DNA of 64,000 nt, taken from contig NZ_JAULBL010000002.1 in the NCBI RefSeq assembly GCF_030512175.1, positions 2,106,149 through 2,170,148 on the forward strand, given 5' to 3'. The notes under the pieces are model-generated. The model was not told the origin of the DNA, did no database searches, and saw only the letters and a list, made by a program, of their open reading frames with translations. This stretch comes from Paeniglutamicibacter sulfureus. Its GTDB lineage: Bacteria > Actinomycetota > Actinomycetes > Actinomycetales > Micrococcaceae. Shown here piece by piece: positions 1 to 64,000 of this stretch; position 1 is the stretch's first letter, and each line of letters begins with the position of its first letter. The translations under genes were made by a program, and so were the position numbers.

Positions 1-524
1 TCGATCTCCGGCAGCCACCGGCGCCACGCGCGGGCGTTGGCGTGTGAGACTGTGACGTGGCGGTGCATCGGGTCCGGTGTCCACCCCGGGGTGCCAAAGA
101 TTCCTGCCAGTCTCGGCAAGACCGGGGTATGCAGGACATGCAAGGTCGGTATTGCGGCCAGGTCCCTGTGGGGTATGGGACTGAGCGAATTGTTCAGGAC
201 GACGTCGAAGCGTCCCGCTCGGATCCGTCCGGTGGCCTGCGCCATGGCGCCGTCCAGCATCAGGTGTTGCCGGTTTCGCCCGTCGCTTTCAGGATAGCCC
301 TCCACGATGTAGGAGCGAGCCAGTACGGATTCGACACGGCATGTTGCCTCGCTGCCCGTCTTGGCAAAGAGCGTGACCTGGTGGCCTCGGTCGGTGAGGC
401 CCCCAACCAGGTGTGCGGTGTGCGATTCCATGCCGCCGGCAAAGGGCGGGACGATCGCATGGTGCAGGTGCGCCAGGACTGCGATCCGCAAAGGGTCGCC
501 TGCTGGGCGGGTATCGAGAATCAT
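1..524 (-). CDS. Glycosyltransferase family 4 (GT-B), N-terminal part, runs off the left edge
   Basis: The 174 visible residues form the N-terminal half of a GT-B glycosyltransferase that would use a nucleotide-sugar donor in the cytoplasm. After a short leader the sequence reads LRIAVLAHLHHAIVPPFAGG followed by MESHTAHLVGGLTDRGH and a strand VTLFA, the classic first Rossmann strand, glycine loop and helix of family GT4. The sugar-binding C-terminal half lies outside the window, so the substrate cannot be named. An in-frame TAA directly precedes the ATG, fixing the start. A GAAGGAG site lies further upstream and could first drive a five-codon reading frame (MRMRK) that overlaps this start. 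Family assignment is secure; the product is unknown. Confidence 0.85.
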   Translation of the reverse strand, partial: MILDTRPAGDPLRIAVLAHLHHAIVPPFAGGMESHTAHLVGGLTDRGHQVTLFAKTGSEATCRVESVLARSYIVEGYPESDGRNRQHLMLDGAMAQATGRIRAGRFDVVLNNSLSPIPHRDLAAIPTLHVLHTPVLPRLAGIFGTPGWTPDPMHRHVTVSHANARAWRRWLPEI

Positions 525-1009
525 TTACGCATCCGCATTGAAAGCTGTCTCCTTCGTTCAGGCACCGGCCGGTGGATCACGTCCACACAGGGCATCGTGG
601 AATCGTGGTGTTCCGTCAGGATATGGTCACGAGTCGGGACTCGGATAGCTTTTCGCAACCCGTCGGAGGAAACCACGGACGCGTCGTGGGTGGCCGGCGG
701 TTCGTATCGGACGGTGACTTGGCAGCAGGACTGCGCGCTTGGCCACGTGCCAACCATTCGAATCGCTTGGAGGCAACCCAACCCCAGGGCGACAGTCGAA
801 GCGGGAAGGACCCTTGTCACCATGGCAGTACGTGCAGATTCCTTGGCACGGCCCCACAAGGACAGTAGCGTGGGGAACGCGACGTTGGGTTGGAAGCTGC
901 GGGCACATGGCCGGGGGAAATCGGTTGGAACGGACCTCCGGTCCGGAACGTAAGTCGCCCACATCGCCACCAGGCACGTGAAATCCTGAAGCAACGAAGG
1001 AGGCACCAC
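525..1009. other. Intergenic region between divergent genes, no convincing gene
   Basis: These 485 bases separate the minus-strand glycosyltransferase from the forward stress cluster and must hold both promoters. Open frames here have no ribosome site and look like GC-rich shadows. The clearest structure is a dyad CGGACC-TC-CGGTCCG near 931-945, flanked on both sides by GGAACG. It lies about 70 bases before the first forward start and could be an operator. I cannot place a promoter with confidence. Confidence 0.4.
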
Positions 1010-1348
1010 ATGTCAACGACACCACGGAATCAAAGCTCCGGGCACGAGGACGAATACCCCGAGGACGCCTCGGGGCCAGGCACCGATGGGTTGTCCGAGG
1101 TGGACTCCCTCGACGGGCCCGAGGACCCCGGCACCGTCGACCCGTTTCAGGACCCCGACTACCTGGCCGAGCAATTGCTGGGAGCTGACGATGTCCAGCC
1201 GGGGACCGGGGACACCGCAGCCCGTGACGTGTCCTCCGAAGGACAGGACGGAACCCGCGCGGCCCAGCCGGACGCCGGTGACCTTGAAGCGGACGGCTCG
1301 GGATCCGACGCGTCGTCGGGGGACGAAGACCGCTTCGACGCAGGGTAG
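1010..1348 (+). CDS. Small acidic protein ending in RFDAG, unknown function
   Basis: This 112-residue protein is very rich in Asp, Glu, Gly and Ser, has no hydrophobic segment, and is probably disordered in the cytoplasm. The ATG follows a clean GAAGGAGG site. Two features recur in the gene at 54007: a central block DPFQDPDYLAEQLL (compare SFDPLRDAETLLD) and the C-terminal end DEDRFDAG (compare DDARFDAG). The two look like paralogues of a small family whose function I do not know. It is the first gene of a forward cluster and its stop lies 4 bases before the next start, so the two are probably co-transcribed. The role in stress is inferred from neighbours only. Confidence 0.75.
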   Translation: MSTTPRNQSSGHEDEYPEDASGPGTDGLSEVDSLDGPEDPGTVDPFQDPDYLAEQLLGADDVQPGTGDTAARDVSSEGQDGTRAAQPDAGDLEADGSGSDASSGDEDRFDAG

Positions 1349-1352
1349 CCCG

Positions 1353-2459
1353 ATGTCCACGCAGTCGGCCCGCAAGACCGTCGTCGGCCTGATAGCTGAC
1401 ACCGGAATGCCGCTGTCCCTGGCCGTGTCGCTGAAGGACTCGCTGCCCGCGCAGTTGGTATCGGACTTGGACAACGGTGCGGGCTGGGAGGTGGAAGTCG
1501 CCGAATTCTCGCTTCCCTTGGCCGGTAACGGCGAGGTTGAACTCAATGCCCACTCGCGCCAATTGCGCGAAGCGGGCGGTTGGGACTACTTGGTGTACCT
1601 GACGGACTTGCCACAGTATGAAAGGGGCGAACCCCTGGCATCCAGCGTCAACGCCGGCTCCGGATCCGCCATTGTGGTCTTGCCCGCATTGGGGATAGTC
1701 CGAAAGAAACGGTTGCAGCGTGCCGTGGTCCAGGCACTCGCGGCCCTGCATGGGGTCGGGGATCCCTACTTGCGGGACGACGGGCGGGTATTGCCGGCCG
1801 TGGACCCCTTTTCCCTTGAGCGAAGGATCGAGGCCGCCAAGACGGACGACGATGCCTTCGAAACCGTCAAGGGCATAATGGGCAGGTTGCTGCTGCTCAT
1901 CGGCATGGTGCGCAGCAACCGACCGTGGAGGCTGGTGCCCAGCCTTTCCTCGGCGATGGCCGCGGCCTTGGCTACGGGTGCATTTGGCGTTTTCTACACC
2001 AACATCTGGACCATGGCGGACTACCTCCCACCCCAGCGCCTTGCCATCATCAGCCTGCTTTCCGTTGTGGTGATGGGTTCGTGGCTGGTGTTGCATAACA
2101 AGCTCTGGGAACGACCCGTCGGGAATCGCCACCGTGAGAAGCGTGTCATTTACAACCTGGCGACATTGATGACCATTGCCTCGGCGATTCTCCTGATGTA
2201 CCTGGTCTTGTTTGCCATCATCCTCACCGGCGCGCTGATCATCATCGATGCCCGCTTCCTGGCCATGGAATTGGGCCATGAGGTGGGGTTCGGGGAGTAC
2301 CTGAATTTGTCGTGGCTTTCGGCATCCCTGGGCACCATTGCCGGAGCCGTCGGATCGAGCTTGGACAACGAGGAATCCGTGCGGAAGGCGACCTTCAGCC
2401 AGCGTGAGTACGAGCGCCGGCAAATCACCTTGGACAAGGCCACGGACAGCGAGAACTGA
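1353..2459 (+). CDS. Conserved hypothetical membrane protein, 368 aa
   Basis: The N-terminal half (about 1-190) is soluble and begins with an alpha/beta-like strand TVVGLIADTGMPLSL. The C-terminal half carries about four predicted membrane helices near residues 196-222, 228-248, 266-298 and 318-335, then a charged tail. Similar actinobacterial proteins are sometimes given a tetrahydrofolate dehydrogenase name, but I see no such active site and do not use it. The ATG at 1353 was chosen because it follows the previous stop directly; upstream in-frame ATGs fall inside the acidic gene. It precedes a DUF4235 gene, suggesting an envelope or stress role. Confidence 0.7.
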   Translation: MSTQSARKTVVGLIADTGMPLSLAVSLKDSLPAQLVSDLDNGAGWEVEVAEFSLPLAGNGEVELNAHSRQLREAGGWDYLVYLTDLPQYERGEPLASSVNAGSGSAIVVLPALGIVRKKRLQRAVVQALAALHGVGDPYLRDDGRVLPAVDPFSLERRIEAAKTDDDAFETVKGIMGRLLLLIGMVRSNRPWRLVPSLSSAMAAALATGAFGVFYTNIWTMADYLPPQRLAIISLLSVVVMGSWLVLHNKLWERPVGNRHREKRVIYNLATLMTIASAILLMYLVLFAIILTGALIIIDARFLAMELGHEVGFGEYLNLSWLSASLGTIAGAVGSSLDNEESVRKATFSQREYERRQITLDKATDSEN

Positions 2460-2505
2460 CGAGGCCGAACGAGGCCAAACAGAAGCAGACAACGAAGGAG
2501 AAAAA

Positions 2506-2763
2506 ATGAAACTGGTCACCAAGGCCCTGGCAATCGGCATCTCGATCATTGCCGGACTGGTCGCGGCAAAGATCTCAGGCGCCATCTGGAAAGGGGCCAC
2601 CGGCGAGCAGCCGCCGAACGTCACCAACCCAGAGGCCCAGCAACGGGCAAAGATCGGCAAGGTACTCGCCTTCGCTGTCTTCTCCGGCGCCAGCGCATCG
2701 GTCATCCAGGCCGTCACCAAACGCTGGACCCAGAAACTCGTGGAAAAAAAGCGCACCCTCTAG
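2506..2763 (+). CDS. DUF4235 family membrane protein
   Basis: This 85-residue protein matches DUF4235, a small actinobacterial membrane family. It starts MKLVTKALAIGISIIAGLVA, then has the family block AAKISGAIWKGATGEQPP, a short polar loop, and a second helix VLAFAVFSGASASVIQAVTK before a basic tail. Two transmembrane helices are predicted. The start is supported by GAAGGAG seven bases upstream. No biochemical role is known for the family; members often sit beside stress genes, as here. It lies 46 bases after the membrane protein gene and 30 bases before the next small acidic gene, on the same strand. Confidence 0.85.
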   Translation: MKLVTKALAIGISIIAGLVAAKISGAIWKGATGEQPPNVTNPEAQQRAKIGKVLAFAVFSGASASVIQAVTKRWTQKLVEKKRTL

Positions 2764-2793
2764 ACCACGCAAAAAGAGACAAGGAGATCGACC

Positions 2794-2991
2794 ATGGAAC
2801 GACACGAAAATGATCGGCACGACGTGACGGGGCAGCCGCAGGAATCGGACGAGGACGAAATGCCCGACGCCGGTGAAGTTGATCGGCCTTCGACGGAAGA
2901 AGAGATCCAACCGGGGATCAACCAGGATCTGGGCGCGTCGGAGGCTTCCTCCGAGACGCAGGAGGAAGCCTCCGGTTCCGACAAAGAGTAG
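2794..2991 (+). CDS. Small acidic hypothetical protein, 65 aa
   Basis: This highly acidic, hydrophilic protein has no recognisable domain and is rich in Glu, Asp, Ser and Gln. An AAGGAG site seven bases before the ATG and the position in a same-strand cluster support it as a real gene. It resembles in style, but not clearly in sequence, the other acidic proteins at 1010, 4131 and 54007. It may be disordered. No function can be assigned. Confidence 0.6.
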   Translation: MERHENDRHDVTGQPQESDEDEMPDAGEVDRPSTEEEIQPGINQDLGASEASSETQEEASGSDKE

Positions 2992-3166
2992 GGAATCGAC
3001 CAAAATGAACGCCCCTGCGTACATGGTGGCCGGAAGCCGGGCCTGCCTCCACGAGGACCATCGCCCTGCCATGGCCAAGCGTGTGCGCATTCATTGAACC
3101 CCCAAGGGGTTTGCCCTAGCGTGAACCGTACGAGCATCAAAGTCCACGACGACAGGAGGATTTCCC

Positions 3167-4090
3167 ATGGATGAGCGTGAACCCAATATTCCCGATTCCG
3201 AGGCCCAGCTTTCTCTGGACAACCCGGTGGAACGGCACCCCCGGATCTCACCGCCCAAACAGGACCAACCCGAACCCGGGCTTGATGCAAAGCTGGAACC
3301 GTTGGCGGACCACGGTGAGGAGTCCTACGTCGGGACCGGGAGGCTCAAGGGTCGCAAGGCACTGGTCACGGGCGGAGACTCCGGTATCGGTGCGGCAGTG
3401 GCCATCGCCTTCGCCAAGGAAGGTGCGGATGTTGCCATTGCCTACCTGCCGGCCGAAGCCGAAGACGCGCGCAAGATCATCGCGGTGATCGAGGCGGAAG
3501 GAAGGATTGGCATCGGCCTTGCCGGGGACCTGCTCGATGCCCAATACCGCAACTCGCTGGCCGACGAGGCTGCGGAGAAACTGGGCGGATTGGATATTCT
3601 GGTGAACAATGCAGGCAAGCAAATTGCCATCGAGAACCTTGAAGACCTGGACGACGAGCAAGTCATGCAGACTTTCCAGGTCAATATCCTGGCCATGTTC
3701 ACCATCACCCGCGCAGCCCTCAAGCACCTCCCGGCCGGTGCCAGCATTATCAACACGACCTCGGTCCAGGCCTACGACCCGTCACCGACGCTGTTGGACT
3801 ACGCCTCGACGAAGGCGGCGATCAACGCGTTCACCAAGGGACTGGCAGTGCAACTGGCACCTCGCGGCATCCGCGTGAACGCCGTGGCCCCCGGTCCCAT
3901 TTGGACGCCGTTGCAGGTCTCCGACGGCCAGCCGAAGGATGCCTTGCCGAAGTTCGGTCACAACGTACCGCTCGGCCGGGCGGGGCAACCCGTCGAACTG
4001 GCCCCTGCCTACGTCTTCCTGGCGTCTGCCGAGTCCAGCTACGTGGTCGGGGAAACGCTGAACGTCAACGGCGGCAAGTCGACTCCCTGA
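3167..4090 (+). CDS. SDR family oxidoreductase (general-stress YghA/GSP39-like)
   Basis: A 307-residue NAD(P)-dependent short-chain dehydrogenase of the subgroup with a 50-residue polar N-terminal extension, typified by Bacillus general stress protein 39 and E. coli YghA. Visible motifs are the cofactor loop TGGDSGIG, the NNAG motif, the catalytic Ser in NTTSVQAYDPSPTL, and YASTK with catalytic Tyr and Lys, followed by PGPIWTPL. The ATG follows AGGAGG. The true substrate of this subgroup is unknown; annotation as a glucose dehydrogenase would be over-specific. The next gene starts 40 bases downstream. Location among small acidic and DUF4235 genes supports a stress-response role. Confidence 0.9.
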   Translation: MDEREPNIPDSEAQLSLDNPVERHPRISPPKQDQPEPGLDAKLEPLADHGEESYVGTGRLKGRKALVTGGDSGIGAAVAIAFAKEGADVAIAYLPAEAEDARKIIAVIEAEGRIGIGLAGDLLDAQYRNSLADEAAEKLGGLDILVNNAGKQIAIENLEDLDDEQVMQTFQVNILAMFTITRAALKHLPAGASIINTTSVQAYDPSPTLLDYASTKAAINAFTKGLAVQLAPRGIRVNAVAPGPIWTPLQVSDGQPKDALPKFGHNVPLGRAGQPVELAPAYVFLASAESSYVVGETLNVNGGKSTP

Positions 4091-4130
4091 GCCCGTTCTC
4101 CGGGCGGGCAAACCACGAGGAGAATGCACC

Positions 4131-4544
4131 ATGGATAAATACGGCCTTCCCACGGGAGGGGAGCCAGAAGCCGAAACGCACGGGAGCGAAGTCGAAGCTG
4201 ATCCGTTGAACCTTCAGCCGGACGATCCCGAATGGTCCGATATCCACGATGAGCCCGACGCTCACGCCGGAAAGGCAACGGCCCGACCCACAGAGGCCGA
4301 AATCGACATCGACAGACAGGAAAATACCGCGATGGGCAACAAACCAGCCTTCGACCCAAAGAACGAACCGGCGCCGGAGTCGGACGAATCGGCCGTATCT
4401 GAAACCGTTGAACCCGGGGCCACATCCAACCCCGATCCGGTCAAGCAAAAAATCACAGGCCTGGAACCAGGAGGCGGAGTCCCTCCTGGCGAGACGCCCC
4501 CGGGTGAGGGAGCGATGAGCCAGGACCAGGGACACGACGAGTAG
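4131..4544 (+). CDS. Acidic protein with DUF6480-like C-terminus
   Basis: This hydrophilic 137-residue protein has two parts. Residues 1-65 are acidic and featureless. The C-terminus, GLEPGGGVPPGETPPGEG followed by a short polar tail, matches the signature I know from DUF6480, a small actinobacterial family with no known function. Family members are usually about half this length, so this may be an acidic module joined to a DUF6480 unit. Alternatively, an internal ATG at 4332 (MGNKPAFDP) could start a separate 70-residue protein. The upstream ATG is preceded by GAGGAG. It is the last gene of the forward cluster and is followed by a strong hairpin. Confidence 0.65.
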   Translation: MDKYGLPTGGEPEAETHGSEVEADPLNLQPDDPEWSDIHDEPDAHAGKATARPTEAEIDIDRQENTAMGNKPAFDPKNEPAPESDESAVSETVEPGATSNPDPVKQKITGLEPGGGVPPGETPPGEGAMSQDQGHDE

Positions 4545-4575
4545 CCGCTCACCACGCGTGCCGTTAGGGCCATGT

Positions 4576-4615
4576 TTTGTCCTTGATCGGAGCCCGGGCT
4601 CCGGTCGAGGACAAA
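4576..4615 (+). terminator. 20-bp stem inverted repeat, probable terminator
   Basis: The arms are TTTGTCCT..GA..CGGAGCCC and its complement with no loop spacer in DNA; only two positions differ, and both become G-U pairs in the plus-strand RNA. The core is GGAGCCC/GGGCTCC. It begins 32 bases after the last gene of the forward cluster. No long T run follows, so termination may be loop-driven or the repeat may have another role. Confidence 0.55.
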
Positions 4616-4698
4616 TTCGTGCAGGGGAGCGAATTGGATCTTGCCATCACGGTGAAGTGTCCCAAGGTCCGTGCCCGCGAAATATGAGCCGGCCAATT

Positions 4699-4719
4699 CT
4701 TGTGTGCCGGGCACACAAG
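4699..4719. repeat. 21-bp near-perfect palindrome
   Basis: CTTGTGTGCC-G-GGCACACAAG is a perfect 10-bp inverted repeat around one central base. It lies 216 bases downstream of the response regulator stop and about 80 bases past the larger hairpin. It looks more like a protein-binding dyad than a terminator, but no promoter or gene start is close by. Confidence 0.4.
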
Positions 4720-4934
4720 CAGAAGAGGCCGTGGCCCGGCACTGGCAGACTGCTGCCGGGTGCGCGGCTTTCGGAGGCACAACAGGGGACCTAAGGCGTC
4801 GAACGGGTGGACTGGAGCAACCCCGGTGGCGGAGTCGCCGGGGGAGGCGTTGCCCCTGCCCGTTTCCTGTTTCCGCAGGTCACTCCCACAGATTGGCGCC
4901 GTCAACTCCGCGGGAGCATACGGCGCATCACAAG

Positions 4935-5609
4935 CTATGTTTCGAATCGGTAGCCCATACCTGGTGCTGTCAGGAGATGCCGGGGGTTTGCAGGGTCTTC
5001 CTCGAGTTTCCGTCTGAGCTGTCCCACGTAGATGCGCAGATAGTGGGTTTCCTTTTCGTAGAGCGGCCCCCAGACCTCGCTGAGGATCTGTTGCTGGGAC
5101 ACCAGCCTTCCCCGGTTTTCGACGAGTAATTGCAGCACGCCCCATTCACGCGGAGTGAGACGAATTCGGTGGCCTGCACGGGAGACTGTCGCAGCCATCA
5201 AGTCGATCTCCAGATCGCCCGCTTCCACCGTCCCGGCCTCACGGACGGGCCAGGAACGCCGCTCGACGGCGCGGAGCCTGGCCAAGAGCTCATCCAGGCC
5301 GAAAGGCTTGGTGACGTAGTCATCGGCCCCGGCATCGAGGGCTTCGACTTTGTCCGAGGAGCCATGGCGGGCCGAGAGCACGATAATGGGCAGTTCCGTC
5401 CAGGCGCGCAGCCTGCGGATGACCTCGGTGCCGTCCATGTCCGGCAGCCCGAGGTCGAGCACCAGTACGTCCGGGGGCTGGGAAGCAGCTGCCCGCAGCG
5501 CTTTGGCGCCGTCGGGTGCGGTCGTGACGGCATAGCCTTCGGCCTCAAGATTGATCTGCAGGGCGCGGACGAGCTGGGGTTCATCGTCTACCAGCAGGAC
5601 ATTTTTCAT
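4935..5609 (-). CDS. kdpE: KdpE/OmpR-family response regulator
   Basis: A 224-residue response regulator with an N-terminal receiver domain and C-terminal OmpR-type winged helix. The acidic pocket VDDE, phospho-acceptor Asp52 in VLVLDLGLPD, the KPFGLDELLAR switch region and the wing motif VTKP/YLRIYVGQLRRKLE are all visible. The last segment, ending in a TAPGMGYRFE motif, is typical of KdpE, which activates high-affinity potassium uptake. The start overlaps the kinase stop by 4 bases, so the pair is co-translated. No kdpFABC genes are in the window; a TrkH-type transporter is divergent, so this pair may control that instead. The symbol is by family. Confidence 0.85.
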   Translation of the reverse strand: MKNVLLVDDEPQLVRALQINLEAEGYAVTTAPDGAKALRAAASQPPDVLVLDLGLPDMDGTEVIRRLRAWTELPIIVLSARHGSSDKVEALDAGADDYVTKPFGLDELLARLRAVERRSWPVREAGTVEAGDLEIDLMAATVSRAGHRIRLTPREWGVLQLLVENRGRLVSQQQILSEVWGPLYEKETHYLRIYVGQLRRKLEEDPANPRHLLTAPGMGYRFET

Positions 5610-7096
5610 TCGTCGTCCTTGAACGATGCCAGGCCGGTGTAAAGCGGCAGCCTGATGGACATGGTGAGGCCGCCCCCGGGCGTTGGCTCGGCCACGAGTT
5701 GACCCTCCATGGCCTCGATAAAGCCCTTGGCCACCGCCAGTCCAAGGCCGATGCCTGCATCGGGGGACGCGTCGTCGAGTCGCTGAAAAGGCTGGAACAT
5801 TGCCACGACCTGGTCCGCGGGCACGCCGTCGCCATGGTCCACGACGCGCAGTTCACCAAAGGGACGGCCGTCAGGCCAGACATGCAGACTGCCGCCGGCC
5901 GTGGCGCGCACCACAATATCGGTCCCGGACGCGTACTTCACGGCGTTTTCCACGAGGTTGGCCAATGCCCGCTCAAGCAACCCGCGATCCGCGTCCACCG
6001 GTGGCAAGTTGGGGGCCAGTTCCGCACGCACGGCCCCGTCCGGCACCCCGGCAAGCGCTTCGGGAACAACTTCGAGCCACGTGACGGGTTCGTGCAGCAC
6101 CTGGACGCTGTCGCTGGAAAGCCGCGACATGTCCAATAGGTTCCCCACCAGTCCCTTGAGCCGGTCCGTGAAGCTCTGAACCGCGTCCAGCATCTCTTCC
6201 TGCTGCTCCACGCTGGTCTTGGACCGCTGACGGCGCAGCGCGGTCAGGGCGAGTTCGATACCGGCCAGAGGGGTTCGCAGGTCATGGGAAACGGCCCGCA
6301 GGATCGAGGTCTTGACCCGGTTTCCTTCGATGAGCTTGATCGAATCGCGTAGCCGAAGGATGAGCCGCTCACGCTCCAACAACGCCGCAAGATGTGCCTC
6401 ATAGGCGTTTAGCAGGCGCCGATCACCGCCGGTCGGCGCCGATTGGTTCAGCCCGACTGCCAACCCGGGACGAGGTCGGTCAAGGGTGGTTGCGGCGTCC
6501 GGACACTGCGGCGCGTCCGGACACTGCGGCGCGTCCGGACCGGACGAGGCACGCAGCCGCCACAAGCCGTCACCAACGCCTTCGAAGACGCTGACCCCGT
6601 TGAGCTGGAACTGCCCGCGCAACTGGTCGAGGAACTCCTCCGAACTTTGGTCGCCCGCCAGGGAGGTGCGGGCCAACTCGCTCAGCGTGGCCGCCTCTGC
6701 GCTGGAGAGGGCTGCTGCCCGGGACCGGCGGGCGGAGAGCCCCACGACCAGGGCCACGGTAATCCCGACCCCCAGATAGACCAACAAGACGAAAAAGTCC
6801 TGGGGGTCGTTGACAGTCAAAGTTCCCACCGGATGGGTCACGAAATAGTTCAGGAACAAGGCGTCCAGCACCGCCGCAAGCACCGCCGGCCCCAGGCCTC
6901 CGAGGAAAGCCACGACTATCACCGAGCACAGCCGTGCCAGGGCATGGGTGGCCAGGTTCAACTCGTCGAACGGAGAGAGCAGGAAGGTCATTGCCGCCGG
7001 CAGGACAAGCGCTAGAAGATAACCCGACAAGGTGCGCATCGGGTCCTGCCTGGAGGCGGCGGGACCCGCCTTCCCGATGCTTCTGCCGCGGATCAT
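5606..7096 (-). CDS. Short KdpD-like sensor histidine kinase lacking the KdpD/UspA input domains
   Basis: This 496-residue inner-membrane kinase pairs with the KdpE-like regulator. It starts almost directly with the KdpD-type DUF4118 membrane block (helices about 24-42, 52-66, 68-84, 103-121), then a degenerate GAF-like region, the phosphorylation site His271 in RAVSHDLRTPLAG, N box NLVENAVKYA and G boxes DHGDGVP and GIGLGLAVAKG. Full KdpD is about 850-900 residues and begins with cytoplasmic KdpD and Usp domains that bind nucleotides; these are absent. A translation start at Met20 is also possible. Residues 186-201 include a repeated PDAPQC block from a DNA tandem repeat. The signal sensed is probably potassium or osmotic, by inference. 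Confidence 0.85.
   Translation of the reverse strand: MIRGRSIGKAGPAASRQDPMRTLSGYLLALVLPAAMTFLLSPFDELNLATHALARLCSVIVVAFLGGLGPAVLAAVLDALFLNYFVTHPVGTLTVNDPQDFFVLLVYLGVGITVALVVGLSARRSRAAALSSAEAATLSELARTSLAGDQSSEEFLDQLRGQFQLNGVSVFEGVGDGLWRLRASSGPDAPQCPDAPQCPDAATTLDRPRPGLAVGLNQSAPTGGDRRLLNAYEAHLAALLERERLILRLRDSIKLIEGNRVKTSILRAVSHDLRTPLAGIELALTALRRQRSKTSVEQQEEMLDAVQSFTDRLKGLVGNLLDMSRLSSDSVQVLHEPVTWLEVVPEALAGVPDGAVRAELAPNLPPVDADRGLLERALANLVENAVKYASGTDIVVRATAGGSLHVWPDGRPFGELRVVDHGDGVPADQVVAMFQPFQRLDDASPDAGIGLGLAVAKGFIEAMEGQLVAEPTPGGGLTMSIRLPLYTGLASFKDDE
6495..6540. repeat. 18-bp tandem repeat (2.5 copies) inside the kinase gene
   Basis: The unit GCGTCCGGACACTGCGGC is repeated in tandem and a third partial copy follows. 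It encodes PDAPQC twice on the minus strand, in the linker before the kinase core. As the unit is six codons, copy-number change would keep the frame, so length variation between strains is plausible. Confidence 0.85.
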
Positions 7097-7183
7097 TCAC
7101 CCATTATGCCCGACGGCCACGAATCTTTACGGGACCCTTACGCCAAACCTAGCCGGGCGTCCATCGGCCGGAGGTAACGTCGA

Positions 7184-8593
7184 ATGGTGTTGTTGCGTGC
7201 CTCGAAAAAACCGGTCCCGAAGCGGGGCAACCCTTGGGCGCCGGCCCGCTGGGTCGGATTCCTGAAACGGGTGGTGCTGCACCCGGTACGCATTGTTCCC
7301 CTCGCCTACCTCTGCATGATTTCGATCGGCACACTCCTGCTGATGCTTCCCGCAGCACGCACCGAGGACGCCGGTGGAGGGTTCATGCCGGCGTTGTTCA
7401 CCGCCGTCTCGGCGGTGTGCGTGACGGGACTGATCACCGTGGACACGCCAACATTCTGGACGCCCTTCGGGCACACCGTCATCCTCGGACTCATCCAGGC
7501 CGGCGGATTCGGCATCATGTCGCTCGGAACACTCCTGGCACTGATGCTTCGGAAGAAGATCGGCCTCCACGGACAACTCGTTGCACAGTCTGAAACCCAT
7601 ACCCTCAACCTGGGCGACGTGCGGGGTGTGCTTTTCCGGGTGGCCCGGATCATGCTCCTCTTCGAGGGCGCCACGGCCATCTTCCTCGCAGGCAGGTACT
7701 GGATCGCCTACCAGGAGAATCCCCTCGAGGCCCTGTGGCACGGCGTCTTCCATGCGGTCTCGGCCTTCAACAACGCAGGCTTCGCCTTGTACAGTGACAA
7801 CCTCATCGGCTTCGCTCAGGACCCTTGGATCATCATCCCGATCTGTCTGGCCCTGATTTCCGGCGGCCTGGGGTTCCCCGTGCTCATCGAGCTCAGGCGG
7901 CAGGGATTCAGGTTTGGGTCGTGGACCGTCCACGCCCGTCTGACCATCTATGGCACCGTCGCTCTCCTGTTCCTCGGAACACTCATGTTTGCCGCCGTCG
8001 AATGGAACCGGCAGGAAACCCTGGGCGGATTCTCCCCGGGAGGCAAGCTGCTCGCTGCGGTGGCCGGTGGGGTGTTCCCCCGAACCGCCGGCTTCAATAG
8101 CATCGACTACGCCGCCGCCGCGTCCGAAACGCTTTTCATCACCGACATCCTGATGTTCATCGGCGGCGGCAGCGCGGGCACGGCCGGCGGCATCAAGATC
8201 GCCACGTTCCTCGTGCTGGGCTACTCCATCTGGAACGAGGTTCGCGGCAACGGGCAGGTGAACATCGCCCACCGCAGCATCTCTTCCTCGGTGCAGCGCC
8301 AGGCCCTCACCGTCGCACTGCTCGGTGTCGCCGCGGTCATCATTGGAACGCTCCTGCTGCTCACTTTTACGGACCACACACTGGAAAAGACGCTGTTCGA
8401 AGCGACCTCTGCCTTCGGAACCGTCGGCCTGAGCGCCGGTATCACCGCGGGCCTGCCGACGAATGCCCAATTGGTACTCATCGTCCTGATGTTCCTCGGC
8501 CGGATCGGCACGGTCACCGTGAGCACCGCACTGGCTCTCTCCCTCCGGCCCAGGCTCTTCCGGCTACCGGAAGAGCGGCCCATCATCGGCTGA
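7184..8593 (+). CDS. TrkH/KtrB-family potassium uptake membrane protein
   Basis: The 469-residue membrane protein has the four pore repeats of the Trk/Ktr/HKT superfamily. The selectivity-filter loops are SAVCVTGLITVDT, SAFNNAGFALYS, GVFPRTAGFNSID and SAFGTVGLSAGI, each centred on the conserved Gly. Length and the compact N-terminus are closer to KtrB than to E. coli TrkH. It would import potassium together with a cytoplasmic TrkA/KtrA subunit, which is not encoded in this window. GGAGG lies nine bases before the ATG. It is divergent from the KdpDE-like pair with under 90 bases between them, so shared control is likely. Confidence 0.9.
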   Translation: MVLLRASKKPVPKRGNPWAPARWVGFLKRVVLHPVRIVPLAYLCMISIGTLLLMLPAARTEDAGGGFMPALFTAVSAVCVTGLITVDTPTFWTPFGHTVILGLIQAGGFGIMSLGTLLALMLRKKIGLHGQLVAQSETHTLNLGDVRGVLFRVARIMLLFEGATAIFLAGRYWIAYQENPLEALWHGVFHAVSAFNNAGFALYSDNLIGFAQDPWIIIPICLALISGGLGFPVLIELRRQGFRFGSWTVHARLTIYGTVALLFLGTLMFAAVEWNRQETLGGFSPGGKLLAAVAGGVFPRTAGFNSIDYAAAASETLFITDILMFIGGGSAGTAGGIKIATFLVLGYSIWNEVRGNGQVNIAHRSISSSVQRQALTVALLGVAAVIIGTLLLLTFTDHTLEKTLFEATSAFGTVGLSAGITAGLPTNAQLVLIVLMFLGRIGTVTVSTALALSLRPRLFRLPEERPIIG

Positions 8594-8597
8594 CCCA

Positions 8598-8628
8598 GCG
8601 GGCTGCGGCTGACTTCCGCGGAGCCCGC
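8598..8628 (+). terminator. Hairpin after trkH-like gene
   Basis: GCGGGCT-GCGG and CCGC-g-AGCCCGC form a GC-rich stem with a 7-base loop starting five bases past the transporter stop. There is no T tract. As the next gene is convergent, this probably ends transcription from one or both sides. Confidence 0.45.
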
Positions 8629-8703
8629 CGGCTCATCTCCGGTGCAGCCGCGCCAGCGGCAGCGCGACCCGGTGAAGGACCCGTGGTGCAGCACCCGCGG
8701 GGA

Positions 8704-9516
8704 TCAGGCCTCCAGGAAAGCGACAGCAGCGTTCTTGAACTCGCGGCTGGTCACCGCGTTGGCGTGGTCGCGGCCGGTGAGCCAGAGGATCGACTTCTCG
8801 GTGTCGCGGGTGGCGAGCAACTCGGTGAGCCGCGGCATGGTGGTGGCCAGCGAGTCGCCGTCTCCGGCAACCAGCAGCGTGGGCATGGTGGGAATCATTT
8901 GTTCGGGGGAGAAGGGCTCGGTCTTAATGGCCTGGATCATGCTCATGAGCGAGAACATGTCGTTGGATTCCACGGTTTGGGCCATGCGCAGCAAGTCCGC
9001 CGTAGATTCGTCGGCGATCGAGGTGCCGTCGGCCAAATAGAGTTGGGCGGCGTTCAGGTCAAAGGAGGCCAGCGGGTCGATGCTGGCCGGACCGCCAAGC
9101 ACCAGCCGGTTCACCAGTTGCGGCTGGGTGCCGCCGAATTCCCATGCCAGGCGGGCGCCGAGGGAATAGCCGACCAGATCGACGCCGCTGAGTGCGTCGC
9201 TTGGCGAGAGCGTGGTGACCCCGTGGTCCATCAGTAGCTGCAGCAGGTCCGCGCGCATCCGGCTGGGCGTGTAGGCGTCCAGGTCCTCGGGAGCCGGGGA
9301 GGTGCCGTGGCCGGGCAGGTCCACTGCCAGCACCTTGCGTCCGGCCTCGGTGAGGCTGCGGATCCATCCGGACTTCACCCAGTTCAGGACGCTGGAGGAG
9401 GCAAAGCCGTGCAGCAGGACCACCGGTCGCAGCGTCGTGGAGGAGCCGGGCTCGTAGACGGTCAGGCCCAGGGCGTTGGCGGTGCCTTCGACAAGGTGCT
9501 CGTGTGTGGATTCCAT
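8704..9516 (-). CDS. Alpha/beta hydrolase
   Basis: This 270-residue cytoplasmic protein has the alpha/beta-hydrolase fold. Visible elements are the oxyanion strand VVLLHGFASSS, a DLPGHGTS loop, the nucleophile elbow GYSLGA with Ser118, a likely acid in the LLVAGDGDS strand and the catalytic His in the GRDHANAV segment. The usual nucleophile motif GxSxG is complete. Sequence alone does not tell esterase from lactonase, epoxide hydrolase or other activities. The ATG is preceded by AAGGATC. It lies about 100 bases downstream of the DUF6493-like gene on the same strand but has its own ribosome site. Confidence 0.85.
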   Translation of the reverse strand: MESTHEHLVEGTANALGLTVYEPGSSTTLRPVVLLHGFASSSVLNWVKSGWIRSLTEAGRKVLAVDLPGHGTSPAPEDLDAYTPSRMRADLLQLLMDHGVTTLSPSDALSGVDLVGYSLGARLAWEFGGTQPQLVNRLVLGGPASIDPLASFDLNAAQLYLADGTSIADESTADLLRMAQTVESNDMFSLMSMIQAIKTEPFSPEQMIPTMPTLLVAGDGDSLATTMPRLTELLATRDTEKSILWLTGRDHANAVTSREFKNAAVAFLEA

Positions 9517-9613
9517 GAGGCAGATCCTTCCAGAATAGTGGTGGCTTGGCGAGTTGCTTCGACGCTCCGGAGGTGAGCGGGGCCGGCACCCGCCGCTCCA
9601 TGTGGAGCACCTG

Positions 9614-12145
9614 CTACAGCGCCAGGAGTCCTTTGGCGTTCCGTGCCGCGATAGAGGTGCCCCAAAAACCCTTCAGCCAGGCGCGCAGTTCGGCGGACTC
9701 CGGCGGGACATGCGCACGGATGCATTCCTCCAGATACACGCCCAGGAGCTTGCCGACACCATGCTGGGCACGTTCCAAGCGGGGCAGCAAATGGGCCAGC
9801 ACCTCCCGGGTCGCGGTGGCCGCGGAGCCGGAGATGCCGGCGGCATCTGCCAACGACGCGGCCCAGCGAGAAAGGACGCATGCCCGGGCACAGTGCGCCA
9901 GGGCTGCGGCAAACGGTTCGGCTCCCATTCGCTCCGGAATCGCCAGCGCGAACAGCTCGGAGGCACGGATACGGACCTCGGCTCGCTGGGCGGCCAGGCC
10001 CAAGGCCAGGAGTTCGGCGGTCGGCCCCTCCCACCGTCCGGCATGCACTTCCAGTGCGGCCAGGACAGCATCCTCCACCTCGGGGTCCGGCGTCTCCATC
10101 GCGCGGTTCAACCAGGAGATGGACGCGGCGGCCAGCGAGAGGGTGCTGGGCGGGAATGCCATCGCGCTTTGGCGGATTTCCAGTGCGGAAGCAACCTGGA
10201 AGGCATCGGCGGCGGACGGAATGATGCTGGGGAACTCCGCCGACGCCCGGCCTTGGGGACCTGCGTCGGCCTTGACCTTCCACCAGGTGTAGCTCCGCAG
10301 CTTCCCGCCATCCTTGAACGTTGAGGTCTCGGATTTCCAGCGGAGGCAGAGTGTGGCGGGATGCCCCTGTCCCGCAACTGCCAGTCCCGCCTCCAGCAGG
10401 TGGCCGTCAATGGCAAAGGGCGCGCGGGCCCGTGCGGCGGCCACCCACCAGGCTGCGTCGTTGATTGCCGCCGGCGGGCCGCCCAATGCGTACGCAATGG
10501 CGTTGCCGGCCTCCGTGCCCGCGGGGCGGACATCGGCCTTTTGCAGTTGTTCGAGTGCGGCGGGACGATTCTCTGGTGCCAGGCGCAGCAATGCGGCCAG
10601 GGTATCGAAACGAAGGGGATCCCTGCCTGCCGCGTCGTTGGCCAGGAAACGGGCCACCAGTGCGGCGGGCTCGATCCAGCCGCATGTTGCGGTGGGCGTC
10701 GCCAGCAGTACCCGGTGCTCCGCGCGTTCCTGCAGGATCTCTATGACTTCCCGCACCCGTTTGTACAGCACCGGAACGATCGAGCGGTCTTCGGGCCACG
10801 AAACCTTCGACTCCTGGTCTTGCCCCGAGCGCCGCGCGCGCGTCGGCGGCCTGAACCTGAAGTCCGGATCGGCACCGGCAAAGATCAGTTCCGCCACCAC
10901 GTTTTCGTTGTTCCCGCCGAGTTTGGCCGCGCGCCGGGCCAGCGGGCGCAACAGCTCGCATGCATCCCGGGAGGCCAGCCGGGACAGCGCCAATTCGAAG
11001 GCAACCGGGTCGCCCGGATTTTCCAGGAGCATCGCCAGGTGCTCCTGCATCTCGGACTCGGCCCAGTCGGGGACCGGAACGGGGTGCGGCCACGGCGGTT
11101 GGCGCGGCACCTCGGCAATGCTCGTTCCCGCCGGGGAGGCGAGGGTAGCCGGGGATCCGGAGGAAGCGGCCCGGGGCAGGCGTGCTGCGAACTCGATGGA
11201 CACGGCGGGCGACAAACCCGGCGACCCGGCACGCAGCAGGTCATCCCGGCCGAAATCCGCCAGCAAGGCGGTGGCCGCCCGCTGCACGTCGTGGTGTGGG
11301 TGGTCCATCCCCGCTTGGGCGGCGGCAAAAAGCCCGGTCCCGGCAATCCCTGCAGCGTTGCCGGCCATGGACCGAAGAATGGCCAGGACCTTCAGCGCCG
11401 AGGTCTTGGGGGCGGCCAGGGCGGGCGCGGCATGGCGGATGAACCCCTCGGAATCAAGCGTTCCCGCCCGGTGCAACAGTTGTGCCTGCCGCACCGCCAG
11501 TGCCGTGGTGGCGGAATTGTTCGAGGCCAGCAGGCGGAGCAGCTCGCCCTGGTTGTTCCGGGCCTCGGCGGCGTCGGGCGCCAGGGCGTCATGCAGCCTG
11601 GAAAACCAGCCGGCGCGGTAGGCGGAGAAATCCCGGTTCAACGCCTCGAGGCAGCTGCGCAGCACGCGAGATCGCTCGAGGGTTCCCTCGGCAACCAGCG
11701 CCAGGATGGTATCCGTCCAGGTATGGTTCTCGTCGCTGTACTTGTCGACGTTTGCCAGGGAGATCTCACCGCCGCCCTCCACTTCGAAGAACCGCCAGAA
11801 AACCTGTTCGCGCAGGTAGTCGTCGTGCCTCAGCATGAACTTCCGGACCCCGCCGGTGTCGGAGCGTCCGCCGAGGTGGCCCACGGCCGCCAGGACGTAG
11901 TCGTCGTCGTGCACCAATTGCACGCAGTGGAAGAGTTCGGCCAGCCGCACGGACACAAAGTCCCGGCGCTGCGTCCATCTCCTGGACAGCTCCCGGATGT
12001 CTTTCTCGGCGTACGCCGCGGGCTCGGCGGGGTCGGTGACCTTGAGCAGCTGCTCATTCAGGGACGCCAGATCGGTGCCCGGCCGCCCAACCAGGGTATC
12101 GAGGTCCTGGTCGAATTCCCACCACTGGTAGGGCCGCCGGCTCAC
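9614..12145 (-). CDS. Large DUF6493-like protein, partner of SWIM protein
   Basis: An 843-residue soluble protein with Ala/Leu/Arg-rich helical repeats that resemble HEAT/ARM repeats. It has no catalytic motif I recognise and no signal peptide. I assign it to the DUF6493-type proteins found beside SWIM zinc-finger genes in actinobacteria; this is from family memory and is moderately sure. The GTG start overlaps the SWIM stop as GTGA, so the two are translationally coupled and probably work together. The open frame continues upstream across the SWIM gene, but that part is antisense-frame noise. Its N-terminal region (about 1-250) is the most conserved-looking part, with segments such as PYQWWEFDQDLD. 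Confidence 0.7.
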   Translation of the reverse strand: MSRRPYQWWEFDQDLDTLVGRPGTDLASLNEQLLKVTDPAEPAAYAEKDIRELSRRWTQRRDFVSVRLAELFHCVQLVHDDDYVLAAVGHLGGRSDTGGVRKFMLRHDDYLREQVFWRFFEVEGGGEISLANVDKYSDENHTWTDTILALVAEGTLERSRVLRSCLEALNRDFSAYRAGWFSRLHDALAPDAAEARNNQGELLRLLASNNSATTALAVRQAQLLHRAGTLDSEGFIRHAAPALAAPKTSALKVLAILRSMAGNAAGIAGTGLFAAAQAGMDHPHHDVQRAATALLADFGRDDLLRAGSPGLSPAVSIEFAARLPRAASSGSPATLASPAGTSIAEVPRQPPWPHPVPVPDWAESEMQEHLAMLLENPGDPVAFELALSRLASRDACELLRPLARRAAKLGGNNENVVAELIFAGADPDFRFRPPTRARRSGQDQESKVSWPEDRSIVPVLYKRVREVIEILQERAEHRVLLATPTATCGWIEPAALVARFLANDAAGRDPLRFDTLAALLRLAPENRPAALEQLQKADVRPAGTEAGNAIAYALGGPPAAINDAAWWVAAARARAPFAIDGHLLEAGLAVAGQGHPATLCLRWKSETSTFKDGGKLRSYTWWKVKADAGPQGRASAEFPSIIPSAADAFQVASALEIRQSAMAFPPSTLSLAAASISWLNRAMETPDPEVEDAVLAALEVHAGRWEGPTAELLALGLAAQRAEVRIRASELFALAIPERMGAEPFAAALAHCARACVLSRWAASLADAAGISGSAATATREVLAHLLPRLERAQHGVGKLLGVYLEECIRAHVPPESAELRAWLKGFWGTSIAARNAKGLLAL

Positions 12146-13644
12146 GGTTCCAGCCCGTCTGGCACCTGGGGTGTGCGGGATGCACCCGTTGGCGGAAACC
12201 CGGTCTCCGGCTGCGCGATGCGGGCGGCCAGGATGTGCTTGCAGGGGCCGCGCCCGTCGCGGTGGGTCGCAAACCAGGGGCAGCTGCAACTGTCGGTTCC
12301 GCCGTCCCGCTGGCGCACCACGTACTCGTTGCCACCCGAATGCACCGTGAACCCACGGACGTCCGCCCCGCCGCGCGGTTCGCCCCACGCGGCCGACAGG
12401 GGCCGTACCGCGCCGAGGGAAGCCAGCCGTTGCGCGTCGGCCAGGCGGGAGTTCAGTCCCGTCGCGAAGGCGGTGTCCAGGGGCAGGGGGCGATGGAAGT
12501 AGAATCCTTCGGCGACGTCGAAGCCGACCTGCCCGGAGATTGCCAGCACCGCGAGCGCGTCCGTCACCGCAGGAATGCGGAGCCCTGTTCGCCGGCCCAG
12601 ATCCGGGATGTCGATGGAGGAATCGAGGGCCAGGGCAGAATCGAGAAGCAGTGCATTCCGGGGAGCCGAGTCGGAGGACAGCCGGTGCAACACCCCGCCC
12701 TCGCCGGAAAACCCGCGCGACTTCCCGGGGCTGAGCGTCAGGCTCAGGCGGGCGCCGGGCATGTCCAGCACCCAGCAGCTGGCCGCGGGAAGCGAGTCGG
12801 CATCGATGTCCGGTCCGTAGGCGCGCAGGCCCGTGGCAAAACGCAACAACGGACCCAGGGCCAGCAGGCGTTCGGGACCGGCGAGGCACACGGCACCCCG
12901 GGCGGGCCGCGAGGCCGTGCGCAGAGATCGGGCGGCCCGGGCGGCCCACAACACCGTGCCGGTGGAGCTGGTGCGGGGCAGGGACCCGATGAAGCGCTTG
13001 GCTTCCGCGGGCCCCAGCTCGTGGCGCAGTTTCATTGCGGTGCCCGAGGCCTGGACCTCGCACAGGCCCCTGAGCCAGCGGTTCGGCAGCTCGACCCGTT
13101 CCTCGGTCCGCTCGGAATCCATGGTGCGCACCCGAACGTCGGCTTCCCCGATGGCAAGGTGCAGGGGCTCGCCGTGGCGCAGCCCGGCCAGAGCCTGTCG
13201 CAGGGGTGGGTTGATGTCGATGTTCGTCACTCCGCTGGCCGTGAACTCGGTGTCCAGCGACGCGGCCGGGATATCGAGCCGGGCGTGGACACCGCAGCAG
13301 GCGCTGAAGGATTCGAAGCGCAATCCCGCGGGCGTCGAGGTGATAACCGGATCCGCCGCGCGCAGGATGGCGGCAAGCATTCCGGGCGGCACGTAGAACC
13401 GGGTACGGGCTACCCTGGCCACCACGAGCAGGGCCTGGGCCACGGCCAGGGGATTCGCGGGGAACCCGGCGTAGAAATACGGATGGGCAACCGGCGTTCG
13501 GCTCGCGTCCATCCCGCCGCTGGTGGCCAGGTGCATGCGGGCCGTTCCCGCCTGGTCTTCCAAGATCGAGACCCGGCCATACCGGTAGCACTGATCGACC
13601 GACTGCCGGCCGGGAAATTCCGGGTTCGTGAGGGGTGTGCTCAT
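12142..13644 (-). CDS. SWIM zinc-finger family protein
   Basis: This 500-residue cytoplasmic protein carries a SWIM zinc finger near its C-terminus, residues about 453-472: CSCPWFATHRDGRGPCKHIL, fitting CxCx(n)CxH. SWIM domains bind zinc and mediate nucleic-acid or protein contacts. The first 430 residues have no domain I can name. AAGGTGA lies seven bases before the ATG. Related SWIM genes often occur with MoxR ATPase and VWA genes; here only the DUF6493-like partner is present. Its substrate and role are unknown; a part in a multi-protein assembly, perhaps linked to DNA or RNA, is inference. Confidence 0.85.
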   Translation of the reverse strand: MSTPLTNPEFPGRQSVDQCYRYGRVSILEDQAGTARMHLATSGGMDASRTPVAHPYFYAGFPANPLAVAQALLVVARVARTRFYVPPGMLAAILRAADPVITSTPAGLRFESFSACCGVHARLDIPAASLDTEFTASGVTNIDINPPLRQALAGLRHGEPLHLAIGEADVRVRTMDSERTEERVELPNRWLRGLCEVQASGTAMKLRHELGPAEAKRFIGSLPRTSSTGTVLWAARAARSLRTASRPARGAVCLAGPERLLALGPLLRFATGLRAYGPDIDADSLPAASCWVLDMPGARLSLTLSPGKSRGFSGEGGVLHRLSSDSAPRNALLLDSALALDSSIDIPDLGRRTGLRIPAVTDALAVLAISGQVGFDVAEGFYFHRPLPLDTAFATGLNSRLADAQRLASLGAVRPLSAAWGEPRGGADVRGFTVHSGGNEYVVRQRDGGTDSCSCPWFATHRDGRGPCKHILAARIAQPETGFPPTGASRTPQVPDGLEP

Positions 13645-13706
13645 GGACGGGTCACCTTCTCGCGATGGCCACCTGCGGGAGGCCGCGTGGGCTCATTGGT
13701 CCCATG

Positions 13707-14021
13707 CTAACCGAGACGGTCGGCCGATAGGTGTTCGATGGCCTCGAAATGTTCGACCACCGGGAACGGCTCGTAGAAGCGATGCAGCAGGCGCTTCCAT
13801 TCGAGGTAGTTCGCCGAACCCCGGAAGCCAATGGTGTGGGCTTCGACCGACTCCCAGGAGACCAGCAATAGGAAGTGGTTGGGGGTCTCGATGCTGCGTG
13901 AGAGCTGCAGGCCGAGGAAGCCGTCGGTGGCGGCGATGAGCGGGCGCGCCTGTTCGAAGGCGGCCATGAATTCCTCTTCCATTCCGATGATGACTGGCAA
14001 CAATGCGTGTTCGGTGATCAT
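13707..14021 (-). CDS. Antibiotic biosynthesis monooxygenase (ABM) domain protein
   Basis: The 104-residue single-domain protein has the ABM ferredoxin-like fold. Clues are ALLPVIIGMEEEFMAAFEQA, the GFLGLQLSRSIETPNHFLLL block and SWESVEAHTIGFRGS followed by a FYEPFPVVEHF tail. Such proteins are cofactor-free oxygenases or heme-related enzymes, but many act on unknown substrates. I chose the internal ATG (MITEHALLPV) over a longer frame because the extra residues are basic and do not fit the family. It follows the SRPBCC gene on the same strand. Confidence 0.8.
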   Translation of the reverse strand: MITEHALLPVIIGMEEEFMAAFEQARPLIAATDGFLGLQLSRSIETPNHFLLLVSWESVEAHTIGFRGSANYLEWKRLLHRFYEPFPVVEHFEAIEHLSADRLG

Positions 14022-14148
14022 GTTTCCCAGTCTGCACCAGTGGCGCGCCCCGACGCGAAACGGAGTCGCGGACCTGCGTGTCCGCGCCACAACGCCGCTG
14101 CGCCCACCACCCTGGCAGGGGAGCCGGGCGGGCGCAGCGACCTGCGGG

Positions 14149-14595
14149 TCAGCGGTCCGCTGCTCCGGATTCGAGGAGCTCCTTGAGCTTCCTCAGGTCC
14201 TTGCCCATGGCATGGCGCATCAAGGGGGCCATCAGGAAGCCGGCCACCTTGGAAAAACCTGCCGGCTCGCCGGTGTTGGCCAGCACCATGCGGGTTGCCG
14301 AACCCTCGTCGTTCCACGTGTAGGTGGTTTGCATGGGGAAGGGGCCCTGGGCGGTGCGCATGACCAGCCTGCTGCCGGGCACCCATTCGACGAACTCGTA
14401 GGTGTACTTCAGCTCGCGCCCCAGGAAGCGGGCACCGAAATCCACGAGCGTGCCCACACCCACCGGCGGGCCGCCGCGGTGAACGGCCGAACCGATGTTT
14501 GCGTACCACGTGGGTGCATTGTTGGGATCGGCCGCGAACCCGGCAACGGCCGCCCGCGGCCGCTGGATCACGATCTCGCATTTGACGTCGACCAT
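14149..14595 (-). CDS. SRPBCC family protein (polyketide cyclase/START-like)
   Basis: This 148-residue protein has the helix-grip fold of the Bet v1/START superfamily: it begins MVDVKCEIVIQRPRAAVAGF, then DPNNAPTWYANI and a strand-rich middle GRELKYTYEFVEWVPGSRL, ending with a long C-terminal helix. The fold makes a hydrophobic pocket for lipids or other ligands. No catalytic residues can be named. The start has an upstream AGGAG. It lies 27 bases after the TIGR03086/AHSA1 gene and is likely part of the ArsR-controlled cluster. Confidence 0.85.
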   Translation of the reverse strand: MVDVKCEIVIQRPRAAVAGFAADPNNAPTWYANIGSAVHRGGPPVGVGTLVDFGARFLGRELKYTYEFVEWVPGSRLVMRTAQGPFPMQTTYTWNDEGSATRMVLANTGEPAGFSKVAGFLMAPLMRHAMGKDLRKLKELLESGAADR

Positions 14596-14622
14596 TGCTG
14601 CTCCTGAGGTGTTCCGGCCCGC

Positions 14623-15591
14623 TCAGCGGGCGGAAACTTCGCGGCCGGTGAAGGCCACGAGGCGTTCGAGGCTGGCTGCGGATTCGTCGACCAGGGTCTC
14701 CTGGGCAAAGCTGGCGCCGCGCATCTGCGGGCTGATGGTGTTGCGGGCCAGTGAGAGGACGTAGTCCGAGAGTGCGGGGGCGACGTCCAGTTCGGCTCCG
14801 GTGGCCGTGGCCAGGTCCCAGGCGTGGACCAGGAACTCGAGGTTCAGGATGTTCGCGACCATGGTTGCGGGCAGTTCGGCGAAGCCCATGTCGATGGTGC
14901 CCTCGAGCCCGCGCTTGGTGAAGGCCTCCAGCGTCGACTGGGCGGCGTCGGCCACTCGGGCCTCGGCCGAGGCGGAGGGGTCATCGAGCAATTCCAGGCC
15001 CAGGGCCTTGCCGATGCCGCTGACCGAACCGACCAGGTGGTCCACCAGCTGGGTGACGCTGAAGTTCTCGCACGGGGTGGGCAGGCCGTTGTCGGCCGGC
15101 TTGAGCTGGTGCAGGACGCGCTGGGCGATGGCAAGGGTTGCCTCGGCGCTGGTGAGCTCGTTGAGCGGATCGGGGACCGCTGCCCAGTCGTCGGCACCGG
15201 CGTCGCCGTCGGTCACGAAGCGCACCAGACGGTCCATGAAGTGGTTCCAGCCCTCGGTGTGCCCGGCGACTTCCTCGGTGGCCAGACCCTCGTGCAGCAG
15301 GGTGAGCCGGGTGCCGCCCTCGGTCGGCTCCAGGGTGATGGTGACCGTCGAGGTGTCGGACGCGGAGCCTTCCCAGCCCCAGTCGAAGACCAGGCGCTTG
15401 CCGGGCTCGACCTCCTTGACCTGGCCGACAGCGGAATGCCCGGGGGTGATGGTCCAGCGGTATTCGCCGCCGGCACGCAGGTCCATGCGTGCGGCGACGG
15501 TTTGCCAGCGGCGCAGCCGTTCCGGCCGGGTCACCAGTTCGAAGGCGGCCTCGGGATCGAGCGGGAGGAACACGGATTTTTCGATGGACAT
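14623..15591 (-). CDS. Fusion of AHSA1/SRPBCC domain and TIGR03086-type domain
   Basis: The 322-residue protein has two domains. Residues 1-145 are an AHSA1-like SRPBCC domain (SVFLPLDPEAAFELVTRPER, then a GGTRLTLLHEGL block). Residues 150-320 resemble the TIGR03086 / mycothiol-dependent maleylpyruvate isomerase N-terminal helical bundle, with PCENFSVTQLVDHLVGSVSG and LEFLVHAWDLATATG, where His residues would bind a metal. I chose ATG MSIEKSVFLP, which has AAGGAG seven bases upstream, over an ATG that merely overlaps the ArsR stop. Similar SRPBCC genes next to ArsR regulators are common. The reaction is unknown; mycothiol transfer is a family possibility. Confidence 0.85.
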   Translation of the reverse strand: MSIEKSVFLPLDPEAAFELVTRPERLRRWQTVAARMDLRAGGEYRWTITPGHSAVGQVKEVEPGKRLVFDWGWEGSASDTSTVTITLEPTEGGTRLTLLHEGLATEEVAGHTEGWNHFMDRLVRFVTDGDAGADDWAAVPDPLNELTSAEATLAIAQRVLHQLKPADNGLPTPCENFSVTQLVDHLVGSVSGIGKALGLELLDDPSASAEARVADAAQSTLEAFTKRGLEGTIDMGFAELPATMVANILNLEFLVHAWDLATATGAELDVAPALSDYVLSLARNTISPQMRGASFAQETLVDESAASLERLVAFTGREVSAR

Positions 15592-15611
15592 GGGGATTCT
15601 CCTTGGGGTGT

Positions 15612-15911
15612 TCATGAATTCGGGCCCGTGGCCTCGGCGACCAGCAGGTCCAGCTCCGAAGTCCAGAAGGACTCCAGCGCCCGGCGCAAGGTGGCCATCC
15701 CGGAGGGATCAAGCCGGTAGTACCGGTTTCGGCCGTCTTTCCTGGCCGTGACCAGCCCAACTTCTGCCAACAACAGCAGGTGTTGGGAGATGGCCGAGCG
15801 GGTCACGGGGAAGTGCTCGGCCAGTTTGCTGACGGTGTGTTCCCCGTCGGCAAGGATGTGGAGCAGGGCGCGCCTGGTGGGCTCGGCAGCGGTTTCCAGA
15901 ACGTCAGGCAC
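15612..15911 (-). CDS. ArsR-family transcriptional regulator
   Basis: A 99-residue winged-helix repressor. Its N-terminus (VPDVLETAAEPTRRALLHIL) and helix-turn-helix VSKLAEHFPVTRSAISQHLLLLAE followed by RKDGRNRYYRLDP are typical of the ArsR subgroup that controls SRPBCC genes. No Cys metal-binding site is visible, so the signal is probably not a metal. I chose GTG at 15911: a longer frame from 15947 would run through a palindromic operator, and starting at GTG fits the family length. No ribosome site precedes it, so the mRNA may be leaderless. It overlaps into the AHSA1 gene region as an operon. Confidence 0.85.
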   Translation of the reverse strand: MPDVLETAAEPTRRALLHILADGEHTVSKLAEHFPVTRSAISQHLLLLAEVGLVTARKDGRNRYYRLDPSGMATLRRALESFWTSELDLLVAEATGPNS

Positions 15912-15920
15912 AAAAGATAC

Positions 15921-15936
15921 GTTAGCGCTCGCTAAC
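15921..15936. promoter_or_regulatory. Probable ArsR operator
   Basis: GTTAGCG-CT-CGCTAAC is a perfect 7-bp inverted repeat ending ten bases before the ArsR GTG. It overlaps a possible minus-strand -10 element (TAACGT), so binding would shut off the operon: simple autorepression. Confidence 0.65.
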
Positions 15937-16030
15937 GCATTGCGCAACCCCCCTTGCTGCCAGGAGCTTCGACTTGTCGCCGACCTTCCGCGTCACAGGG
16001 CTTGTGGCGGGCCGCGGCGCGCCGTATTCT

Positions 16031-16057
16031 TAGTTCTGGTCAATATGACACTAACTA
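16031..16057. promoter_or_regulatory. Probable NrtR operator upstream of the NAD operon
   Basis: TAGTTCTGGTCA-ATA-TGACACTAACTA is a 27-base dyad: 5 outer and 4 inner bases of each arm match (TAGTT, GTCA). It sits immediately downstream of a TATTCT -10-like element (16025-16030) and 14 bases before the likely TTG start, the right place for NrtR autoregulation of the nad operon. Confidence 0.6.
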
Positions 16058-16071
16058 GGAAGGTGGACCGG

Positions 16072-16800
16072 TTGCAGTTTTCGAATGTGGCGGAACGCCG
16101 CGAACAACCACCGGCGCTTGCCGTGTCCACGGTCATCTTCTCGCTGCGCGACGACGAGCGCACCGGGCGCAAAAGCCTGTGGCTGCCCCTGGTCCGCCGC
16201 ACCCGCGAGCCGTTCCGCGGCCAGTGGGCACTTCCCGGCGGCCCCCTGGGGCCCCGCGACTCGCTTGTCGACGCCGCGGCGAACAACCTGCGCGACACCA
16301 CCGGGCTCATCCCGCGCTACCTAGAACAGCTTTACGCGTTCGGGGACCTGGACCGCTCGCCCACCCGCCGGGTCGTCTCCATCGTCTACTGGGCGCTGGT
16401 CCGCGAGGACGACCCGCACGACACCGCCACCTCGGTGCTGCTCGATGACCCCAACGTCGCCTGGTTCCGTGCCGATGACCCCGAGGTCCTGGGGAACCTG
16501 GCCTTCGACCACCGCCAAATCATCGAGTATGCGTTGTGGCGGCTGCGCAACAAGGTCGAATACGGCTCCATTGCCCATCGGCTGCTCGGCGAGCGCTTCA
16601 CCCTCGCCCAGGTCCGCGAGGTCTATGAAGCGGTGCTGGACAAGGCACTGGACCCGGCAAACTTCCGCCGGACGCTGCGCAGCACCCCCGACATCGAGGA
16701 AACCGACGAATTCCTCGCCGGCGGCAAGCACCGCCCCCCACGCCTTTATCGCTACACCGGCTCAACCACCCATCCCCTTGAGAGCGAGAACATCTCATGA
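16072..16800 (+). CDS. nrtR: NrtR-family transcriptional repressor of NAD biosynthesis (Nudix-wHTH)
   Basis: This protein of about 242 residues has an N-terminal Nudix domain and a C-terminal winged helix, the NrtR design. The Nudix box region reads GGPLGPRDSLVDAAANNLRD followed by TTGL; the catalytic REXXEE acids are lost, as in regulators that only sense ADP-ribose or related NAD metabolites. The C-terminal DNA-binding part includes YGSIAHRLLGERFTLAQVRE. TTG at 16072 follows AGGAAGG; ATG at 16045 is the alternative but lies inside the palindrome. It overlaps nadA by 4 bases and heads the nadABC operon it should control. Confidence 0.85.
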   Translation: MQFSNVAERREQPPALAVSTVIFSLRDDERTGRKSLWLPLVRRTREPFRGQWALPGGPLGPRDSLVDAAANNLRDTTGLIPRYLEQLYAFGDLDRSPTRRVVSIVYWALVREDDPHDTATSVLLDDPNVAWFRADDPEVLGNLAFDHRQIIEYALWRLRNKVEYGSIAHRLLGERFTLAQVREVYEAVLDKALDPANFRRTLRSTPDIEETDEFLAGGKHRPPRLYRYTGSTTHPLESENIS

Positions 16801-18065
16801 GCAGCATCCCAGCCACCCTGCAGACCCTGAAGCTGGTTTCACCCGAAGCCAGCTGCAACACCGACCTGACCAAGGGTCCCTGGCTCTTTGACACCGGGGA
16901 GGCCGCGTACGGCCCGGGGTCCTCGCAGGAAGATGTGGCCCCGGCCGACACCCCGCGGCAGGGGGACATCCCCTCCGAATACCGCGAGGCCTCCGACGAG
17001 GAACTCACCGCCCGCATCCTGGCGGCCAAGGAAACCCTCGGTGATTCCCTGGTGGTCCTGGGCCACCACTACCAGCGCGACGAGGTGGTGCGTTTCGCCG
17101 ACTACATCGGCGACTCCTTCCAACTGGCCAACGCGGCATTGACCCGTGAACAGGCCAAGTACATCGTCTTCTGCGGCGTGCACTTCATGGCCGAGACCGC
17201 CGACGTGCTCTCCACGGATGAACAGAAGGTCATCCTGCCCAACCTGGCCGCCGGCTGCTCGATGGCGGACATGGCCGACGAATCCAGTGTCGAGGAATGC
17301 TGGGAACAGCTCATGGACCTGTATGCCGACGAGTCGGACGCTGACGGCTTGGCCTCGGTGATCCCCGTGACCTACATGAACTGCTCGGCGGCGCTGAAGG
17401 CGTTCGTGGGCAAGCACGGCGGGATTGTGTGCACCTCCTCGAACGCCGCCACGGTGCTTCAATGGGCGTTCGAACGCGGCCGCCGCGTGCTCTTCTTCCC
17501 CGACCAGCACCTGGGCCGCAACACCGCCAAGGCCATGGGCGTGCCGCTGGAGCAAATGCCGATGTGGAACCCGCGCAAGCCGCTGGGCGGCAATGAAGCG
17601 GCCACCCTGCTCGACTCGAAGGTGATCCTCTGGCACGGCTTCTGCTCGGTGCACAAGCGTTTCACCGTGTCCCAGATCGAGCGTGCCCGCAAGGAGCACC
17701 CAGGCGTGCGGATCCTGGCGCACCCCGAATGCCCGATGCCGGTGGTCGACGCCGCCGACGAGGCAGGCTCCACCGACTACATCCAGAAGGCAGTGGCCAA
17801 CGCCCCTGCCGGATCGGTCTTCGGCATCGCCACCGAAATCAACATGGTCAACCGGCTCGCTGCCCAGCACCCCGAGCACACCATCTTCTGCCTGGACCCG
17901 GTCATCTGCCCGTGCTCCACCATGTACCGCATCCACCCCGGCTACCTCGCCTGGGTGCTCGAGGCACTGGTGGACGGGGTCGTGCTGAACCAGATCAACG
18001 TACCCGCAGGGATCGCCGCCGACGCGAAGGTGGCCCTGGAGCGGATGCTGGCGGCACGGCCGTGA
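16797..18065 (+). CDS. nadA: Quinolinate synthase A
   Basis: A 422-residue cytoplasmic [4Fe-4S] enzyme that condenses iminoaspartate with dihydroxyacetone phosphate to quinolinate, the second step of de novo NAD synthesis. The signature LVVLGHHYQRDEVVRFAD, the block CGVHFMAETADVL, PNLAAGCSMADM, and the C-terminal CPCSTMYRIHPGYL supply the usual cluster cysteines and substrate residues. It belongs to the longer actinobacterial type with a 70-residue N-terminal extension. ATGA overlap with nrtR and GTGA overlap with nadB show translational coupling. Its cluster is probably built with help from the cysteine desulfurase at the operon end. Confidence 0.97.
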   Translation: MSSIPATLQTLKLVSPEASCNTDLTKGPWLFDTGEAAYGPGSSQEDVAPADTPRQGDIPSEYREASDEELTARILAAKETLGDSLVVLGHHYQRDEVVRFADYIGDSFQLANAALTREQAKYIVFCGVHFMAETADVLSTDEQKVILPNLAAGCSMADMADESSVEECWEQLMDLYADESDADGLASVIPVTYMNCSAALKAFVGKHGGIVCTSSNAATVLQWAFERGRRVLFFPDQHLGRNTAKAMGVPLEQMPMWNPRKPLGGNEAATLLDSKVILWHGFCSVHKRFTVSQIERARKEHPGVRILAHPECPMPVVDAADEAGSTDYIQKAVANAPAGSVFGIATEINMVNRLAAQHPEHTIFCLDPVICPCSTMYRIHPGYLAWVLEALVDGVVLNQINVPAGIAADAKVALERMLAARP

Positions 18066-19753
18066 ACGCCACCGGGCTGGTGGTCGTGGGCTCCGGCGTT
18101 GCCGGGCTCTACGCCGCGCTGACGGCCGCCGTGCGCGGGCTGGACGTGGTGCTGCTGACCAAGGACGCGCTCGCCGACTCCAACTCCTGGTATGCCCAGG
18201 GCGGCCTGAGCGCCGTCGGTCCGGCCGGGGTGGCCGCCGGCGACTCGATCGCCAGCCACATTGCCGACACGCTCACCGCCGGGGCGCAGCTCAACGATGC
18301 GGACGCGGTGGCCATCATGTGCACCTCCGCGTGGGGACATGTGCAACGGCTCATCGGTGCGGGCGCCGAGTTCGACACCGACGCCTCCGGCACCTTCGCC
18401 CTGGGCCTGGAGGCGGCCCACGCCCACCCGCGGATCCTGCACGCCGGCGGGGACGCCACCGGCAAGGGCCTGGCCAGTGCGCTGATCGCTGCCTGCCGCG
18501 CGCAGCAGGCAGCCGGACGGCTGGAAATCCGCGAACACGCATTCGTCACCGAATTGCTGACCGAGGAAAACCCGTACGCGGAGGCCGGATCCGACCGGCA
18601 GGCCACCATGGTCACGGGGGTGCGGGTGCTCGGAGGCGAGGGACAGAGCGATGAACTGCACGCCGAGGCCGTGCTGCTGGCCACCGGCGGTGCCGGACAG
18701 CTCTTTGCCGCCACCACCAATCCGCACGGTGCCACCGGAGACGGGGCCGCCCTGGCCTACCGGGCCGGTGCCGTGCTGGCCGATGCCGAATTCATCCAGT
18801 TCCACCCCACGCTGGTCAGCCCCGGCGGCTTCATGGTTTCCGAGGCCGTGCGCGGCGAAGGCGCGGTGCTGCTGAACGAACGCGGCGAGCGCTTCATGCA
18901 GGCCGTCCACCCGGATGCAGAGCTCGCGCCCCGGGACGTGGTGGCCCGCGCCATCCACGCGGTGCGCGCCCAGGGCGGCACCGTGCACCTGGATGCCCGC
19001 GCCGTCGAGGCGCGGCACGGTGCGGGGTTCCTGGCCCGCCGCTTCCCCTCCATCACCCGCGAACTGAAGAAGCTGGGCTATGACCTGGCCGCCGAACCGG
19101 TGCCGGTGACGCCCGCTGCCCACTACTGGATGGGCGGGATCCTGACCAACGACACCGGCGCTTCCACGCTACCCGGGCTCTTTGCGGCGGGCGAGACCGC
19201 ATGCACCGGGGTGAACGGCGCCAACCGGCTGGCCTCCAACTCGCTGCTCGAGGGCTTGGTCTTCGCCTGGCGCACCGTGGTGAACCTGCCCTCCGACCTC
19301 GCGGCCGCCACCGCCCTGGCCGCTGCGGTGGCCAACAGCGCAGGCATGAAGGTGATGCCCACCCGGCCTGCGGGAGCCGGGAACTTCGAGTATTCCGGCA
19401 GCGACCCGGCGGAAACCGCCACCGCGGACATGGAACTGGCCCAGCTGCAGGAACTGGCCCAGCTGCACCTGGGCGTCGATCGCACCGCCGAGGGGCTGCG
19501 CAGCGCCTTGGACCGGTTGGCTTGCTGGCGAGTGACCGGCAACGACCGGGCTTCCCGTGAGCGCGCCAACCTGCTCACAGTGGCCACCGTCGTGGCCACT
19601 GCAGCCCTGGAACGGGAAAACTCCATCGGCGCGCACTACCGCAGTGACGCCATCGCGGCCCCGCAGCCGGTCAACGGGCACCTGCCCCGCTTCGGCCGCG
19701 CCCTGGCCGCGACAGCCGCCACCCAGAACCTAAGGACCAAGACCCTTGTCTAA
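18062..19753 (+). CDS. nadB: L-aspartate oxidase
   Basis: The 563-residue FAD enzyme oxidises L-aspartate to iminoaspartate, feeding NadA. It shows the dinucleotide-binding start LVVVGSGVAGLYAALTAA, the succinate dehydrogenase/fumarate reductase flavoprotein signatures SNSWYAQGGLSA and ATGGAGQLF, the substrate loop EFIQFHPT, and the FAD-closing GVNGANRLASNSLLEG. The C-terminal helical domain has a direct repeat AQLQELAQLHL. The GTG start overlaps the nadA stop. Length and motifs are normal, so the protein should be active. Confidence 0.97.
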   Translation: MNATGLVVVGSGVAGLYAALTAAVRGLDVVLLTKDALADSNSWYAQGGLSAVGPAGVAAGDSIASHIADTLTAGAQLNDADAVAIMCTSAWGHVQRLIGAGAEFDTDASGTFALGLEAAHAHPRILHAGGDATGKGLASALIAACRAQQAAGRLEIREHAFVTELLTEENPYAEAGSDRQATMVTGVRVLGGEGQSDELHAEAVLLATGGAGQLFAATTNPHGATGDGAALAYRAGAVLADAEFIQFHPTLVSPGGFMVSEAVRGEGAVLLNERGERFMQAVHPDAELAPRDVVARAIHAVRAQGGTVHLDARAVEARHGAGFLARRFPSITRELKKLGYDLAAEPVPVTPAAHYWMGGILTNDTGASTLPGLFAAGETACTGVNGANRLASNSLLEGLVFAWRTVVNLPSDLAAATALAAAVANSAGMKVMPTRPAGAGNFEYSGSDPAETATADMELAQLQELAQLHLGVDRTAEGLRSALDRLACWRVTGNDRASRERANLLTVATVVATAALERENSIGAHYRSDAIAAPQPVNGHLPRFGRALAATAATQNLRTKTLV

Positions 19754-20648
19754 CACCACCGCCCCCGCACCGACCCGCACCGCTTCCGTCATGCCGGTCC
19801 CTGCGCGCGTCATCGAGAAAATCGTCCTGGCTGCCCTGGAAGAGGACAATCCCCGCGGGGACCTGACCGGGAACACGCTGATCCCCGCGCACACCACCGC
19901 CACCGCAGCGGTCATAGCCCGCGAACCGGGCATCTGCGCCGGGCTGGACACCTTCATCGCCGCCATGAGGCTCTCGGACCCCGCCCTGGAGCTGGTGCCG
20001 GCGCTCGCCGACGGTGATCGATTCGCCGCCGGGGAAACCCTGGTCACGGTCACCGGGCCCGCCCGCGGGCTGCTGGCAGGGGAGCGAGTGGGGCTGAACC
20101 TGCTCCAGCGCATGTCCGGCATCGCCACCGCCACCGCCGCCTTCGTGGCCGAAACGGCCGGCACGAACGCCCGGATCGCCGATACCCGCAAGACCACCCC
20201 GGGGCTGCGCGTGCTGGAGCGCTACGCGGTGCGCTGCGGTGGCGGGCACAACCACCGCGACAATCTCTCCGAGGCCGTGATGGCCAAGGACAACCACCTG
20301 GCCCTGCTGGGCAAAGGCTCGGAGCTGACCAACGCGTTGCGCAAGGCCCGTGCGTCCCTGGGTCACACCGTCCACTTCGAGGTGGAGATCGACTCCCTGG
20401 ACCAGCTCGACGCGGTGCTCGCCGCCGGGGTCGACACCATCATGCTGGACAACTTCAACCTCGCCGACCTGGCCACCGGCGTGCGCCGCATCGCCGGGGC
20501 CGCGCTGGTGGAGGCCTCTGGCAACGTTAAGCTGGATACCGTGGCAGCCATCGCCGCCACCGGGGTCGACGTCATTTCCTCCGGCGCCCTGACCCACTCG
20601 GTGCGCGCCCTTGACCTCGGCCTGGACATCAGCATGGAAGCGAACTGA
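19746..20648 (+). CDS. nadC: Nicotinate-nucleotide pyrophosphorylase (carboxylating)
   Basis: The 300-residue phosphoribosyltransferase converts quinolinate and PRPP to nicotinate mononucleotide and carbon dioxide, completing the branch. Diagnostic motifs are EEDNPRGDLTG, ERVGLNLLQRMSGIAT, DTRKTTPGLRVLERYAVRCG, GGHNHRDNL and the C-terminal TIMLDNF and SGNVKLDTV. Translation starts at a TTG inside the nadB end (8-base overlap). The next start lies two bases past the stop. Confidence 0.97.
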   Translation: MSNTTAPAPTRTASVMPVPARVIEKIVLAALEEDNPRGDLTGNTLIPAHTTATAAVIAREPGICAGLDTFIAAMRLSDPALELVPALADGDRFAAGETLVTVTGPARGLLAGERVGLNLLQRMSGIATATAAFVAETAGTNARIADTRKTTPGLRVLERYAVRCGGGHNHRDNLSEAVMAKDNHLALLGKGSELTNALRKARASLGHTVHFEVEIDSLDQLDAVLAAGVDTIMLDNFNLADLATGVRRIAGAALVEASGNVKLDTVAAIAATGVDVISSGALTHSVRALDLGLDISMEAN

Positions 20649-20649
20649 C

Positions 20650-21795
20650 GTGATCTACCTCGATGCGGCGGCCACCACGCCCGTGCGCCAAGACGTGCTG
20701 GATGTCATCATCCCGCTGCTGACCAGCGACTACGGCAACCCCTCCAGCGCCCACTCGATGGGCCAAACGGCCAAGCGGGCCCTGGACTACGCCCGGGCCA
20801 CCGCCGCGGACGTGCTGGGCGTGCGGACCGGGGACGTGGTCTTCACTTCCGGGGGCACCGAGTCCAACAACCTGGCGATCAAGGGCCTGGCGCTGGGTGC
20901 CCCGCGCGGGCGCCACCTCATCCACTCGGCCATCGAGCACCCCGCGGTGGCCGAGGCCTGCGCCTACCTGGTGCGCCACCACGGCTTCGAACTCGACGTC
21001 GCCCCCGTCGGTTCCGACGGGATCCTGGATATCGACGCGTTCAGCAAGCTGCTGCGTCCGGACACCACGCTGGTCTCGGTGATGGCTGTGAACAACGAGG
21101 TCGGCACGATCCAGCCGATCGCCGAGGTGGCGGCCGCCGCCCATGCGGTGGGGGCGCTGGTGCATTGTGACGGGGTGCAGGCAGCCGGTTGGCTGGACAT
21201 GGGCCAGATCGCCGCGCACGTCGACGCGCTGAGCATCTCCGGGCACAAGATCGGCGGGCTCAAGGGTGCCGGGTTGCTGATGGTCCGCGGCAAGCTGGCC
21301 CTGGAACCGCTGGTCCACGGCGGCGGGCAGGAACGCGAACGCCGCTCCGGCACCGAAAACGTGGCCGGCGCCGTGGCCACCGCCACCGCGATGTCCCTGG
21401 CCGCGGCAGCCAACGCCGGCGGCATCGCCGACGGCTACGGACGGCATTTCATCGACACCGTGCTCAAGGGGCTGAACACCGGCGGGCGGATCCGTGCCAG
21501 GCTCACCGGGGATCCCACCCGGCGCGTGCCGGGCATCGTCTCCTTCGTCTTCCCGGAGACCGGCGGAGAGACGGTGCTGCTCGAACTCGAGCGCCGCGGG
21601 GTGATGTGCTCCTCGGGCTCGGCCTGCGCCGCCGGGTCCACCGACGCCTCGACCGTGCTGCTGGCCATGGGCTACGACGAGGAGGTTGCACACACCGCGG
21701 TGCGGCTGAGCTTCACCCGAAACGTGAAGGAAGCCGAAATTGCCACCGCCGCCCGCGCCGTGGTTGCGGCGGTCAAGGCCATCGCCGGGGAATGA
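20650..21795 (+). CDS. Cysteine desulfurase (NifS/IscS-type) of the nad operon
   Basis: This 381-residue PLP enzyme takes sulfur from cysteine. It begins with IYLDAAATTPVRQDVL, has the PLP-binding Lys in SISGHKIGGLKGAG, conserved TSGGTESNNLAI, and the mobile-loop catalytic Cys in GVMCSSGSACAAGS. The GTG start lies one base beyond the nadC stop. Its place after nadABC suggests a dedicated supply of sulfur for the NadA [4Fe-4S] cluster, as known for NifS-like proteins in other nad operons. A longer start inside nadC is possible but would not fit the family N-terminus. Confidence 0.93.
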   Translation: MIYLDAAATTPVRQDVLDVIIPLLTSDYGNPSSAHSMGQTAKRALDYARATAADVLGVRTGDVVFTSGGTESNNLAIKGLALGAPRGRHLIHSAIEHPAVAEACAYLVRHHGFELDVAPVGSDGILDIDAFSKLLRPDTTLVSVMAVNNEVGTIQPIAEVAAAAHAVGALVHCDGVQAAGWLDMGQIAAHVDALSISGHKIGGLKGAGLLMVRGKLALEPLVHGGGQERERRSGTENVAGAVATATAMSLAAAANAGGIADGYGRHFIDTVLKGLNTGGRIRARLTGDPTRRVPGIVSFVFPETGGETVLLELERRGVMCSSGSACAAGSTDASTVLLAMGYDEEVAHTAVRLSFTRNVKEAEIATAARAVVAAVKAIAGE

Positions 21796-21846
21796 ACACG
21801 TCCCGGCCATGGAGCCGGGGGCAGGCCATGTGATATCCATGTCTGC

Positions 21847-22323
21847 ATGAGCATCGTGCTGGTTGAAGGCGAAAGCGACGCCGTCGCCATCAGGACCTTG
21901 GCCCGGAGGCTGGCCCTTCCCGAACCCCGGGTGCTGCCCGTCGGCGGGTCCAAGGGCGCCCGCCGCGCCGCCGGCGAACTGAACGGCCAGCGGCTTGTCG
22001 GTTTGGTGGACGCGGCCGAGAGGCGCGACTTCGAGCGAGTGCTGATGACGGTGTTTGTCTGCGACCCGGACCTGGAAGCCGAGTTCATCCGTGCCTTGGG
22101 CGTGGAAGGCGTCGAAGCGGTGATCGCCGGGCAGGGCGAGCTTGTGTCCTTCCGGCGCCTGCAGTCCCAGCCCTTCCAGCGGGCGCAACCCATCGATCGC
22201 CAGCTGGCGCGGTTCTTCGGCGGACGCAGCGGCAACAAGGTGCGCTACGCCGGGCTGCTGGCGGAGGCGGTGCCGTTGGAGTCCATTCCCGCTCCGTTGG
22301 CCTCGCTGCTGGCAAGCCTCTAA
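21847..22323 (+). CDS. Stand-alone TOPRIM-like protein (OLD-nuclease type)
   Basis: A 158-residue protein that starts at once with a TOPRIM-like core: IVLVEGESDAVAIRTLARRL (metal-binding Glu), RVLPVGGSKGARRAA, then GLVDAAERRDF and CDPDLEAEFIRALG, as in the nuclease part of OLD-family proteins. The ABC ATPase half of OLD proteins is absent. Such small TOPRIM proteins are common in actinobacteria and unstudied; a nuclease role is inferred. The ATG is close after nadABC-nifS on the same strand (51 bases), but no functional link is evident. Confidence 0.75.
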   Translation: MSIVLVEGESDAVAIRTLARRLALPEPRVLPVGGSKGARRAAGELNGQRLVGLVDAAERRDFERVLMTVFVCDPDLEAEFIRALGVEGVEAVIAGQGELVSFRRLQSQPFQRAQPIDRQLARFFGGRSGNKVRYAGLLAEAVPLESIPAPLASLLASL

Positions 22324-22425
22324 GTCTTCCGGGTGCCCGCGCGGTTCAGTGTCGGGTTCAGCGCTGGAAGGTATTCCCGGTCCAGGGGGCTGCCTAATTC
22401 GTGAGTGGGAATGCGCCGACGGGAT

Positions 22426-22560
22426 TTAGTGCGATGCCCCATACGCGGACAGGAAATAGACCATCAGGGTTGTCATTGCCATGGCCAGCGACGGCACCCA
22501 AAACCCAATGCGGTCATTGACGATCCGTCCGAAGCCTTGTAGAATATGTGTTCTAATCAT
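22426..22560 (-). CDS. Possible 44-aa single-helix membrane peptide
   Basis: The frame reads MIRTHILQGFGRIVNDRIGF and continues with WVPSLAMAMTTLMVYFLSAY, ending GASH. It contains one convincing transmembrane stretch after a short basic N-terminus. It lies 35 bases downstream of the GNAT gene on the same strand and is in a locally AT-richer stretch. There is no good ribosome site, so I hold it as tentative. Confidence 0.3.
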   Translation of the reverse strand: MIRTHILQGFGRIVNDRIGFWVPSLAMAMTTLMVYFLSAYGASH

Positions 22561-22595
22561 GTTCGGGGCACGACGGCCCGGCGGCCTGGGGGCGG

Positions 22596-23084
22596 TTACA
22601 GCGACCGGTACATCAGGTTCAGCCCCACCATGCCGCGGTCGGGGTGGTTGAAGGCCCCGGGGATCGTGGCCAGGATGCTGAAACCCAGGGACTGCCACAA
22701 CCGGATGGCATGCGCGTTGGTGGCAACCACGGCATTGAACTGCATGGCCGTGAAGCCCTGCGCCGCGGCCTCCTCGATGACGTGGCGGCCCAGCGTGCGC
22801 CCCAGCCCGCGGCCGGAGGCATGGGAAGCGACCATGAACCCGGCATTGGCAATGTGCGAACCCGCGGCCGGCAGGTTGGGATGCAGCTCGGCGGTCCCCG
22901 CGATTTTCCCGTCCGGATCCACCGCCACATAGACCGTCCCGCCGGGCTTGCCCATCCACCACGTGCGGCATTCTTCCTCGGTGGCATCCACGGGCCAGCA
23001 GTAGGTCTGGCCGGCGCGGACCACCTCCTCGATGATGGGCCACAGGCCCGTCCAATCCTCGGGGGTGGCAACTCGAATATCCAT
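22596..23084 (-). CDS. GNAT family N-acetyltransferase
   Basis: A 162-residue GNAT enzyme that transfers acetyl from acetyl-CoA to an unknown amine. The N-terminal strand IRVATPEDWTGLWPII, the acetyl-CoA site region VASHASGRGLGRTLG (Q/RxxGxG/A) and FNAVVATNAHAIRLWQSLGF followed by a PGAF segment (RimL/phosphinothricin-type) are visible. It belongs to the group near phosphinothricin acetyltransferases. The gene is divergent from the GAF kinase with about 160 bases between. Confidence 0.85.
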   Translation of the reverse strand: MDIRVATPEDWTGLWPIIEEVVRAGQTYCWPVDATEEECRTWWMGKPGGTVYVAVDPDGKIAGTAELHPNLPAAGSHIANAGFMVASHASGRGLGRTLGRHVIEEAAAQGFTAMQFNAVVATNAHAIRLWQSLGFSILATIPGAFNHPDRGMVGLNLMYRSL

Positions 23085-23191
23085 CCACCCAATCTAATCC
23101 ACCGCAGGCTCCATCGCCTGGTTGCGGATATACAACTTCCCCGCCCTGTTCCCGGCTGGCGGTGCACGAGTAGGGTGACGCCTAGGCGGGT

Positions 23192-23219
23192 ACCCCCCCT
23201 CGCGGGCGCAGGGGGGGGT
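23192..23219. repeat. Inverted repeat of C7 and G8 homopolymer tracts
   Basis: A-C7-T, a 9-base spacer CGCGGGCGC, then A-G8-T form a hairpin of about 9 bp. It ends 29 bases before the GAF kinase start, so it lies in its leader or promoter. Homopolymer tracts of this length slip easily, so their length may vary. Confidence 0.7.
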
Positions 23220-23248
23220 GGCGAGGTGGAATCGGGAGGAAGGTGCAT

Positions 23249-24769
23249 ATGTCCAAGCGCAGCGACGCACGGGTGCGCGAATTGCTCGCCTCCATGGCCT
23301 CGATTGCCAGCGACCTCTCCGTCACCGCCATCACCCACCGCGTGCTGGACGAGGCGATGAAGATCTTCGGAGCCACCTCGGGGGTGCTCGAGCTGACCAG
23401 CGCCTCCCACCAACAAGGACTCCTGGCCAAGGGCAGTGGCGCCGCCACCTTGGGGGAGCCCGCCGGCAAAGACGAAGCCAAGCGCCTGCGCCTGGAGTTG
23501 ATGACTCGGCAACACCACTTCGCCCGCCTCACCCTGGGACCCAAGAACGGCAAGGACCGCTATTCCCAGGCCGACAGGAAGCTGGGGGAGGCGCTCGCCG
23601 GGAGTGCGGGTGTGGCCCTGGAAAATGCCCAGCTCTACCAGGACGCCGCCGACCGTGCCCGCTGGCTGGAAGCATCGGCCCGCATCGGAGGTCTGCTGGG
23701 AGGCGAATCCCCCCACCACACCCAGGGCCTGAACGACGTCGCGGAGCTGGCGCGCCTCGAGGCCAGGGCCAAGTACGTCCTGTTGCTGCTCCCCATCGAC
23801 GGGGGCGGTCCCGGCGCGAGTGGATACCGGATTGCCGGGATCAGCAGGCACGTGCACCCGCACCTGGCCGGCCGGGTCCTGCTGGAGACGGGGGAGCGCC
23901 TCGGTTCGGCGCTGCACCGCACCGCACCGACCCTGCTGCCCACCCCCGAGGCAATCGTGCCGCTGGGGGAACTGGCCGACGGGACCCACACCCTGGTGGC
24001 CGCGCTGTCGGCCCGCGGCACCCACTACGGGTTGCTCGTTGCCATCAGGGAACACGGGGCCGGCCCCTACCGTCCCGTCGAGAGCCAAATGGCAGGGATC
24101 TTCGCCGACAACGTCGCCCAAGGGCTGGGACTGGTCCAGATGCACCACCTGCGAGAGGACGTGCTGCTCTACCTGGAACGCGAACGCATCGCCCGGGACC
24201 TGCACGACATCGTCATCCAGCGCATCTTCGCCGCCGGCCTGGGCATCAGCGCACTGCGCAAGCAACTGCCCACCGACACCACCCGGGAACGTGCCAGCGG
24301 CATCGCCGGGGAACTGGACACCACCATCGCCGAATTGCGCGCCACCATCTACTCGCTGCGCGCCCACGCGGGGGAGACGGAGAGTCCCAGTTCCCACATC
24401 CTGCGCGCCATCCGCCGGGCCTCGGCACCCCTGGACTTCACCCCGGCGCTGCGCCTGGGCGACAACATCGACGCCCTCACCGACGAAACCACGCTCACCC
24501 ACCTGTTGGCCGTGATCACCGAGGCGCTGAGCAACGTGGGGCGCCACGCCCACGCCCACACCGTGGAACTGTCCATCGAACGCACCGACGACACCCTGAC
24601 GCTCGTGCTGCGCGACGACGGAATCGGATTCATTGCCCCCGTGGCCGAAAGCGGTCTGGCAAACCTGCGGCAACGCGCCGCAGAACTCGGCGGCACGCTG
24701 GTCATTGACTCCGCCCCGGGGGAAGGGACAACGCTGCGCTGGGTCGTGCCGATGCCCGCCGAGGCCTGA
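23249..24769 (+). CDS. GAF-domain sensor histidine kinase, DevS/DosT-like
   Basis: This 506-residue soluble kinase has two GAF-like regions (about 15-130 and 140-300), a HisKA_3 dimerisation/phosphotransfer segment with His319 in ERERIARDLHDIVIQ, and an HATPase_c domain (N box TEALSNVGRHAHA; G box DDGIGF; SGLANLRQRAAELGG). This matches the NarL-type kinases such as mycobacterial DevS/DosT, which sense oxygen or redox through heme in GAF-A; heme binding here is not shown. ATG at 23249 has GGGAGGA nine bases upstream and is preferred to GTG at 23243. The cognate regulator is convergent, 12 bases away. Confidence 0.88.
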   Translation: MSKRSDARVRELLASMASIASDLSVTAITHRVLDEAMKIFGATSGVLELTSASHQQGLLAKGSGAATLGEPAGKDEAKRLRLELMTRQHHFARLTLGPKNGKDRYSQADRKLGEALAGSAGVALENAQLYQDAADRARWLEASARIGGLLGGESPHHTQGLNDVAELARLEARAKYVLLLLPIDGGGPGASGYRIAGISRHVHPHLAGRVLLETGERLGSALHRTAPTLLPTPEAIVPLGELADGTHTLVAALSARGTHYGLLVAIREHGAGPYRPVESQMAGIFADNVAQGLGLVQMHHLREDVLLYLERERIARDLHDIVIQRIFAAGLGISALRKQLPTDTTRERASGIAGELDTTIAELRATIYSLRAHAGETESPSSHILRAIRRASAPLDFTPALRLGDNIDALTDETTLTHLLAVITEALSNVGRHAHAHTVELSIERTDDTLTLVLRDDGIGFIAPVAESGLANLRQRAAELGGTLVIDSAPGEGTTLRWVVPMPAEA

Positions 24770-24781
24770 AGCCTGGGAAGG

Positions 24782-25504
24782 CTAGGTTCCCCCGTCGTTG
24801 AGCCCCGGAAGCGGATGGGTCACAAACACCGCAGCCTGCGTGCGGGACTCGAACCCCAGCTTCGCCAACATCGATGACACGTAGTTCTTCACCGTCTTCT
24901 CCGCCAAGCGCATGCGCTCGCCGATCTGCCGGTTGCTCAGCCCCTCGCCGACCAATTCCAGCACCCGGCGTTCCTGCGTGGTCAGCTGGCTGATGCGCGG
25001 GTCGGTGTTCTCGTGGGTGATGAGCCCCGAGACGATCCTGGCCTTGAGCCCCGGGGTGAACAGCGATTCGCCGCGTGCTGCCCGGCGCAGTGCGCGGATC
25101 AGGTCGTTGCCGGCGATCTGCTTGAGCACGTAGCCGACGGCCCCGGCAAGCACCGCCCCGCGCAGCGCCTGCTCGTCGTCGTAACTGGTGAGGATCAGGC
25201 AGTTCAGCGACCCGTCGATCGAGCGCACGTCGCGGCAGACCTCGATGCCCGTGCCGTCGGGCAGGCGGGCGTCCAGCACCGAGACGTCGGGGCGCAGCGC
25301 CGGGATCTGCTTCCGGGCATCGCGTGCCGTCCCCGAGGTGCCCACTACCTCGAAACCCTCACCCTCCAGCAGCTCGGCCAGGCCGCGGCGGACCAGCTCG
25401 TGGTCATCGAGGATGAATACGCGGATGGGGGCGGCGGATTCGGCGTCGAGGTGGGTGCCGGTGGCCTGGCCAGGGGAAGCATCCGATGACGCTGCGTGGT
25501 CCAT
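24782..25504 (-). CDS. LuxR/NarL-family response regulator, DevR-like
   Basis: A 240-residue response regulator with a 26-residue polar leader, a receiver domain (IRVFILDDHELVRRGLAELL; phospho-acceptor Asp78 in VSVLDARLPDG; switch Lys in YVLKQIAG) and a C-terminal LuxR helix-turn-helix (LTTQERRVLELVGEGLSNRQ, then EKTVKNYVSSMLAKLGFESR). The arrangement and sequence resemble DevR/DosR. GGGAGGAACC precedes the ATG. It faces the GAF kinase tail to tail, so the two are not in one transcript but are the likely partner pair. Confidence 0.9.
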   Translation of the reverse strand: MDHAASSDASPGQATGTHLDAESAAPIRVFILDDHELVRRGLAELLEGEGFEVVGTSGTARDARKQIPALRPDVSVLDARLPDGTGIEVCRDVRSIDGSLNCLILTSYDDEQALRGAVLAGAVGYVLKQIAGNDLIRALRRAARGESLFTPGLKARIVSGLITHENTDPRISQLTTQERRVLELVGEGLSNRQIGERMRLAEKTVKNYVSSMLAKLGFESRTQAAVFVTHPLPGLNDGGT

Positions 25505-25650
25505 GGCGGTTCCTCCCGATCCCCGTTGGCGTGTGCCGGTTACCGTGCACAACTCCCATCCTTGCCGCCGAACCCGCCCCGGACAAGGGGCCAAAGGCCC
25601 GTCGTGGAATTCCCGGCCCGGGGGATCTGCGGCAGCGGGTGAAACTGTTC

Positions 25651-26106
25651 TCAGGCCTGCTGCGGGAAGCCCAGGAGCGAGCGGACGCGGGCATATTTTG
25701 CCGCCAGGCGGAGCCGCGTTTGCCCGGGCAGTGCGGCGGTGCGCGCCGGATCGGTGTTGTCCTCGATGTCGGCGCGTTTGACGCGCAGGGCAATGGGGTT
25801 GGCCCGGATGCGCCCGCAATAGTCTTCCAGCCGTTCGCCCTTGGTCTTGGTGACCGCCCTGACCGCTTCGATGACGGTATCGGGGATTCCGGCCTCGGCG
25901 AGCTGCGCCGCGGAGACATCGCAGTCTTCGAGCACATCATGCAGCCAGCCGGCGGCCACTGCCTCGTTCGTGCCGCCGTGCAGGCGTACGCCCGCGGCCA
26001 CCCGGGCGGGGTGGGTGATGTAGTCGAGCCCCGCCTTGTCCACCTGGCCCGCATGGGCGCGGCGGGCGATGTCTTCGGCAATCCCCACGAATGCTTCTTC
26101 GGCCAT
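25651..26106 (-). CDS. Small HD-domain protein of the RelA/SpoT hydrolase type
   Basis: This 151-residue protein has only the HD phosphohydrolase part of RelA/SpoT proteins, like MESH1-type small alarmone hydrolases. Visible metal-binding elements are HAGQVDKAGLDYITHPARVA, the HD pair in AGWLHDVLEDCDV, and ADIEDNTDPAR near the end of the core. The synthetase, TGS and ACT domains are absent. It could hydrolyse (p)ppGpp or another nucleotide. GGAGGAACC lies before the ATG. It follows the response regulator on the same strand after about 145 bases. Confidence 0.82.
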   Translation of the reverse strand: MAEEAFVGIAEDIARRAHAGQVDKAGLDYITHPARVAAGVRLHGGTNEAVAAGWLHDVLEDCDVSAAQLAEAGIPDTVIEAVRAVTKTKGERLEDYCGRIRANPIALRVKRADIEDNTDPARTAALPGQTRLRLAAKYARVRSLLGFPQQA

Positions 26107-26294
26107 TGGTTCCTCCGTTGCTTGCAGCGCACTGTCCTGCTGCCCAGGGTACCGAGTCCGGCGGACGGTTGGCCGCAGCGATCGAAATTCCGGTGCGGGC
26201 AAACTTCTCGACGCAGGACGCGGTGGGCGTCCGTGAACGGCGAGGGACGCCGTGGTGGATGAGGCGAACGGCAAAACCCCTGCCGCGGGGGTTC

Positions 26295-26831
26295 CTAGGA
26301 GATGCCTTCTTGGGGCGGGTAGGTGAGGGTGGTTCCCTCGACCTGCGCGAACGAGGTGAGCGTGTGTGGGGTTGCCTTGGTGCTTGAAAAGATGTCCAGG
26401 ACCTCGACGCCGCGCACCACCAGGGCGTCGCCGACCAGCGTGCGGTGGCAGCGCCAGGGGACGGCCTCGGCGCACATGATGGCAGTGTCGTTGTTCGTGG
26501 CATTCTCCAGCAGGTCATCGATGGCAGCTGCGAATTCACCGGTCTGCATGTAGTCGGCGTAGCCGCGGAAGGAATCGTTGCGCCAGGCACCATTGATGCT
26601 GTCCTTGTGGGTCGGGCGCAGGCCGCCGAGATCCCTGGCGCGGCGGTAGCCGATGCCGGCGGCATCCAGGCTTGCGGCCAGGTCCTCGCCGTTGAATTGG
26701 GGGTTGTGCCGGGACTTGGGAATGGTCCGGATGTCCACGAGCTGCCTGATGCCGTGGGCGCGCAGGATCGCGATGAAGTCGGCGACCTCGTGGGTCGAAT
26801 GGCCAATGGTGTGGATGCGGGTGGTGGCCAT
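26295..26831 (-). CDS. DUF488 family protein
   Basis: A 178-residue protein of the DUF488 family: the N-terminal TRIHTIGHSTHEVADFIAIL, DIRTIPKSRHNPQFNGEDL, YRRARDLGGLRPTHKDS and the Cys/His block CAEAVPWRCHRTLVGDAL are all conserved. Function is unknown. The conserved Cys and His may form an active or metal site. The ATG follows GAGGGGAGCAC. It sits alone between two unrelated genes. Confidence 0.9.
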   Translation of the reverse strand: MATTRIHTIGHSTHEVADFIAILRAHGIRQLVDIRTIPKSRHNPQFNGEDLAASLDAAGIGYRRARDLGGLRPTHKDSINGAWRNDSFRGYADYMQTGEFAAAIDDLLENATNNDTAIMCAEAVPWRCHRTLVGDALVVRGVEVLDIFSSTKATPHTLTSFAQVEGTTLTYPPQEGIS

Positions 26832-26940
26832 GATGTGCTCCCCTCGTGCCAACCCGGCGTGGATGCCGGGAACGGAAACGCCGCTTGTCTTCAGCGTAGG
26901 CGACTTCCCCGCCCATGCCCATGGCTTGCCGCGGCGGCAC

Positions 26941-27528
26941 TCATCGGCGCTGGAGCTCCGGCGGCCGGCCTTCAAGCCACTGGGCACGGGTGATCGCGTA
27001 TTCGACATCGCCGAGCTCGTCGCCGTCGATGCGCACCGGCCAGTCGGCGACAAAATGGCGGACCAGGTCCATCCCGCATTTTTCCATGACCATCCGCGAG
27101 GCGATGTTCACCGCCATGGTGCTGGCATGGACCCGGGTGACGTCGATGGAATCCGCGCTGAACGCATGGTCGATGAGCGCGGAGGCCCCCTCGGTGGCCA
27201 GTCCTTGGCCCCAGAAACGGTGTTTGAGCCGGTAGCCAAGTTCCGGTTCATCCACCGGGTCCCCGGGCTCGGGGCGCAGGTGGAACCAGCCGGTGAATTC
27301 CCCGCTGTCGCGCAACTGCGCCACCCAGAACCCGAAGTCGGGTCCCTTCCGGTGGTACTGAAGGTAGGCGGGGATGTACTCGTCGATGATTTCCTGCCGG
27401 GGCGTGGGCATGGAGTTGGTGATATAGCGCATGACCCGCGGATCCGAATCCAGCTCCTCCAGCAGCCCGGCGTCGTCAGCGGTGAATTCGCGCAGCAGAA
27501 GCCGCGCGGTCTGCAGCAGGATCCTCAT
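26941..27528 (-). CDS. GNAT family N-acetyltransferase (RimJ/RimL-like)
   Basis: The 195-residue protein starts MRILLQTARLLLREFTADDA, the typical RimJ/RimL opening, and has GYRLKHRFWGQGLATEGASA as acetyl-CoA loop and NIASRMVMEKCGM as the C-terminal signature. The family acetylates N-terminal or small-molecule amines; the target here is not known. The ATG was chosen over a longer frame that runs into the ABC permease region. Confidence 0.87.
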   Translation of the reverse strand: MRILLQTARLLLREFTADDAGLLEELDSDPRVMRYITNSMPTPRQEIIDEYIPAYLQYHRKGPDFGFWVAQLRDSGEFTGWFHLRPEPGDPVDEPELGYRLKHRFWGQGLATEGASALIDHAFSADSIDVTRVHASTMAVNIASRMVMEKCGMDLVRHFVADWPVRIDGDELGDVEYAITRAQWLEGRPPELQRR

Positions 27529-27584
27529 GCCACCAGTGTGCACCGGGGCCAGCTCCCCGGAACAGCCTTGGCCTGCCACCGCAG

Positions 27585-28400
27585 CTATTCCTTGATGGCT
27601 CCCTCGAGCATGCCCTTGATGAAGTGGCGCTGCATCAGGAAATAGAGCAGGGCCACCGGCAGCGCCACCAGCACCGCGGCCGCGGCCAACAAGGCCGTGC
27701 CCTGGGTGTACTGCCCTTGGAAGAAGGCCAGGCCCAACGGTGCGGTGCGAAACGACCCGGAGGGTGACATCACCAGCGGGATCAGGAACTCGTTCCAGGT
27801 CCACATGAACATCAGCACGACCATGGTGGTGATGGCCGGGCGCCCCATGGGTACCAGGATGGAGATGAGGATGCGGGCCTTGGAGGCACCGTCCACGCGC
27901 GCGGCATCCATGATCGAGGGGCTCACGGACTTGAAGTAGGCGCGCATCCAGTAGGTGCCGAACGCGACCGACTGCGCTACCTGGGGCAGGGCCACGGCCC
28001 AGAGCGTGTCGGTGAGCCCGAAGGTGCGCAGGTCAAAGAACAGCGGCACGATGATGGCCTCGGAAGGCACCATGATGCCCAGCAGGAAGAGGTAGAAGAG
28101 CGCCTGCTCGCCGCGGAAGGACATGGTCCCGAACGCGTAGCCGGAGAGGATCGAGAGCACCACGGCCAGGGACACCACGATCACCGCCACCATCACCGAG
28201 GTGCCCATGTACTGCCCGAAGCGTCCCTCCACCCAGGCGGTGGCGAAGTTCGACGGGTGGAAGGCGCCGTTCCGGGCGGCGGCGGCATTGGCCGGGCCGA
28301 AAGCGGTGGCCAGGATGGAAAGCACCGGGGTGAGCACGATGAGCGAGAAACCGATGAGGATCGCGTAGTTCAGCGTGCGCTCGGTGCCCGAGACCCTCAT
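27585..28400 (-). CDS. Carbohydrate ABC transporter permease, MalG/UgpE type
   Basis: This 271-residue inner-membrane permease has about six helices and the MalG-type cytoplasmic loop EAA motif: DAARVDGASKARILISILVP (EAA...G). Its ending, a PVALLYFLMQRHFIKGMLEG segment, is typical of the CUT1 family. It pairs with the permease upstream, whose stop overlaps its start by 4 bases. Together with the binding protein at 31012-32328 they should import a sugar, using a shared ATPase such as MsiK encoded elsewhere. An IS element upstream separates the permeases from the binding-protein promoter. Confidence 0.9.
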   Translation of the reverse strand: MRVSGTERTLNYAILIGFSLIVLTPVLSILATAFGPANAAAARNGAFHPSNFATAWVEGRFGQYMGTSVMVAVIVVSLAVVLSILSGYAFGTMSFRGEQALFYLFLLGIMVPSEAIIVPLFFDLRTFGLTDTLWAVALPQVAQSVAFGTYWMRAYFKSVSPSIMDAARVDGASKARILISILVPMGRPAITTMVVLMFMWTWNEFLIPLVMSPSGSFRTAPLGLAFFQGQYTQGTALLAAAAVLVALPVALLYFLMQRHFIKGMLEGAIKE

Positions 28401-29317
28401 GCGCCGCGCTCCGAGATCCGGTTCACGGCCAGCGTGATAAGGAAGATGATCACTGTCAGGGTGACGCCGATGGCGGCCGCGGAGCCGACCTGCCCGGTCT
28501 CGAAGGCCCGCCGGTAGACTTCGTAGCTGGGCACCGTGGTGGAGGAACCTGGCCCGCCGGAGGTGGTCATGTAGATCAGGTCGAAGGTCTTCAGCGAGGC
28601 CACGATGGTCAGCGTCAGCGCCACGGTGACCTCGGCGCGGACGGCCGGGACGATGACGGCGAAGAACTCGCGGATGGCCCCGGCGCCGTCAAGCCGCGCC
28701 GCCTCGAAGAGCTCGGTGGGGATCTTGGCCATGCCGGCAAGCAGCAGCACGGTGACCAGCCCGGTGGACACCCAGGAACCGACCAACCCGACGGCCGGCA
28801 GCGCGAAGGCGTAGTCCCCGAGCCAGGAACGGGTGAGTGCATCCAGCCCGATGGAGCGCAGCCCGGAATTCAGCAGGCCGTCGGGGGCGTAGATCTGCTT
28901 CCAGGCCACGGAGACCACCACCATGGCAATGACCTGGGGCAGGAACACCAGGACGCGGAAGAGCGGCAGGGCCCGGACCTTGGCGCGGGTGAGCACCGCG
29001 GCCAGCACCAGGCCGATGCCGCAGGGCAGCAGCGCGTAGAAGAAGATGAAGGCCAAGGCGTGGCCGAACGCTGCGCGCAGGCGTTCATCGGCGAGGATGT
29101 CGGTGTAGTTCCCCACCCCCACGAATGTGGCCAGGGACAGCCCGTCCCATTCGAAGAGGGAGAGGTGCACCGAGCGGGCCAGCGGGTAGAGCATGAACGC
29201 GGCGTAGACCGCCAGGGCCGGCGCAATGAAGAGGTAGGGCGTGATGGTTCGCCCGTGGCGGGCCGAGCGTGTGCCCGGCCCGCCGGTGGTGTCACTTGCC
29301 TTGGGTGAAGCCGGCAT
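28397..29317 (-). CDS. Carbohydrate ABC transporter permease, MalF/UgpA type
   Basis: A 306-residue permease with six helices. The N-terminus (ITPYLFIAPALAVYAAFMLY) and the EAA loop EAARLDGAGAIREFFAVIVP are typical of CUT1 family MalF/UgpA/LacF. The ATG lies inside the last codons of the original binding-protein gene (26-base overlap), so it was once translationally coupled to it. The IS1380 insertion 33 bases upstream now breaks that coupling, and the permeases depend on any transcript that crosses or starts in the element. Confidence 0.9.
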   Translation of the reverse strand: MPASPKASDTTGGPGTRSARHGRTITPYLFIAPALAVYAAFMLYPLARSVHLSLFEWDGLSLATFVGVGNYTDILADERLRAAFGHALAFIFFYALLPCGIGLVLAAVLTRAKVRALPLFRVLVFLPQVIAMVVVSVAWKQIYAPDGLLNSGLRSIGLDALTRSWLGDYAFALPAVGLVGSWVSTGLVTVLLLAGMAKIPTELFEAARLDGAGAIREFFAVIVPAVRAEVTVALTLTIVASLKTFDLIYMTTSGGPGSSTTVPSYEVYRRAFETGQVGSAAAIGVTLTVIIFLITLAVNRISERGA

Positions 29318-29350
29318 AGTCCGCTTCCATGGCGTCGGTGAACGCCTTAG
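29292..29350 (-). pseudogene. Detached C-terminal end of the sugar-binding protein gene
   Basis: The last codons of the sugar-binding protein, encoding KAFTDAMEADYAGFTQGK and stop, sit here, cut off from the rest of the gene by the IS element. Joining this piece to the large fragment across one copy of CTTAG restores an unbroken frame (GKLDAK-AFTDAM). It is too short to act alone. Confidence 0.9.
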
Positions 29351-29400
29351 CCTTGATCCACCGATGAGATTTGGGACCTGCCCGGCGTTTTAACCACGAA

Positions 29401-29464
29401 ATGCCCGTCATATCAGGGAAAATTGAACTTGCGACAGTAACAACATTCCTGAAATGAAGGGCAT
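29401..29464 (+). promoter_or_regulatory. Inverted repeat over the transposase ribosome site
   Basis: ATGCCCgTCATaTCAGG (29401-29417) and its complement at 29448-29464 form a 17-bp stem with two mismatches and a 30-base loop. The right arm includes the AAGGG ribosome site of the transposase. A transcript entering from outside would fold and hide the site; one starting within the loop would not. This design is known from other insertion sequences. Confidence 0.55.
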
Positions 29465-29471
29465 CTCGTAG

Positions 29472-30866
29472 ATGCAAGTTTCCCACAAACCCTCCGCCGT
29501 GTCAGTTTCCTTCGACGAATCGAACCTCGTGTCCGCCGCCGGGTTGCTGCCGGCCATGGTCCTGGCCCGGGACTCGGGCCTGCATGAACTGGCCGACCAG
29601 TGGCTCAGCGTGCCCACCGACAAAGGTGCCAACGCCGGGTTAAAGATTGCTTCTCTCGTGGCCGGGATGGTGGCCGGCGCCGACTCCATTGACGATATGG
29701 CCCTGTTGCGGCACGGGGCCATGAAAAAGGTCTTCACCGCCTGCTACGCCCCCTCCACCCTGGGGTCCTTCCTGCGCTCCTTCACCTTCGGGCACGTGCG
29801 CCAGCTCGATGCCGTGGCCTCCAGGTTCCTGGTGGGCCTGAACCGCAAGGCCCCGCTGCTGGGAAACCCCGGGGAGAACGAGTTCATCTTCCTTGACGTC
29901 GATGACACCATCATCGAGGTCCACGGATACCAGAAGCAGGGCTCGGGCTACGGATATTCCGGGGTGCGCGGGCTCAACGCCTTGCTGGCCACAGCATCCA
30001 CGAAGGACGCGGTGCCGTTCATTGCCGCCCAACGCCTGCGCAAGGGCGCAGCCAACTCCGCCCGCGGAGCCAAGAAGTTCGTCACCGAGGCACTGGGCAC
30101 GCTCACACGTTGCCAGCCCGGATCGAAGGTGTTGTGCCGTTTCGACTCGGCCTACTACGGCCACGGGCCGGTATCGGCGGCCATGAAGGCGGGCGCGCAG
30201 GTCTCGGTGACGGTGCGCATGGACCCGGCCGTGAAGCGGGCGATCGCCACGATCCCGGAGACTGCCTGGGAGACCATCCACTACACCGATGCGATCCTTG
30301 ACGAATCCACCGGGGTCTTGGTCTCCAGCGCCGAGGTCGCCGAAACCGGCTTCACCGCGTTCACCTCCCGCAAGAAAGCCGAACGGGTTCCCGGGCGCCT
30401 GGTCGTGCGCCGGATCCCGGAACTGAACCCGAAGAAGGCCGCCGGGCAAGGCACCCTCTTTGACACCCACCGTTTCCACGCGTTCTTCACCACCGTGGAT
30501 TCCGGCGTCCTGGACACTGTCGCTGCGGACAAGACCCACCGCCAACACGCGGTCATCGAGCAGGTCAACGCGGATTTGAAGGACAGCGCACTGGCCCATA
30601 TGCCCTCCGGGCACTTCGGCGCCAATAGTGCATGGCTGGTGGCCGCGGCCATCGCCTACAACCTCACCCGCGCCGCCGGGATCCTGGCCGGCGGCACCTT
30701 CGCCAACGCCAGGAGCGCAACGGTCCGGCGCAAGCTCATCCAGGTTCCGGCGCGCATCGCGCGCAGCGCCAGGAAAACCAGGCTCCGGCTTCCGCTGGAT
30801 TGGCCCTGGGAAACCGAGTGGGAACGGCTCTTCACTTCCGCGCACGCCCCACCCCAAATCGCCTAG
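29472..30866 (+). CDS. IS1380-family transposase
   Basis: This 464-residue DDE transposase cuts and joins the element's ends. The first catalytic Asp lies in FIFLDVDDTIIEVHG, the second in CRFDSAYYGHG, and the late Glu in the helix around HAVIEQVNADLKDS. The frame is intact and of family length. A GAAGGG site lies ten bases before the ATG, within the stem-loop described separately. The C-terminus is basic, ending near the right inverted repeat. Confidence 0.93.
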   Translation: MQVSHKPSAVSVSFDESNLVSAAGLLPAMVLARDSGLHELADQWLSVPTDKGANAGLKIASLVAGMVAGADSIDDMALLRHGAMKKVFTACYAPSTLGSFLRSFTFGHVRQLDAVASRFLVGLNRKAPLLGNPGENEFIFLDVDDTIIEVHGYQKQGSGYGYSGVRGLNALLATASTKDAVPFIAAQRLRKGAANSARGAKKFVTEALGTLTRCQPGSKVLCRFDSAYYGHGPVSAAMKAGAQVSVTVRMDPAVKRAIATIPETAWETIHYTDAILDESTGVLVSSAEVAETGFTAFTSRKKAERVPGRLVVRRIPELNPKKAAGQGTLFDTHRFHAFFTTVDSGVLDTVAADKTHRQHAVIEQVNADLKDSALAHMPSGHFGANSAWLVAAAIAYNLTRAAGILAGGTFANARSATVRRKLIQVPARIARSARKTRLRLPLDWPWETEWERLFTSAHAPPQIA

Positions 30867-31011
30867 AACCGTTCACCGAGCCCTCTGCGGCGCAACCAGG
30901 AAACCACCGTGGAACACCCGCCGACAGCGAGGCCGGCACCCTTCCCGTGCCCAAAAACGAAACCGCCCCCGTCCGTCGCCAGCAGACGACGACCGGGGGC
31001 GGATCGGTGGA

Positions 31012-32328
31012 TCAAGGCTTAGCATCGAGCTTGCCGGCCAGCAGGCCCTGCAGCGAGTCGCCGAGGGTGTCTCCCATGGACGGGGTCGCGTAGTCCAGGT
31101 AGGGCAGCAAGGCTCCCTTGGTGGTGACGGTCTCGAACTCCGTGTAGACGTCCTTGAGCACGCCGGAGGCCGGGGCGTACTTCTGGGTGTTGATGACCGG
31201 CAGGTTCCCGGTGTCGGCCAGCACTGCCATCGCCTCGTCGTTGGTGATGAAGTCGATGTAGGCGGCGGCCAGATCAGGGTTTTCGGTCTTGGAGGTCACC
31301 GTGAAGGGCAGCCCGGTGCCGCCGGTGGTATGCGCGCCCGTCCCGGCGGTTGCCGGCGGGACGAAGAACCCGACGTCCTCGCCCATGGCGTCGGCCAGGT
31401 CCGCGGCCATCCAGGAGCCTCCCATCAGGAACACGCCCTCGCCCTTGGCCAGGTTCTGCCAGGCGGCATCGTATTCGGTGCCGTTGACGCCCTCGTTGAA
31501 GTAGCCCTCGGCGTTCCAGTCGGCCAGTTCGGCTGCCGCGGCCTCGTTTTCCGGGGTGTTCCAGGTGGAACCGGCGTTGCCGAAACCAAGCTTCTCGATG
31601 TCCTCCGCCGGCACCTTGGCGCCCTGGAGGGGGCCAAAGACGTGGCCGGCGGGCCACTTCTCGATGTTGCCCAGCAGCAGGGGCGTTTCGCCCTTGTCCT
31701 TGGCGGTGGCGATGGCTGCCTCGAAGCCCGCCCAGTCGGACGGGACTTCCGTGCCGAGGGATTCCAGCTTCTTCTTGGAATAGAAGACACCAACCACCTC
31801 GCCGACCTGCGGCAGCCCGTAGACCGAGCCGGAGCCGAACGTGGTGCCGTCGGTGGAGTACTGCGAGTACTTCAGCACGGACGCGGGGTAGCGCTCGGTC
31901 CAGCCGTAGGCCTGCGCCCACGCATCGAGCGGCAGCAGCTGCCCGGCCTTGACGAAGGCGCCCATGGTGTTGCGGCCGTTGTTGGCCTGGACCACGTCGG
32001 GGGCGTCGTTGCCGGACAGTGCCAGGCGCAGGGTCTTGCCCAGGTCCTCGAAGGACTGGGAATTGCGCTCGATGGTCACGTTCGGATACTTTTCCTCGAA
32101 GGCGGCATTGAGCTTGGTCATCTGCTCGTTCTGCCCGCCGCGGACCTCCTGGTCCCAGACGGTGAGCGTCTGCTCGCCCATCTTTGAGACATCCGTTTCC
32201 ACGGGGGCGCTGGTCAGCGGGGCAGAGGACGTGGGGGCCTCGGAGCCCGGCGTGCAGGCCGAGAGCGTCAGTGCCAGGGCCGCGGCAGCGGCCAAGGCCC
32301 CGGTGAGGGTCTTGCCTCGGGGTTTCAT
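31012..32328 (-). CDS. ABC sugar-binding lipoprotein, C-terminus truncated by IS1380
   Basis: The gene encodes an extracellular solute-binding protein of family 1. It begins with a lipoprotein signal, MKPRGKTLTGALAAAAALAL then the lipobox TLSACTPG, and a Ser/Thr-rich linker. The core has QTLTVWDQEVRGGQNEQM, PDVVQANNGRNTMG and FTVTSKTENPDLAAAYIDF. The frame now enters the IS repeat and stops after GKLDAKP, losing 17 residues of the original end (about 454). The missing part is a terminal helix, so the protein may fold poorly or still bind. It is downstream of the PfkB kinase and originally led into the permease genes. Confidence 0.9.
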   Translation of the reverse strand: MKPRGKTLTGALAAAAALALTLSACTPGSEAPTSSAPLTSAPVETDVSKMGEQTLTVWDQEVRGGQNEQMTKLNAAFEEKYPNVTIERNSQSFEDLGKTLRLALSGNDAPDVVQANNGRNTMGAFVKAGQLLPLDAWAQAYGWTERYPASVLKYSQYSTDGTTFGSGSVYGLPQVGEVVGVFYSKKKLESLGTEVPSDWAGFEAAIATAKDKGETPLLLGNIEKWPAGHVFGPLQGAKVPAEDIEKLGFGNAGSTWNTPENEAAAAELADWNAEGYFNEGVNGTEYDAAWQNLAKGEGVFLMGGSWMAADLADAMGEDVGFFVPPATAGTGAHTTGGTGLPFTVTSKTENPDLAAAYIDFITNDEAMAVLADTGNLPVINTQKYAPASGVLKDVYTEFETVTTKGALLPYLDYATPSMGDTLGDSLQGLLAGKLDAKP

Positions 32329-32408
32329 GGTGGTCCTTTCATGCAAGGTACGTAGGTGCAAGTGATGCGACATGTCTCGGTGGCCGCCGCCGGGACGGCG
32401 GGTGCGGT

Positions 32409-33524
32409 TCATCGGGCCGGGGGAAGTGGCTTGTATCCATTGGTCCGGTAGTGTGCCTCGGCCTCGGTCAGCAACCCGAACGTGGCCTCGGCCCGGCGCA
32501 CGGCATTGAGCTGGTGCTGCGGCAGGACCTCGTCCAGGAAACCGTAGCGCTTGGCGATGTCGGCGCACTCGGCGTTCTCCCGAGCCCGCAGCTTTGCTGA
32601 CTCCCACCAGTCGGCGATGTCTCCCCAGCCCGGGGAAGCCAGGGAGCCGCCAAAGTGCTTCACGGCCAGGGCCGAGCACAGCGTGGAGAAGAGCAGACGC
32701 TGCTCCAGCGGCCAGCCGGCCAGGGTGCCGAGCACGATGCCGGCCGAAAACACGTCGCCGGCGCCGGTCGGGTCGATGGCAGGAACCGGCAGGCTGGGAA
32801 CGCGGGCGCGTTCGCCGGTGGTGGAGTCGATGGCGATGGCCCCCTCCACGCCCCGGGTGACGACAACCAGCGGGACGCGTGTCGCGAGGGCCTCGAGCGC
32901 GGCGTCCGGGGTGGAGGTGCGGGAGTAGGCCATGGCCTCGACGTGGTTGGGCAGGAAGCCGTGGCAGCGTTCCAGGTCCCCGAGCATGGCCGGATCCCAC
33001 TTTTCGGTGGGGTCCCAGCCGACGGCCGCGAAGACCTTGCCCTGGTTCGGACCGGTGGCCAGCCACCAGGGCGCCTCGTCCCCGGGCAGTGCCAGCTCGG
33101 CAATCATGGCCTTGGAAGTGGGCGGGGTTCCGATCAGCTCCATGGCGCTGACGGGCATCGGGTGCCCGTGGGTGACCATGGAACGGTCGCCGCCGCGGGC
33201 CAGGGAGACGGTGACCGCCGAATGCCACTCGGCGAAGATGCGCGAGCGGCTCAGGTCTATGCCCTCCTGCTCTTCCAGCAGCGACCAGGACCAGGCGCCG
33301 TAGGCATCGTCCCCGAAGCCGGCCGAGAGCCCGGTGGACAGCCCCAGCCGGGCGGCGGCTACGGCGAGGTTCGCGATGCCTCCGGGGACCGATCCCATGC
33401 CCTCGGCCCAGACCTCGGTGCCGGGCTGTGGGGCGGAGGGCAGGCCGGTGAAGATGATGTCGAAGAAGAGCGACCCGTGGAGGAAGAGATCAAGATCGGT
33501 GCCGGGATCGGATGCTGTGTCCAC
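32409..33524 (-). CDS. PfkB-family carbohydrate kinase
   Basis: This 371-residue cytoplasmic kinase uses ATP to phosphorylate a sugar or related compound. The N-terminal glycine motif GSVPGGIANLAVAAARLGL and the C-terminal signature DPTGAGDVFSAGIVLGTLAG, with the catalytic Asp, are complete. I chose GTG at 33524 since AGAGGAA lies six bases upstream. It is the first gene of the minus-strand sugar operon. A GH4 6-phospho-glycosidase is encoded divergently, so the kinase may phosphorylate the imported sugar or the product of that hydrolase. Its substrate cannot be read from sequence. Confidence 0.88.
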   Translation of the reverse strand: MDTASDPGTDLDLFLHGSLFFDIIFTGLPSAPQPGTEVWAEGMGSVPGGIANLAVAAARLGLSTGLSAGFGDDAYGAWSWSLLEEQEGIDLSRSRIFAEWHSAVTVSLARGGDRSMVTHGHPMPVSAMELIGTPPTSKAMIAELALPGDEAPWWLATGPNQGKVFAAVGWDPTEKWDPAMLGDLERCHGFLPNHVEAMAYSRTSTPDAALEALATRVPLVVVTRGVEGAIAIDSTTGERARVPSLPVPAIDPTGAGDVFSAGIVLGTLAGWPLEQRLLFSTLCSALAVKHFGGSLASPGWGDIADWWESAKLRARENAECADIAKRYGFLDEVLPQHQLNAVRRAEATFGLLTEAEAHYRTNGYKPLPPAR

Positions 33525-33667
33525 CGCTGTATTCCTCTGACTTGTGCCGCATGGAGCCTGCCGCTGCGGGTCGGGTCGATGCACCCCCGGATCGCCCGTG
33601 GCGCGGGGCCGCTGGGAGCACCCTTGGACTGGACGTTAGCATGCGTCCAGAGACGGTTCAAGTGATT

Positions 33668-33692
33668 GAAAATGCTCGTTTTTGCGCATTTC
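33668..33692. promoter_or_regulatory. Candidate DeoR operator between divergent sugar operons
   Basis: GAAAATGC (33668-33675) and GCATTTC (33686-33692) form a dyad with a 10-base spacer. It overlaps a TTGAAA element (33666-33671) and ends 19 bases before the regulator start. The AT-rich content in this GC-rich genome and its place between the two operons suit a shared operator. Confidence 0.45.
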
Positions 33693-33711
33693 TGACTGCT
33701 AGGGTGATGCC

Positions 33712-34461
33712 ATGCTCATCAGCGCACGGCAGGGTTCCATCCTGCGCCGGATCCAGGAGACCGGTGATGTCTCGGTCCAGCAGCTGGCCGATGACTTGGG
33801 CGTGAGTCTGTCCACCATCAGGCGGGACCTGAACCAACTCTCGTCCGAAGGCCAACTTCGCCGAGTCCACGGGGGCGGAAGCCTCGATGCGGAGAAGATC
33901 CCCTTCCGCGAGGTGCTCGCCGCCGGTCCGCCGTCGAAGGAAAACATCGCCCGCCGCGCAGCCGAGCTGGTCAGGGACGGAGACGTGGTCCTGCTGGATA
34001 TCGGGACGACCACCGCCTTGCTCGCCCGGGCACTGCGTGGGCGCCAGATTACGGTGATGACCTCCAGTATTGCGGTGCTCGATGAATTGCGCACCGACAC
34101 CGAGGTGGAGCTGGTCATCCTCGGGGGAGTCCTGAGGCGCTCCTACCATTCGCTGGTGGGGTCGATGACCCTCGAATCGCTGGCCAACATTCGTGCCAGC
34201 ATCGGCTTCCTGGGCTGCAGCGGAGTGCGACCCGACACCACGGTGCTCGACACCACCGGCATCGAGGTTCCCGTCAAGCACGCACTGCTGGCCGCCAGCT
34301 CGAATATTGTGCTGTTGGCCGACGAAACGAAATTCCCGGGGGTGGGCCTCCGCGAGGTCTGCACCGCCTCGCGCATTGGCACGCTGGTGACCAGCAAGGG
34401 TGCCGATCCCCAGACCCTCGAAGCATTCAGGACATCAGGAAGCGAAGTGATTCTGGCATGA
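33712..34461 (+). CDS. DeoR-family transcriptional regulator
   Basis: A 249-residue repressor with N-terminal helix-turn-helix (RQGSILRRIQETGDVSVQQL then DLGVSLSTIRRDLNQLSSEG) and a C-terminal DeoR sensor domain that binds phosphorylated sugars (GDVVLLDIGTTTALLARAL, FLGCSGV, ADETKF). The stop overlaps the GH4 start by 4 bases, so the regulator and hydrolase are one operon. It probably controls the divergent ABC/kinase operon and itself; the inducer is likely a sugar phosphate. Confidence 0.92.
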   Translation: MLISARQGSILRRIQETGDVSVQQLADDLGVSLSTIRRDLNQLSSEGQLRRVHGGGSLDAEKIPFREVLAAGPPSKENIARRAAELVRDGDVVLLDIGTTTALLARALRGRQITVMTSSIAVLDELRTDTEVELVILGGVLRRSYHSLVGSMTLESLANIRASIGFLGCSGVRPDTTVLDTTGIEVPVKHALLAASSNIVLLADETKFPGVGLREVCTASRIGTLVTSKGADPQTLEAFRTSGSEVILA

Positions 34462-35810
34462 AGCTGACCATCATCGGAGGCGGCGGGTTCCGGGTGCCGC
34501 AAATCTTTGAGGCCATCTCGGGCGACACGGAGACGGTGCGCATCACCGACCTGTGCCTCTTCGACTCCGACCCGGAACGGGTGGCAGCCATCGAGGCCGT
34601 GCTGGCGCAGATGGCCCCTTCCCTGCCCCGGCCCCCGCGCGTCACCACGGCCTCCGGAGTGGATGAAGCGGTCACGGGTGCCGCCTTCATCTTCTCCGCC
34701 ATGCGCATCGGAGGCACCGGGGGACGGATCAAGGACGAGAGGATCGCCTTGGAAATGGGCGTGCTCGGCCAGGAAACCACAGGTCCCGGCGGGCTGGCCT
34801 ACGCCCTGCGCACCCTGCCCCACGCCCGCGACCTCGCCGAGCGCGTGGCCAGGCACGCCCCCGAGGCAATGCTCATCAACTTCACCAACCCCGCGGGCAT
34901 CGTCACCGAGGCCATGCGGGAGGCGCTGGGAGACAACGTCGTGGGCATCTGCGACACACCGATCGGGCTCATGCGCCGGGCTGTCCACGCCATCGGATCC
35001 ACCCCCGAGGACGTCGACTTCGACTATGTGGGCCTGAACCACCTCGGCTGGCTGCGCAGCCTCACCGTGGACGGAGTGGACAAACTGCCCGGGCTGTTGG
35101 CCGACGCCGCGGGGCTTCAAGCCATCGAGGAAGCCAGGCTCATGGGCTTCGACTGGATCAGGACACTGGGAGCGATTCCCAACGAGTACCTCTACTATTA
35201 CTACTTCCAGCGCGAAGCCACAGAACGCCTGCGCGGCTCGGCCGAGACCCGCGGCGAGTTCCTGCACCGCCAGCAGGGACGCTTCTACGAGGAGGCCTGC
35301 CACCATCCCGACAGTGCGTTGGAACTGTGGCAGCGGACCAAGCACGATCGCGAGGCGAGCTACATGGCCGAAAGCCGGCCCGAGTCCGAACGCACCGCTC
35401 GCCAGGCCTCCGACATCGAGGGAGGGGGATACCAGCAAGTCGCCCTCGACCTCATGACGGCCCTGCTCGGTGGCAAGCCCGCGACCATGATCCTCAATGT
35501 GGCCAATCGCGGTTTGGTTCCCCAGCTGCCCGATGACGCGGTGATCGAGGTGCCGTGCACCGTCACCGGCGACGGCATCGCGCCCAAGCGGATCGCGCCG
35601 GTCACCGGCGAGATGCTGGGGCTGCTGCAGCAGGTCAAGGCCGTCGAGCGGTTGACAATTGCCGCTTCGAGAAACAAGAGCGGCGAGCTGGCCTGGCGGG
35701 CGCTGGCGGCCCACCCGCTGGTGGATTCAATCTCCGTGGCCAAGACGTTGCTTGACACCTACCGGGAACAAATCCCGGGGGTTGACGCGGCCTTGTCCGG
35801 AGGCGAATGA
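34458..35810 (+). CDS. Glycoside hydrolase family 4, 6-phospho-beta-glucosidase-like
   Basis: This 450-residue enzyme belongs to GH4, which uses NAD+ and a divalent metal to cleave phosphorylated or other glycosides by a redox mechanism. The NAD site MKLTIIGGGGFRVPQIFEAI, the substrate/NAD motif NFTNPAGIVTEAM, CDTPIGLM (metal-ligand Cys) and DYVGLNHLGWL (metal-ligand His) are clear. These fit CelF/LicH-type 6-phospho-beta-glucosidases. No PTS genes are nearby, so the phosphate must come from a kinase, perhaps the PfkB protein across the divergent promoter. Confidence 0.93.
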   Translation: MKLTIIGGGGFRVPQIFEAISGDTETVRITDLCLFDSDPERVAAIEAVLAQMAPSLPRPPRVTTASGVDEAVTGAAFIFSAMRIGGTGGRIKDERIALEMGVLGQETTGPGGLAYALRTLPHARDLAERVARHAPEAMLINFTNPAGIVTEAMREALGDNVVGICDTPIGLMRRAVHAIGSTPEDVDFDYVGLNHLGWLRSLTVDGVDKLPGLLADAAGLQAIEEARLMGFDWIRTLGAIPNEYLYYYYFQREATERLRGSAETRGEFLHRQQGRFYEEACHHPDSALELWQRTKHDREASYMAESRPESERTARQASDIEGGGYQQVALDLMTALLGGKPATMILNVANRGLVPQLPDDAVIEVPCTVTGDGIAPKRIAPVTGEMLGLLQQVKAVERLTIAASRNKSGELAWRALAAHPLVDSISVAKTLLDTYREQIPGVDAALSGGE

Positions 35811-35838
35811 ATCAAGGTCCCGGTCCACGGGGAATGGT

Positions 35839-36921
35839 TCAGTCGGCAACCCGGGCGTCCGCCTCGGCCAGCACCTGGTCGAACCCGCCTTCATGGAAGG
35901 AACGGCGCTGGGCCACGGCACCGTTGCCCTCGCTCATCATCCGGGCAAGCCCTGCGCCGACGTATTCGGTGTCTCCGGTGGTCTGCAGTTCCGGGCGGAT
36001 GTACTGCAACAGCGATTCCAGGCGCCGGTCGATGCTGCACTTGGTGCCGGTGACCAGATCGTACTGGTTTCCGCGGATACCAAACTTGGCGGCCTGCCAC
36101 TGCGCCATGTCCAAGGCCTCGGGCGCCGGATTCGGGATGCGCCCGGGATTGTTGATGCCGGCGGAAACCAAGGCCCGCGCAATCAACGCCAGGAGGACGA
36201 CGTCGGAGGCGCGCACCTGGGCATCGGCCGTCCTGATCTCCAATGTGGGGTAGCGCGTGGACAGCCGGGCGGCCCAGCTGATGTGGCCTTGGTCAAGGAC
36301 CACGTCGGAAGCCAGCAGGAACTCCATCCGGCGCAGGTAGTCCTGTTCGTCAGCAAAATACGGCGGAATGCCTTGGATGGACCAGCGGCGGTACTGGATG
36401 GTGCGCCAGGACGCGAATCCGCTGTCGGATCCCCTCCAGTAGGGCGAGTTTGCCCCGAAGGCAGTGAGCAGCGGCAGCCATGGCCGGAGCGCGTTCATGG
36501 CCTCCACCCCGGAGGCAAGGTCGTCGATCCCCACATGGACATGGGTGCCGCTGAGGTAGTGCTCGGCGGTGATGGCACCGCAGAATTCGTTGATGGAATA
36601 GTAGCGTTCTGAAGCGTGCACAGTTGCCGGGCCGGACGGGATCCGCGGCGGCGTGCCCGACCCGACGAGGTGGAGCCCCGCCTGGCGCGCCACAGCCGAA
36701 AGTTCCCGGCGGGCGGCGGTGACGGACTCGATCGCCTCTTGGCGCGTGGTGCAGATCGGCGTACTGCGCTCCAGCTGGCAGGAGAGGAACTCGGGATGCG
36801 TGGGACTGCTTCCGCCGTTCACTGCCATCAAGTCGTTGTAAACGCGCCGCCGTGGGACGGCCGGCATCCCGGTTTCACGGTCGATGAGGAAGAACTCTTC
36901 CTCAATGCCAAAGGTGCGCAC
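35839..36921 (-). CDS. YbdK-type carboxylate-amine ligase (glutamate-cysteine ligase family 2)
   Basis: The 360-residue ATP-grasp-like enzyme of the GCS2/YbdK family joins an amino acid's carboxylate to an amine; E. coli YbdK has weak gamma-glutamylcysteine ligase activity. Motifs are MRTFGIEEEFFLIDRETG, HPEFLSCQLERSTPICTT, YLSGTHVHVGIDD, GANSPYWRGSDSGFASWRTI and DLATR-like region YPTLEIRTADAQVRASDVVL. It follows the Cys-rich protein gene by 13 bases. A paralogue lies at 49333, about half identical by eye. True substrates are unknown. Confidence 0.9.
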   Translation of the reverse strand: MRTFGIEEEFFLIDRETGMPAVPRRRVYNDLMAVNGGSSPTHPEFLSCQLERSTPICTTRQEAIESVTAARRELSAVARQAGLHLVGSGTPPRIPSGPATVHASERYYSINEFCGAITAEHYLSGTHVHVGIDDLASGVEAMNALRPWLPLLTAFGANSPYWRGSDSGFASWRTIQYRRWSIQGIPPYFADEQDYLRRMEFLLASDVVLDQGHISWAARLSTRYPTLEIRTADAQVRASDVVLLALIARALVSAGINNPGRIPNPAPEALDMAQWQAAKFGIRGNQYDLVTGTKCSIDRRLESLLQYIRPELQTTGDTEYVGAGLARMMSEGNGAVAQRRSFHEGGFDQVLAEADARVAD

Positions 36922-36934
36922 CTCGCACTCGCCC

Positions 36935-37345
36935 CTAATCGACTGCGGTCAGGCCGGGCAGCTGCTGGCGGGCACCCCGGGCGACCTTCGTGCTGTTGCC
37001 GCGTTCCGGCCCTGTCACGCGATAGTGCACGTAGCGGGGATTCTCCGCCGCCAGCCTGACGGCCTGGCGGTCTTCGGGCACGTAGGTGGTGAGCATCCCG
37101 TAGAAGGACTCGCATGCACCGCACCAGTATTCGATGTCCCAGCATGGGGGCTGGACCCTTTTGGAGTCGAGCAGAAGGGTGACGTTTTCATAGACAAGAT
37201 ATTCGCTGGAGTCACAGCGTTCACAGGTCGGGGCATCATAGGTTGGTGCCTCGTTCCTTTGGATGATCCAGGCACCGGCTGAGGGGGTTGCCTGCCCGGA
37301 AAGCAAAGGCATTCGGGGCACACGCTTGGAAACTGACTTCTTCAT
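36935..37345 (-). CDS. Hypothetical protein with two CxxC pairs (possible zinc ribbon)
   Basis: This 136-residue soluble protein has CERCDSS and, 40 residues later, YWCGACESFYG. The four cysteines could form a zinc ribbon or rubredoxin-like knuckle. There is no known domain by name. The ATG MKKSVSKRV was chosen because the longer frame reads through poor coding sequence. It sits 13 bases upstream of the YbdK-type ligase, so it may be co-expressed with it. Confidence 0.65.
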   Translation of the reverse strand: MKKSVSKRVPRMPLLSGQATPSAGAWIIQRNEAPTYDAPTCERCDSSEYLVYENVTLLLDSKRVQPPCWDIEYWCGACESFYGMLTTYVPEDRQAVRLAAENPRYVHYRVTGPERGNSTKVARGARQQLPGLTAVD

Positions 37346-37522
37346 GGAGACCACTTTCGACGTACCGTCCAGTAGGTTGGCACACGTTACGTGCAACCAT
37401 TTCAGCATGTCCCGAACATGTCCCCTTTAGCAATGAATGGTCACCGTCCACGGGTTCGCCTAGCGCAGAATCCATGGCGGACGTTGGGAATAGCTCGATA
37501 CCGGGCCCACGCCGACCGGGCG

Positions 37523-39169
37523 TCAGGAGTTGATCCCCAGGCGCACCTTTCCGGCCTCGACGTGCCAGCGTGCATCCAGGCGGACGTTGTCCAACAGGCG
37601 GCGGTCGTGGGTCACCAGCAGCAACGCACCCTCGTAGGATTCCAGTGCCTCCTCGAGTTGCTCGATGGCCGGCAGGTCAAGGTGGTTGGTGGGTTCGTCC
37701 AGCACCAGCAGGTTCACCCCGCGTGCCTGCAGCAGGGCCAGGCCCGCCCGCGTCCGCTCACCCGGGGACAGATCTCGGACCAGGGATGCGGTTTGGTGGG
37801 CCTTGAGGCCGAACTTGGCCAGCAGGGTGCGTGCCTCGGCCGGGTTCATCTGGGGAACCGCAAGTTCAAATCCGTCGCCCAAGGCGGTGCCCTCGTCCAG
37901 GTAACTGCGTGCCTGGTCGATCTCGCCGATGGCCACCGAGGACCCCAATGTGGCCGATCCGGAATCCGGCGCCAGGTGCCCCAGCAGTAGTTTCAGCAGG
38001 GTGGACTTCCCGGCCCCGTTGGGACCGGTGATGCCAATCCGGTCCCCGGCGTTGACCTGCGCTGAAACGGGTCCAAAGGTGAAGTCGCCGCGGGTGATGG
38101 AGACTTCGTTGAGTGTGGAGACCACGGTGGAGGAACGCGGGGCGGCGGCGATCTCGAATTGCAGCACCCATTCCTTGCGTGGCTCGGCTACTTCGTCGAG
38201 GCGCTTGATGCGCGATTCCATCTGGCGGACCTTCTGCGCCTGCTTCTCAGAGGACTCGTTGGATGCCTTCCGGCGCAGCTTGTCGTTGTCAGGGTTCTTC
38301 TTCATCGCGTTGCGCACGCCCTGGGAGGACCACTCGCGCTGGGTGCGGGCGCGGCCGACCAAGTCGGCTTTCTTTTCCGCGAACTCGTCGTAGGCCTCGC
38401 GGGCATGGCGACGGGCAATGGCACGTTCCTCCAGGTAAGAGTCGTAGCCGCCGTCGTACACGGCAACCTGGTTCTGTGCCAGGTCCAGCTCGACGATGCG
38501 GGTCACGCAGCGGGCAAGGAATTCGCGGTCGTGGGAAACCAGAACGACGCCGGTGCGCAGCGAAGAGACAAAGGATTCAAGGCGTTCGAGCCCGGCGAGG
38601 TCAAGGTCGTTGGTGGGTTCGTCAAGCAGCACCAGATCGAAGCGGGAAAGCAGCAGGGCCGCCAGCGCCACGCGGGCCACTTGTCCGCCGGAGAGTGCTG
38701 TCATGAGGGTGTCCGTGGGCAGGGTGAACCCAAGTTCCGCCAGCGTCGCCGGAGCCCGGTCCTCAAGATCCGCCGCGCCGCTGGCCATCCAGTGCTCGAA
38801 GGCGGCGGCGTACGCGTCATCGGCACCGGGTGCCCCGGAGCCCAGTGCCTCGGCGGTGGATTCCATGGCCTCGGTTGCCGCAGCACAGCCAGTGCGCCGG
38901 GCCAGGTAGGCCTCGATGGTTTCACCGTCGATGCGTTCGTGTTCCTGCGGCAACCAGCCGATGAACGCGCCGTCCGGTGCGCTGGAGACGGTTCCGCCCA
39001 GCGGAACGTCCACCCCGGCGAGCAATCGCAGCAGCGTGGATTTGCCGGCCCCGTTGGCACCCACCACCCCGATGACGTCCCCGGGGGAGACGGTGAAGCT
39101 GAGGGAAGAAAATAGCGTCCGGTTGGCATGGCCGCCGGCAAGGTCCTTGGCCACGAGTGTTGCAGTCAT
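37523..39169 (-). CDS. ABC-F family ATPase
   Basis: A 548-residue cytoplasmic protein with two ABC nucleotide-binding domains and no membrane helices. Domain 1 has Walker A GANGAGKST, signature LSGGQVARV and Walker B LVLLDEPTNDLD; domain 2 has GPNGAGKST, LSPGERTRAG and LLVLDEPTNHLD. A charged linker of about 80 residues joins them. The family acts on the ribosome, either giving antibiotic resistance or helping translation. The linker and lack of a long C-terminal extension do not tell which. No drug-related neighbour exists. Confidence 0.92.
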   Translation of the reverse strand: MTATLVAKDLAGGHANRTLFSSLSFTVSPGDVIGVVGANGAGKSTLLRLLAGVDVPLGGTVSSAPDGAFIGWLPQEHERIDGETIEAYLARRTGCAAATEAMESTAEALGSGAPGADDAYAAAFEHWMASGAADLEDRAPATLAELGFTLPTDTLMTALSGGQVARVALAALLLSRFDLVLLDEPTNDLDLAGLERLESFVSSLRTGVVLVSHDREFLARCVTRIVELDLAQNQVAVYDGGYDSYLEERAIARRHAREAYDEFAEKKADLVGRARTQREWSSQGVRNAMKKNPDNDKLRRKASNESSEKQAQKVRQMESRIKRLDEVAEPRKEWVLQFEIAAAPRSSTVVSTLNEVSITRGDFTFGPVSAQVNAGDRIGITGPNGAGKSTLLKLLLGHLAPDSGSATLGSSVAIGEIDQARSYLDEGTALGDGFELAVPQMNPAEARTLLAKFGLKAHQTASLVRDLSPGERTRAGLALLQARGVNLLVLDEPTNHLDLPAIEQLEEALESYEGALLLVTHDRRLLDNVRLDARWHVEAGKVRLGINS

Positions 39170-39587
39170 TGAACCAGTTTAGTTTCCCCGGACCCGTTGC
39201 CCGTCATCGGCCATCCGCGGTCAGGACTCAGCGCAGGTATTGCGAACGCATCCAGCCTGTTTGTTCCTTGTGGCTGGTCTGGATCCACGAACCCGACCAC
39301 TTTACCGGTAGCTGCACCGTGGATCCCCTGGGCACCGTTTGATGATGCCTAAACGCAGCGAAGGACAGCGACGCGGGTTGGAGATTGCCCCCATGCGACC
39401 CCACTGACCGTGACTTTGGACCCTACCCTCGCGCGGGAGCTGCGGGCAGGATGAGATGACAACCGAAGGGGCAATGTGCCAGGCAAGTGGGGGCCCGTTG
39501 AACCGTCGGTGCCCGCACGGGCAACCTTCGCGATTCCGGAGAAGCCGTGGATCGGGGGATGGACGTAAGACAAAGGAGATCTAGACC
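39170..39587. other. Intergenic region, no gene seen
   Basis: These 418 bases separate the divergent ABC-F gene and the SPW gene. Short open frames have no ribosome sites or coding character. The region should hold two promoters; I cannot place them. No tRNA cloverleaf or long repeat is visible. Confidence 0.4.
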
Positions 39588-39953
39588 ATGAAGCGATGGA
39601 CTGCATGGCAAAATTGGGTCGCCGTGGCCGCTGGCCTTTACACGGTCTTGGCCATGACCTGGACTACGGAAGTGGGACAGTCTGCCGCCTACATGCTGAC
39701 CGGTGGTATCGCCTTGATCGTTCTCGGCGTTATCAACCTTGCTGCCCCCGGGATGCCGGCGGCCGAATGGGTTCAGCTGGTCGTGGCAGCGCTGGTTGTT
39801 GCATCGCCTTGGATGGGCAGCTTCGCCTCGGGCACGCCGATGGTGGCATGGCATACCTGGATTCCGGGTATTGTCGCTTTGGTCGCCTCGGCAATGGCGA
39901 TCAAGCCGACGATGCGCCTGTACCACGAGCATCATCCGGTTGGCTCGCACTAG
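39588..39953 (+). CDS. SPW repeat membrane protein
   Basis: The 121-residue protein has four hydrophobic helices and two SPW-like repeat motifs: a first unit near WQNWVAVAAGLYTVLAMTW and a second with VVASPWMGSFASG. SPW proteins are short bacterial membrane proteins of unknown function. AAAGGAG lies ten bases upstream of the ATG. It ends 13 bases before a strong terminator, so it is a single-gene transcript. It may be a stress or envelope protein. Confidence 0.85.
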   Translation: MKRWTAWQNWVAVAAGLYTVLAMTWTTEVGQSAAYMLTGGIALIVLGVINLAAPGMPAAEWVQLVVAALVVASPWMGSFASGTPMVAWHTWIPGIVALVASAMAIKPTMRLYHEHHPVGSH

Positions 39954-39966
39954 GAGATCAACCTTC

Positions 39967-39993
39967 AAAGGCCCGGTTCCCAACCGGGCCTTT
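39967..39993 (+). terminator. Intrinsic terminator after the SPW gene
   Basis: AAAGGCCCGGTT-CCC-AACCGGGCCTTT is a perfect 12-bp stem with a 3-base loop, running into a short T tract. It starts 13 bases past the stop. Confidence 0.9.
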
Positions 39994-40042
39994 CACTTGC
40001 GTCTTAGCGGATTTTGATTGCTTTTGGCCATAGGCTGGTGGC

Positions 40043-40555
40043 ATGAGGCTTCGAAGCGAGAAACCGGCAGATCGGCAGGAGATCCGCAAGCTGACCGTGC
40101 GCGCATTCACCGACCCGGACGCCGCCCGGGAACCCGGGGAAGCGGCATTGCTGTCCGAACTCTATTCCTGCGAAGGGTACCTACCCGAATATTCCGTGGT
40201 GGCAGAAGTCGATGGCCACTTGGCAGGTCATGCGATCGCCACGCGCGGATGGCTCGACGGGGACATCCCGTTGCTGGGGCTTGGCCCGGTGTCGGTGGAT
40301 CCCGGGGACCAAAAGCAGGGGGTCGGGACCGCACTCCTGAATGAGATCCGGGATCGCGCCGCCCAGCGCGGGGAACGCGCCATCATTTTGCTGGGCGAGC
40401 CGGAATACTACCGGCGCCTGGGGTACGTGCCGGCCATGCCCCATGGGATCATTCCCTCGGACCCGTCCTGGGGCGACTATTTCATGGTGTTGAACCTCTC
40501 GCCGATGCCACTGCCCAAGGGTAACTTCCGCTATGCGGAGCCGTTCGGGGTCTAA
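40043..40555 (+). CDS. GNAT family N-acetyltransferase (YhbS-like)
   Basis: This 170-residue acetyltransferase shows MRLRSEKPADRQEIRKLTVR at the start, the acetyl-CoA loop PVSVDPGDQKQGVGTALLNE and the YhbS-type end GEPEYYRRLGYVPAMPHGI. The reaction is acetyl transfer from acetyl-CoA to an unknown acceptor. It is a single gene between two terminators. Confidence 0.88.
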   Translation: MRLRSEKPADRQEIRKLTVRAFTDPDAAREPGEAALLSELYSCEGYLPEYSVVAEVDGHLAGHAIATRGWLDGDIPLLGLGPVSVDPGDQKQGVGTALLNEIRDRAAQRGERAIILLGEPEYYRRLGYVPAMPHGIIPSDPSWGDYFMVLNLSPMPLPKGNFRYAEPFGV

Positions 40556-40589
40556 CGTGGATCCGTCGGCCCGGCCCGGGCAGGCAAGA

Positions 40590-40633
40590 GGCCACGGGTG
40601 CCAAGGAAGATGGATTCCTTGGCACCCGTGGCC
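40590..40633. terminator. 19-bp stem bidirectional terminator
   Basis: GGCCACGGGTGCCAAGGAA, loop GATGGA, then the perfect complement. It lies 35 bases after the GNAT stop and 29 bases after the convergent MarR stop, so it can end transcription from both sides. Confidence 0.85.
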
Positions 40634-40661
40634 TGTGGATTGTCCGGTGTGGACCTAGTGG

Positions 40662-41114
40662 CTACGGCGCTTCCACATGTTGGCGCAATTTGGTGGCCAG
40701 TTGCTGCAGCGTCGCAAATTCCTCGTCGGTGAGCGCGGTGCCAATGAGGTCGTGGATGCCCTTGACGTGTTCGCGGCCCATCGCCTTCTGCAGCCGGGCA
40801 CCTTCCTCGGTCAAGGAAATGAGGACAGCCCGCTGGTCGGTGGGATCCGACTGGCGCGAGACCAGGCCCTTGGCTTCCAGCCTGTCAGCCATGCGGCTGA
40901 GACTCGGCTGGGAAATCAACAGGTGCTGGTTCAAGTCCGAAAGCCGGCTGGTACCGGAGGAACACCTGGAGAGATTGAAGAGCACATCGTATTCACGGGT
41001 GCTGAGCTCCTTGAACTCCGGGAGTTTCTGGATCTCGCGCATCACCGTGACCTGTGCCCGGAATACTGCTTCCCAGGCGGCGGACGCGGAACGAAGCGAG
41101 GCCTGGCTAGACAT
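40662..41114 (-). CDS. MarR-family transcriptional regulator
   Basis: A 150-residue winged-helix regulator. The helix-turn-helix and wing are seen in STREYDVLFNLSRCSSGTSR, LNQHLLISQPSLSRMADRLE and GLVSRQSDPTDQRAVLISLT. The start (ATG) lies inside the end of the LLM oxidoreductase gene (8-base overlap), so both are co-translated. It probably represses this operon or the divergent MFS exporter, with a small phenolic or similar ligand as inducer. Confidence 0.9.
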   Translation of the reverse strand: MSSQASLRSASAAWEAVFRAQVTVMREIQKLPEFKELSTREYDVLFNLSRCSSGTSRLSDLNQHLLISQPSLSRMADRLEAKGLVSRQSDPTDQRAVLISLTEEGARLQKAMGREHVKGIHDLIGTALTDEEFATLQQLATKLRQHVEAP

Positions 41115-42210
41115 TGGCTTTCCCGGCGGCCAGCTTGGCGTCGCGGGCCTCAACGCGGTTCGCGTGGGTCGGTGCCTCGGGGTGGTCGGCCGGCTTGCGG
41201 CCTTCAAGTTCCTTGCGAAGCGTGGGCAACACTTCTTCGCCGAAGAGGTCGAGCTGCTCCAGGACGGTCTTGACCGGCAGGCCGGCGTGGTCGACCAGGA
41301 ACAGCTGGCGGTGGTAGTTGCCGAATGCCTCCTGGAACGTCAGGGTCTTTTCGATCATTTCCTGCGGCGAGCCCACGGTGAGCGGGGTCTGGTCGGTGAA
41401 GTCCTCCATCGAGGGGCCGTGGCCGTAGACCGGGGCGTTGTTGAAGTAGGGACGGAATTCATTCTTGGCATCCTGGGAATTCTTGCGGATGAAGAACTGC
41501 CCGCCAAGGCCCACCATGGCCTGGTCCGCGCGGCCGTGGCCGTAGTGCTCGTAGCGCTCGCGGTAGAGGTTGATCAGCTGGATGTAGTGTTCCTTGGGCC
41601 AGAAGATGTTGTTCGCAAAGAAACCGTCGCCATAGTAGGCCGCGATTTCGGCGACCTGCGGGGTGCGGATCGATCCGTGCCAGACGAAGGGGGCCACGTC
41701 GTCGAGCGGGCGCGGGGTTGAGGTGAAGTTCTGCAGCGGGGCGCGGAACTTGCCTTCCCAGTTCACCGTGTCTTCGTCCCACAGACGGCGCAGCAGGTTG
41801 TAGTTCTCGATCGTCAGGTTCACCGAGTCCTGCATGTTCTTGCCGAACCAGGGGTAGACCGGGGCGGTGTTGCCGCGTCCGAGCACCAGGTCCACGCGGC
41901 CGTCGGCGAGGTGCTGCAGCATCGCGAAGTCCTCGGCGATCTTCACCGGATCGTTCGTGGTGATCAACGTCGTGGCAGTGGAGAGAATGATCTTCTCGGT
42001 CTGCGCCGCGATGTAGGCCAAAGTGGTGGTGGGGGACGAGGAGAAGAACGGGCGGTTGTGGTGCTCGCCGATGGCGACGACGTCCATGCCGACCTCTTCG
42101 GTCTTCTTGGCAATGGCAACGATGTCCTTGATGCGCTGGGCCTCGCTCGGCGTTTTGCCGGTGGTGGGATCGCGGGTGATGTCACTGACTGAGAAAATAC
42201 CGAACTGCAT
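41107..42210 (-). CDS. LLM-class flavin-dependent oxidoreductase
   Basis: The 367-residue enzyme belongs to the bacterial luciferase-like family. It has MQFGIFSVSDITRDPTTG at the start, VAIGEHHNRPFFSSSPTTTL, LSTATTLITTNDPVKIAEDF, and DLVLGRGNTAPVYPWFGK, using FMN (or F420) with oxygen to oxidise an unknown substrate. The ATG has AGGAGG five bases upstream and was preferred to a longer frame. The gene is followed by marR and is divergent from an MFS exporter, a layout typical of detoxification. Confidence 0.9.
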   Translation of the reverse strand: MQFGIFSVSDITRDPTTGKTPSEAQRIKDIVAIAKKTEEVGMDVVAIGEHHNRPFFSSSPTTTLAYIAAQTEKIILSTATTLITTNDPVKIAEDFAMLQHLADGRVDLVLGRGNTAPVYPWFGKNMQDSVNLTIENYNLLRRLWDEDTVNWEGKFRAPLQNFTSTPRPLDDVAPFVWHGSIRTPQVAEIAAYYGDGFFANNIFWPKEHYIQLINLYRERYEHYGHGRADQAMVGLGGQFFIRKNSQDAKNEFRPYFNNAPVYGHGPSMEDFTDQTPLTVGSPQEMIEKTLTFQEAFGNYHRQLFLVDHAGLPVKTVLEQLDLFGEEVLPTLRKELEGRKPADHPEAPTHANRVEARDAKLAAGKANV

Positions 42211-42267
42211 GATGCCTCCTGTTGGGCTGGGTGGACTTCGCTCTGGTAACCAGTATGCCAGATTTAT

Positions 42268-42279
42268 ATGCGTTTGCAT
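42268..42279. promoter_or_regulatory. Possible MarR-site dyad between LLM and MFS genes
   Basis: ATGC-GTTT-GCAT is a short palindrome in the AT-richest part of the divergent promoter region, overlapping a TATAAA-like element on the minus strand. It is a modest candidate for the MarR regulator's site. Confidence 0.3.
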
Positions 42280-42367
42280 GGAATAGCGAGAATCGTCACC
42301 AAATAATTCCCCGGGGCTCATGTGGCGTCACTCACGTCTCGCTTCGGCTTCGCGGTAGGCTCCGGCC

Positions 42368-43867
42368 ATGGACACGCCTCTATCGATCAACCAGGACCCT
42401 GCCCGGCGGGATCCGGTGCGCTGGAACTCGGTGGCCGGGATCGTCGGGTTCCTGGCCATTGTGGAACTCACCAGCGGGATCCTGCAGGGCTACTACACCC
42501 CGCTCATGACCGACATAGCCCGCCATCTGGGAATCCACGATGCGGATGTGAATTGGTTCGAGGCCGCCCAGCTCATGGTCAGCGCGCTGGCGGTCCCGCT
42601 GTTGGCATCCCTCGGTGACATCTTCGGGCACAAGAAGATGCTCCTGCTCTCGGCCGTGGTCACCGCGCTGGCGTCATGGGCAGTGGTGTTTTCCGGATCC
42701 TTCACCACCTTCCTGGTCTCGTGGGCATTGCAGGGGGTTTATGCGGTGTGGCTGCCGCTGGAAATAGCCATCGTCTTTTCACGCGCCCGGAAACTGGGCA
42801 TCCCCGGCCCGATGACCCGTCGCGCGGCGGGGCTGCTGGTTGGGGCGCTCGAGGTCGGGGTGATTGCCGGTGCGTTGGCAGGCGGCGCGCTGATCGGGGT
42901 CTTCGGCGGCAGTGTTCCGCTGACCATGACGATCCCCGCCATCGCCACGACGATTTGCATCTTTGCCGTGGCCTTCGGGGTGCCCGATGACGGGGAGCGC
43001 AATGGGGCCAGGATTGACGCGGGGGATTCGGCTACCTGGCCATCGGCCTGCCTGCTGCTGCTCACCAGCGGACTGAGCTTCCTGCGGATCAACGGCGCCG
43101 GCAGCCCGTTGCCATGGGGATCGATGGTGCTGGGCCTGGCCGTGCTTTACGTGTTCTACCGCCACGAAAACAAGCAGGCCGATCCGCTGATAGATTTCAA
43201 GGTCCTCTTCGCCCGGTCGATGTGGCCGGTGCAGCTGACCGCAGGACTCTTTGGCGTCTCGGTCCTGGGGGCCCAGATTCCCATGAGCACCTTCGCCCGC
43301 ACCGACCCGGCCGTCAATGGGTATGGCCTCGGGCTGGGCGCATCGGGCGTCTCGGTCATCATTGGGGCGTATGTGCTTTCGATGCTTGTGGGAGCGTTGC
43401 TGTTCCCGGTGGCTGCGCGACTTGTGGGTGCCAAGGCGACGCTGGTCTCGGCCAGCGCGCTCGTTGGCATCGGGTATCTGATGTTCCTGCCGTTGCATGC
43501 CTCTCTGGCCCAGGTGTTGGCCAACATGGTGGTTGCAGGCGTTGGTTCAGGGGCGTTGATCGCGGCTCTGCCGGCGGCGGCTGCGGCAGCCGCCCCCTAT
43601 CACCGGACGGGCATGGCCACCGGGCTGACCAATGCGGTGAAGACCATTGGAGGTTCCTTCGCTTCGGCGGTCTTCGGGCTGGCCCTCATCGGCCAGGTGG
43701 CCGGGGCGGCATCGAACACGGCGGTGGAAAACACCGCTGCGCCATTGGCCGGATACATGATCGTTTGGGCCATCTGCGGCGGGACGGGGATCGTGTGCGC
43801 ACTGGTGCTGTTCGCCGTGCCGCGAAATGCCCTCGAGGATACCGCACTGGCCGGGAAGCACCGGTAG
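42368..43867 (+). CDS. MFS transporter, DHA2-type (14 helices)
   Basis: This 499-residue inner-membrane exporter probably has 14 transmembrane segments. The cytoplasmic loop motif A appears as LGDIFGHKKMLL and a motif C-like glycine-rich segment lies in VGVIAGALAGGALIG. DHA2 proteins expel drugs using the proton gradient. It diverges from the LLM/MarR operon, 157 bases away, and is likely under MarR control. The ATG follows no strong ribosome site (CGGTAGG at distance), so the start is moderately sure. Confidence 0.88.
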   Translation: MDTPLSINQDPARRDPVRWNSVAGIVGFLAIVELTSGILQGYYTPLMTDIARHLGIHDADVNWFEAAQLMVSALAVPLLASLGDIFGHKKMLLLSAVVTALASWAVVFSGSFTTFLVSWALQGVYAVWLPLEIAIVFSRARKLGIPGPMTRRAAGLLVGALEVGVIAGALAGGALIGVFGGSVPLTMTIPAIATTICIFAVAFGVPDDGERNGARIDAGDSATWPSACLLLLTSGLSFLRINGAGSPLPWGSMVLGLAVLYVFYRHENKQADPLIDFKVLFARSMWPVQLTAGLFGVSVLGAQIPMSTFARTDPAVNGYGLGLGASGVSVIIGAYVLSMLVGALLFPVAARLVGAKATLVSASALVGIGYLMFLPLHASLAQVLANMVVAGVGSGALIAALPAAAAAAAPYHRTGMATGLTNAVKTIGGSFASAVFGLALIGQVAGAASNTAVENTAAPLAGYMIVWAICGGTGIVCALVLFAVPRNALEDTALAGKHR

Positions 43868-44180
43868 GCGGGCGTGTGGGGGAGGAGTTCCCGTCGCGCG
43901 AGACGCACGGCATCCCCCGAGCGGATGTGGTGTGTGGGCGTCGGGACCCGCGCTTCAAGTTCTCGTGGGTTGCCGGCACGAACACCTTGCTCCTGGATTC
44001 CTTGGAGCGCGGTATAGGCCGGTAGAGCCACATTGAAGTCCTGAGGGGTCCCGACGTCTTCGACGATACTCCTTTTGACGTGCTTGTCCATCGTCACCGG
44101 CAGGGAATTTCATGGACATGCGCGGACCATCCCCGAGCGCCGCGAAGTCCGGTGAAAAGTACTGCCAGAAGTAGTAGGGC
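43868..44180. other. Convergent intergenic region, no gene accepted
   Basis: About 310 bases between the MFS and PPOX genes. A minus-strand frame here begins MTMDKHVKRSIVEDVG but has no ribosome site and continues across the MFS gene antisense, so I do not accept it. No clear terminator is visible. Confidence 0.35.
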
Positions 44181-44633
44181 CTATCCGTGGCGCATGTGCT
44201 TCCACCAGGTCAGCGGATCGGCAACCTTGAACCGCCGCCCCGTCATCGAGCTGGGGATGACGCGCACGAACTGGTCCTTGGGCCCGGATTCCCAGGGGAA
44301 GAGCATGAGGTTGAAGGAATCCAGCGTTTCCTCGATGCCGCCGAAAAGTTCCGCCTTGCCCTGGACCATGACCGACCAGGCGACGCCGGTTTCCGGGTTC
44401 ACCCCGTCCGCCTGAAAGGCAACGTGGGGCTGGGCACGCAAGGTGTCCAGCTTGGTTCCCGGCCCGGTGCGGAATACCACGGTGCCGTGGTCGACCGTGA
44501 AGTTGATCGGGAAGATCTGTGGCATGTCGCCGTGGCTCACGGCGAGATGGCCGAGGGAAACCGCTCGAAGCAGTTCCAGGCACTGGTTGGATTCGAGGGC
44601 CTCAACGTCCGTGTGTGTCTGTTCCTTTTCCAT
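44181..44633 (-). CDS. Pyridoxamine 5'-phosphate oxidase family protein
   Basis: The 150-residue protein has the flavin-binding split-barrel fold: MEKEQTHTDVEALESNQCLE, LRAVSLGHLAVSHGDMPQIF, PINFTVDHGTVVFRTGPGTK and GVAWSVMVQGKAELFGG. Family members use FMN, F420 or heme; this Rv1155/nitroreductase-related type is common in actinobacteria. The reaction is unknown. The short start was chosen because the longer frame has a poor N-terminus. It is a single gene near the RND exporter. Confidence 0.85.
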   Translation of the reverse strand: MEKEQTHTDVEALESNQCLELLRAVSLGHLAVSHGDMPQIFPINFTVDHGTVVFRTGPGTKLDTLRAQPHVAFQADGVNPETGVAWSVMVQGKAELFGGIEETLDSFNLMLFPWESGPKDQFVRVIPSSMTGRRFKVADPLTWWKHMRHG

Positions 44634-44772
44634 GACTTGAGCGTACGTGCGGTCGGACAAAGTGGCCAGAGGACCGTACCCGTTTTCCGGGCCAGTGTGG
44701 CCGCCGGAGTTCAAGGGGCCGGAATGATGCCGGCCCGATGGGCGGGGATGGCGCCCCGCACCCGGTTCGGAC

Positions 44773-47700
44773 TCAGGAATCCCTTGGCTGATTCCTCAGC
44801 ACGTCCTCGACTTCCTTGCGTTCCTTGCGGGTCAGCGGGATCATCCCGGTGGCCGGATTGATCAAGGTGCCCGAGGCTGCGGTGCCCGTGGCGCTGACCG
44901 GCGGTGGTACCGAGCCGTTGCCCGAGTTGCCCGCCCCGACGGATGCGCCATCGGCAAGCGGCGTGCGCCCGGCCGCTGCCATGGCAGTGATCAGCTCCCG
45001 CGTCGGTTCGGTCGGCGTGACAACAACCGAGGTTCCGGCCCGTGTGCCAGGTTCGGAGTGCCTGTCGATGCGGCGTTTGGCCGCCCGCTCCTTGGCGCCC
45101 TCCACCAGGTGGTAGAGCACCGGCACCAGGATCAGGGTCAGCGCGGTGGAGGAGAGAAGCCCGCCGATGACCACCACGGCCAGTGGCCTGGAAATGAATC
45201 CGCCGCCACCGGTCAGGCCCAGGGCCATCGGGACCAGCGCGAAGATCGTGGCCAGTGCCGTCATCAGGATCGGGCGCAGGCGCTGCCGGGCACCGTGGTG
45301 GATGGCGTCGGCAAGGTCCATGGCCGGGTGCCCGTCGCGCGGCTTGCGGTACTGGTTGATCAAGTCGATGAGCACGATCGCGTTGGTGACCACGATGCCC
45401 ACCAGCATCAGCATGCCGATCAGGGACGGCAGGCCGAGCGGCACCTTGGTCAGCAGCAGCAAGCCGATGGCGCCGGTGGCGGCGAACGGGATGGAGACCA
45501 GCAGGATCAGCGGCTGGATGAGCGACTTGAAGGTCGCGACCATCACCACGTAGACGATGGCGATGGCCGCCAGCAGCGCCAGGTAGAGCTGGCCGAAGGA
45601 CTCGGCCTGCTCGGTGGCCGCCCCGCCCAGTTCCGCGGTGGCTCCCGCGGGCAGGGTGAGCGACTCGAGGCGCTTGGCGACCTCGGCGGAAACCGCACCC
45701 AGATCGTTTTCCCCCGGGGTGACGGAGACCGTGGCAATGCGATCCCCGTTGGAGGAGGTGATGGTTGCAGGGGATTCGGAGCGCTCCACCGTCGCCACGT
45801 CGCCCAGTTTCAAGGTGCCGCCCGCGGCAGGCAGAACCAGGTTCCGCAGCTGGTCAAGATCGGTGAGCTCTGTTCCCTCGCCGATGAGCACCGGGTAGTC
45901 CGTGTAGCCAAGGCGCACGGTGCCCGCGGGGACGGGGGAGAGCGTCCCGGCGGCCAGCGCGCCGATCTGTTCCTCGGAGAGCCCGGCGGCGGCTGCCTCG
46001 GCCCTGTCGATGTCGATGGAGACCTGGGGGCGCGCCTCGGAGAGGTTGTCGCCCAGGTCTGTCGCGCCCTCGATTCCGGTCAGGGCCGCCACAGTGGCAT
46101 GGGTTGCCTCGGTGAGCAGCTCCGGGGTGGGCGCGCCGACCTGGACGGTGATCGCGGAGGAGCCGCCCCGGCCGCCCTCGGCGGCGGAGATGGAGATCTC
46201 GGAGTCGCCGGCCAGGGGAGCCACCGCGGCGCGGGCGGCGGCTTGGATGGCTTCCTGGTCGGCGTCGGCATCGGTCATGACCGTGAAGCCGGCAGTGTCG
46301 GTAGCGCCGCCCTGGAACGCGGCGAAGCCGCCGGACGGGGAACCTGCCGTCAGCTGCACATCCACGACGCCATCGAGCCCGCGCAGCGCCTCCTCCACCG
46401 GCTCGGCCACCTTCATGGTGGTTTCCAGGGAAGAACCGGCCGGCAGCTTTTGGGTGACGGAGAAGGTGTTTTGCCCGGTGCCGCCCAGCAGGTTGGTGGG
46501 CACCAGCGGGATCAAGACGACGGTAAGTCCCAGCAGGAGAACGGAGGCCGTCAAGGTGATGACGGGGTGTTTCTGCGTCTTGCGCAGGATGGGGGAGTAG
46601 CCGCGCTGCAGCCAGGACTTCGCTTCCCTCTTTTCGGCGGCCGCCCTGGCCGCTGCGGCATCGGCTGCCCCTGGCCGGCTGTGGCCCAGGAACCAATAGG
46701 CCAGCACCGGGACAATCGTCAGGGAGACCAACAGCGAGGCCAGCAGGGCAATGGTCACGGTCAGCGCGAACGGTCGGAAGAGTTCCCCGGCCATGCCGCC
46801 GACCAGGGCCACGGGCAGGAACACTGCCACGGTCGTCAGCGTCGCGGCTGTCACCGCCGTGGCCACCTCGCGCACGGCGGTGAGGATGGCCTTGGATTTT
46901 TCCTCGCCATAGGCGAGGTGGCGCTTGATGTTTTCGATGACCACGATGGAGTCGTCCACCACGCGGCCAATGGAGATGGTCAACGCGCCCAGGGTGAGCA
47001 TGTTCAGCGTGTAGCCGCCGGTGCGCAGGCCTATGAAGGTCACCAACAAGGACAGCGGGATGGAGATCGCAGTGACCAGGGTGGAGCGCACCGAAAGCAG
47101 GAAGATGAGGATGACCACGACGGCGAAGCCCAGTCCCAGCAGTCCCTCGACGGTGAGATCGTGGATGGATTGCTCGATGAAGGGGGCCTGGTCGAAGACC
47201 GTGGTGAACGTCGCGTCGGGCCCCAGCTGCGCGGCGAGCTCGGGCAGCAGCGCGGCGACTGCATGGGAAATGCCCACGGTGTCCCCGTCTGGCTTCTTGG
47301 TCACCGACACGGCCAGCGTCTCGATCCCGTTGGTGCGCGTGATCGAGGTGGCGGCGTCTTCTTGCATGCTGACATCAGCCAGCTCCGAAAGCTCGTGAAC
47401 GCCACTGGCACCCCGCACCGGCAGCGACTTGACGGCGTCAAGGGAATCGATGGTGGAGCCGGAGGTGACGGGCAGGTCAAGGCCCTCTGTGTCCAGACGG
47501 CCCACCGGCATCAGTCCGGAGCCTTCCTCGATGACCTTTTTCAGGTCGTTGCCGTTGAGGCGTTCCGTGGCAAGCCTGGCGGTATCGGGAAGCACTGCGA
47601 TGTGCTGGGAAGTGCCGCCGGAAACTTCTGCGGTACGTACGCCCTCCACCTTGGAGAGCTTGGGCAGCACCAGACGCTCGACGTCCGCGCGCAGGTCGTT

Positions 47701-48147
47701 CAGGTTTTCGCCCCCGGAAACCGCGAGATAGACGATGGGGAAGTCGGCGATGGAACCGGCAAAGGCCGAGGGTTCGACGTCTTCGGGAAGCGAGGACTTG
47801 GCATTGGAGATGGCCTTGTCGACCTGGGCGCGCGCCCGGTCCAGATCGGTTCCGTAGGCGAAGGACAGTGAGAGGGTCGTGAAGCCGGTTTGCGAGGTGG
47901 AGGAGGAGGATTCCAAGCCCTCCACTGCCTGGAGCGCGCCCTCGAGTGGTTGGGCCACCTGCCTGTCGATGACCTCCGGGGAAGCTCCAGGCTGGGATGC
48001 CAGCACCGAAATCCGCGGGAACTCGAGTGCGGGGATGAGCTCCTGCCTGAGCTGCCCCATGGTGATCACGCCAAACACCGCCACAAAGACCGTGATCAAT
48101 GCGATGAGGGCGCGATTGCCCAGGGATAGTGCCGCCAGCCGGTGCAT
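44773..48147 (-). CDS. RND-type efflux transporter (AcrB/HAE1-like)
   Basis: A 1,124-residue RND permease that exports substrates using the proton gradient. The N-terminus (MHRLAALSLGNRALIALITV) is the first helix; GQLRQELIPALEFPRISVLA follows. The proton-relay pair lies in helix 4: IGRVVDDSIVVIENIKRHLA. Two large periplasmic-type loops and 12 helices are present. Actinobacteria lack an outer membrane channel, so it works alone or with unknown partners. A 120-residue charged and glycine-rich C-terminal tail is extra. The internal ATG was selected since the frame upstream is not membrane-like. Confidence 0.92.
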   Translation of the reverse strand: MHRLAALSLGNRALIALITVFVAVFGVITMGQLRQELIPALEFPRISVLASQPGASPEVIDRQVAQPLEGALQAVEGLESSSSTSQTGFTTLSLSFAYGTDLDRARAQVDKAISNAKSSLPEDVEPSAFAGSIADFPIVYLAVSGGENLNDLRADVERLVLPKLSKVEGVRTAEVSGGTSQHIAVLPDTARLATERLNGNDLKKVIEEGSGLMPVGRLDTEGLDLPVTSGSTIDSLDAVKSLPVRGASGVHELSELADVSMQEDAATSITRTNGIETLAVSVTKKPDGDTVGISHAVAALLPELAAQLGPDATFTTVFDQAPFIEQSIHDLTVEGLLGLGFAVVVILIFLLSVRSTLVTAISIPLSLLVTFIGLRTGGYTLNMLTLGALTISIGRVVDDSIVVIENIKRHLAYGEEKSKAILTAVREVATAVTAATLTTVAVFLPVALVGGMAGELFRPFALTVTIALLASLLVSLTIVPVLAYWFLGHSRPGAADAAAARAAAEKREAKSWLQRGYSPILRKTQKHPVITLTASVLLLGLTVVLIPLVPTNLLGGTGQNTFSVTQKLPAGSSLETTMKVAEPVEEALRGLDGVVDVQLTAGSPSGGFAAFQGGATDTAGFTVMTDADADQEAIQAAARAAVAPLAGDSEISISAAEGGRGGSSAITVQVGAPTPELLTEATHATVAALTGIEGATDLGDNLSEARPQVSIDIDRAEAAAAGLSEEQIGALAAGTLSPVPAGTVRLGYTDYPVLIGEGTELTDLDQLRNLVLPAAGGTLKLGDVATVERSESPATITSSNGDRIATVSVTPGENDLGAVSAEVAKRLESLTLPAGATAELGGAATEQAESFGQLYLALLAAIAIVYVVMVATFKSLIQPLILLVSIPFAATGAIGLLLLTKVPLGLPSLIGMLMLVGIVVTNAIVLIDLINQYRKPRDGHPAMDLADAIHHGARQRLRPILMTALATIFALVPMALGLTGGGGFISRPLAVVVIGGLLSSTALTLILVPVLYHLVEGAKERAAKRRIDRHSEPGTRAGTSVVVTPTEPTRELITAMAAAGRTPLADGASVGAGNSGNGSVPPPVSATGTAASGTLINPATGMIPLTRKERKEVEDVLRNQPRDS

Positions 48148-48912
48148 CTGCCATCCTAGAAAGTTTGTGTTGTTCGCTATTGCTCCGAGAACAACTCTAG
48201 TTGGCCTGCGGCGGTCGCGAATGCACCCAGAGGCGTACCTTGATTTCCGGGAAAAGCCACACGCCATCGCTGGGGCACTCATGGCGGAAAAGGTCTCCCT
48301 GGCACCGGAGTCCGGGACCTTTTCCTTCGCGGGGTGCAGGATCCCCCAATGTTATTCCCTGCACCCCTCGAAGGAGACTTTTGCGTGCGTATCCCGGAGG
48401 GATGCAGTGTGACGCTGTGCTGAAGATCCAGCGTATGAACACTATGTGGTGGAACCCAGTCGTCGAACGCACGTGCAACGACCTTGAGTGGAATGACTTT
48501 CCACGAGTGGATTGCCCATAGCTGCCCGTAATCGCCCCACCGGGCCCATGCCCGGGTAATTTCTAAGTGGTCGTGGCGCCACTATGTGAATCCTGAATCT
48601 TCTTTCTGGCTAGTTTCTATGCAGGAGACATTATCGAACGACGGACGCGGGGAACAGGAAACCGGAAAAATATTTGGCCGATTTGTTCGGGCTCCTGCAC
48701 CGCGTGTTGGTAAAACCTCGATGCGCCTGGATATTGCCTGCCGGAAGCGCTGGCGCTGGCGCTTTCGACAGTCGTGATGTCGATACGGTGGACTGACCTC
48801 TGCGTCCCGTGCAACGATTGACGAACGGTCAAGCGAGTCGGGTCATGGTGCCAGGCTGCCAGTGGAATCCGCGAAGGGACGACTTTCTACTCCCACAGTC
48901 AGAGGAGAAAAT
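48148..48912. other. Long intergenic region upstream of the RND gene, with one hairpin
   Basis: This 765-base stretch has no accepted gene; short frames lack ribosome sites. It has GGAAAAGGTC (48286-48295) and its complement at 48316-48325, a 10-bp stem with a 20-base loop, about 140 bases before the RND start. The base composition is lower in GC than in the nearby genes, and several in-frame stops occur, which suggests old gene remnants or acquired DNA. Confidence 0.4.
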
Positions 48913-49218
48913 ATGTTCAAGCAGTTCGGCCAGGGAACGCCAGAATTCGGCGATCCCCAGGGCCTCACGCTTCCTCCGGAGCACGAGCCCGCGCCTGAGA
49001 CCCCACCGGGCCCGCCGCCGGGTCCGGATCCGGAATACCCGGTACCAGGTCCCGACTTTCCGCCAGGGCCCCCGTCCCATCCCGATCCGGAACCCGGGCC
49101 CTATCCATCGCCTATTCCCGATCCTTCGCCGGACCCGTTCCCCTCGCCGAGCCCGGCCCCGGGGCCAGACCCCATGCCGCACCCCGACCCAACCACCAGG
49201 CCACCGTCGATGGATTAG
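48913..49218 (+). CDS. Proline-rich acidic repeat protein, 101 aa
   Basis: The protein begins MFKQFGQGTPEFGDPQGLTL and then is almost only Pro, Asp, Gly, Glu, Ser and Pro-Xaa-Pro units such as PGPPPGPDPEYPVPGPD and PSPSPAPGPDPMPHPD. It has no signal peptide and is surely disordered. GAGGAG lies seven bases upstream of the ATG, so I accept it as a gene. It stands alone upstream of the convergent second YbdK gene. Similar proline-rich stretches occur in actinobacterial surface proteins, but nothing here shows export. Confidence 0.6.
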   Translation: MFKQFGQGTPEFGDPQGLTLPPEHEPAPETPPGPPPGPDPEYPVPGPDFPPGPPSHPDPEPGPYPSPIPDPSPDPFPSPSPAPGPDPMPHPDPTTRPPSMD

Positions 49219-49332
49219 TCGGTTTCACGAGAGAGGATGTTGTGCGGAGCGGCTTCGGTGAGATGCGGCACCGAAACGCATCCCGCCCTTCGCGGCCTGG
49301 GGCTTGCCCGTCTTCGAGGGGCGAGCCAGAAC

Positions 49333-50415
49333 TCAGGCCGTAAGCGCGCTTGCCGCGTCATTGATGACCCGGTCGATTCCGCCCAGGGCCATGCTCTCTC
49401 GTTGTCGCCGGGCACCATTGCCGCGAGTCAGAAGTTGGTCCGTGGCGGCTTTCACGAACTCGAGGTCGCCGTTCTCATCCAGCGCATCGCGGATATGGCC
49501 GAGCAGGACTCGCACAATTTGATCGGACGGTACTCTATCGCCGGTCTCGGGGTGCAATTGGTTGCCCTCCAGGCCGTTCTTAGCCGCCTGCCAGAATGCG
49601 AGATCAAGCATCTCAGGATGTATTCCATCCTGCGGAACGGGTTCACGGATGATCGTCTCCACAAGTGCCCTGATGATCAACGCCAACGTCACCGACTCGT
49701 CGGCCTGCAATTGGGCATCGGAAATCCGGATTTCTATGGTCGGATAATGGTTTGAAAGGCGGGCCGCCCACCCGATATGGCCGGCATCAAGAACCACATC
49801 TGAACCAAGTATTTGTTCTAGCCGCTTGAAGTAGTCATCCGCTCCGGTGAAATAAGGCGGAATTCCCTGCACCGACCATTGACGGTAGTGGATACTCCTC
49901 CACGAGGCGAACCCCGAGTCTTGCCCGCGCCAGAACGGTGAATTTGCGCCGAGAGCCGCAAGCGCGGGCAACCATCTACGGATGCCGTTGAGGGCGTGCA
50001 CCCCGGCCTCGGAATCCTGGATCGAGACGTGCACGTGCAGACCCGATACATATTGCTCGCTGCTGATGCCAGGCAGGTACCGGTGTATCTCCCTGTAGCG
50101 TTCGGTTGGGGCGATCCCGGCTGCGGATGCCCCGATCAGCGGGGCTGTGCCCAGGGAGACTGCAAGCAGATCGTGCCCCGATGCAGTCCTCGCAAGGCCT
50201 TGCCGGAAGCCACGGACAGAATCCAGGGCCTGCTGCGCGGAGGAGCAAACGGGCGTGGCCATTTCGATCTGGCAATCCAGGAGCTCGTGCTGTGAACTGC
50301 TCTCTCCCGCACGTAGGGACATGAGCGCCTCGCGGGCCTTCTCACTGGGAGCAGCGGGCAATCCGGTTTCGGGATCCATGAGAAAGAATTCCTCTTCGAT
50401 GCCAAAGGTACTCAT
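49333..50415 (-). CDS. Second YbdK-type carboxylate-amine ligase
   Basis: This 360-residue protein is a paralogue of the one at 35839. It shows MSTFGIEEEFFLMDPETGLP, SSQHELLDCQIEMATPVCSS, YVSGLHVHVSIQD, GANSPFWRGQDSGFASWRSI and YPTIEIRISDAQLQADESVT, so the catalytic motifs are intact. Synonymous and amino-acid differences are many, so this is an old duplication or separately acquired copy. It lies 61 bases from an IS3 element. The ATG MSTFGIEEEF has AAGGAG seven bases upstream. Confidence 0.9.
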   Translation of the reverse strand: MSTFGIEEEFFLMDPETGLPAAPSEKAREALMSLRAGESSSQHELLDCQIEMATPVCSSAQQALDSVRGFRQGLARTASGHDLLAVSLGTAPLIGASAAGIAPTERYREIHRYLPGISSEQYVSGLHVHVSIQDSEAGVHALNGIRRWLPALAALGANSPFWRGQDSGFASWRSIHYRQWSVQGIPPYFTGADDYFKRLEQILGSDVVLDAGHIGWAARLSNHYPTIEIRISDAQLQADESVTLALIIRALVETIIREPVPQDGIHPEMLDLAFWQAAKNGLEGNQLHPETGDRVPSDQIVRVLLGHIRDALDENGDLEFVKAATDQLLTRGNGARRQRESMALGGIDRVINDAASALTA

Positions 50416-50515
50416 GGTGAACTCCTTACAGTAACCCGCAGCCGGAAGTCGAAGCCCCATGGCGAGGGAGCGGAATTGAACTGGTCCCCGAAAGTTGGAC
50501 TCGGTAAGTAAAAGT

Positions 50516-51355
50516 CTACGCAGCCAGTGCCTGGGCCCGGTATTTCATCGGGCTCAGGCACTCGAGCGTTAACGAGATGCGGTCATAGTTGTACCAGTGG
50601 ATGTAGTCGTCGAGCTCGGCGGTGAACGCCTCGACGCTGGTGTGTTCGTGGTGGTGGAACATCTCTTCCTTCAGGTGCCCGAAGAAGTTTTCCATCACGG
50701 CGTTGTCCAGGCAGTTGCCCTTGCGCGACATGGATTGGGTCATGCCGGCGTCGGCCAGCAGCCTCTGCCAGCTGGCGTGCTGGTACTGGAATCCCTGGTC
50801 CGAGTGCACCATCGGCGCCTCGCCCGCGGCCAGGGTCCCGATGGCCTCGCTAAGCGATTGGTTGGCGAAGGCCACGGTCGGGGACTGCGACACCGAGTAG
50901 GAAACGATCGAGCGGTCGAACAGGTCCAGCACCGGCGAAAGATAGACCTTCCTGTCGGCAATCTTGAATTCGGTCACGTCGGTCACCCACTTCAGGTTCG
51001 GTGCCTCGGTGTCGAACTGGCGCTTCAGCAGGTTTTCGGCGACCTTGCCGACAGTGCCCTTGTAGGAGGCATACCTTCGCTTGCTGCGGACCTTGCAGAC
51101 CAGGCCCTCGGCGCGCATCAGCTTCAGCACGGTCTTCTTCGCCACCTGCCACCCGCCGCCGAGCAATTCGGCGTGGATGCGGCGGTGCCCGTACCGGCCC
51201 ATGGCCTTGGTGAAGATCTCGTGGATCCGTGCGCGGAGCTCCGCGTGCCGGTCCGGTGCCTTGAGCGCGGCCTGGCGGTGGAAGAACGTGGAGCGGGGAA
51301 GCCCGGCAGCGGCCAGGAGCAGGGGCAAGGGGTGGGAGGCCTTGAGGGCGATCAC
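50516..51355 (-). CDS. IS3-family transposase OrfB
   Basis: OrfB, 279 residues as an isolated frame, carries the rve integrase core. It contains the HTH_21 segment MGRYGHRRIHAELLGGGWQV, the first Asp in LKWVTDVTEFKI, the second in MVHSDQGFQYQHASW and the Glu in GNCLDNAVMENFFGHLKEEM. It is normally made as an OrfAB fusion by -1 frameshifting at an A7 run (51402-51408) at the end of orfA. The GTG at its start is probably not used alone. Confidence 0.92.
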   Translation of the reverse strand: MIALKASHPLPLLLAAAGLPRSTFFHRQAALKAPDRHAELRARIHEIFTKAMGRYGHRRIHAELLGGGWQVAKKTVLKLMRAEGLVCKVRSKRRYASYKGTVGKVAENLLKRQFDTEAPNLKWVTDVTEFKIADRKVYLSPVLDLFDRSIVSYSVSQSPTVAFANQSLSEAIGTLAAGEAPMVHSDQGFQYQHASWQRLLADAGMTQSMSRKGNCLDNAVMENFFGHLKEEMFHHHEHTSVEAFTAELDDYIHWYNYDRISLTLECLSPMKYRAQALAA

Positions 51356-51366
51356 CGCGCTGATTT

Positions 51367-51858
51367 TCAGCGCGGTGGTTGGTTCCTCAAGGCCCGAACT
51401 TTTTTTAGGTATGCATTCTCCGCCTGCAGCCGCTGGTTCTCGCGGCGCAGCTTCTCGAGTTCGGTGGGTCCACCCGCTTCGGCGCCGGAAGCGGTCTTGG
51501 GACGGCCCTTGGCCTTGGGACGCAGCCCGTCCTCGCCCTGTTCCCGGTAGGTCCTGACCCAGGTCCTGAGAAGGTTCGGGGAGCTGAGCCGGTGTCGTTG
51601 GGCAAGCTCCATCAGCGTCGCCTCGCCGTCGAGGAACTGGCGGACGACCGCGAGCTTGAACTCGAAGGAATACACCTGATTGGTCGGTTTGCTTTCCAAC
51701 GCTGCCCTACCCCAAATCCTGAACCGTTTCTCGAGCCCACGAACGGCGTGTTCACCGGCGTTCAGTCTTGAGGATACCGCCTTATGCCCGATTCCCTGCT
51801 CGAAAAGATCGACGGCAGCCAGCCGCTGCTCGGCGGTCAATGAACTATTTTGACGCAT
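51367..51858 (-). CDS. IS3-family OrfA
   Basis: The 163-residue OrfA binds the ends of the element. It has two helix-turn-helix parts (LTAEQRLAAVDLFEQGIGHK and FEFKLAVVRQFLDGEATLME) and a C-terminal leucine-zipper segment (ELEKLRRENQRLQAENAYLK). Near the end, CTA AAA AAA G forms a slippery run that shifts ribosomes -1 into orfB. Confidence 0.9.
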   Translation of the reverse strand: MRQNSSLTAEQRLAAVDLFEQGIGHKAVSSRLNAGEHAVRGLEKRFRIWGRAALESKPTNQVYSFEFKLAVVRQFLDGEATLMELAQRHRLSSPNLLRTWVRTYREQGEDGLRPKAKGRPKTASGAEAGGPTELEKLRRENQRLQAENAYLKKVRALRNQPPR

Positions 51859-51921
51859 GAAAAACTCCCCGAAAGTAAGGATCTGAATTATTCAGTCCAA
51901 CTTTCGGGGAGCAGTTCAAAT

Positions 51922-52451
51922 CGGGGTGGAACGGTGTGCCGCACTCGGCCGACATGCTTTCCGAGTTTTCGGGTCAAGGAGTGCGGTATCAATGGACGTT
52001 GTATGCGGAAGGAGGGATTGAATGCGGGATATTGACGTGCGAGCGTGCCGATTCGGTGCCCGGACAATGGGCGAACACGGGCTGCTCCCACGAGACACCC
52101 GTTCAAGTGCCACTGGGCTTGACCGTATTCTTTGCGAAGCCAGCCCCACGGGAAAATCGGTCTGTTGCGAACGGCTCCCTTGAACTTGCCTCACCCGCTT
52201 TCACGGCCAGCCGGTGGGCTGGTTCCTCGGTGCGGTGCGTGGATTTTCGGTCATGACGGAGGGTATCTTCCCGCACGTTGCCGGATTCCGGCTCGCCCGC
52301 TTGGGGAAAGGGCATTTGAACGCCACCATGCATTTATCTTTACACGGGCCCGGATGGGCGGCAATGCTGGGAACAGCCCCCGGGGGGAGGTTGCGGCCAC
52401 ATACACCGATGAGTTGGGAAAAGAACGATGGGAAAGGAGGACTCGATTCCG
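51922..52451. other. Intergenic region after IS3, no gene accepted
   Basis: About 530 bases between the IS3 element and the XRE/ImmA-like gene. Several short overlapping forward frames exist but none has a ribosome site or domain. The region has lower GC than nearby genes. It likely holds the promoter of the regulator. Confidence 0.35.
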
Positions 52452-53468
52452 GTGAACCAAATTCGTCTGCGCGTCAGGGATGCCATCAGTTCAAACACCG
52501 AAGGATTGAATCAATCAGGCATCGCACGCCAAGCAGCCATGAGCCAAGATGCTTTAAGCCGTTCCCTGAGCGGACAACGAAATTTTAGCGCCAGTGAGCT
52601 GGCAGCTCTGGCCAAGATCCTGAAGGTCTCGCTCCAATGGCTGATCACGGGAGACCCGCGGGCCGACGCCCACAATTCCGAAGGACCGCCATATGTCCGA
52701 GGCAGATTGGACCGGGTGGCCGAGACCGTTGCCTTTCCTGCGGGCGCCTACCGGGAAGTTGCCTTGACTACGCCCTCTGTGCCCGTGCCGCCCACGGGGC
52801 TAACGCCCGAAGAAGCCGCGACCCACGTAGCTTCCCTACTCTCGCGCGGCTCCTCGCAACCTTTCATGCAGGACTTACCCGCCGCCATTGAAAATGCCTA
52901 CGGCATCGGGGTTTTCGTGGTGGCCGAGGGGCCCGCATTCGACGCCCGGGCCATGGTCGCCGGCGAGGTCACGTACGTGGTAGTGCGCGGCACGGGCGCT
53001 TGGTACCAAGCGAACCTTGTGCTTGCGCGTGAACTCGGGGAGTTGGTGGGCGGAAGACAACCGGAAATCGGCCATCGGGCACGACGCAGGGACCAATGGT
53101 CGAAGGAATTTGCTTATGCTCTTTTACTCCCCGAAGAGACCGTGCAGTCGATTGACTGGAACAAGCAGTCCCCCCGCGAGCTGGCTGCCTTCCTGTGGGA
53201 AAGAGGGGTGTCCGCCAAGGCCCTTGCCCAGCGGCTGGATGCCTTGGGGATCCAACGCGGACCGGCCCTTGTGCATGCCGACGAGGGAACGCTTCAATTG
53301 CTCGTTTGGCACAACCCGGATTGCCTCAGCCATGATCGAGCGCGCGCCTATCGATCGCCGCGGATACCCTTCGACCTGTTTAGCGCACATCTCAAAGGAA
53401 TGCGCGAAGGGCGGGTGGATGGAACTTCACTTGCCTGGATGCTCGACACGCCGCTGACTGAACTCTAG
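52452..53468 (+). CDS. XRE-family regulator with degenerate ImmA/IrrE-like domain
   Basis: This 338-residue protein has an N-terminal XRE helix-turn-helix (GIARQAAMSQDALSRSLSGQ then SELAALAKILKVSLQWLITG) and a C-terminal domain arranged like ImmA/IrrE (DUF955) metallopeptidases, which cleave repressors. The peptidase helix reads LVLARELGELVGG instead of xxHELGHxx: both zinc His are replaced, so it is probably not a protease. The later FAYALLLPEE block matches the family's N-FA-LLMP motif. GTG at 52452 has AAAGGAGG ten bases upstream; ATG at 52428 is an alternative. It lies close to IS3, within an accessory stretch. Confidence 0.7.
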   Translation: MNQIRLRVRDAISSNTEGLNQSGIARQAAMSQDALSRSLSGQRNFSASELAALAKILKVSLQWLITGDPRADAHNSEGPPYVRGRLDRVAETVAFPAGAYREVALTTPSVPVPPTGLTPEEAATHVASLLSRGSSQPFMQDLPAAIENAYGIGVFVVAEGPAFDARAMVAGEVTYVVVRGTGAWYQANLVLARELGELVGGRQPEIGHRARRRDQWSKEFAYALLLPEETVQSIDWNKQSPRELAAFLWERGVSAKALAQRLDALGIQRGPALVHADEGTLQLLVWHNPDCLSHDRARAYRSPRIPFDLFSAHLKGMREGRVDGTSLAWMLDTPLTEL

Positions 53469-53687
53469 ACACCGGCAGGCCCCGCATCAAAGGGATGCAA
53501 AAAGGTTGGAATCCCGAAGACGGCCAAGTAGCGTGGCAGACACAGCCCCGGGGACCGCCCCACTGCGCTGGAAGGGACCAGCACCCATTTGTGGCCGAAT
53601 GTCCTTCTGCCTTCCGGGCGGAAGTGTGCGTGTTCGACACATCAAAGGGAGTGGCCAGGGACAGTTCGATGTGAAGGGAGCATGACA

Positions 53688-53954
53688 ATGCCAAAGGACA
53701 AGACTCCGCAGATCAAGGACGATGAACTCTATGAAAAGTTGCGCGACGAAGGAAATTCCAAGCAAAAAGCCGCTCGAATCGCCAACGCGGCTGCCCGCGA
53801 CGGAAGGTCGAAAGTAGGGAAGCGGGGCGGAAAGGCAGGCGACTACGAAGACTGGACTGTTCCAGAGCTGAAGGCCCGGGCCAAGGAAATCGGGTTGAGT
53901 GGTTACTCGAAGCAGAACAAGAAGGAACTGATCGATTCGCTGCGAAATTCCTAA
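53688..53954 (+). CDS. Small Rho_N-domain (DUF7218-like) protein
   Basis: The 88-residue basic protein has an N-terminal helix-rich part, LYEKLRDEGNSKQKAARIAN, then a lysine/glycine linker and a Rho_N (SAP-like) domain: WTVPELKARAKEIGLSGYSK followed by KKELIDSLRNS. The same pairing is known as DUF7218 in bacteria. Rho_N/SAP modules bind nucleic acids. The second ATG of ATG-ACA-ATG has the better spacing to AAGGGAG. Its stop codon touches a 23-bp tandem duplication that leads to the next gene. Confidence 0.8.
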   Translation: MPKDKTPQIKDDELYEKLRDEGNSKQKAARIANAAARDGRSKVGKRGGKAGDYEDWTVPELKARAKEIGLSGYSKQNKKELIDSLRNS

Positions 53955-53999
53955 CGAATTGACTGACAACGAGGAGACGAATTGACTGACAACGAGGAG
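53954..53999. repeat. 23-bp perfect tandem duplication
   Basis: The unit ACGAATTGACTGACAAC plus GAGGAG is repeated twice, immediately after the Rho_N gene stop. Each copy has a GAGGAG ribosome site; only the second is correctly placed for the acidic gene at 54007. It suggests a recent slippage event in the leader. Confidence 0.9.
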
Positions 54000-54006
54000 G
54001 CAGAAA

Positions 54007-54195
54007 ATGACTCACAAGAATGCCGACGGGGATCAGGAGGACCAAACGTCCGTTCCTCCGACGCTGGACAGTTTTGATCCGCTGCGCGACGCCGAGACGT
54101 TGCTGGACAACGGCACCCCGAGGAACGAAGAAGCCAAGGACAGAGATGCGGACTTGCTCGGAGAACCGGGAAGTACAGCTCCCGGTTCAAATTAG
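54007..54195 (+). CDS. Small acidic RFDAG-family protein, cut short by an in-frame TAG
   Basis: This encodes 62 residues with a central SFDPLRDAETLLDNGTP block related to the protein at 1010. A TAG at 54193 stops it, but the same frame continues RGPEDSNEDDARFDAG to a TAA at 54244-54246, giving precisely the family's C-terminal signature. The simplest view is a nonsense mutation (or a readthrough stop) in a 79-codon gene. Ribosome site GAGGAGG precedes the ATG. A strong hairpin follows the second stop, not the first, supporting the longer original gene. Confidence 0.7.
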   Translation: MTHKNADGDQEDQTSVPPTLDSFDPLRDAETLLDNGTPRNEEAKDRDADLLGEPGSTAPGSN

Positions 54196-54291
54196 CGCGG
54201 GCCCGAAGACTCGAACGAAGACGACGCACGCTTCGATGCTGGGTAAAGCAGCGCGGCGTAGGGCAGAAGTAACCCGTGCATTACAAGACGG

Positions 54292-54327
54292 AGGTGGAGT
54301 CGACGGCTGATGCGGTCGACCCCACCT
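54292..54327 (+). terminator. Hairpin terminator after the acidic gene
   Basis: AGGTGGaGTCGAC and GTCGACcCCACCTT pair in a 12-13 bp stem around a short loop, about 45 bases after the distal TAA. It likely ends the Rho_N/acidic gene transcript; the next gene is convergent. Confidence 0.75.
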
Positions 54328-54372
54328 TCCAGGTCCTGCAGGCAAGAGCAACCTTAGCCCTGCGTGGATTGC

Positions 54373-54558
54373 TCACTTGTCGGTGACGTCCCGGGCGGCA
54401 TCCTTGAGGTGCTCGCCGGCTTGCTTCGCCCTGGCCTCAGCCTCTTCCCTTGCGCCCTCCGCCTGCAGGCTTTCGTTGTCGGTTGCGTCGCCGGTATTCT
54501 TCTTGATCTTGCCTACGGCCTCTTGCGCCTTATTGCCGATTTTGTCTCCGATACCCAC
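54373..54558 (-). CDS. CsbD family stress protein
   Basis: The 61-residue protein is a CsbD-type protein: GIGDKIGNKAQEAVGKIKKN, then TGDATDNESLQAEGAREEAE and a KQAGEHLKDAARD end. CsbD is a small, disordered general-stress protein under sigma-B in Bacillus; its function is not known. A GTG start with GGAGGA six bases upstream is far better than any ATG. It stands alone and is convergent with the acidic gene. Confidence 0.92.
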   Translation of the reverse strand: MGIGDKIGNKAQEAVGKIKKNTGDATDNESLQAEGAREEAEARAKQAGEHLKDAARDVTDK

Positions 54559-54740
54559 GGGGGTCCTCCTAGGATTGGTTCCAGATTTTTGTACATTCGG
54601 TAACGTGCATGGCCACAGTGGCCGCGAGCCGTGCCCCGGAAGCGCGACAGCCGCTTTCGGGTATTGAACCCGCATGACGTGCCCACAAATTCATCGATGT
54701 CCTGCCCGCCTCCCTTTCCGCGAACTTGTATCCGGCCGAG

Positions 54741-55352
54741 CTAGGGCGCCCGATAGATGTTTTCGCTGTTGCGATCCACCCGCCGGTGGTAGTGCATCCC
54801 GGCTTGGCCTCCGAGGATTGCTCCGAGCAGCGGGACGATGACTGCGATTGCCAGCGCGATCCAACCAAGAGCGGACATTGCGCCGTCCATGGGAAGTTGT
54901 GGGATGCCGTTTAGTTGCCCCAAGGCCTCGAACTTGACGTTGGCAAGGACTGTGAGCGCGGCTACGGCAATCGCGGCGATGATCGCCCAAAGCCAGACGG
55001 CCATTCCCTGCCGCATCCCGTTAAAGCGTGCCATCCTGCCAGCTACGTAGCCGCCGCAAAAGTAGGCAAGAAGCAGGACCAACACCAAGACAATGGCGGA
55101 GATCCAGGCGGTGGCATCCGGATTGCCGGCAACGCTTTCGGTGGCGGTACCCAGATCGGTGTCGGTGGCCAAACCAACGCCGGCACCAAAGGCTGTGATG
55201 AGCGCCGTGAGCAGGACAGTGATTCCCATGGCGGTCACCCAGCCAAAGAACGCACTGCCGACCTTGACGCCACCGAATTGGCTGCGTTCCCGAGCCAACC
55301 TCTCGTTGGCTCGATAGCTGGAAGTACTCGAACCTGAACCCGTGGTTTCCAT
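54741..55352 (-). CDS. Four-helix membrane protein, hypothetical
   Basis: This 203-residue protein has a polar N-terminal 30 residues and four hydrophobic helices (about 32-60, 83-105, 118-140, 160-190) with a cytoplasmic basic tail MHYHRRVDRNSE. A glycine-rich CGGYVAGRMARFNG loop follows helix 2. Proteins of this shape are common beside PRC-barrel and CsbD genes in actinobacteria, but have no known function. The internal ATG has AAGAGG nearby. It is the second-last gene of a minus-strand stress cluster. Confidence 0.75.
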   Translation of the reverse strand: METTGSGSSTSSYRANERLARERSQFGGVKVGSAFFGWVTAMGITVLLTALITAFGAGVGLATDTDLGTATESVAGNPDATAWISAIVLVLVLLLAYFCGGYVAGRMARFNGMRQGMAVWLWAIIAAIAVAALTVLANVKFEALGQLNGIPQLPMDGAMSALGWIALAIAVIVPLLGAILGGQAGMHYHRRVDRNSENIYRAP

Positions 55353-55428
55353 CAAACGACCTCTTTCTTGATTTGTCACCCGTTAGGTATTGCCTCGCAA
55401 GGAGCTGCTCGTGCCCCAAGGCCGTTTC

Positions 55429-56121
55429 TCAGGGATCCATCCGTTCGCCGCTGCGGGGACGCTTCATTTCAGGCCCGTCTTCCGTCGCACTACGGTCACC
55501 TTCGGAAAGTGATTCGTTTCCGTTCCGCTCCACGTCGTTCGTTTGCGGTCCATCGAGGTACGCGCCATGCTCCCCGGAAAGGCCGTAGGATGCCCCTGCT
55601 TGTTCGGACGCCGATGCGTCCACTGGATGCTCGGTAACCACGTACTTCCGGATTCGGGGACGTCCGGACGTGGGGCCGATGGTGTGCACATGTTCTTCGG
55701 CGCCCTGCGGGGTGTCTTGGTTCAGGCCTACGGGTTCGAGGTTGTCCTGGTCTCTTGGGGTCTCTGGTGTTTCGGGTTCAGTGACTCCACGGTTCGCGCC
55801 CAGACCGGCCTGCGAGTAGTAGTCGTAGAGGCGATCCTCGTCCTCGGGACTCAGATGCCCCATGGGATCGACGTTGGGCGCGTCCTTCACGAATTGCTTG
55901 GTGAACCTGACGTAGAGCTGTCCATTGGAGATTTCCGCATCATCCAGCGGCACAAAGTTTTCAGACGAACCGAACAGACCGGTTTTCACGGTAGCGAAGT
56001 GTGGGAGGTCGGTTCCATCGTCAAGATAAATCTGACCGAGGGTACCGATCTTTTCTCCTTCGGAGCCAAACACGTTGGCTTTGGTTTCCAGCAGGGGCTT
56101 GAGGTCTTCGTTGTTCAGCAT
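55429..56121 (-). CDS. PRC-barrel protein with truncated DUF2382-like tail
   Basis: The 230-residue protein starts with a PRC-barrel domain (about 1-80): FGSEGEKIGTLGQIYLDDGT, FATVKTGLFGSSENFVPL and GQLYVRFTKQFVKDAPNVDP, then GHLSPEDEDRLYDYY. Full-length relatives carry a large DUF2382 domain after GRPRLRKYVVTE. Here GRPRIRKYVVTEH appears, but the rest of DUF2382 is replaced by 60 acidic residues. The PRC barrel is a stress-linked fold of unclear role. GGAAAGGA lies before the ATG. Confidence 0.85.
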   Translation of the reverse strand: MLNNEDLKPLLETKANVFGSEGEKIGTLGQIYLDDGTDLPHFATVKTGLFGSSENFVPLDDAEISNGQLYVRFTKQFVKDAPNVDPMGHLSPEDEDRLYDYYSQAGLGANRGVTEPETPETPRDQDNLEPVGLNQDTPQGAEEHVHTIGPTSGRPRIRKYVVTEHPVDASASEQAGASYGLSGEHGAYLDGPQTNDVERNGNESLSEGDRSATEDGPEMKRPRSGERMDP

Positions 56122-56542
56122 GGTGTTTTCCTTTCCGGGGGAGCTCGGGAGGAGATTCGAAGTGGCCGGCGCAGTATCGTGAACGATTCTTCTGCGTGGC
56201 GGGGAACGGGCATGTCATGTCCTGTGCCGTATTCGCCCGGAAGCGGAGACTTACTCCGCCCACGATCGGCCCAGTTACTGGCATCTACTTCCTCCCCGCA
56301 CGAGCTCAGCCACGGACTGGCAAACGGGAAGCGTGTGACCCGCAGCCTCGCCCATGCCGCAAGCCAAACACTGCCGGCATCGCAATTCAAGAAAGTGTCG
56401 CACCACTAGGAGACGGCTGGAAACATCCGCACCTGGGCATCGAGAAAATCCCAATACGACGATGCCCCGGGCCGGGCGTCCCGCGAGGGGATCATCATCG
56501 TTGTCCAGCGACGGTGAGAATCACCACCCGGGCCACACGGGC
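56122..56542. other. Intergenic region between two PRC-barrel genes, no gene
   Basis: About 420 bases without a supported gene. It should carry the promoter of the upstream PRC gene. No strong hairpin or repeat is visible. Composition is closer to noncoding DNA than to either neighbour. Confidence 0.35.
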
Positions 56543-56878
56543 CTATCCGCCGGTGTCCGGGTCCATCACCGAGTAGTAGCCATCCAGCAGCGATTTCTCC
56601 GCGTCATCGAGCACGGAAGCCGGGTCGACCTTTGGCGCGTGCCTGATGACATCCTTGGAGAACCGAACTTGCAGGTGGCCGTCAGTGATCACCGCACCCC
56701 TGAGGGAGACGAGGAGCTCCTCCGCTCCGAACAGGCCGAGACGAACAGTCACGAAGTCCGCGTCCCCGGTGCGCACGTCCATGAAAATGTTCCCGAGGGT
56801 CCCGATCTTTTCCCTCGCCGGACCATAGACAGTGCTCTTGGCATTCTTCAATGCGTTCAGGTAGCCGTGGCCCAGCAT
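56543..56878 (-). CDS. Short PRC-barrel domain protein
   Basis: The 111-residue protein is essentially one PRC-barrel: YGPAREKIGTLGNIFMDVRT, FVTVRLGLFGAEELLVSLRG, GHLQVRFSKDVIRHAPKVDP, and a conserved tail LDGYYSVMDPDTGG. It resembles the PRC domain of the neighbouring 230-residue gene and could be its diverged duplicate. AGGAAGG lies before the ATG. Function unknown; stress role by family context. Confidence 0.85.
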   Translation of the reverse strand: MLGHGYLNALKNAKSTVYGPAREKIGTLGNIFMDVRTGDADFVTVRLGLFGAEELLVSLRGAVITDGHLQVRFSKDVIRHAPKVDPASVLDDAEKSLLDGYYSVMDPDTGG

Positions 56879-57071
56879 GTCTGTGTCCTTCCTGGATTTT
56901 CCACCCGTTCCCACCATCCGTACCACGCCGCTGCGCGAACACGGATGCCCAGGAGGGGCAAGCCGACCTGGGCATCCGGAGTGACGGGTTATCCACTGCA
57001 AGCAAAGCACCGAGCACCCATGCATTCAAGGGCAACGGGAGGTAACAGGCTCGAGTGGGCAGGGATGAGAT

Positions 57072-58583
57072 TCAGGAGGCGATAAGCTTCAACTCCCGGC
57101 GACCTACCCTCTGACCGGTGATCCAATCATTCCAGTCAATTCTCAACGTGTAGTTTCCTGCCGCAGGCGGATGCAGAAGCATGTCGTATCTTTCCGCAGC
57201 ACCCATGGTAAGGGTATGGGTGAACAAACGAGCCCTGGAATCCGGGTGCATGCTGGTGGGGATTGCCGGTTGCCCGGGGGCCGAAGTATGCCGGAAGGGC
57301 CGGCCATCGTGGGCAATGAGCTCGGCGATGCGCGCTGGCGTTCCGTCTTCGTGGAGGAACGTGATCCTGTTGGGGAGGTAGTTCCCGTCGCAGAAGCGCA
57401 TCAGGCTTGGCGCCTTCCCGTTTCCCTTCACATTGATCGGCAGCTGGGTCGGTGCCCACACTTCTTCTTCCCGTTCCTTGCGCTGGGCCAAAAGACCGCC
57501 GGTGATGTAGAAGTGGGTGGGTTCAAAACGGTTCAGCCCGACATCTTCGCCCGAAAGGCCAGCAGCATGTCCCATCTCGTGCCACCGTGGATCGATCGAG
57601 AACGGCATGATCAGCGACTCGGTGGCGATGTCGTATTCGGGTCCGTCGGCAAAGGCGCGCCGGTTTCCCGGGGAAACCGGGAATTCGGGCAGCACGATGG
57701 GATCGATGACCAGCGGGCCCAGCAGCCCCATCTGGGCGTGTAGCGGGGTGTTGACGTGGCAATGGTAAAAATAGGTGCCTGCCGCGCCGTAGTTCGGGTC
57801 GTGTGCACGCCCCGGTTCGGGCTGCCACTGATAGGTGTATGAGTCGTCGATTTCGAACGAGGTGTGTCCCACGCCGTCGTTTCGGGGGTCGGGCTCCATG
57901 CCATGCCAGTGGATGGTGTGTGGCCCCATGCTGGGTTCCACCGTGGCATGGAAGATGTTTTTTTCCATGGGTCGCAAGGTTGGGCCAGGGAAACCGCGCC
58001 CCGAGTCGCTCCTGTGGAAGACCCACATCTCGAATTCCGCACCGTCGGGAAAACGCAAGTCGCGGCTCGACAGGTCCATGTTGACTTCCAAATGGGGAGT
58101 CTGGCGAAAAAGCGTCTCCGGATTGTCCTGCTGCATCTGGTGCGATGCGAAATCGGCTTGGGAGTCGTAATCCCTTTCTTCGCCATCGTCATCGGATGGT
58201 GTGGCGCTCGTGGGCCGTGGCGACGGCGCCGTCGAGCTGGGCGATGTCGTCGCAGACTTGCTGGTGGAGGTTGGCCCCGTGGAGCTGCGTGTTGGCGTCG
58301 GGGTGGAGGCCTTGGTCGGCGTCGGTTTTGGTGTTGCGGATTTGGTCGGCGTTGGTTTTGGCGTTACCGATTTGGTCGGCGTTGGCTTTGGCGTCGCGGA
58401 CTTGGTCGGCTTCGGCTTTGGAGTGCTTTTTCGCGTCGACTTGGGTGTCGGCGTCGGCGTGGGCTTGGGTGACTTTGTGGCTCGTGGCTTGCGTGAAGAC
58501 CCCTTCTTGTCGTCGTCGTCCCGGCGGGAATCGCGGACCTTACCCGCAGCTGCGCTAATGGCATCCCAAAATGTTGTTCTCAT
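57072..58583 (-). CDS. Multicopper-oxidase-like protein 1, with Pro/Thr/Lys repeat leader and N-domain copper motifs
   Basis: A 503-residue protein. It starts with a charged region and about four copies of a 10-residue unit KPTPTKSATP (near 57-96), then two cupredoxin-like domains. The first has H222-TI-H225-W-H227-G and YFYHCHVNTPLHAQMG (H274, C275, H276, H282, M285), which are copper ligands. The second ends with GAAERYDMLLH like a laccase middle domain. There is no third domain with HxxHxH/HCH. It has no signal peptide of its own. The ribosome site GGAGG lies across the stop of the gene upstream, so translation is coupled to it. Confidence 0.82.
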   Translation of the reverse strand: MRTTFWDAISAAAGKVRDSRRDDDDKKGSSRKPRATKSPKPTPTPTPKSTRKSTPKPKPTKSATPKPTPTKSVTPKPTPTKSATPKPTPTKASTPTPTRSSTGPTSTSKSATTSPSSTAPSPRPTSATPSDDDGEERDYDSQADFASHQMQQDNPETLFRQTPHLEVNMDLSSRDLRFPDGAEFEMWVFHRSDSGRGFPGPTLRPMEKNIFHATVEPSMGPHTIHWHGMEPDPRNDGVGHTSFEIDDSYTYQWQPEPGRAHDPNYGAAGTYFYHCHVNTPLHAQMGLLGPLVIDPIVLPEFPVSPGNRRAFADGPEYDIATESLIMPFSIDPRWHEMGHAAGLSGEDVGLNRFEPTHFYITGGLLAQRKEREEEVWAPTQLPINVKGNGKAPSLMRFCDGNYLPNRITFLHEDGTPARIAELIAHDGRPFRHTSAPGQPAIPTSMHPDSRARLFTHTLTMGAAERYDMLLHPPAAGNYTLRIDWNDWITGQRVGRRELKLIAS

Positions 58584-58587
58584 GGTC

Positions 58588-60033
58588 CTAGCCTCCGATC
58601 ACCGGTGATTTAAGCTCCCAGTGGGCAACCAGCCCACCGGGGTACATGCCGCCGGCCGCAGTCTGCGACATCTCGGCATGGCAGTGCATGGGATATTTCC
58701 AGTCTTCGGTCCGGGCATACCAGACCTGGTCTGTGGCGTCTGGTGGTCGCTTCATGGGGATGATGCAGTCTTTCCGATCCATGGGTTCGAGCTGGATCAC
58801 GTCTTCCCACTGTTGCAGCACCACGTGTCCGTCCTCATCCACGTGGCCGAATTCACGCGGCCATTCGACGTTGTTGCGGCGCACCGTCCACAGATGGTTG
58901 CCGTGGAAGTGGATTTGGTGGAACGCTATTCCGGCATTGACCATCCTGACCACCTGCCCGCCGCGGATGGTGCCCAGAGTCAGGTCTTCCCCGAAATCGC
59001 GTACATCGACTTGTCGCGGATAGCCGGAGATCAGCGACTCCTCGTGGGCCAGTCGATTGATATCCCGGTTGGGTGAATGGCCCAAGGCCTCATATCCGCT
59101 GCGATCGTTGAGCAGGAAGTAGCGGGGTACGGCGGGGGTTGCCACTGGGTCAACGGTACCGCCGGCTGCCTCGATGTTGGCCCACTTGGTGTCAATGGCA
59201 TGAGTGACCCACAGCCATTGCCTTTCAAAGCCCATCTGGTTGGGCGCGACCCGCCAGGCGTCCTCGGGGTCCACCACGACAATGGATCCGAAGAGCCCGA
59301 GCGCACGCTGGACCGGCGCATTCGTTGGATCGTAATAGAGGTAGGTGCCGGCGTATGGTGCGTCGAAGTCCAACCGCGCTTCCCCGCCTGGAGGTATCGG
59401 TCCCGTGGTGATGTCGCTGCGGCCGTGGGCACCCTGGGCAACGGTGAACTGGTGCGTGCCGGCAAGGCGGTTGAAAATGCGCAACCGCACCTTGGAACCG
59501 GTCTCGACGATGATGGTGCGTTGCGGGAAATAGCTGGCCCAGTGGTTTCTCCGGATAAAGAACTGGCCCGGGTTCGCGGGGTCCGGTCCGGCAGGTGTCG
59601 GCGTCCCGTTGGGAGGAAGCGCCGCGTTCAATGGATAGGTCCGTGATTCCACCACCTGTCCGGCACGGGTGAAGATCTTCGGAACGATGCGCAGTGACGG
59701 ATTGGCGTCCCGAAGGGCCGTTGGCTGGTCGCCGAATCCACGCTGGTAGACCAGGGAATCATCGACCATCCTTGTGTAGCCCTCGTTGATGTAGAGGTCC
59801 AGTACCCCTGGCAGCGGGGTGACGGCCAGGGGAACCGCGGCACGGGCCCTGCGCGGTGGGGCCGCTGTGGCCGGTCGGGCCACTGCCGCCATGGCTGCGG
59901 CAGTTCCCAGGGCCGCTGCGGCACCGAGCTTCAATACACTGGACCGATCGAGACCGGGATCATCCGGGTGGGAATCGGTTGTGGACGCGGGTTCTGTGCC
60001 GTTGGTCTTTGTGGGCACGCTATCGCTAGACAT
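58588..60033 (-). CDS. Multicopper-oxidase-like protein 2, with C-domain copper motifs
   Basis: A 481-residue protein with a hydrophobic leader (SVLKLGAAAALGTAAAMAA) lacking a twin-Arg. In the first cupredoxin domain the copper site has been lost: TYLYYDPTNAPVQRALG stands where the partner has YHCHVNTPLHAQMG. The C-terminal domain keeps FHQIHFHGNH (H372, H375, H377) and YPMHCHAEMSQTAAGGM (H450, C451, H452), the trinuclear and type-1 site regions; the usual His five residues after Cys is Ser. Together with protein 1 the full set of copper motifs is present. Start overlaps the Tat protein stop by 8 bases. Confidence 0.85.
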   Translation of the reverse strand: MSSDSVPTKTNGTEPASTTDSHPDDPGLDRSSVLKLGAAAALGTAAAMAAVARPATAAPPRRARAAVPLAVTPLPGVLDLYINEGYTRMVDDSLVYQRGFGDQPTALRDANPSLRIVPKIFTRAGQVVESRTYPLNAALPPNGTPTPAGPDPANPGQFFIRRNHWASYFPQRTIIVETGSKVRLRIFNRLAGTHQFTVAQGAHGRSDITTGPIPPGGEARLDFDAPYAGTYLYYDPTNAPVQRALGLFGSIVVVDPEDAWRVAPNQMGFERQWLWVTHAIDTKWANIEAAGGTVDPVATPAVPRYFLLNDRSGYEALGHSPNRDINRLAHEESLISGYPRQVDVRDFGEDLTLGTIRGGQVVRMVNAGIAFHQIHFHGNHLWTVRRNNVEWPREFGHVDEDGHVVLQQWEDVIQLEPMDRKDCIIPMKRPPDATDQVWYARTEDWKYPMHCHAEMSQTAAGGMYPGGLVAHWELKSPVIGG

Positions 60034-60679
60034 GTGCTTCCTCCAGGAATCCGGGACGCCAGTTCACGGCCGGCAAGGGTAGTTCTACGGGGTTTCCGCC
60101 AGGATTTGCGATGTCATCGAATAGGGCTGTGAACGCCGTGGCATCGGATGGAACCAGGAAACTGATATTGGCCCGAACCTGTGACCCCGGGGCCATCAAA
60201 CCGGGGGTGAGGTCGTTCCAACGGTTGACGACGAGCCACGGTTGGCTGTTGCCTTGGATGCGCAGCAGCCCCGGCGAGAACATTTGGTCCTCGTCACTTT
60301 CATTGAAGACCTCGAGCTGGAGAAGCAAATGGTCCCCGAATGTCATGTTGACCGGTTGCCGGGTTCCGTCGACTGTCGACTGGTGCCCGGAGTGGCCGCC
60401 TCCGGTGGCGGCGCCGGATGCCAGTCTTGCTTGGCGCTCGGCCCGAGATATCCGCGCCTGTCCGAAGCTGGTTTGTACGGTGGTGGTGCCCAACGGTCCG
60501 GCGGCGGTGAATGCGGCTGCCAATGCAGCGATGCCGCCCGCGCCCAGGACGAGTGAGGCTCCAATGGTGATGCCGAAAGAGCGTCGCGAAAGCAGTGGTC
60601 TAGCGGATTCCGGTGTCACGGGTCGCGACCCGATGTTGTGATGGCGCGGAGCAGCGCGATTTCCCCAAGTTTCAAGCAT
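60026..60679 (-). CDS. Tat-exported protein, first gene of the copper-oxidase operon
   Basis: This 217-residue protein has a Tat signal: SRRSFGITIGASLVLGAGGI with the twin Arg at 32-33, then a hydrophobic core. The mature part has a short His-containing GGGHSGHQST stretch and a beta-strand-rich domain (LLLQLEVFNESDEDQMFSPG; ANISFLVPSDATAF) that may be an immunoglobulin-like or cupredoxin-like fold. I cannot name a family. It is the only protein of the three with a clear export signal, so it may carry the two oxidase subunits across the membrane. GGAGG lies 11 bases before the chosen ATG. Confidence 0.7.
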   Translation of the reverse strand: MLETWGNRAAPRHHNIGSRPVTPESARPLLSRRSFGITIGASLVLGAGGIAALAAAFTAAGPLGTTTVQTSFGQARISRAERQARLASGAATGGGHSGHQSTVDGTRQPVNMTFGDHLLLQLEVFNESDEDQMFSPGLLRIQGNSQPWLVVNRWNDLTPGLMAPGSQVRANISFLVPSDATAFTALFDDIANPGGNPVELPLPAVNWRPGFLEEAHV

Positions 60680-60778
60680 GGCTGGTACAACCTCCCCAAG
60701 TTCCCAAATTCCCAAGCAATCTCCGGGTTAGCCAAGAACCGGAGATAATCCCAACGATGTAAATACTTCCCAAGTATT
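60661..60778. promoter_or_regulatory. Repeated TTCCCAAG elements and a 17-bp palindrome before the copper-oxidase operon
   Basis: Three 8-base units (TCCCCAAG, TTCCCAAA, TTCCCAAG) stand head to tail at 60693-60716, with further copies at 60661 and 60767. The last lies inside AATACTT-CCC-AAGTATT (60762-60778), a perfect 7-bp dyad. All are in the leader or promoter of the minus-strand operon. They look like multiple binding sites of one regulator; the regulator is not in the window. Confidence 0.5.
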
Positions 60779-61006
60779 GAAGTCAGTATGGTCCGCGGAC
60801 AGGGCACTGTAAAGGGCTCGGGCGGGATTGTGTCCGCGTCGCAATGTTTCGGGTGGTTTGCTCAACGGATGGGACGCGCTAATTTGGGCGGGCGACTGGG
60901 GTTCATGAACCCCGAGCGATGAAGATGCTCAGCAGGAGGTGTCTTGGGTGCAGACCCTGAACCCGGCGTCCATGCGGTGGGAATGCATGGGGGGACGGGA
61001 TGGCAA

Positions 61007-61064
61007 AAGCCCGATTCAATGATCCCGTCACGCTATGCGAAAGGGAAAACCACGAATCGGGCTT
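61007..61064 (-). terminator. Hairpin downstream of mqo
   Basis: AAGCCCGATTC (61007-61017) pairs with GAATCGGGCTT (61054-61064), with a 36-base loop that has its own small stem TCCC/GGGA. On the minus strand the stem is followed by TTTT, 43 bases past the mqo stop. The stretch 60808-61006 holds nothing else I can support. Confidence 0.65.
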
Positions 61065-61106
61065 CTGTCTTGGTCCAACCGGAGGGGGTGCCGGCGCACC
61101 TACTAG

Positions 61107-62588
61107 TTAAGCGAGGCCGAGGACCTTGTCGGTCTCGGTACGCACTTCGGCGTAGAGCGAGGCATTCTCGTTGAGCTTCACCCCATAGGACGGGATGATC
61201 TCCTTGAGCTTGGATTCCCAGCCGGCAAACTGCTTCGGGAAGCAGCGGCCCAACAGCCCAATCATGATCGGGGTCGCGGTCGAGGCTCCCGGGGAGGCGC
61301 CGAGCAGCCCGGAGATGGTGCCGTCGGCGGAGGTAATGACCTCGGTGCCGAACTGCAGCACGCCGCCCTTCTTGGCGTCCTTCTTGATGACCTGGACGCG
61401 CTGTCCGGCGGTGATCAATTCCCACTTCTCGCCGGTGGCCTCGGGCAGGTACTCGCGAAGCGCGTCGTCCTTCTTGCCGCGCGATTTGAGCACCTCCTTG
61501 ATCAGGTACACGGTGAGGTCCAGGTTGTCCTTGCCCACGGCCAGCATCGGCAGGATGTTGTGCGCTCGGATCGAGGCCGGGAGGTCCAGCAGCGAGGAAG
61601 TCTTCAGGAAGTTGGTGGAGAAGCCAGCGTAGGGGCCGAACATCAGCGAGCGCTTGCCGTCGACGAAGCGGGTGTCCAGGTGCGGCACGCTCATGGGCGG
61701 GGCGCCGACCGAGGCCTGGCCGTAGACCTTGGCATGGTGCTGGTCGATGATCGCATCGTCGGTGCAACGCAGGAACTGGCCGGAGACAGGGAAGCCGCCG
61801 AAGCCCTTGATTTCGTCGATGCCTGCCTTCTGCAGCAGGCCCAGTGCACCGCCGCCGGCGCCCACAAACACGAACTTCGCCTTGACGGTGCGCTTGGCCT
61901 TGGTGGCGTTGTCGCGCACGGAAACATCCCATCCGGCGCCGTCGCGCTTGATGCCGGTAACGCGGTGACCGAAGTTGACCTCGGCTCCGTTGGCCGCAAG
62001 GTTCTCGGTCATTTGGCGGGTCAGCGAACCGAAGTCCACGTCGGTGCCGGAGACCACGCGGGAGGCTGCAACGCGCTGGGACTCGTCGCGGCCGTTGGCC
62101 ACCAGCGGGGCCCAGGACTTGATGGTGTCCAGGTCCTCGGTGTGCTCGATCTCGTTGAAGAGCGTGTGGGGCTTGAGCGCTTCGTAACGGGTCTTGAGGT
62201 AGTTGGCGTGGTCGTCGCCGATGACGAAGCTCATGTGCGGCAGCGCGTTGATGAACGTGGAGGGATCGCCAACCTGCTTGTTCTTCACCAGGTGCGAGAA
62301 GAACTGGCGCGAGACCTGGAACTGCTCATTGATGCCGATGGCCTTGGCCGGGTCGACGCTGCCGTCGGGGCCGGCCGCGGTGTAGTTCAGTTCGCAGAGT
62401 GCCGAGTGGCCGGTTCCCGCGTTGTTCCAAGGGGAGGAAGACTCGAGGCCGGCCTGGTCCAGGTTCTCGAAAAGGCCAATGCTCCACCCCGGCTCCAGCT
62501 GCTTGATCATGGTGCCGAGCGTCGCGCTCATGACACCGGCGCCGATGAGAACGACGTCGAAAGACTGATTGGTGGATTCAGAAGGCAC
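61107..62588 (-). CDS. mqo: Malate:quinone oxidoreductase
   Basis: This 493-residue membrane-associated flavoprotein oxidises malate to oxaloacetate and passes electrons to quinone, joining the citric acid cycle to respiration. FAD-binding [19 protein letters not shown], the [20 protein letters not shown] stretch, [19 protein letters not shown], and the C-terminal [16 protein letters not shown] are family signatures. GTG at 62588 has GGAGAA six bases upstream and gives the normal family length. It is a single gene, ended by a hairpin. Confidence 0.96.
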
Positions 62589-62680
62589 GGGGGTTCTCCA
62601 TTGAAAGTTCGTCTTGACTCTAGGCAAGACTAGCGCCATCCGGGGGTGTCCAAGAAATTGGTCCCTTGACAGCGGGCTGA

Positions 62681-64000
62681 TTAAGTGTTCATCCTCACAT
62701 CGGTGAAGACTTCGTCCAAAACCGGGGACGAGGGGTAGTTCCTTACGGAATCGTTGAAGGCCAACGCGGAGATGGGGAAGGCCAGGGGAAGAGCTGGCAA
62801 GTCCTTGGCCAAGGTATTGGAAAGGTCCTGGTATGCGTTGATGCGCTGCTCTCCGGAGGGCATGGAACGAGCCAGCAGCACCTGCGCGGAAAGGACGGGG
62901 GAGTCGTAGCCGAATTGCTGCTTGTTGTCCGCAAAGAGTGCGCTCATGAAGTCATCCGGGTCCCGATAGCCGCCGTTGAAACCCAGCAGGTGAAGGCCAG
63001 GGGTGTCCCCGGAGCGGACCGCGGCGACATAGCCGTCGTTCCAGTCCATCGGCACCGGTGCGATCTTGATTCCGACCAGGGCCAACTGCCGTGAGATTTC
63101 TGCATAGATGAGTTCGGGCAGGGGCAGGTAGGCCCGGGAGATGTTCAAGGGGTACAGGAACGGGATGGGGCTTCCGTCGTAGTCGCAGGATTCGAGCAGG
63201 TCCTTGGCACGGTTGGAATCCGGGCCGTAGTACGTGTCCGAGGTCTTGATCCCCAGCGAAGCGGGCAAAAAGCCCCGGGCTTCCTTGGTGCCGGAGATGT
63301 AGAACTGTTCAATGATCTTTTGCCTGTCGATTCCGTGGGCAATCGCCTGGCGGAATTCCTCCTTGGCCAACCATTTGTTTTTCTGGTTCATCCCCAAATA
63401 GGTCACGGAGTACGGGTCTCGCTGCACGATGAGCTTGCCCTCGCGCACCAATTCGCGCAACCCCGTCACCGCGACCAGGTCGAAGCCGTCGATCTCGCCG
63501 CGGTCCAAGGCACCCAGGCGCCCGGAGGGCGTACGGATTTCACGGAAGACGACCAGGGTGGGAGCGGTGGCGTTGGCTTCCACGGCGGCGGCATCCCAGT
63601 ATTCGGGGAAGCTGCGCAAGGTCACCGCCCCGTCCTTCCAAGATACGAACTTGTACGGCCCGGTGCCTACCGGCTGGGTTGACAGGTAGGACACCTGGTC
63701 GTTCGATGTCGCGGGGGTGGCAAGCGCCTTGGGCGAGGCCAAGGCCAGGCCGGGCAGCGTCAACGCCTCGATGAGTCCGGAGATCGGCTGGCGCAGGGTC
63801 AGCACCACGGTGTGGGTGTCTGCGGCCTTGATGGATCCGAAGTAGCTGGCGGTGCCACCGACGCTGGTCCCCACGAACGGATTTGCCCTGAGCTGTTCAC
63901 GGAGCGACGTCAGCAACGCCGTCTGCGCCGCGTGCTCAACGAGCTTTTGGGGGTCAACGGATTCGTTGCCGTCCTCGTTCGCGGTTGCCTTGGGTTCGGG
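62681..64000 (-). CDS. ABC transporter substrate-binding protein, family 5 (peptide/nickel type), partial
   Basis: The visible 439 residues are the middle and C-terminal part of a family 5 extracellular binding protein (OppA/DppA-like); the frame stays open to the window's right edge, so the signal peptide and start are outside. Typical segments are [52 protein letters not shown]-like [20 protein letters not shown] and [14 protein letters not shown]-like [20 protein letters not shown]. Such proteins deliver peptides, nickel or sugars to ABC importers. Permease genes would lie outside the window or elsewhere. Confidence 0.88.

Follow-up and report, generated by a model that had tools for sequence, protein, structure and literature searches.

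Two-domain multicopper oxidases are trimers in which, according to excerpts of two published accounts, neighbouring subunits jointly build the trinuclear centre, one contributing its domain 1 and the other its domain 2, an arrangement that would also be expected of the pair of proteins considered here, P2 and P1; in enzymes of type C the type-1 copper site is located in the N-terminal domain (PMC13151041, PMC3192119). The solved type C structures 3g5w and 2zwn are homotrimers that, like P1 and P2, have two cupredoxin domains per chain, and their domain-1 type-1 site has the pattern HTIHWHG...YHCHVN...H..M in common with P1. P2 and P1 differ from these enzymes in being two gene products that split the ligands equally, each having them in only one of its domains, and whereas a type C trimer has three copper centres, a P2/P1 pair is predicted to have one. 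To our knowledge, there is no heteromeric member of the type C two-domain oxidases.

Several other multicopper oxidases (MCOs) resemble P2/P1 in part. In Bacillus MnxG, the C and D motifs come before A and B along the coding order, as they do from P2 to P1 (excerpt of PMC3618234), and the Bacillus Mnx complex requires several gene products, as is proposed for P2/P1 (excerpt of PMC5622069). By its description, however, MnxG is a single chain of some 1,200 residues that has the small accessory proteins MnxE/F. Fungal POXA3-type laccase-like heterodimers also have two different subunits, but these are an oxidase and a small protein that aids its stability and activity, and the excerpt of PMC10741624 describes no sharing of a copper centre between them. 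Ceruloplasmin-type oxidases have six domains in one chain, whereas P2/P1 has four domains in one or two chains. A proposed origin of the six-domain enzymes is the triplication of two-domain proteins, and in one account MCO evolution proceeded from two-domain proteins to multi-domain chains (excerpt of PMC3600357). On this proposed path, duplicated subunits that divide the ligands between them are an expected in-between stage. In the small part of the literature that we searched, no title or opening of an abstract described a two-gene or four-domain multicopper oxidase, which is no proof of absence. The excerpts of PMC8533519 and PMC8218464 contain nothing on a P1/P2 pair, and the "four-domain" protein in that of PMC10654088 is a molybdenum enzyme.

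Organization of the P3-P2-P1 Locus

The window is the whole 64,000-nucleotide stretch of Paeniglutamicibacter sulfureus DNA that was analyzed. P2 (58588..60033, 481 aa) and P1 (57072..58583, 503 aa) are two-domain oxidase subunits, and their coordinates agreed with those of the original prediction. As both open reading frames are on the minus strand, P2, which had been numbered protein 2, is transcribed before P1. A third minus-strand open reading frame, P3 (60026..60715), encodes 229 aa from a TTG start, with an alternative ATG start possible at 60679, so that the order along transcription is P3, P2, P1. The start of P2 overlaps the end of P3 by 8 nt and P1 starts 4 nt past the P2 stop codon.

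Both window proteins match the Pfam family PF07732 (Cu-oxidase_3) above its cut-off, and at E 0.1 the family matched 15 of 15 and 14 of 14 relatives in two sets. Five more Cu-oxidase_3 matches were observed in the genome of the window, elsewhere on contig C9.

Division of the Copper Ligands between P1 and P2

Domain 1 of P1 has ligands of the A/B type together with a complete type-1 site, and its nearest solved structures are 3g5w and 2zwn. In its two domains and N-terminal type-1 site P1 resembles type C, as judged from its motifs and these matches. Copper assignments by analogy with the type C enzymes (all features minus strand) place the type-1 ligand H222 and the trinuclear-centre ligands H225 and H227 in HTIHWHG (57900..57920), and the trinuclear-centre ligands H274 and H276, together with the type-1 ligands C275, H282 and M285, in HCHVNTPLHAQM (57729..57764). 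Domain 2 of P1 is without copper ligands; in a P2-family profile alignment, the position of its HxxHxH motif is taken by LPNRITFLHEDG (57342..57377), from which the ligands are gone. P1 has its own start and a long N-terminal extension (58176..58502) of low complexity that is rich in Lys, Pro, Thr and Ser, and the length of this extension differs among relatives.

P2 has the opposite arrangement on the same strand. Its domain 2 carries C/D-type ligands, which by the same kind of analogy are the trinuclear-centre H375 and H377, plus H372 and H380, in HQIHFHGNH (58894..58920), and H450 and H452 in HCHAEMS (58666..58686), where C451 and E454 are also invariant. Domain 1 of P2 is without copper ligands: in alignments to P1 and to nitrite reductases, YYDPTNAPVQRALG (59296..59337) stands in the place of the domain-1 HCH...H..M motif with the ligands gone. 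This domain is nearest to copper nitrite reductases, in which an Asp of P2 falls opposite the type-1 Cys, and two-domain oxidases appear lower in its match list.

Comparison of the two families by profile-profile alignment (probability 97, E 9.8e-11) covered 232 columns and both cupredoxin domains, and P1 and P2 are therefore taken to be paralogues of one two-domain protein. In that alignment, YYDPTNAPV of P2 faces YHCHVNTPL of P1, HQIHFHGNH of P2 faces a stretch of P1 that holds a single His, and the counterparts of P1 HTIHWHG and YHCHVNTPLHAQM are gone from P2. The complementary loss of motifs that had been proposed for the pair is thus real, and every motif on which the proposal relied is present in P1 and P2.

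The ligands are also highly conserved. In 57 distinct P2 segments there was no variation at H372, H375, H377, H380, H450, C451, H452 or E454, and in 55 distinct P1 segments there was none at H274, C275, H276 or H282. H222, H225 and H227 of P1 are present in 54 of the 55 segments, the remaining P1 being truncated there, and the axial M285 is replaced by Leu in one segment and kept in the other 54. The segments were taken from the fetched loci, including plasmid pTC1, FW305-BF8 and Indioceanicola, and represent some but not all of the 61 P2 and 59 P1 rows described below; the pair in genome G464, which is outside the segment set, has the same ligand motifs. Such invariance of the His and Cys ligands across both proteins indicates that the ligand pattern is not due to chance.

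Each window protein has four trinuclear-type His within its chain, and neither has all eight. The eight trinuclear His with the type-1 His, Cys and His are motif-complete only for P2 and P1 jointly, or within each intact fusion of the two. As judged by motif, the P1 and P2 ligands together are one full multicopper oxidase set, whose assembly into a centre is predicted.

A Predicted Copper Centre Shared by Two Subunits

We consider it very probable that P1 and P2 are paralogous two-domain MCO subunits that have undergone complementary ligand loss and would be functional only jointly, with their contact, copper content, activity and stoichiometry all inferred. A shared P2/P1 centre is to be expected because, in the homotrimeric two-domain oxidases, domain 1 of one subunit works with domain 2 of its neighbour. 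The reference assumed in the original prediction, a three-domain laccase, is better replaced by these homotrimeric (type C) enzymes. Its central idea, two subunits with one copper centre, is strongly supported by single-chain fusions, by the occurrence of both proteins in the same genomes and by the invariance of the ligands, the contact itself being predicted. Its placement of the type-1 site in P1 is likewise supported, by analogy, as H222, C275, H282 and M285 are all there.

In the proposed mechanism, the second domain of P2 and the first domain of P1 would pack like adjacent subunits of a homotrimeric two-domain oxidase and form one trinuclear centre, to which each protein would supply four His. 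In P1 domain 1, the type-1 copper, bound as in type C enzymes, would take electrons from the substrate and pass them via the HCH motif of P1 to the trinuclear centre, which would reduce O2 to water. The ligand-free outer domains of P1 and P2 would serve as scaffold. AlphaFold models of a natural fusion (locus L031), made with 13 alignment rows, had a mean pLDDT of 46.6 for the whole protein and 37.5 for its two copper domains, values that are too low for ligand geometry.

Besides the solo genes and the gaps in the export model described below, a Cys that it does not explain counts against this explanation. This P2 Cys is kept in 57 of 57 segments without a type-1 His; the residue five positions after it, which had been noted as Ser in the window, is Ser in 56 of the 57 and Thr in one. 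The Cys may be the mark of a second, altered mononuclear copper site.

Gene Neighborhood and Possible Substrate

Among the top 40 neighbour clusters, with antisense frames of the pair excluded, P3 was present in 32 of 43 loci and every other family in 10 or fewer. Of the 49 fetched loci, three have an NRAMP gene near P2 and four a metal P-type ATPase, to which L119 adds one short and weak ATPase match; some of the 49 loci overlap or are the same copy. Assigning a substrate from the neighbours was rejected on these counts, with P3 the sole family in more than 10 of the 43 loci and NRAMP in only three of the 49. A type-1 site with an axial Met and a trinuclear centre predict, from the motifs, the reduction of O2 to water with a one-electron donor.

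That donor could be a metal. P2/P1 may be an Mnx-like manganese (or copper) oxidase in place of an oxidase of organic compounds, a reading that competes on the substrate and not on the shared centre and that we regard as possible but rather doubtful. It draws on the C,D-before-A,B motif order and the need for accessory subunits that P2/P1 has in common with the descriptions of Bacillus MnxG, and on the few NRAMP and P-type ATPase genes near P2. However, the MnxG likeness is one of motif order taken from a paper and not of compared sequences, 46 of the 49 loci (some overlapping or the same copy) are without such an NRAMP gene, and no neighbour family other than P3 exceeds 10 of the 43 loci.

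Distribution and Co-occurrence of P1 and P2

Our Micrococcaceae sample comprised 395 genomes, which were searched reciprocally at thresholds of E 1e-20 for P2 and E 1e-30 for P1. P2 was matched in 39 of the genomes and P1 in 39, and the 39 were identical, although in one of them (G400) the P2 match is a fragment of 73 residues only. Because these searches scored only a handful of top first-look candidates in each genome, diverged copies may be missed. Neither genomes nor loci are independent, with near relatives counted apart and some loci being the same copy (L031 and L123; L032 and L141).

The 61 P2 matches fall into three arrangements. In 24 of them P2 and P1 share an open frame, which in two cases (G136 and G146) is frameshifted within P1. 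In 31 rows P1 is the next gene on the same strand, which amounts to 30 pairs, as one P2 is in two pieces. For the remaining six, four long and two partial, the 3 kb downstream contain no P1. From the P1 side, five of 59 rows were without a P2 partner: two long copies, one at a contig edge and two pieces of frameshifted fusions. Every genome in which a long solo copy occurs (four P2 and two P1, within the 39 genomes) has a pair as well, and three of the four long solo P2 genes are beside a metal P-type ATPase.

Outside this family the pair was rarely observed. A class-wide sample gave P2 matches in three of 394 genomes, of which the one outside Micrococcaceae, G464 from a different actinobacterial family, has separate genes, and a phylum-wide sample gave P1 matches in two of 396 genomes, both Micrococcaceae. 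The six loci from a genome-contig scan with P2 were in Arthrobacter or Paeniglutamicibacter, and no P1 was found in the viral contigs searched. The plasmid search revealed three adjacent separate-gene P2/P1 pairs in the alphaproteobacterium Indioceanicola profundi, two of them in a stretch without listed genes. It also revealed, on plasmid pTC1 of Paenarthrobacter aurescens, P3 followed by P2 with P1 not adjacent, as far as the plasmid itself is concerned.

The expectation that the two genes always co-occur was therefore borne out at the level of genomes, by the same 39 of 395, but not for every copy, given the few solo P2 and P1 genes and the P2 of pTC1. Those exceptions, and the fact that P1 alone holds a complete type-1 site, would fit a reading in which the two proteins work independently: P1 would be a blue copper (type-1) protein or homo-oligomer, P2 a partner that is non-catalytic or stores copper, and their adjacency only regulatory. 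We think this improbable: the trinuclear-type His are invariant in both chains, neither of which could build the centre alone, P2 and P1 form a single chain in 24 of the 61 P2 rows, and the reciprocal searches converged on one set of genomes.

P3 and Proposed Export of the Complex

The N-terminal region of P3 has a Tat signal, LSRRSFGITIGASLVLGAGGIAALAAAF (60509..60592, minus strand), with a twin-arginine pattern, by which P3 would be a Tat substrate. The twin arginine is present in 41 of 42 distinct P3 frames by sequence pattern and reading by eye, the frame of L145 showing none; the script counted 40, as it cut the motif that is present in L096. Beyond this, P3 matches DUF4352 below the curated cut-off and had no match in the PDB at E 1. 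Among L109-L142, all 13 loci with a separate pair have P3 immediately upstream and on the same strand, as do 11 of the 16 fusion loci. Fusion locus L125 has it on the opposite strand. P3 was searched for and not found in fusion loci L122, L126, L130 and L135, in the three Indioceanicola loci or in solo-P2 loci L129, L131 and L132.

P2 of the window has a degenerate Tat-like signal, LDRSSVLKLGAAAALGTAAAMAAVARPATAA (59860..59952, minus strand), with one Arg. Among 34 P2 rows, 25 from Micrococcaceae have a single Arg (23 by pattern, with L010 and L011 added by eye) and the three from Indioceanicola have RR. The other six are two fusion-like rows (L034, L130), three with the start cut (L095, L103, L106) and L118, which is without a signal. 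The highest 15-residue hydrophobic mean was 1.25 in P1 N-termini, up to 0.77 in the fused proteins and 1.2 to 2.2 in P2 rows showing a signal. In the N-terminal parts examined, P1 had no strongly hydrophobic stretch and no signal peptide was seen, and the fused proteins had no signal of their own.

The twin arginine of P3, the single Arg of most Micrococcaceae P2 and the signal-less P1 suggest that the P2/P1 complex leaves the cell pre-assembled. The signal of P3 would probably direct export of the complex in its folded state, with P2 and P1 hitch-hiking on P3. This model does not cover every case, because of the signal-less fusions, the fusion loci without P3 and the signal-less paired P2 of L118.

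Separate, Fused and Decayed Forms

Whether the whole system is an obligate heteromeric MCO that is exported pre-assembled on P3 through the Tat pathway and that represents, with its four-domain fusions, a living intermediate between homotrimeric two-domain and fused multi-domain oxidases is, in our estimation, an even call. Separate, fused and decayed versions occur together in one bacterial family, and because they coexist there, subunit specialization, gene fusion and multi-subunit Tat export become directly testable. The pair also carries a warning for annotation, as P1 or P2 taken singly resembles a dead or partial oxidase.

To compare the forms, a quick tree was made of 58 P2 sequences, for which some labels were set by hand and the outgroup branch is very long. 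The labels fused, separate and solo needed six changes on this tree. The label fused needed four, at least three of which are forced by starred branches. Fusions are found in more than one group, and the separate pairs form a large group. The tree leaves the direction, fusion or fission, unsettled because of the very long outgroup branch; the separate pairs of Indioceanicola and G464 favour the inference that separate genes are older than fused ones.

That the window pair is a decaying remnant of a once single-chain oxidase is very improbable and was rejected: decay does occur in some relatives, but both the outgroup Indioceanicola and G464 have the separate form, separate pairs make up a large tree group and retain all of their ligands, and P1 starts on its own and carries a long extension. 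The decayed relatives include G001, of the same genus, which has kept P3 and in which P1 is reduced to a 64-residue match to its tail. Frameshifted copies of the fusion were observed in L030 (the G136 copy, judging by frame length), L034 and G146, and the plasmid search gave a frameshifted fusion in FW305-BF8.

Conserved Residues of P2 and P1

The two proteins of the putative multicopper oxidase pair, P2 and P1, each carried invariant residues. In P2, Cys451, the cysteine of the lost type-1 site, and the nearby Glu454 (window 58666–58686) were present in all 57 aligned segments, despite the absence of the type-1 histidine, and these two residues possibly mark a second, altered copper site. In the alignment of 55 P1 segments, the Trp, two His, Gly and Asp residues of DPRWHEMGHAAGLSGED (window 57543–57593), which lies between the two domains of P1, were invariant; to our knowledge, these residues fall outside the known oxidase motifs. 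A P1 copy with no adjacent P2 (L134:4522–5691) has leucine rather than methionine at the axial position of its type-1 site. In other oxidases, such an axial leucine is associated with a higher potential.

Probable Reduced Copies and Remnants

A P2 at L130:7313–8830 clustered among the fused P2–P1 proteins in the P2 tree, yet its reading frame stops after the P2 part, and it is probably a fusion that has lost its P1 half. In addition to its solo P2, the Paenarthrobacter aurescens plasmid pTC1 contains short pieces (L033:393–1103) matching P2 (100 residues) and P1 (32 residues), and these are apparently the remains of another copy. In a genome of the same genus as the window (G001, L146:5086–6012), the small twin-arginine-signal protein P3 was retained, but all that came directly after it was a stretch of 64 residues matching the C-terminal end of P1; no P2 match was found in this region.

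Neighboring Genes

In three loci (L129, L131 and L132), the solo P2 copy was adjoined by a metal P-type ATPase gene, and the ATPases of these loci are almost the same (98–99% protein identity); L129 additionally contains DUF305-like and NRAMP genes. Just downstream of P1 in the window are two minus-strand ORFs (55429–56121 and 56543–57025), whose small products resemble each other and look like PRC-barrel proteins. Relatives of these small proteins were found close to the P2/P1 pair in L027, L028, L109 and L110, and also next to the solo P1 of L134.
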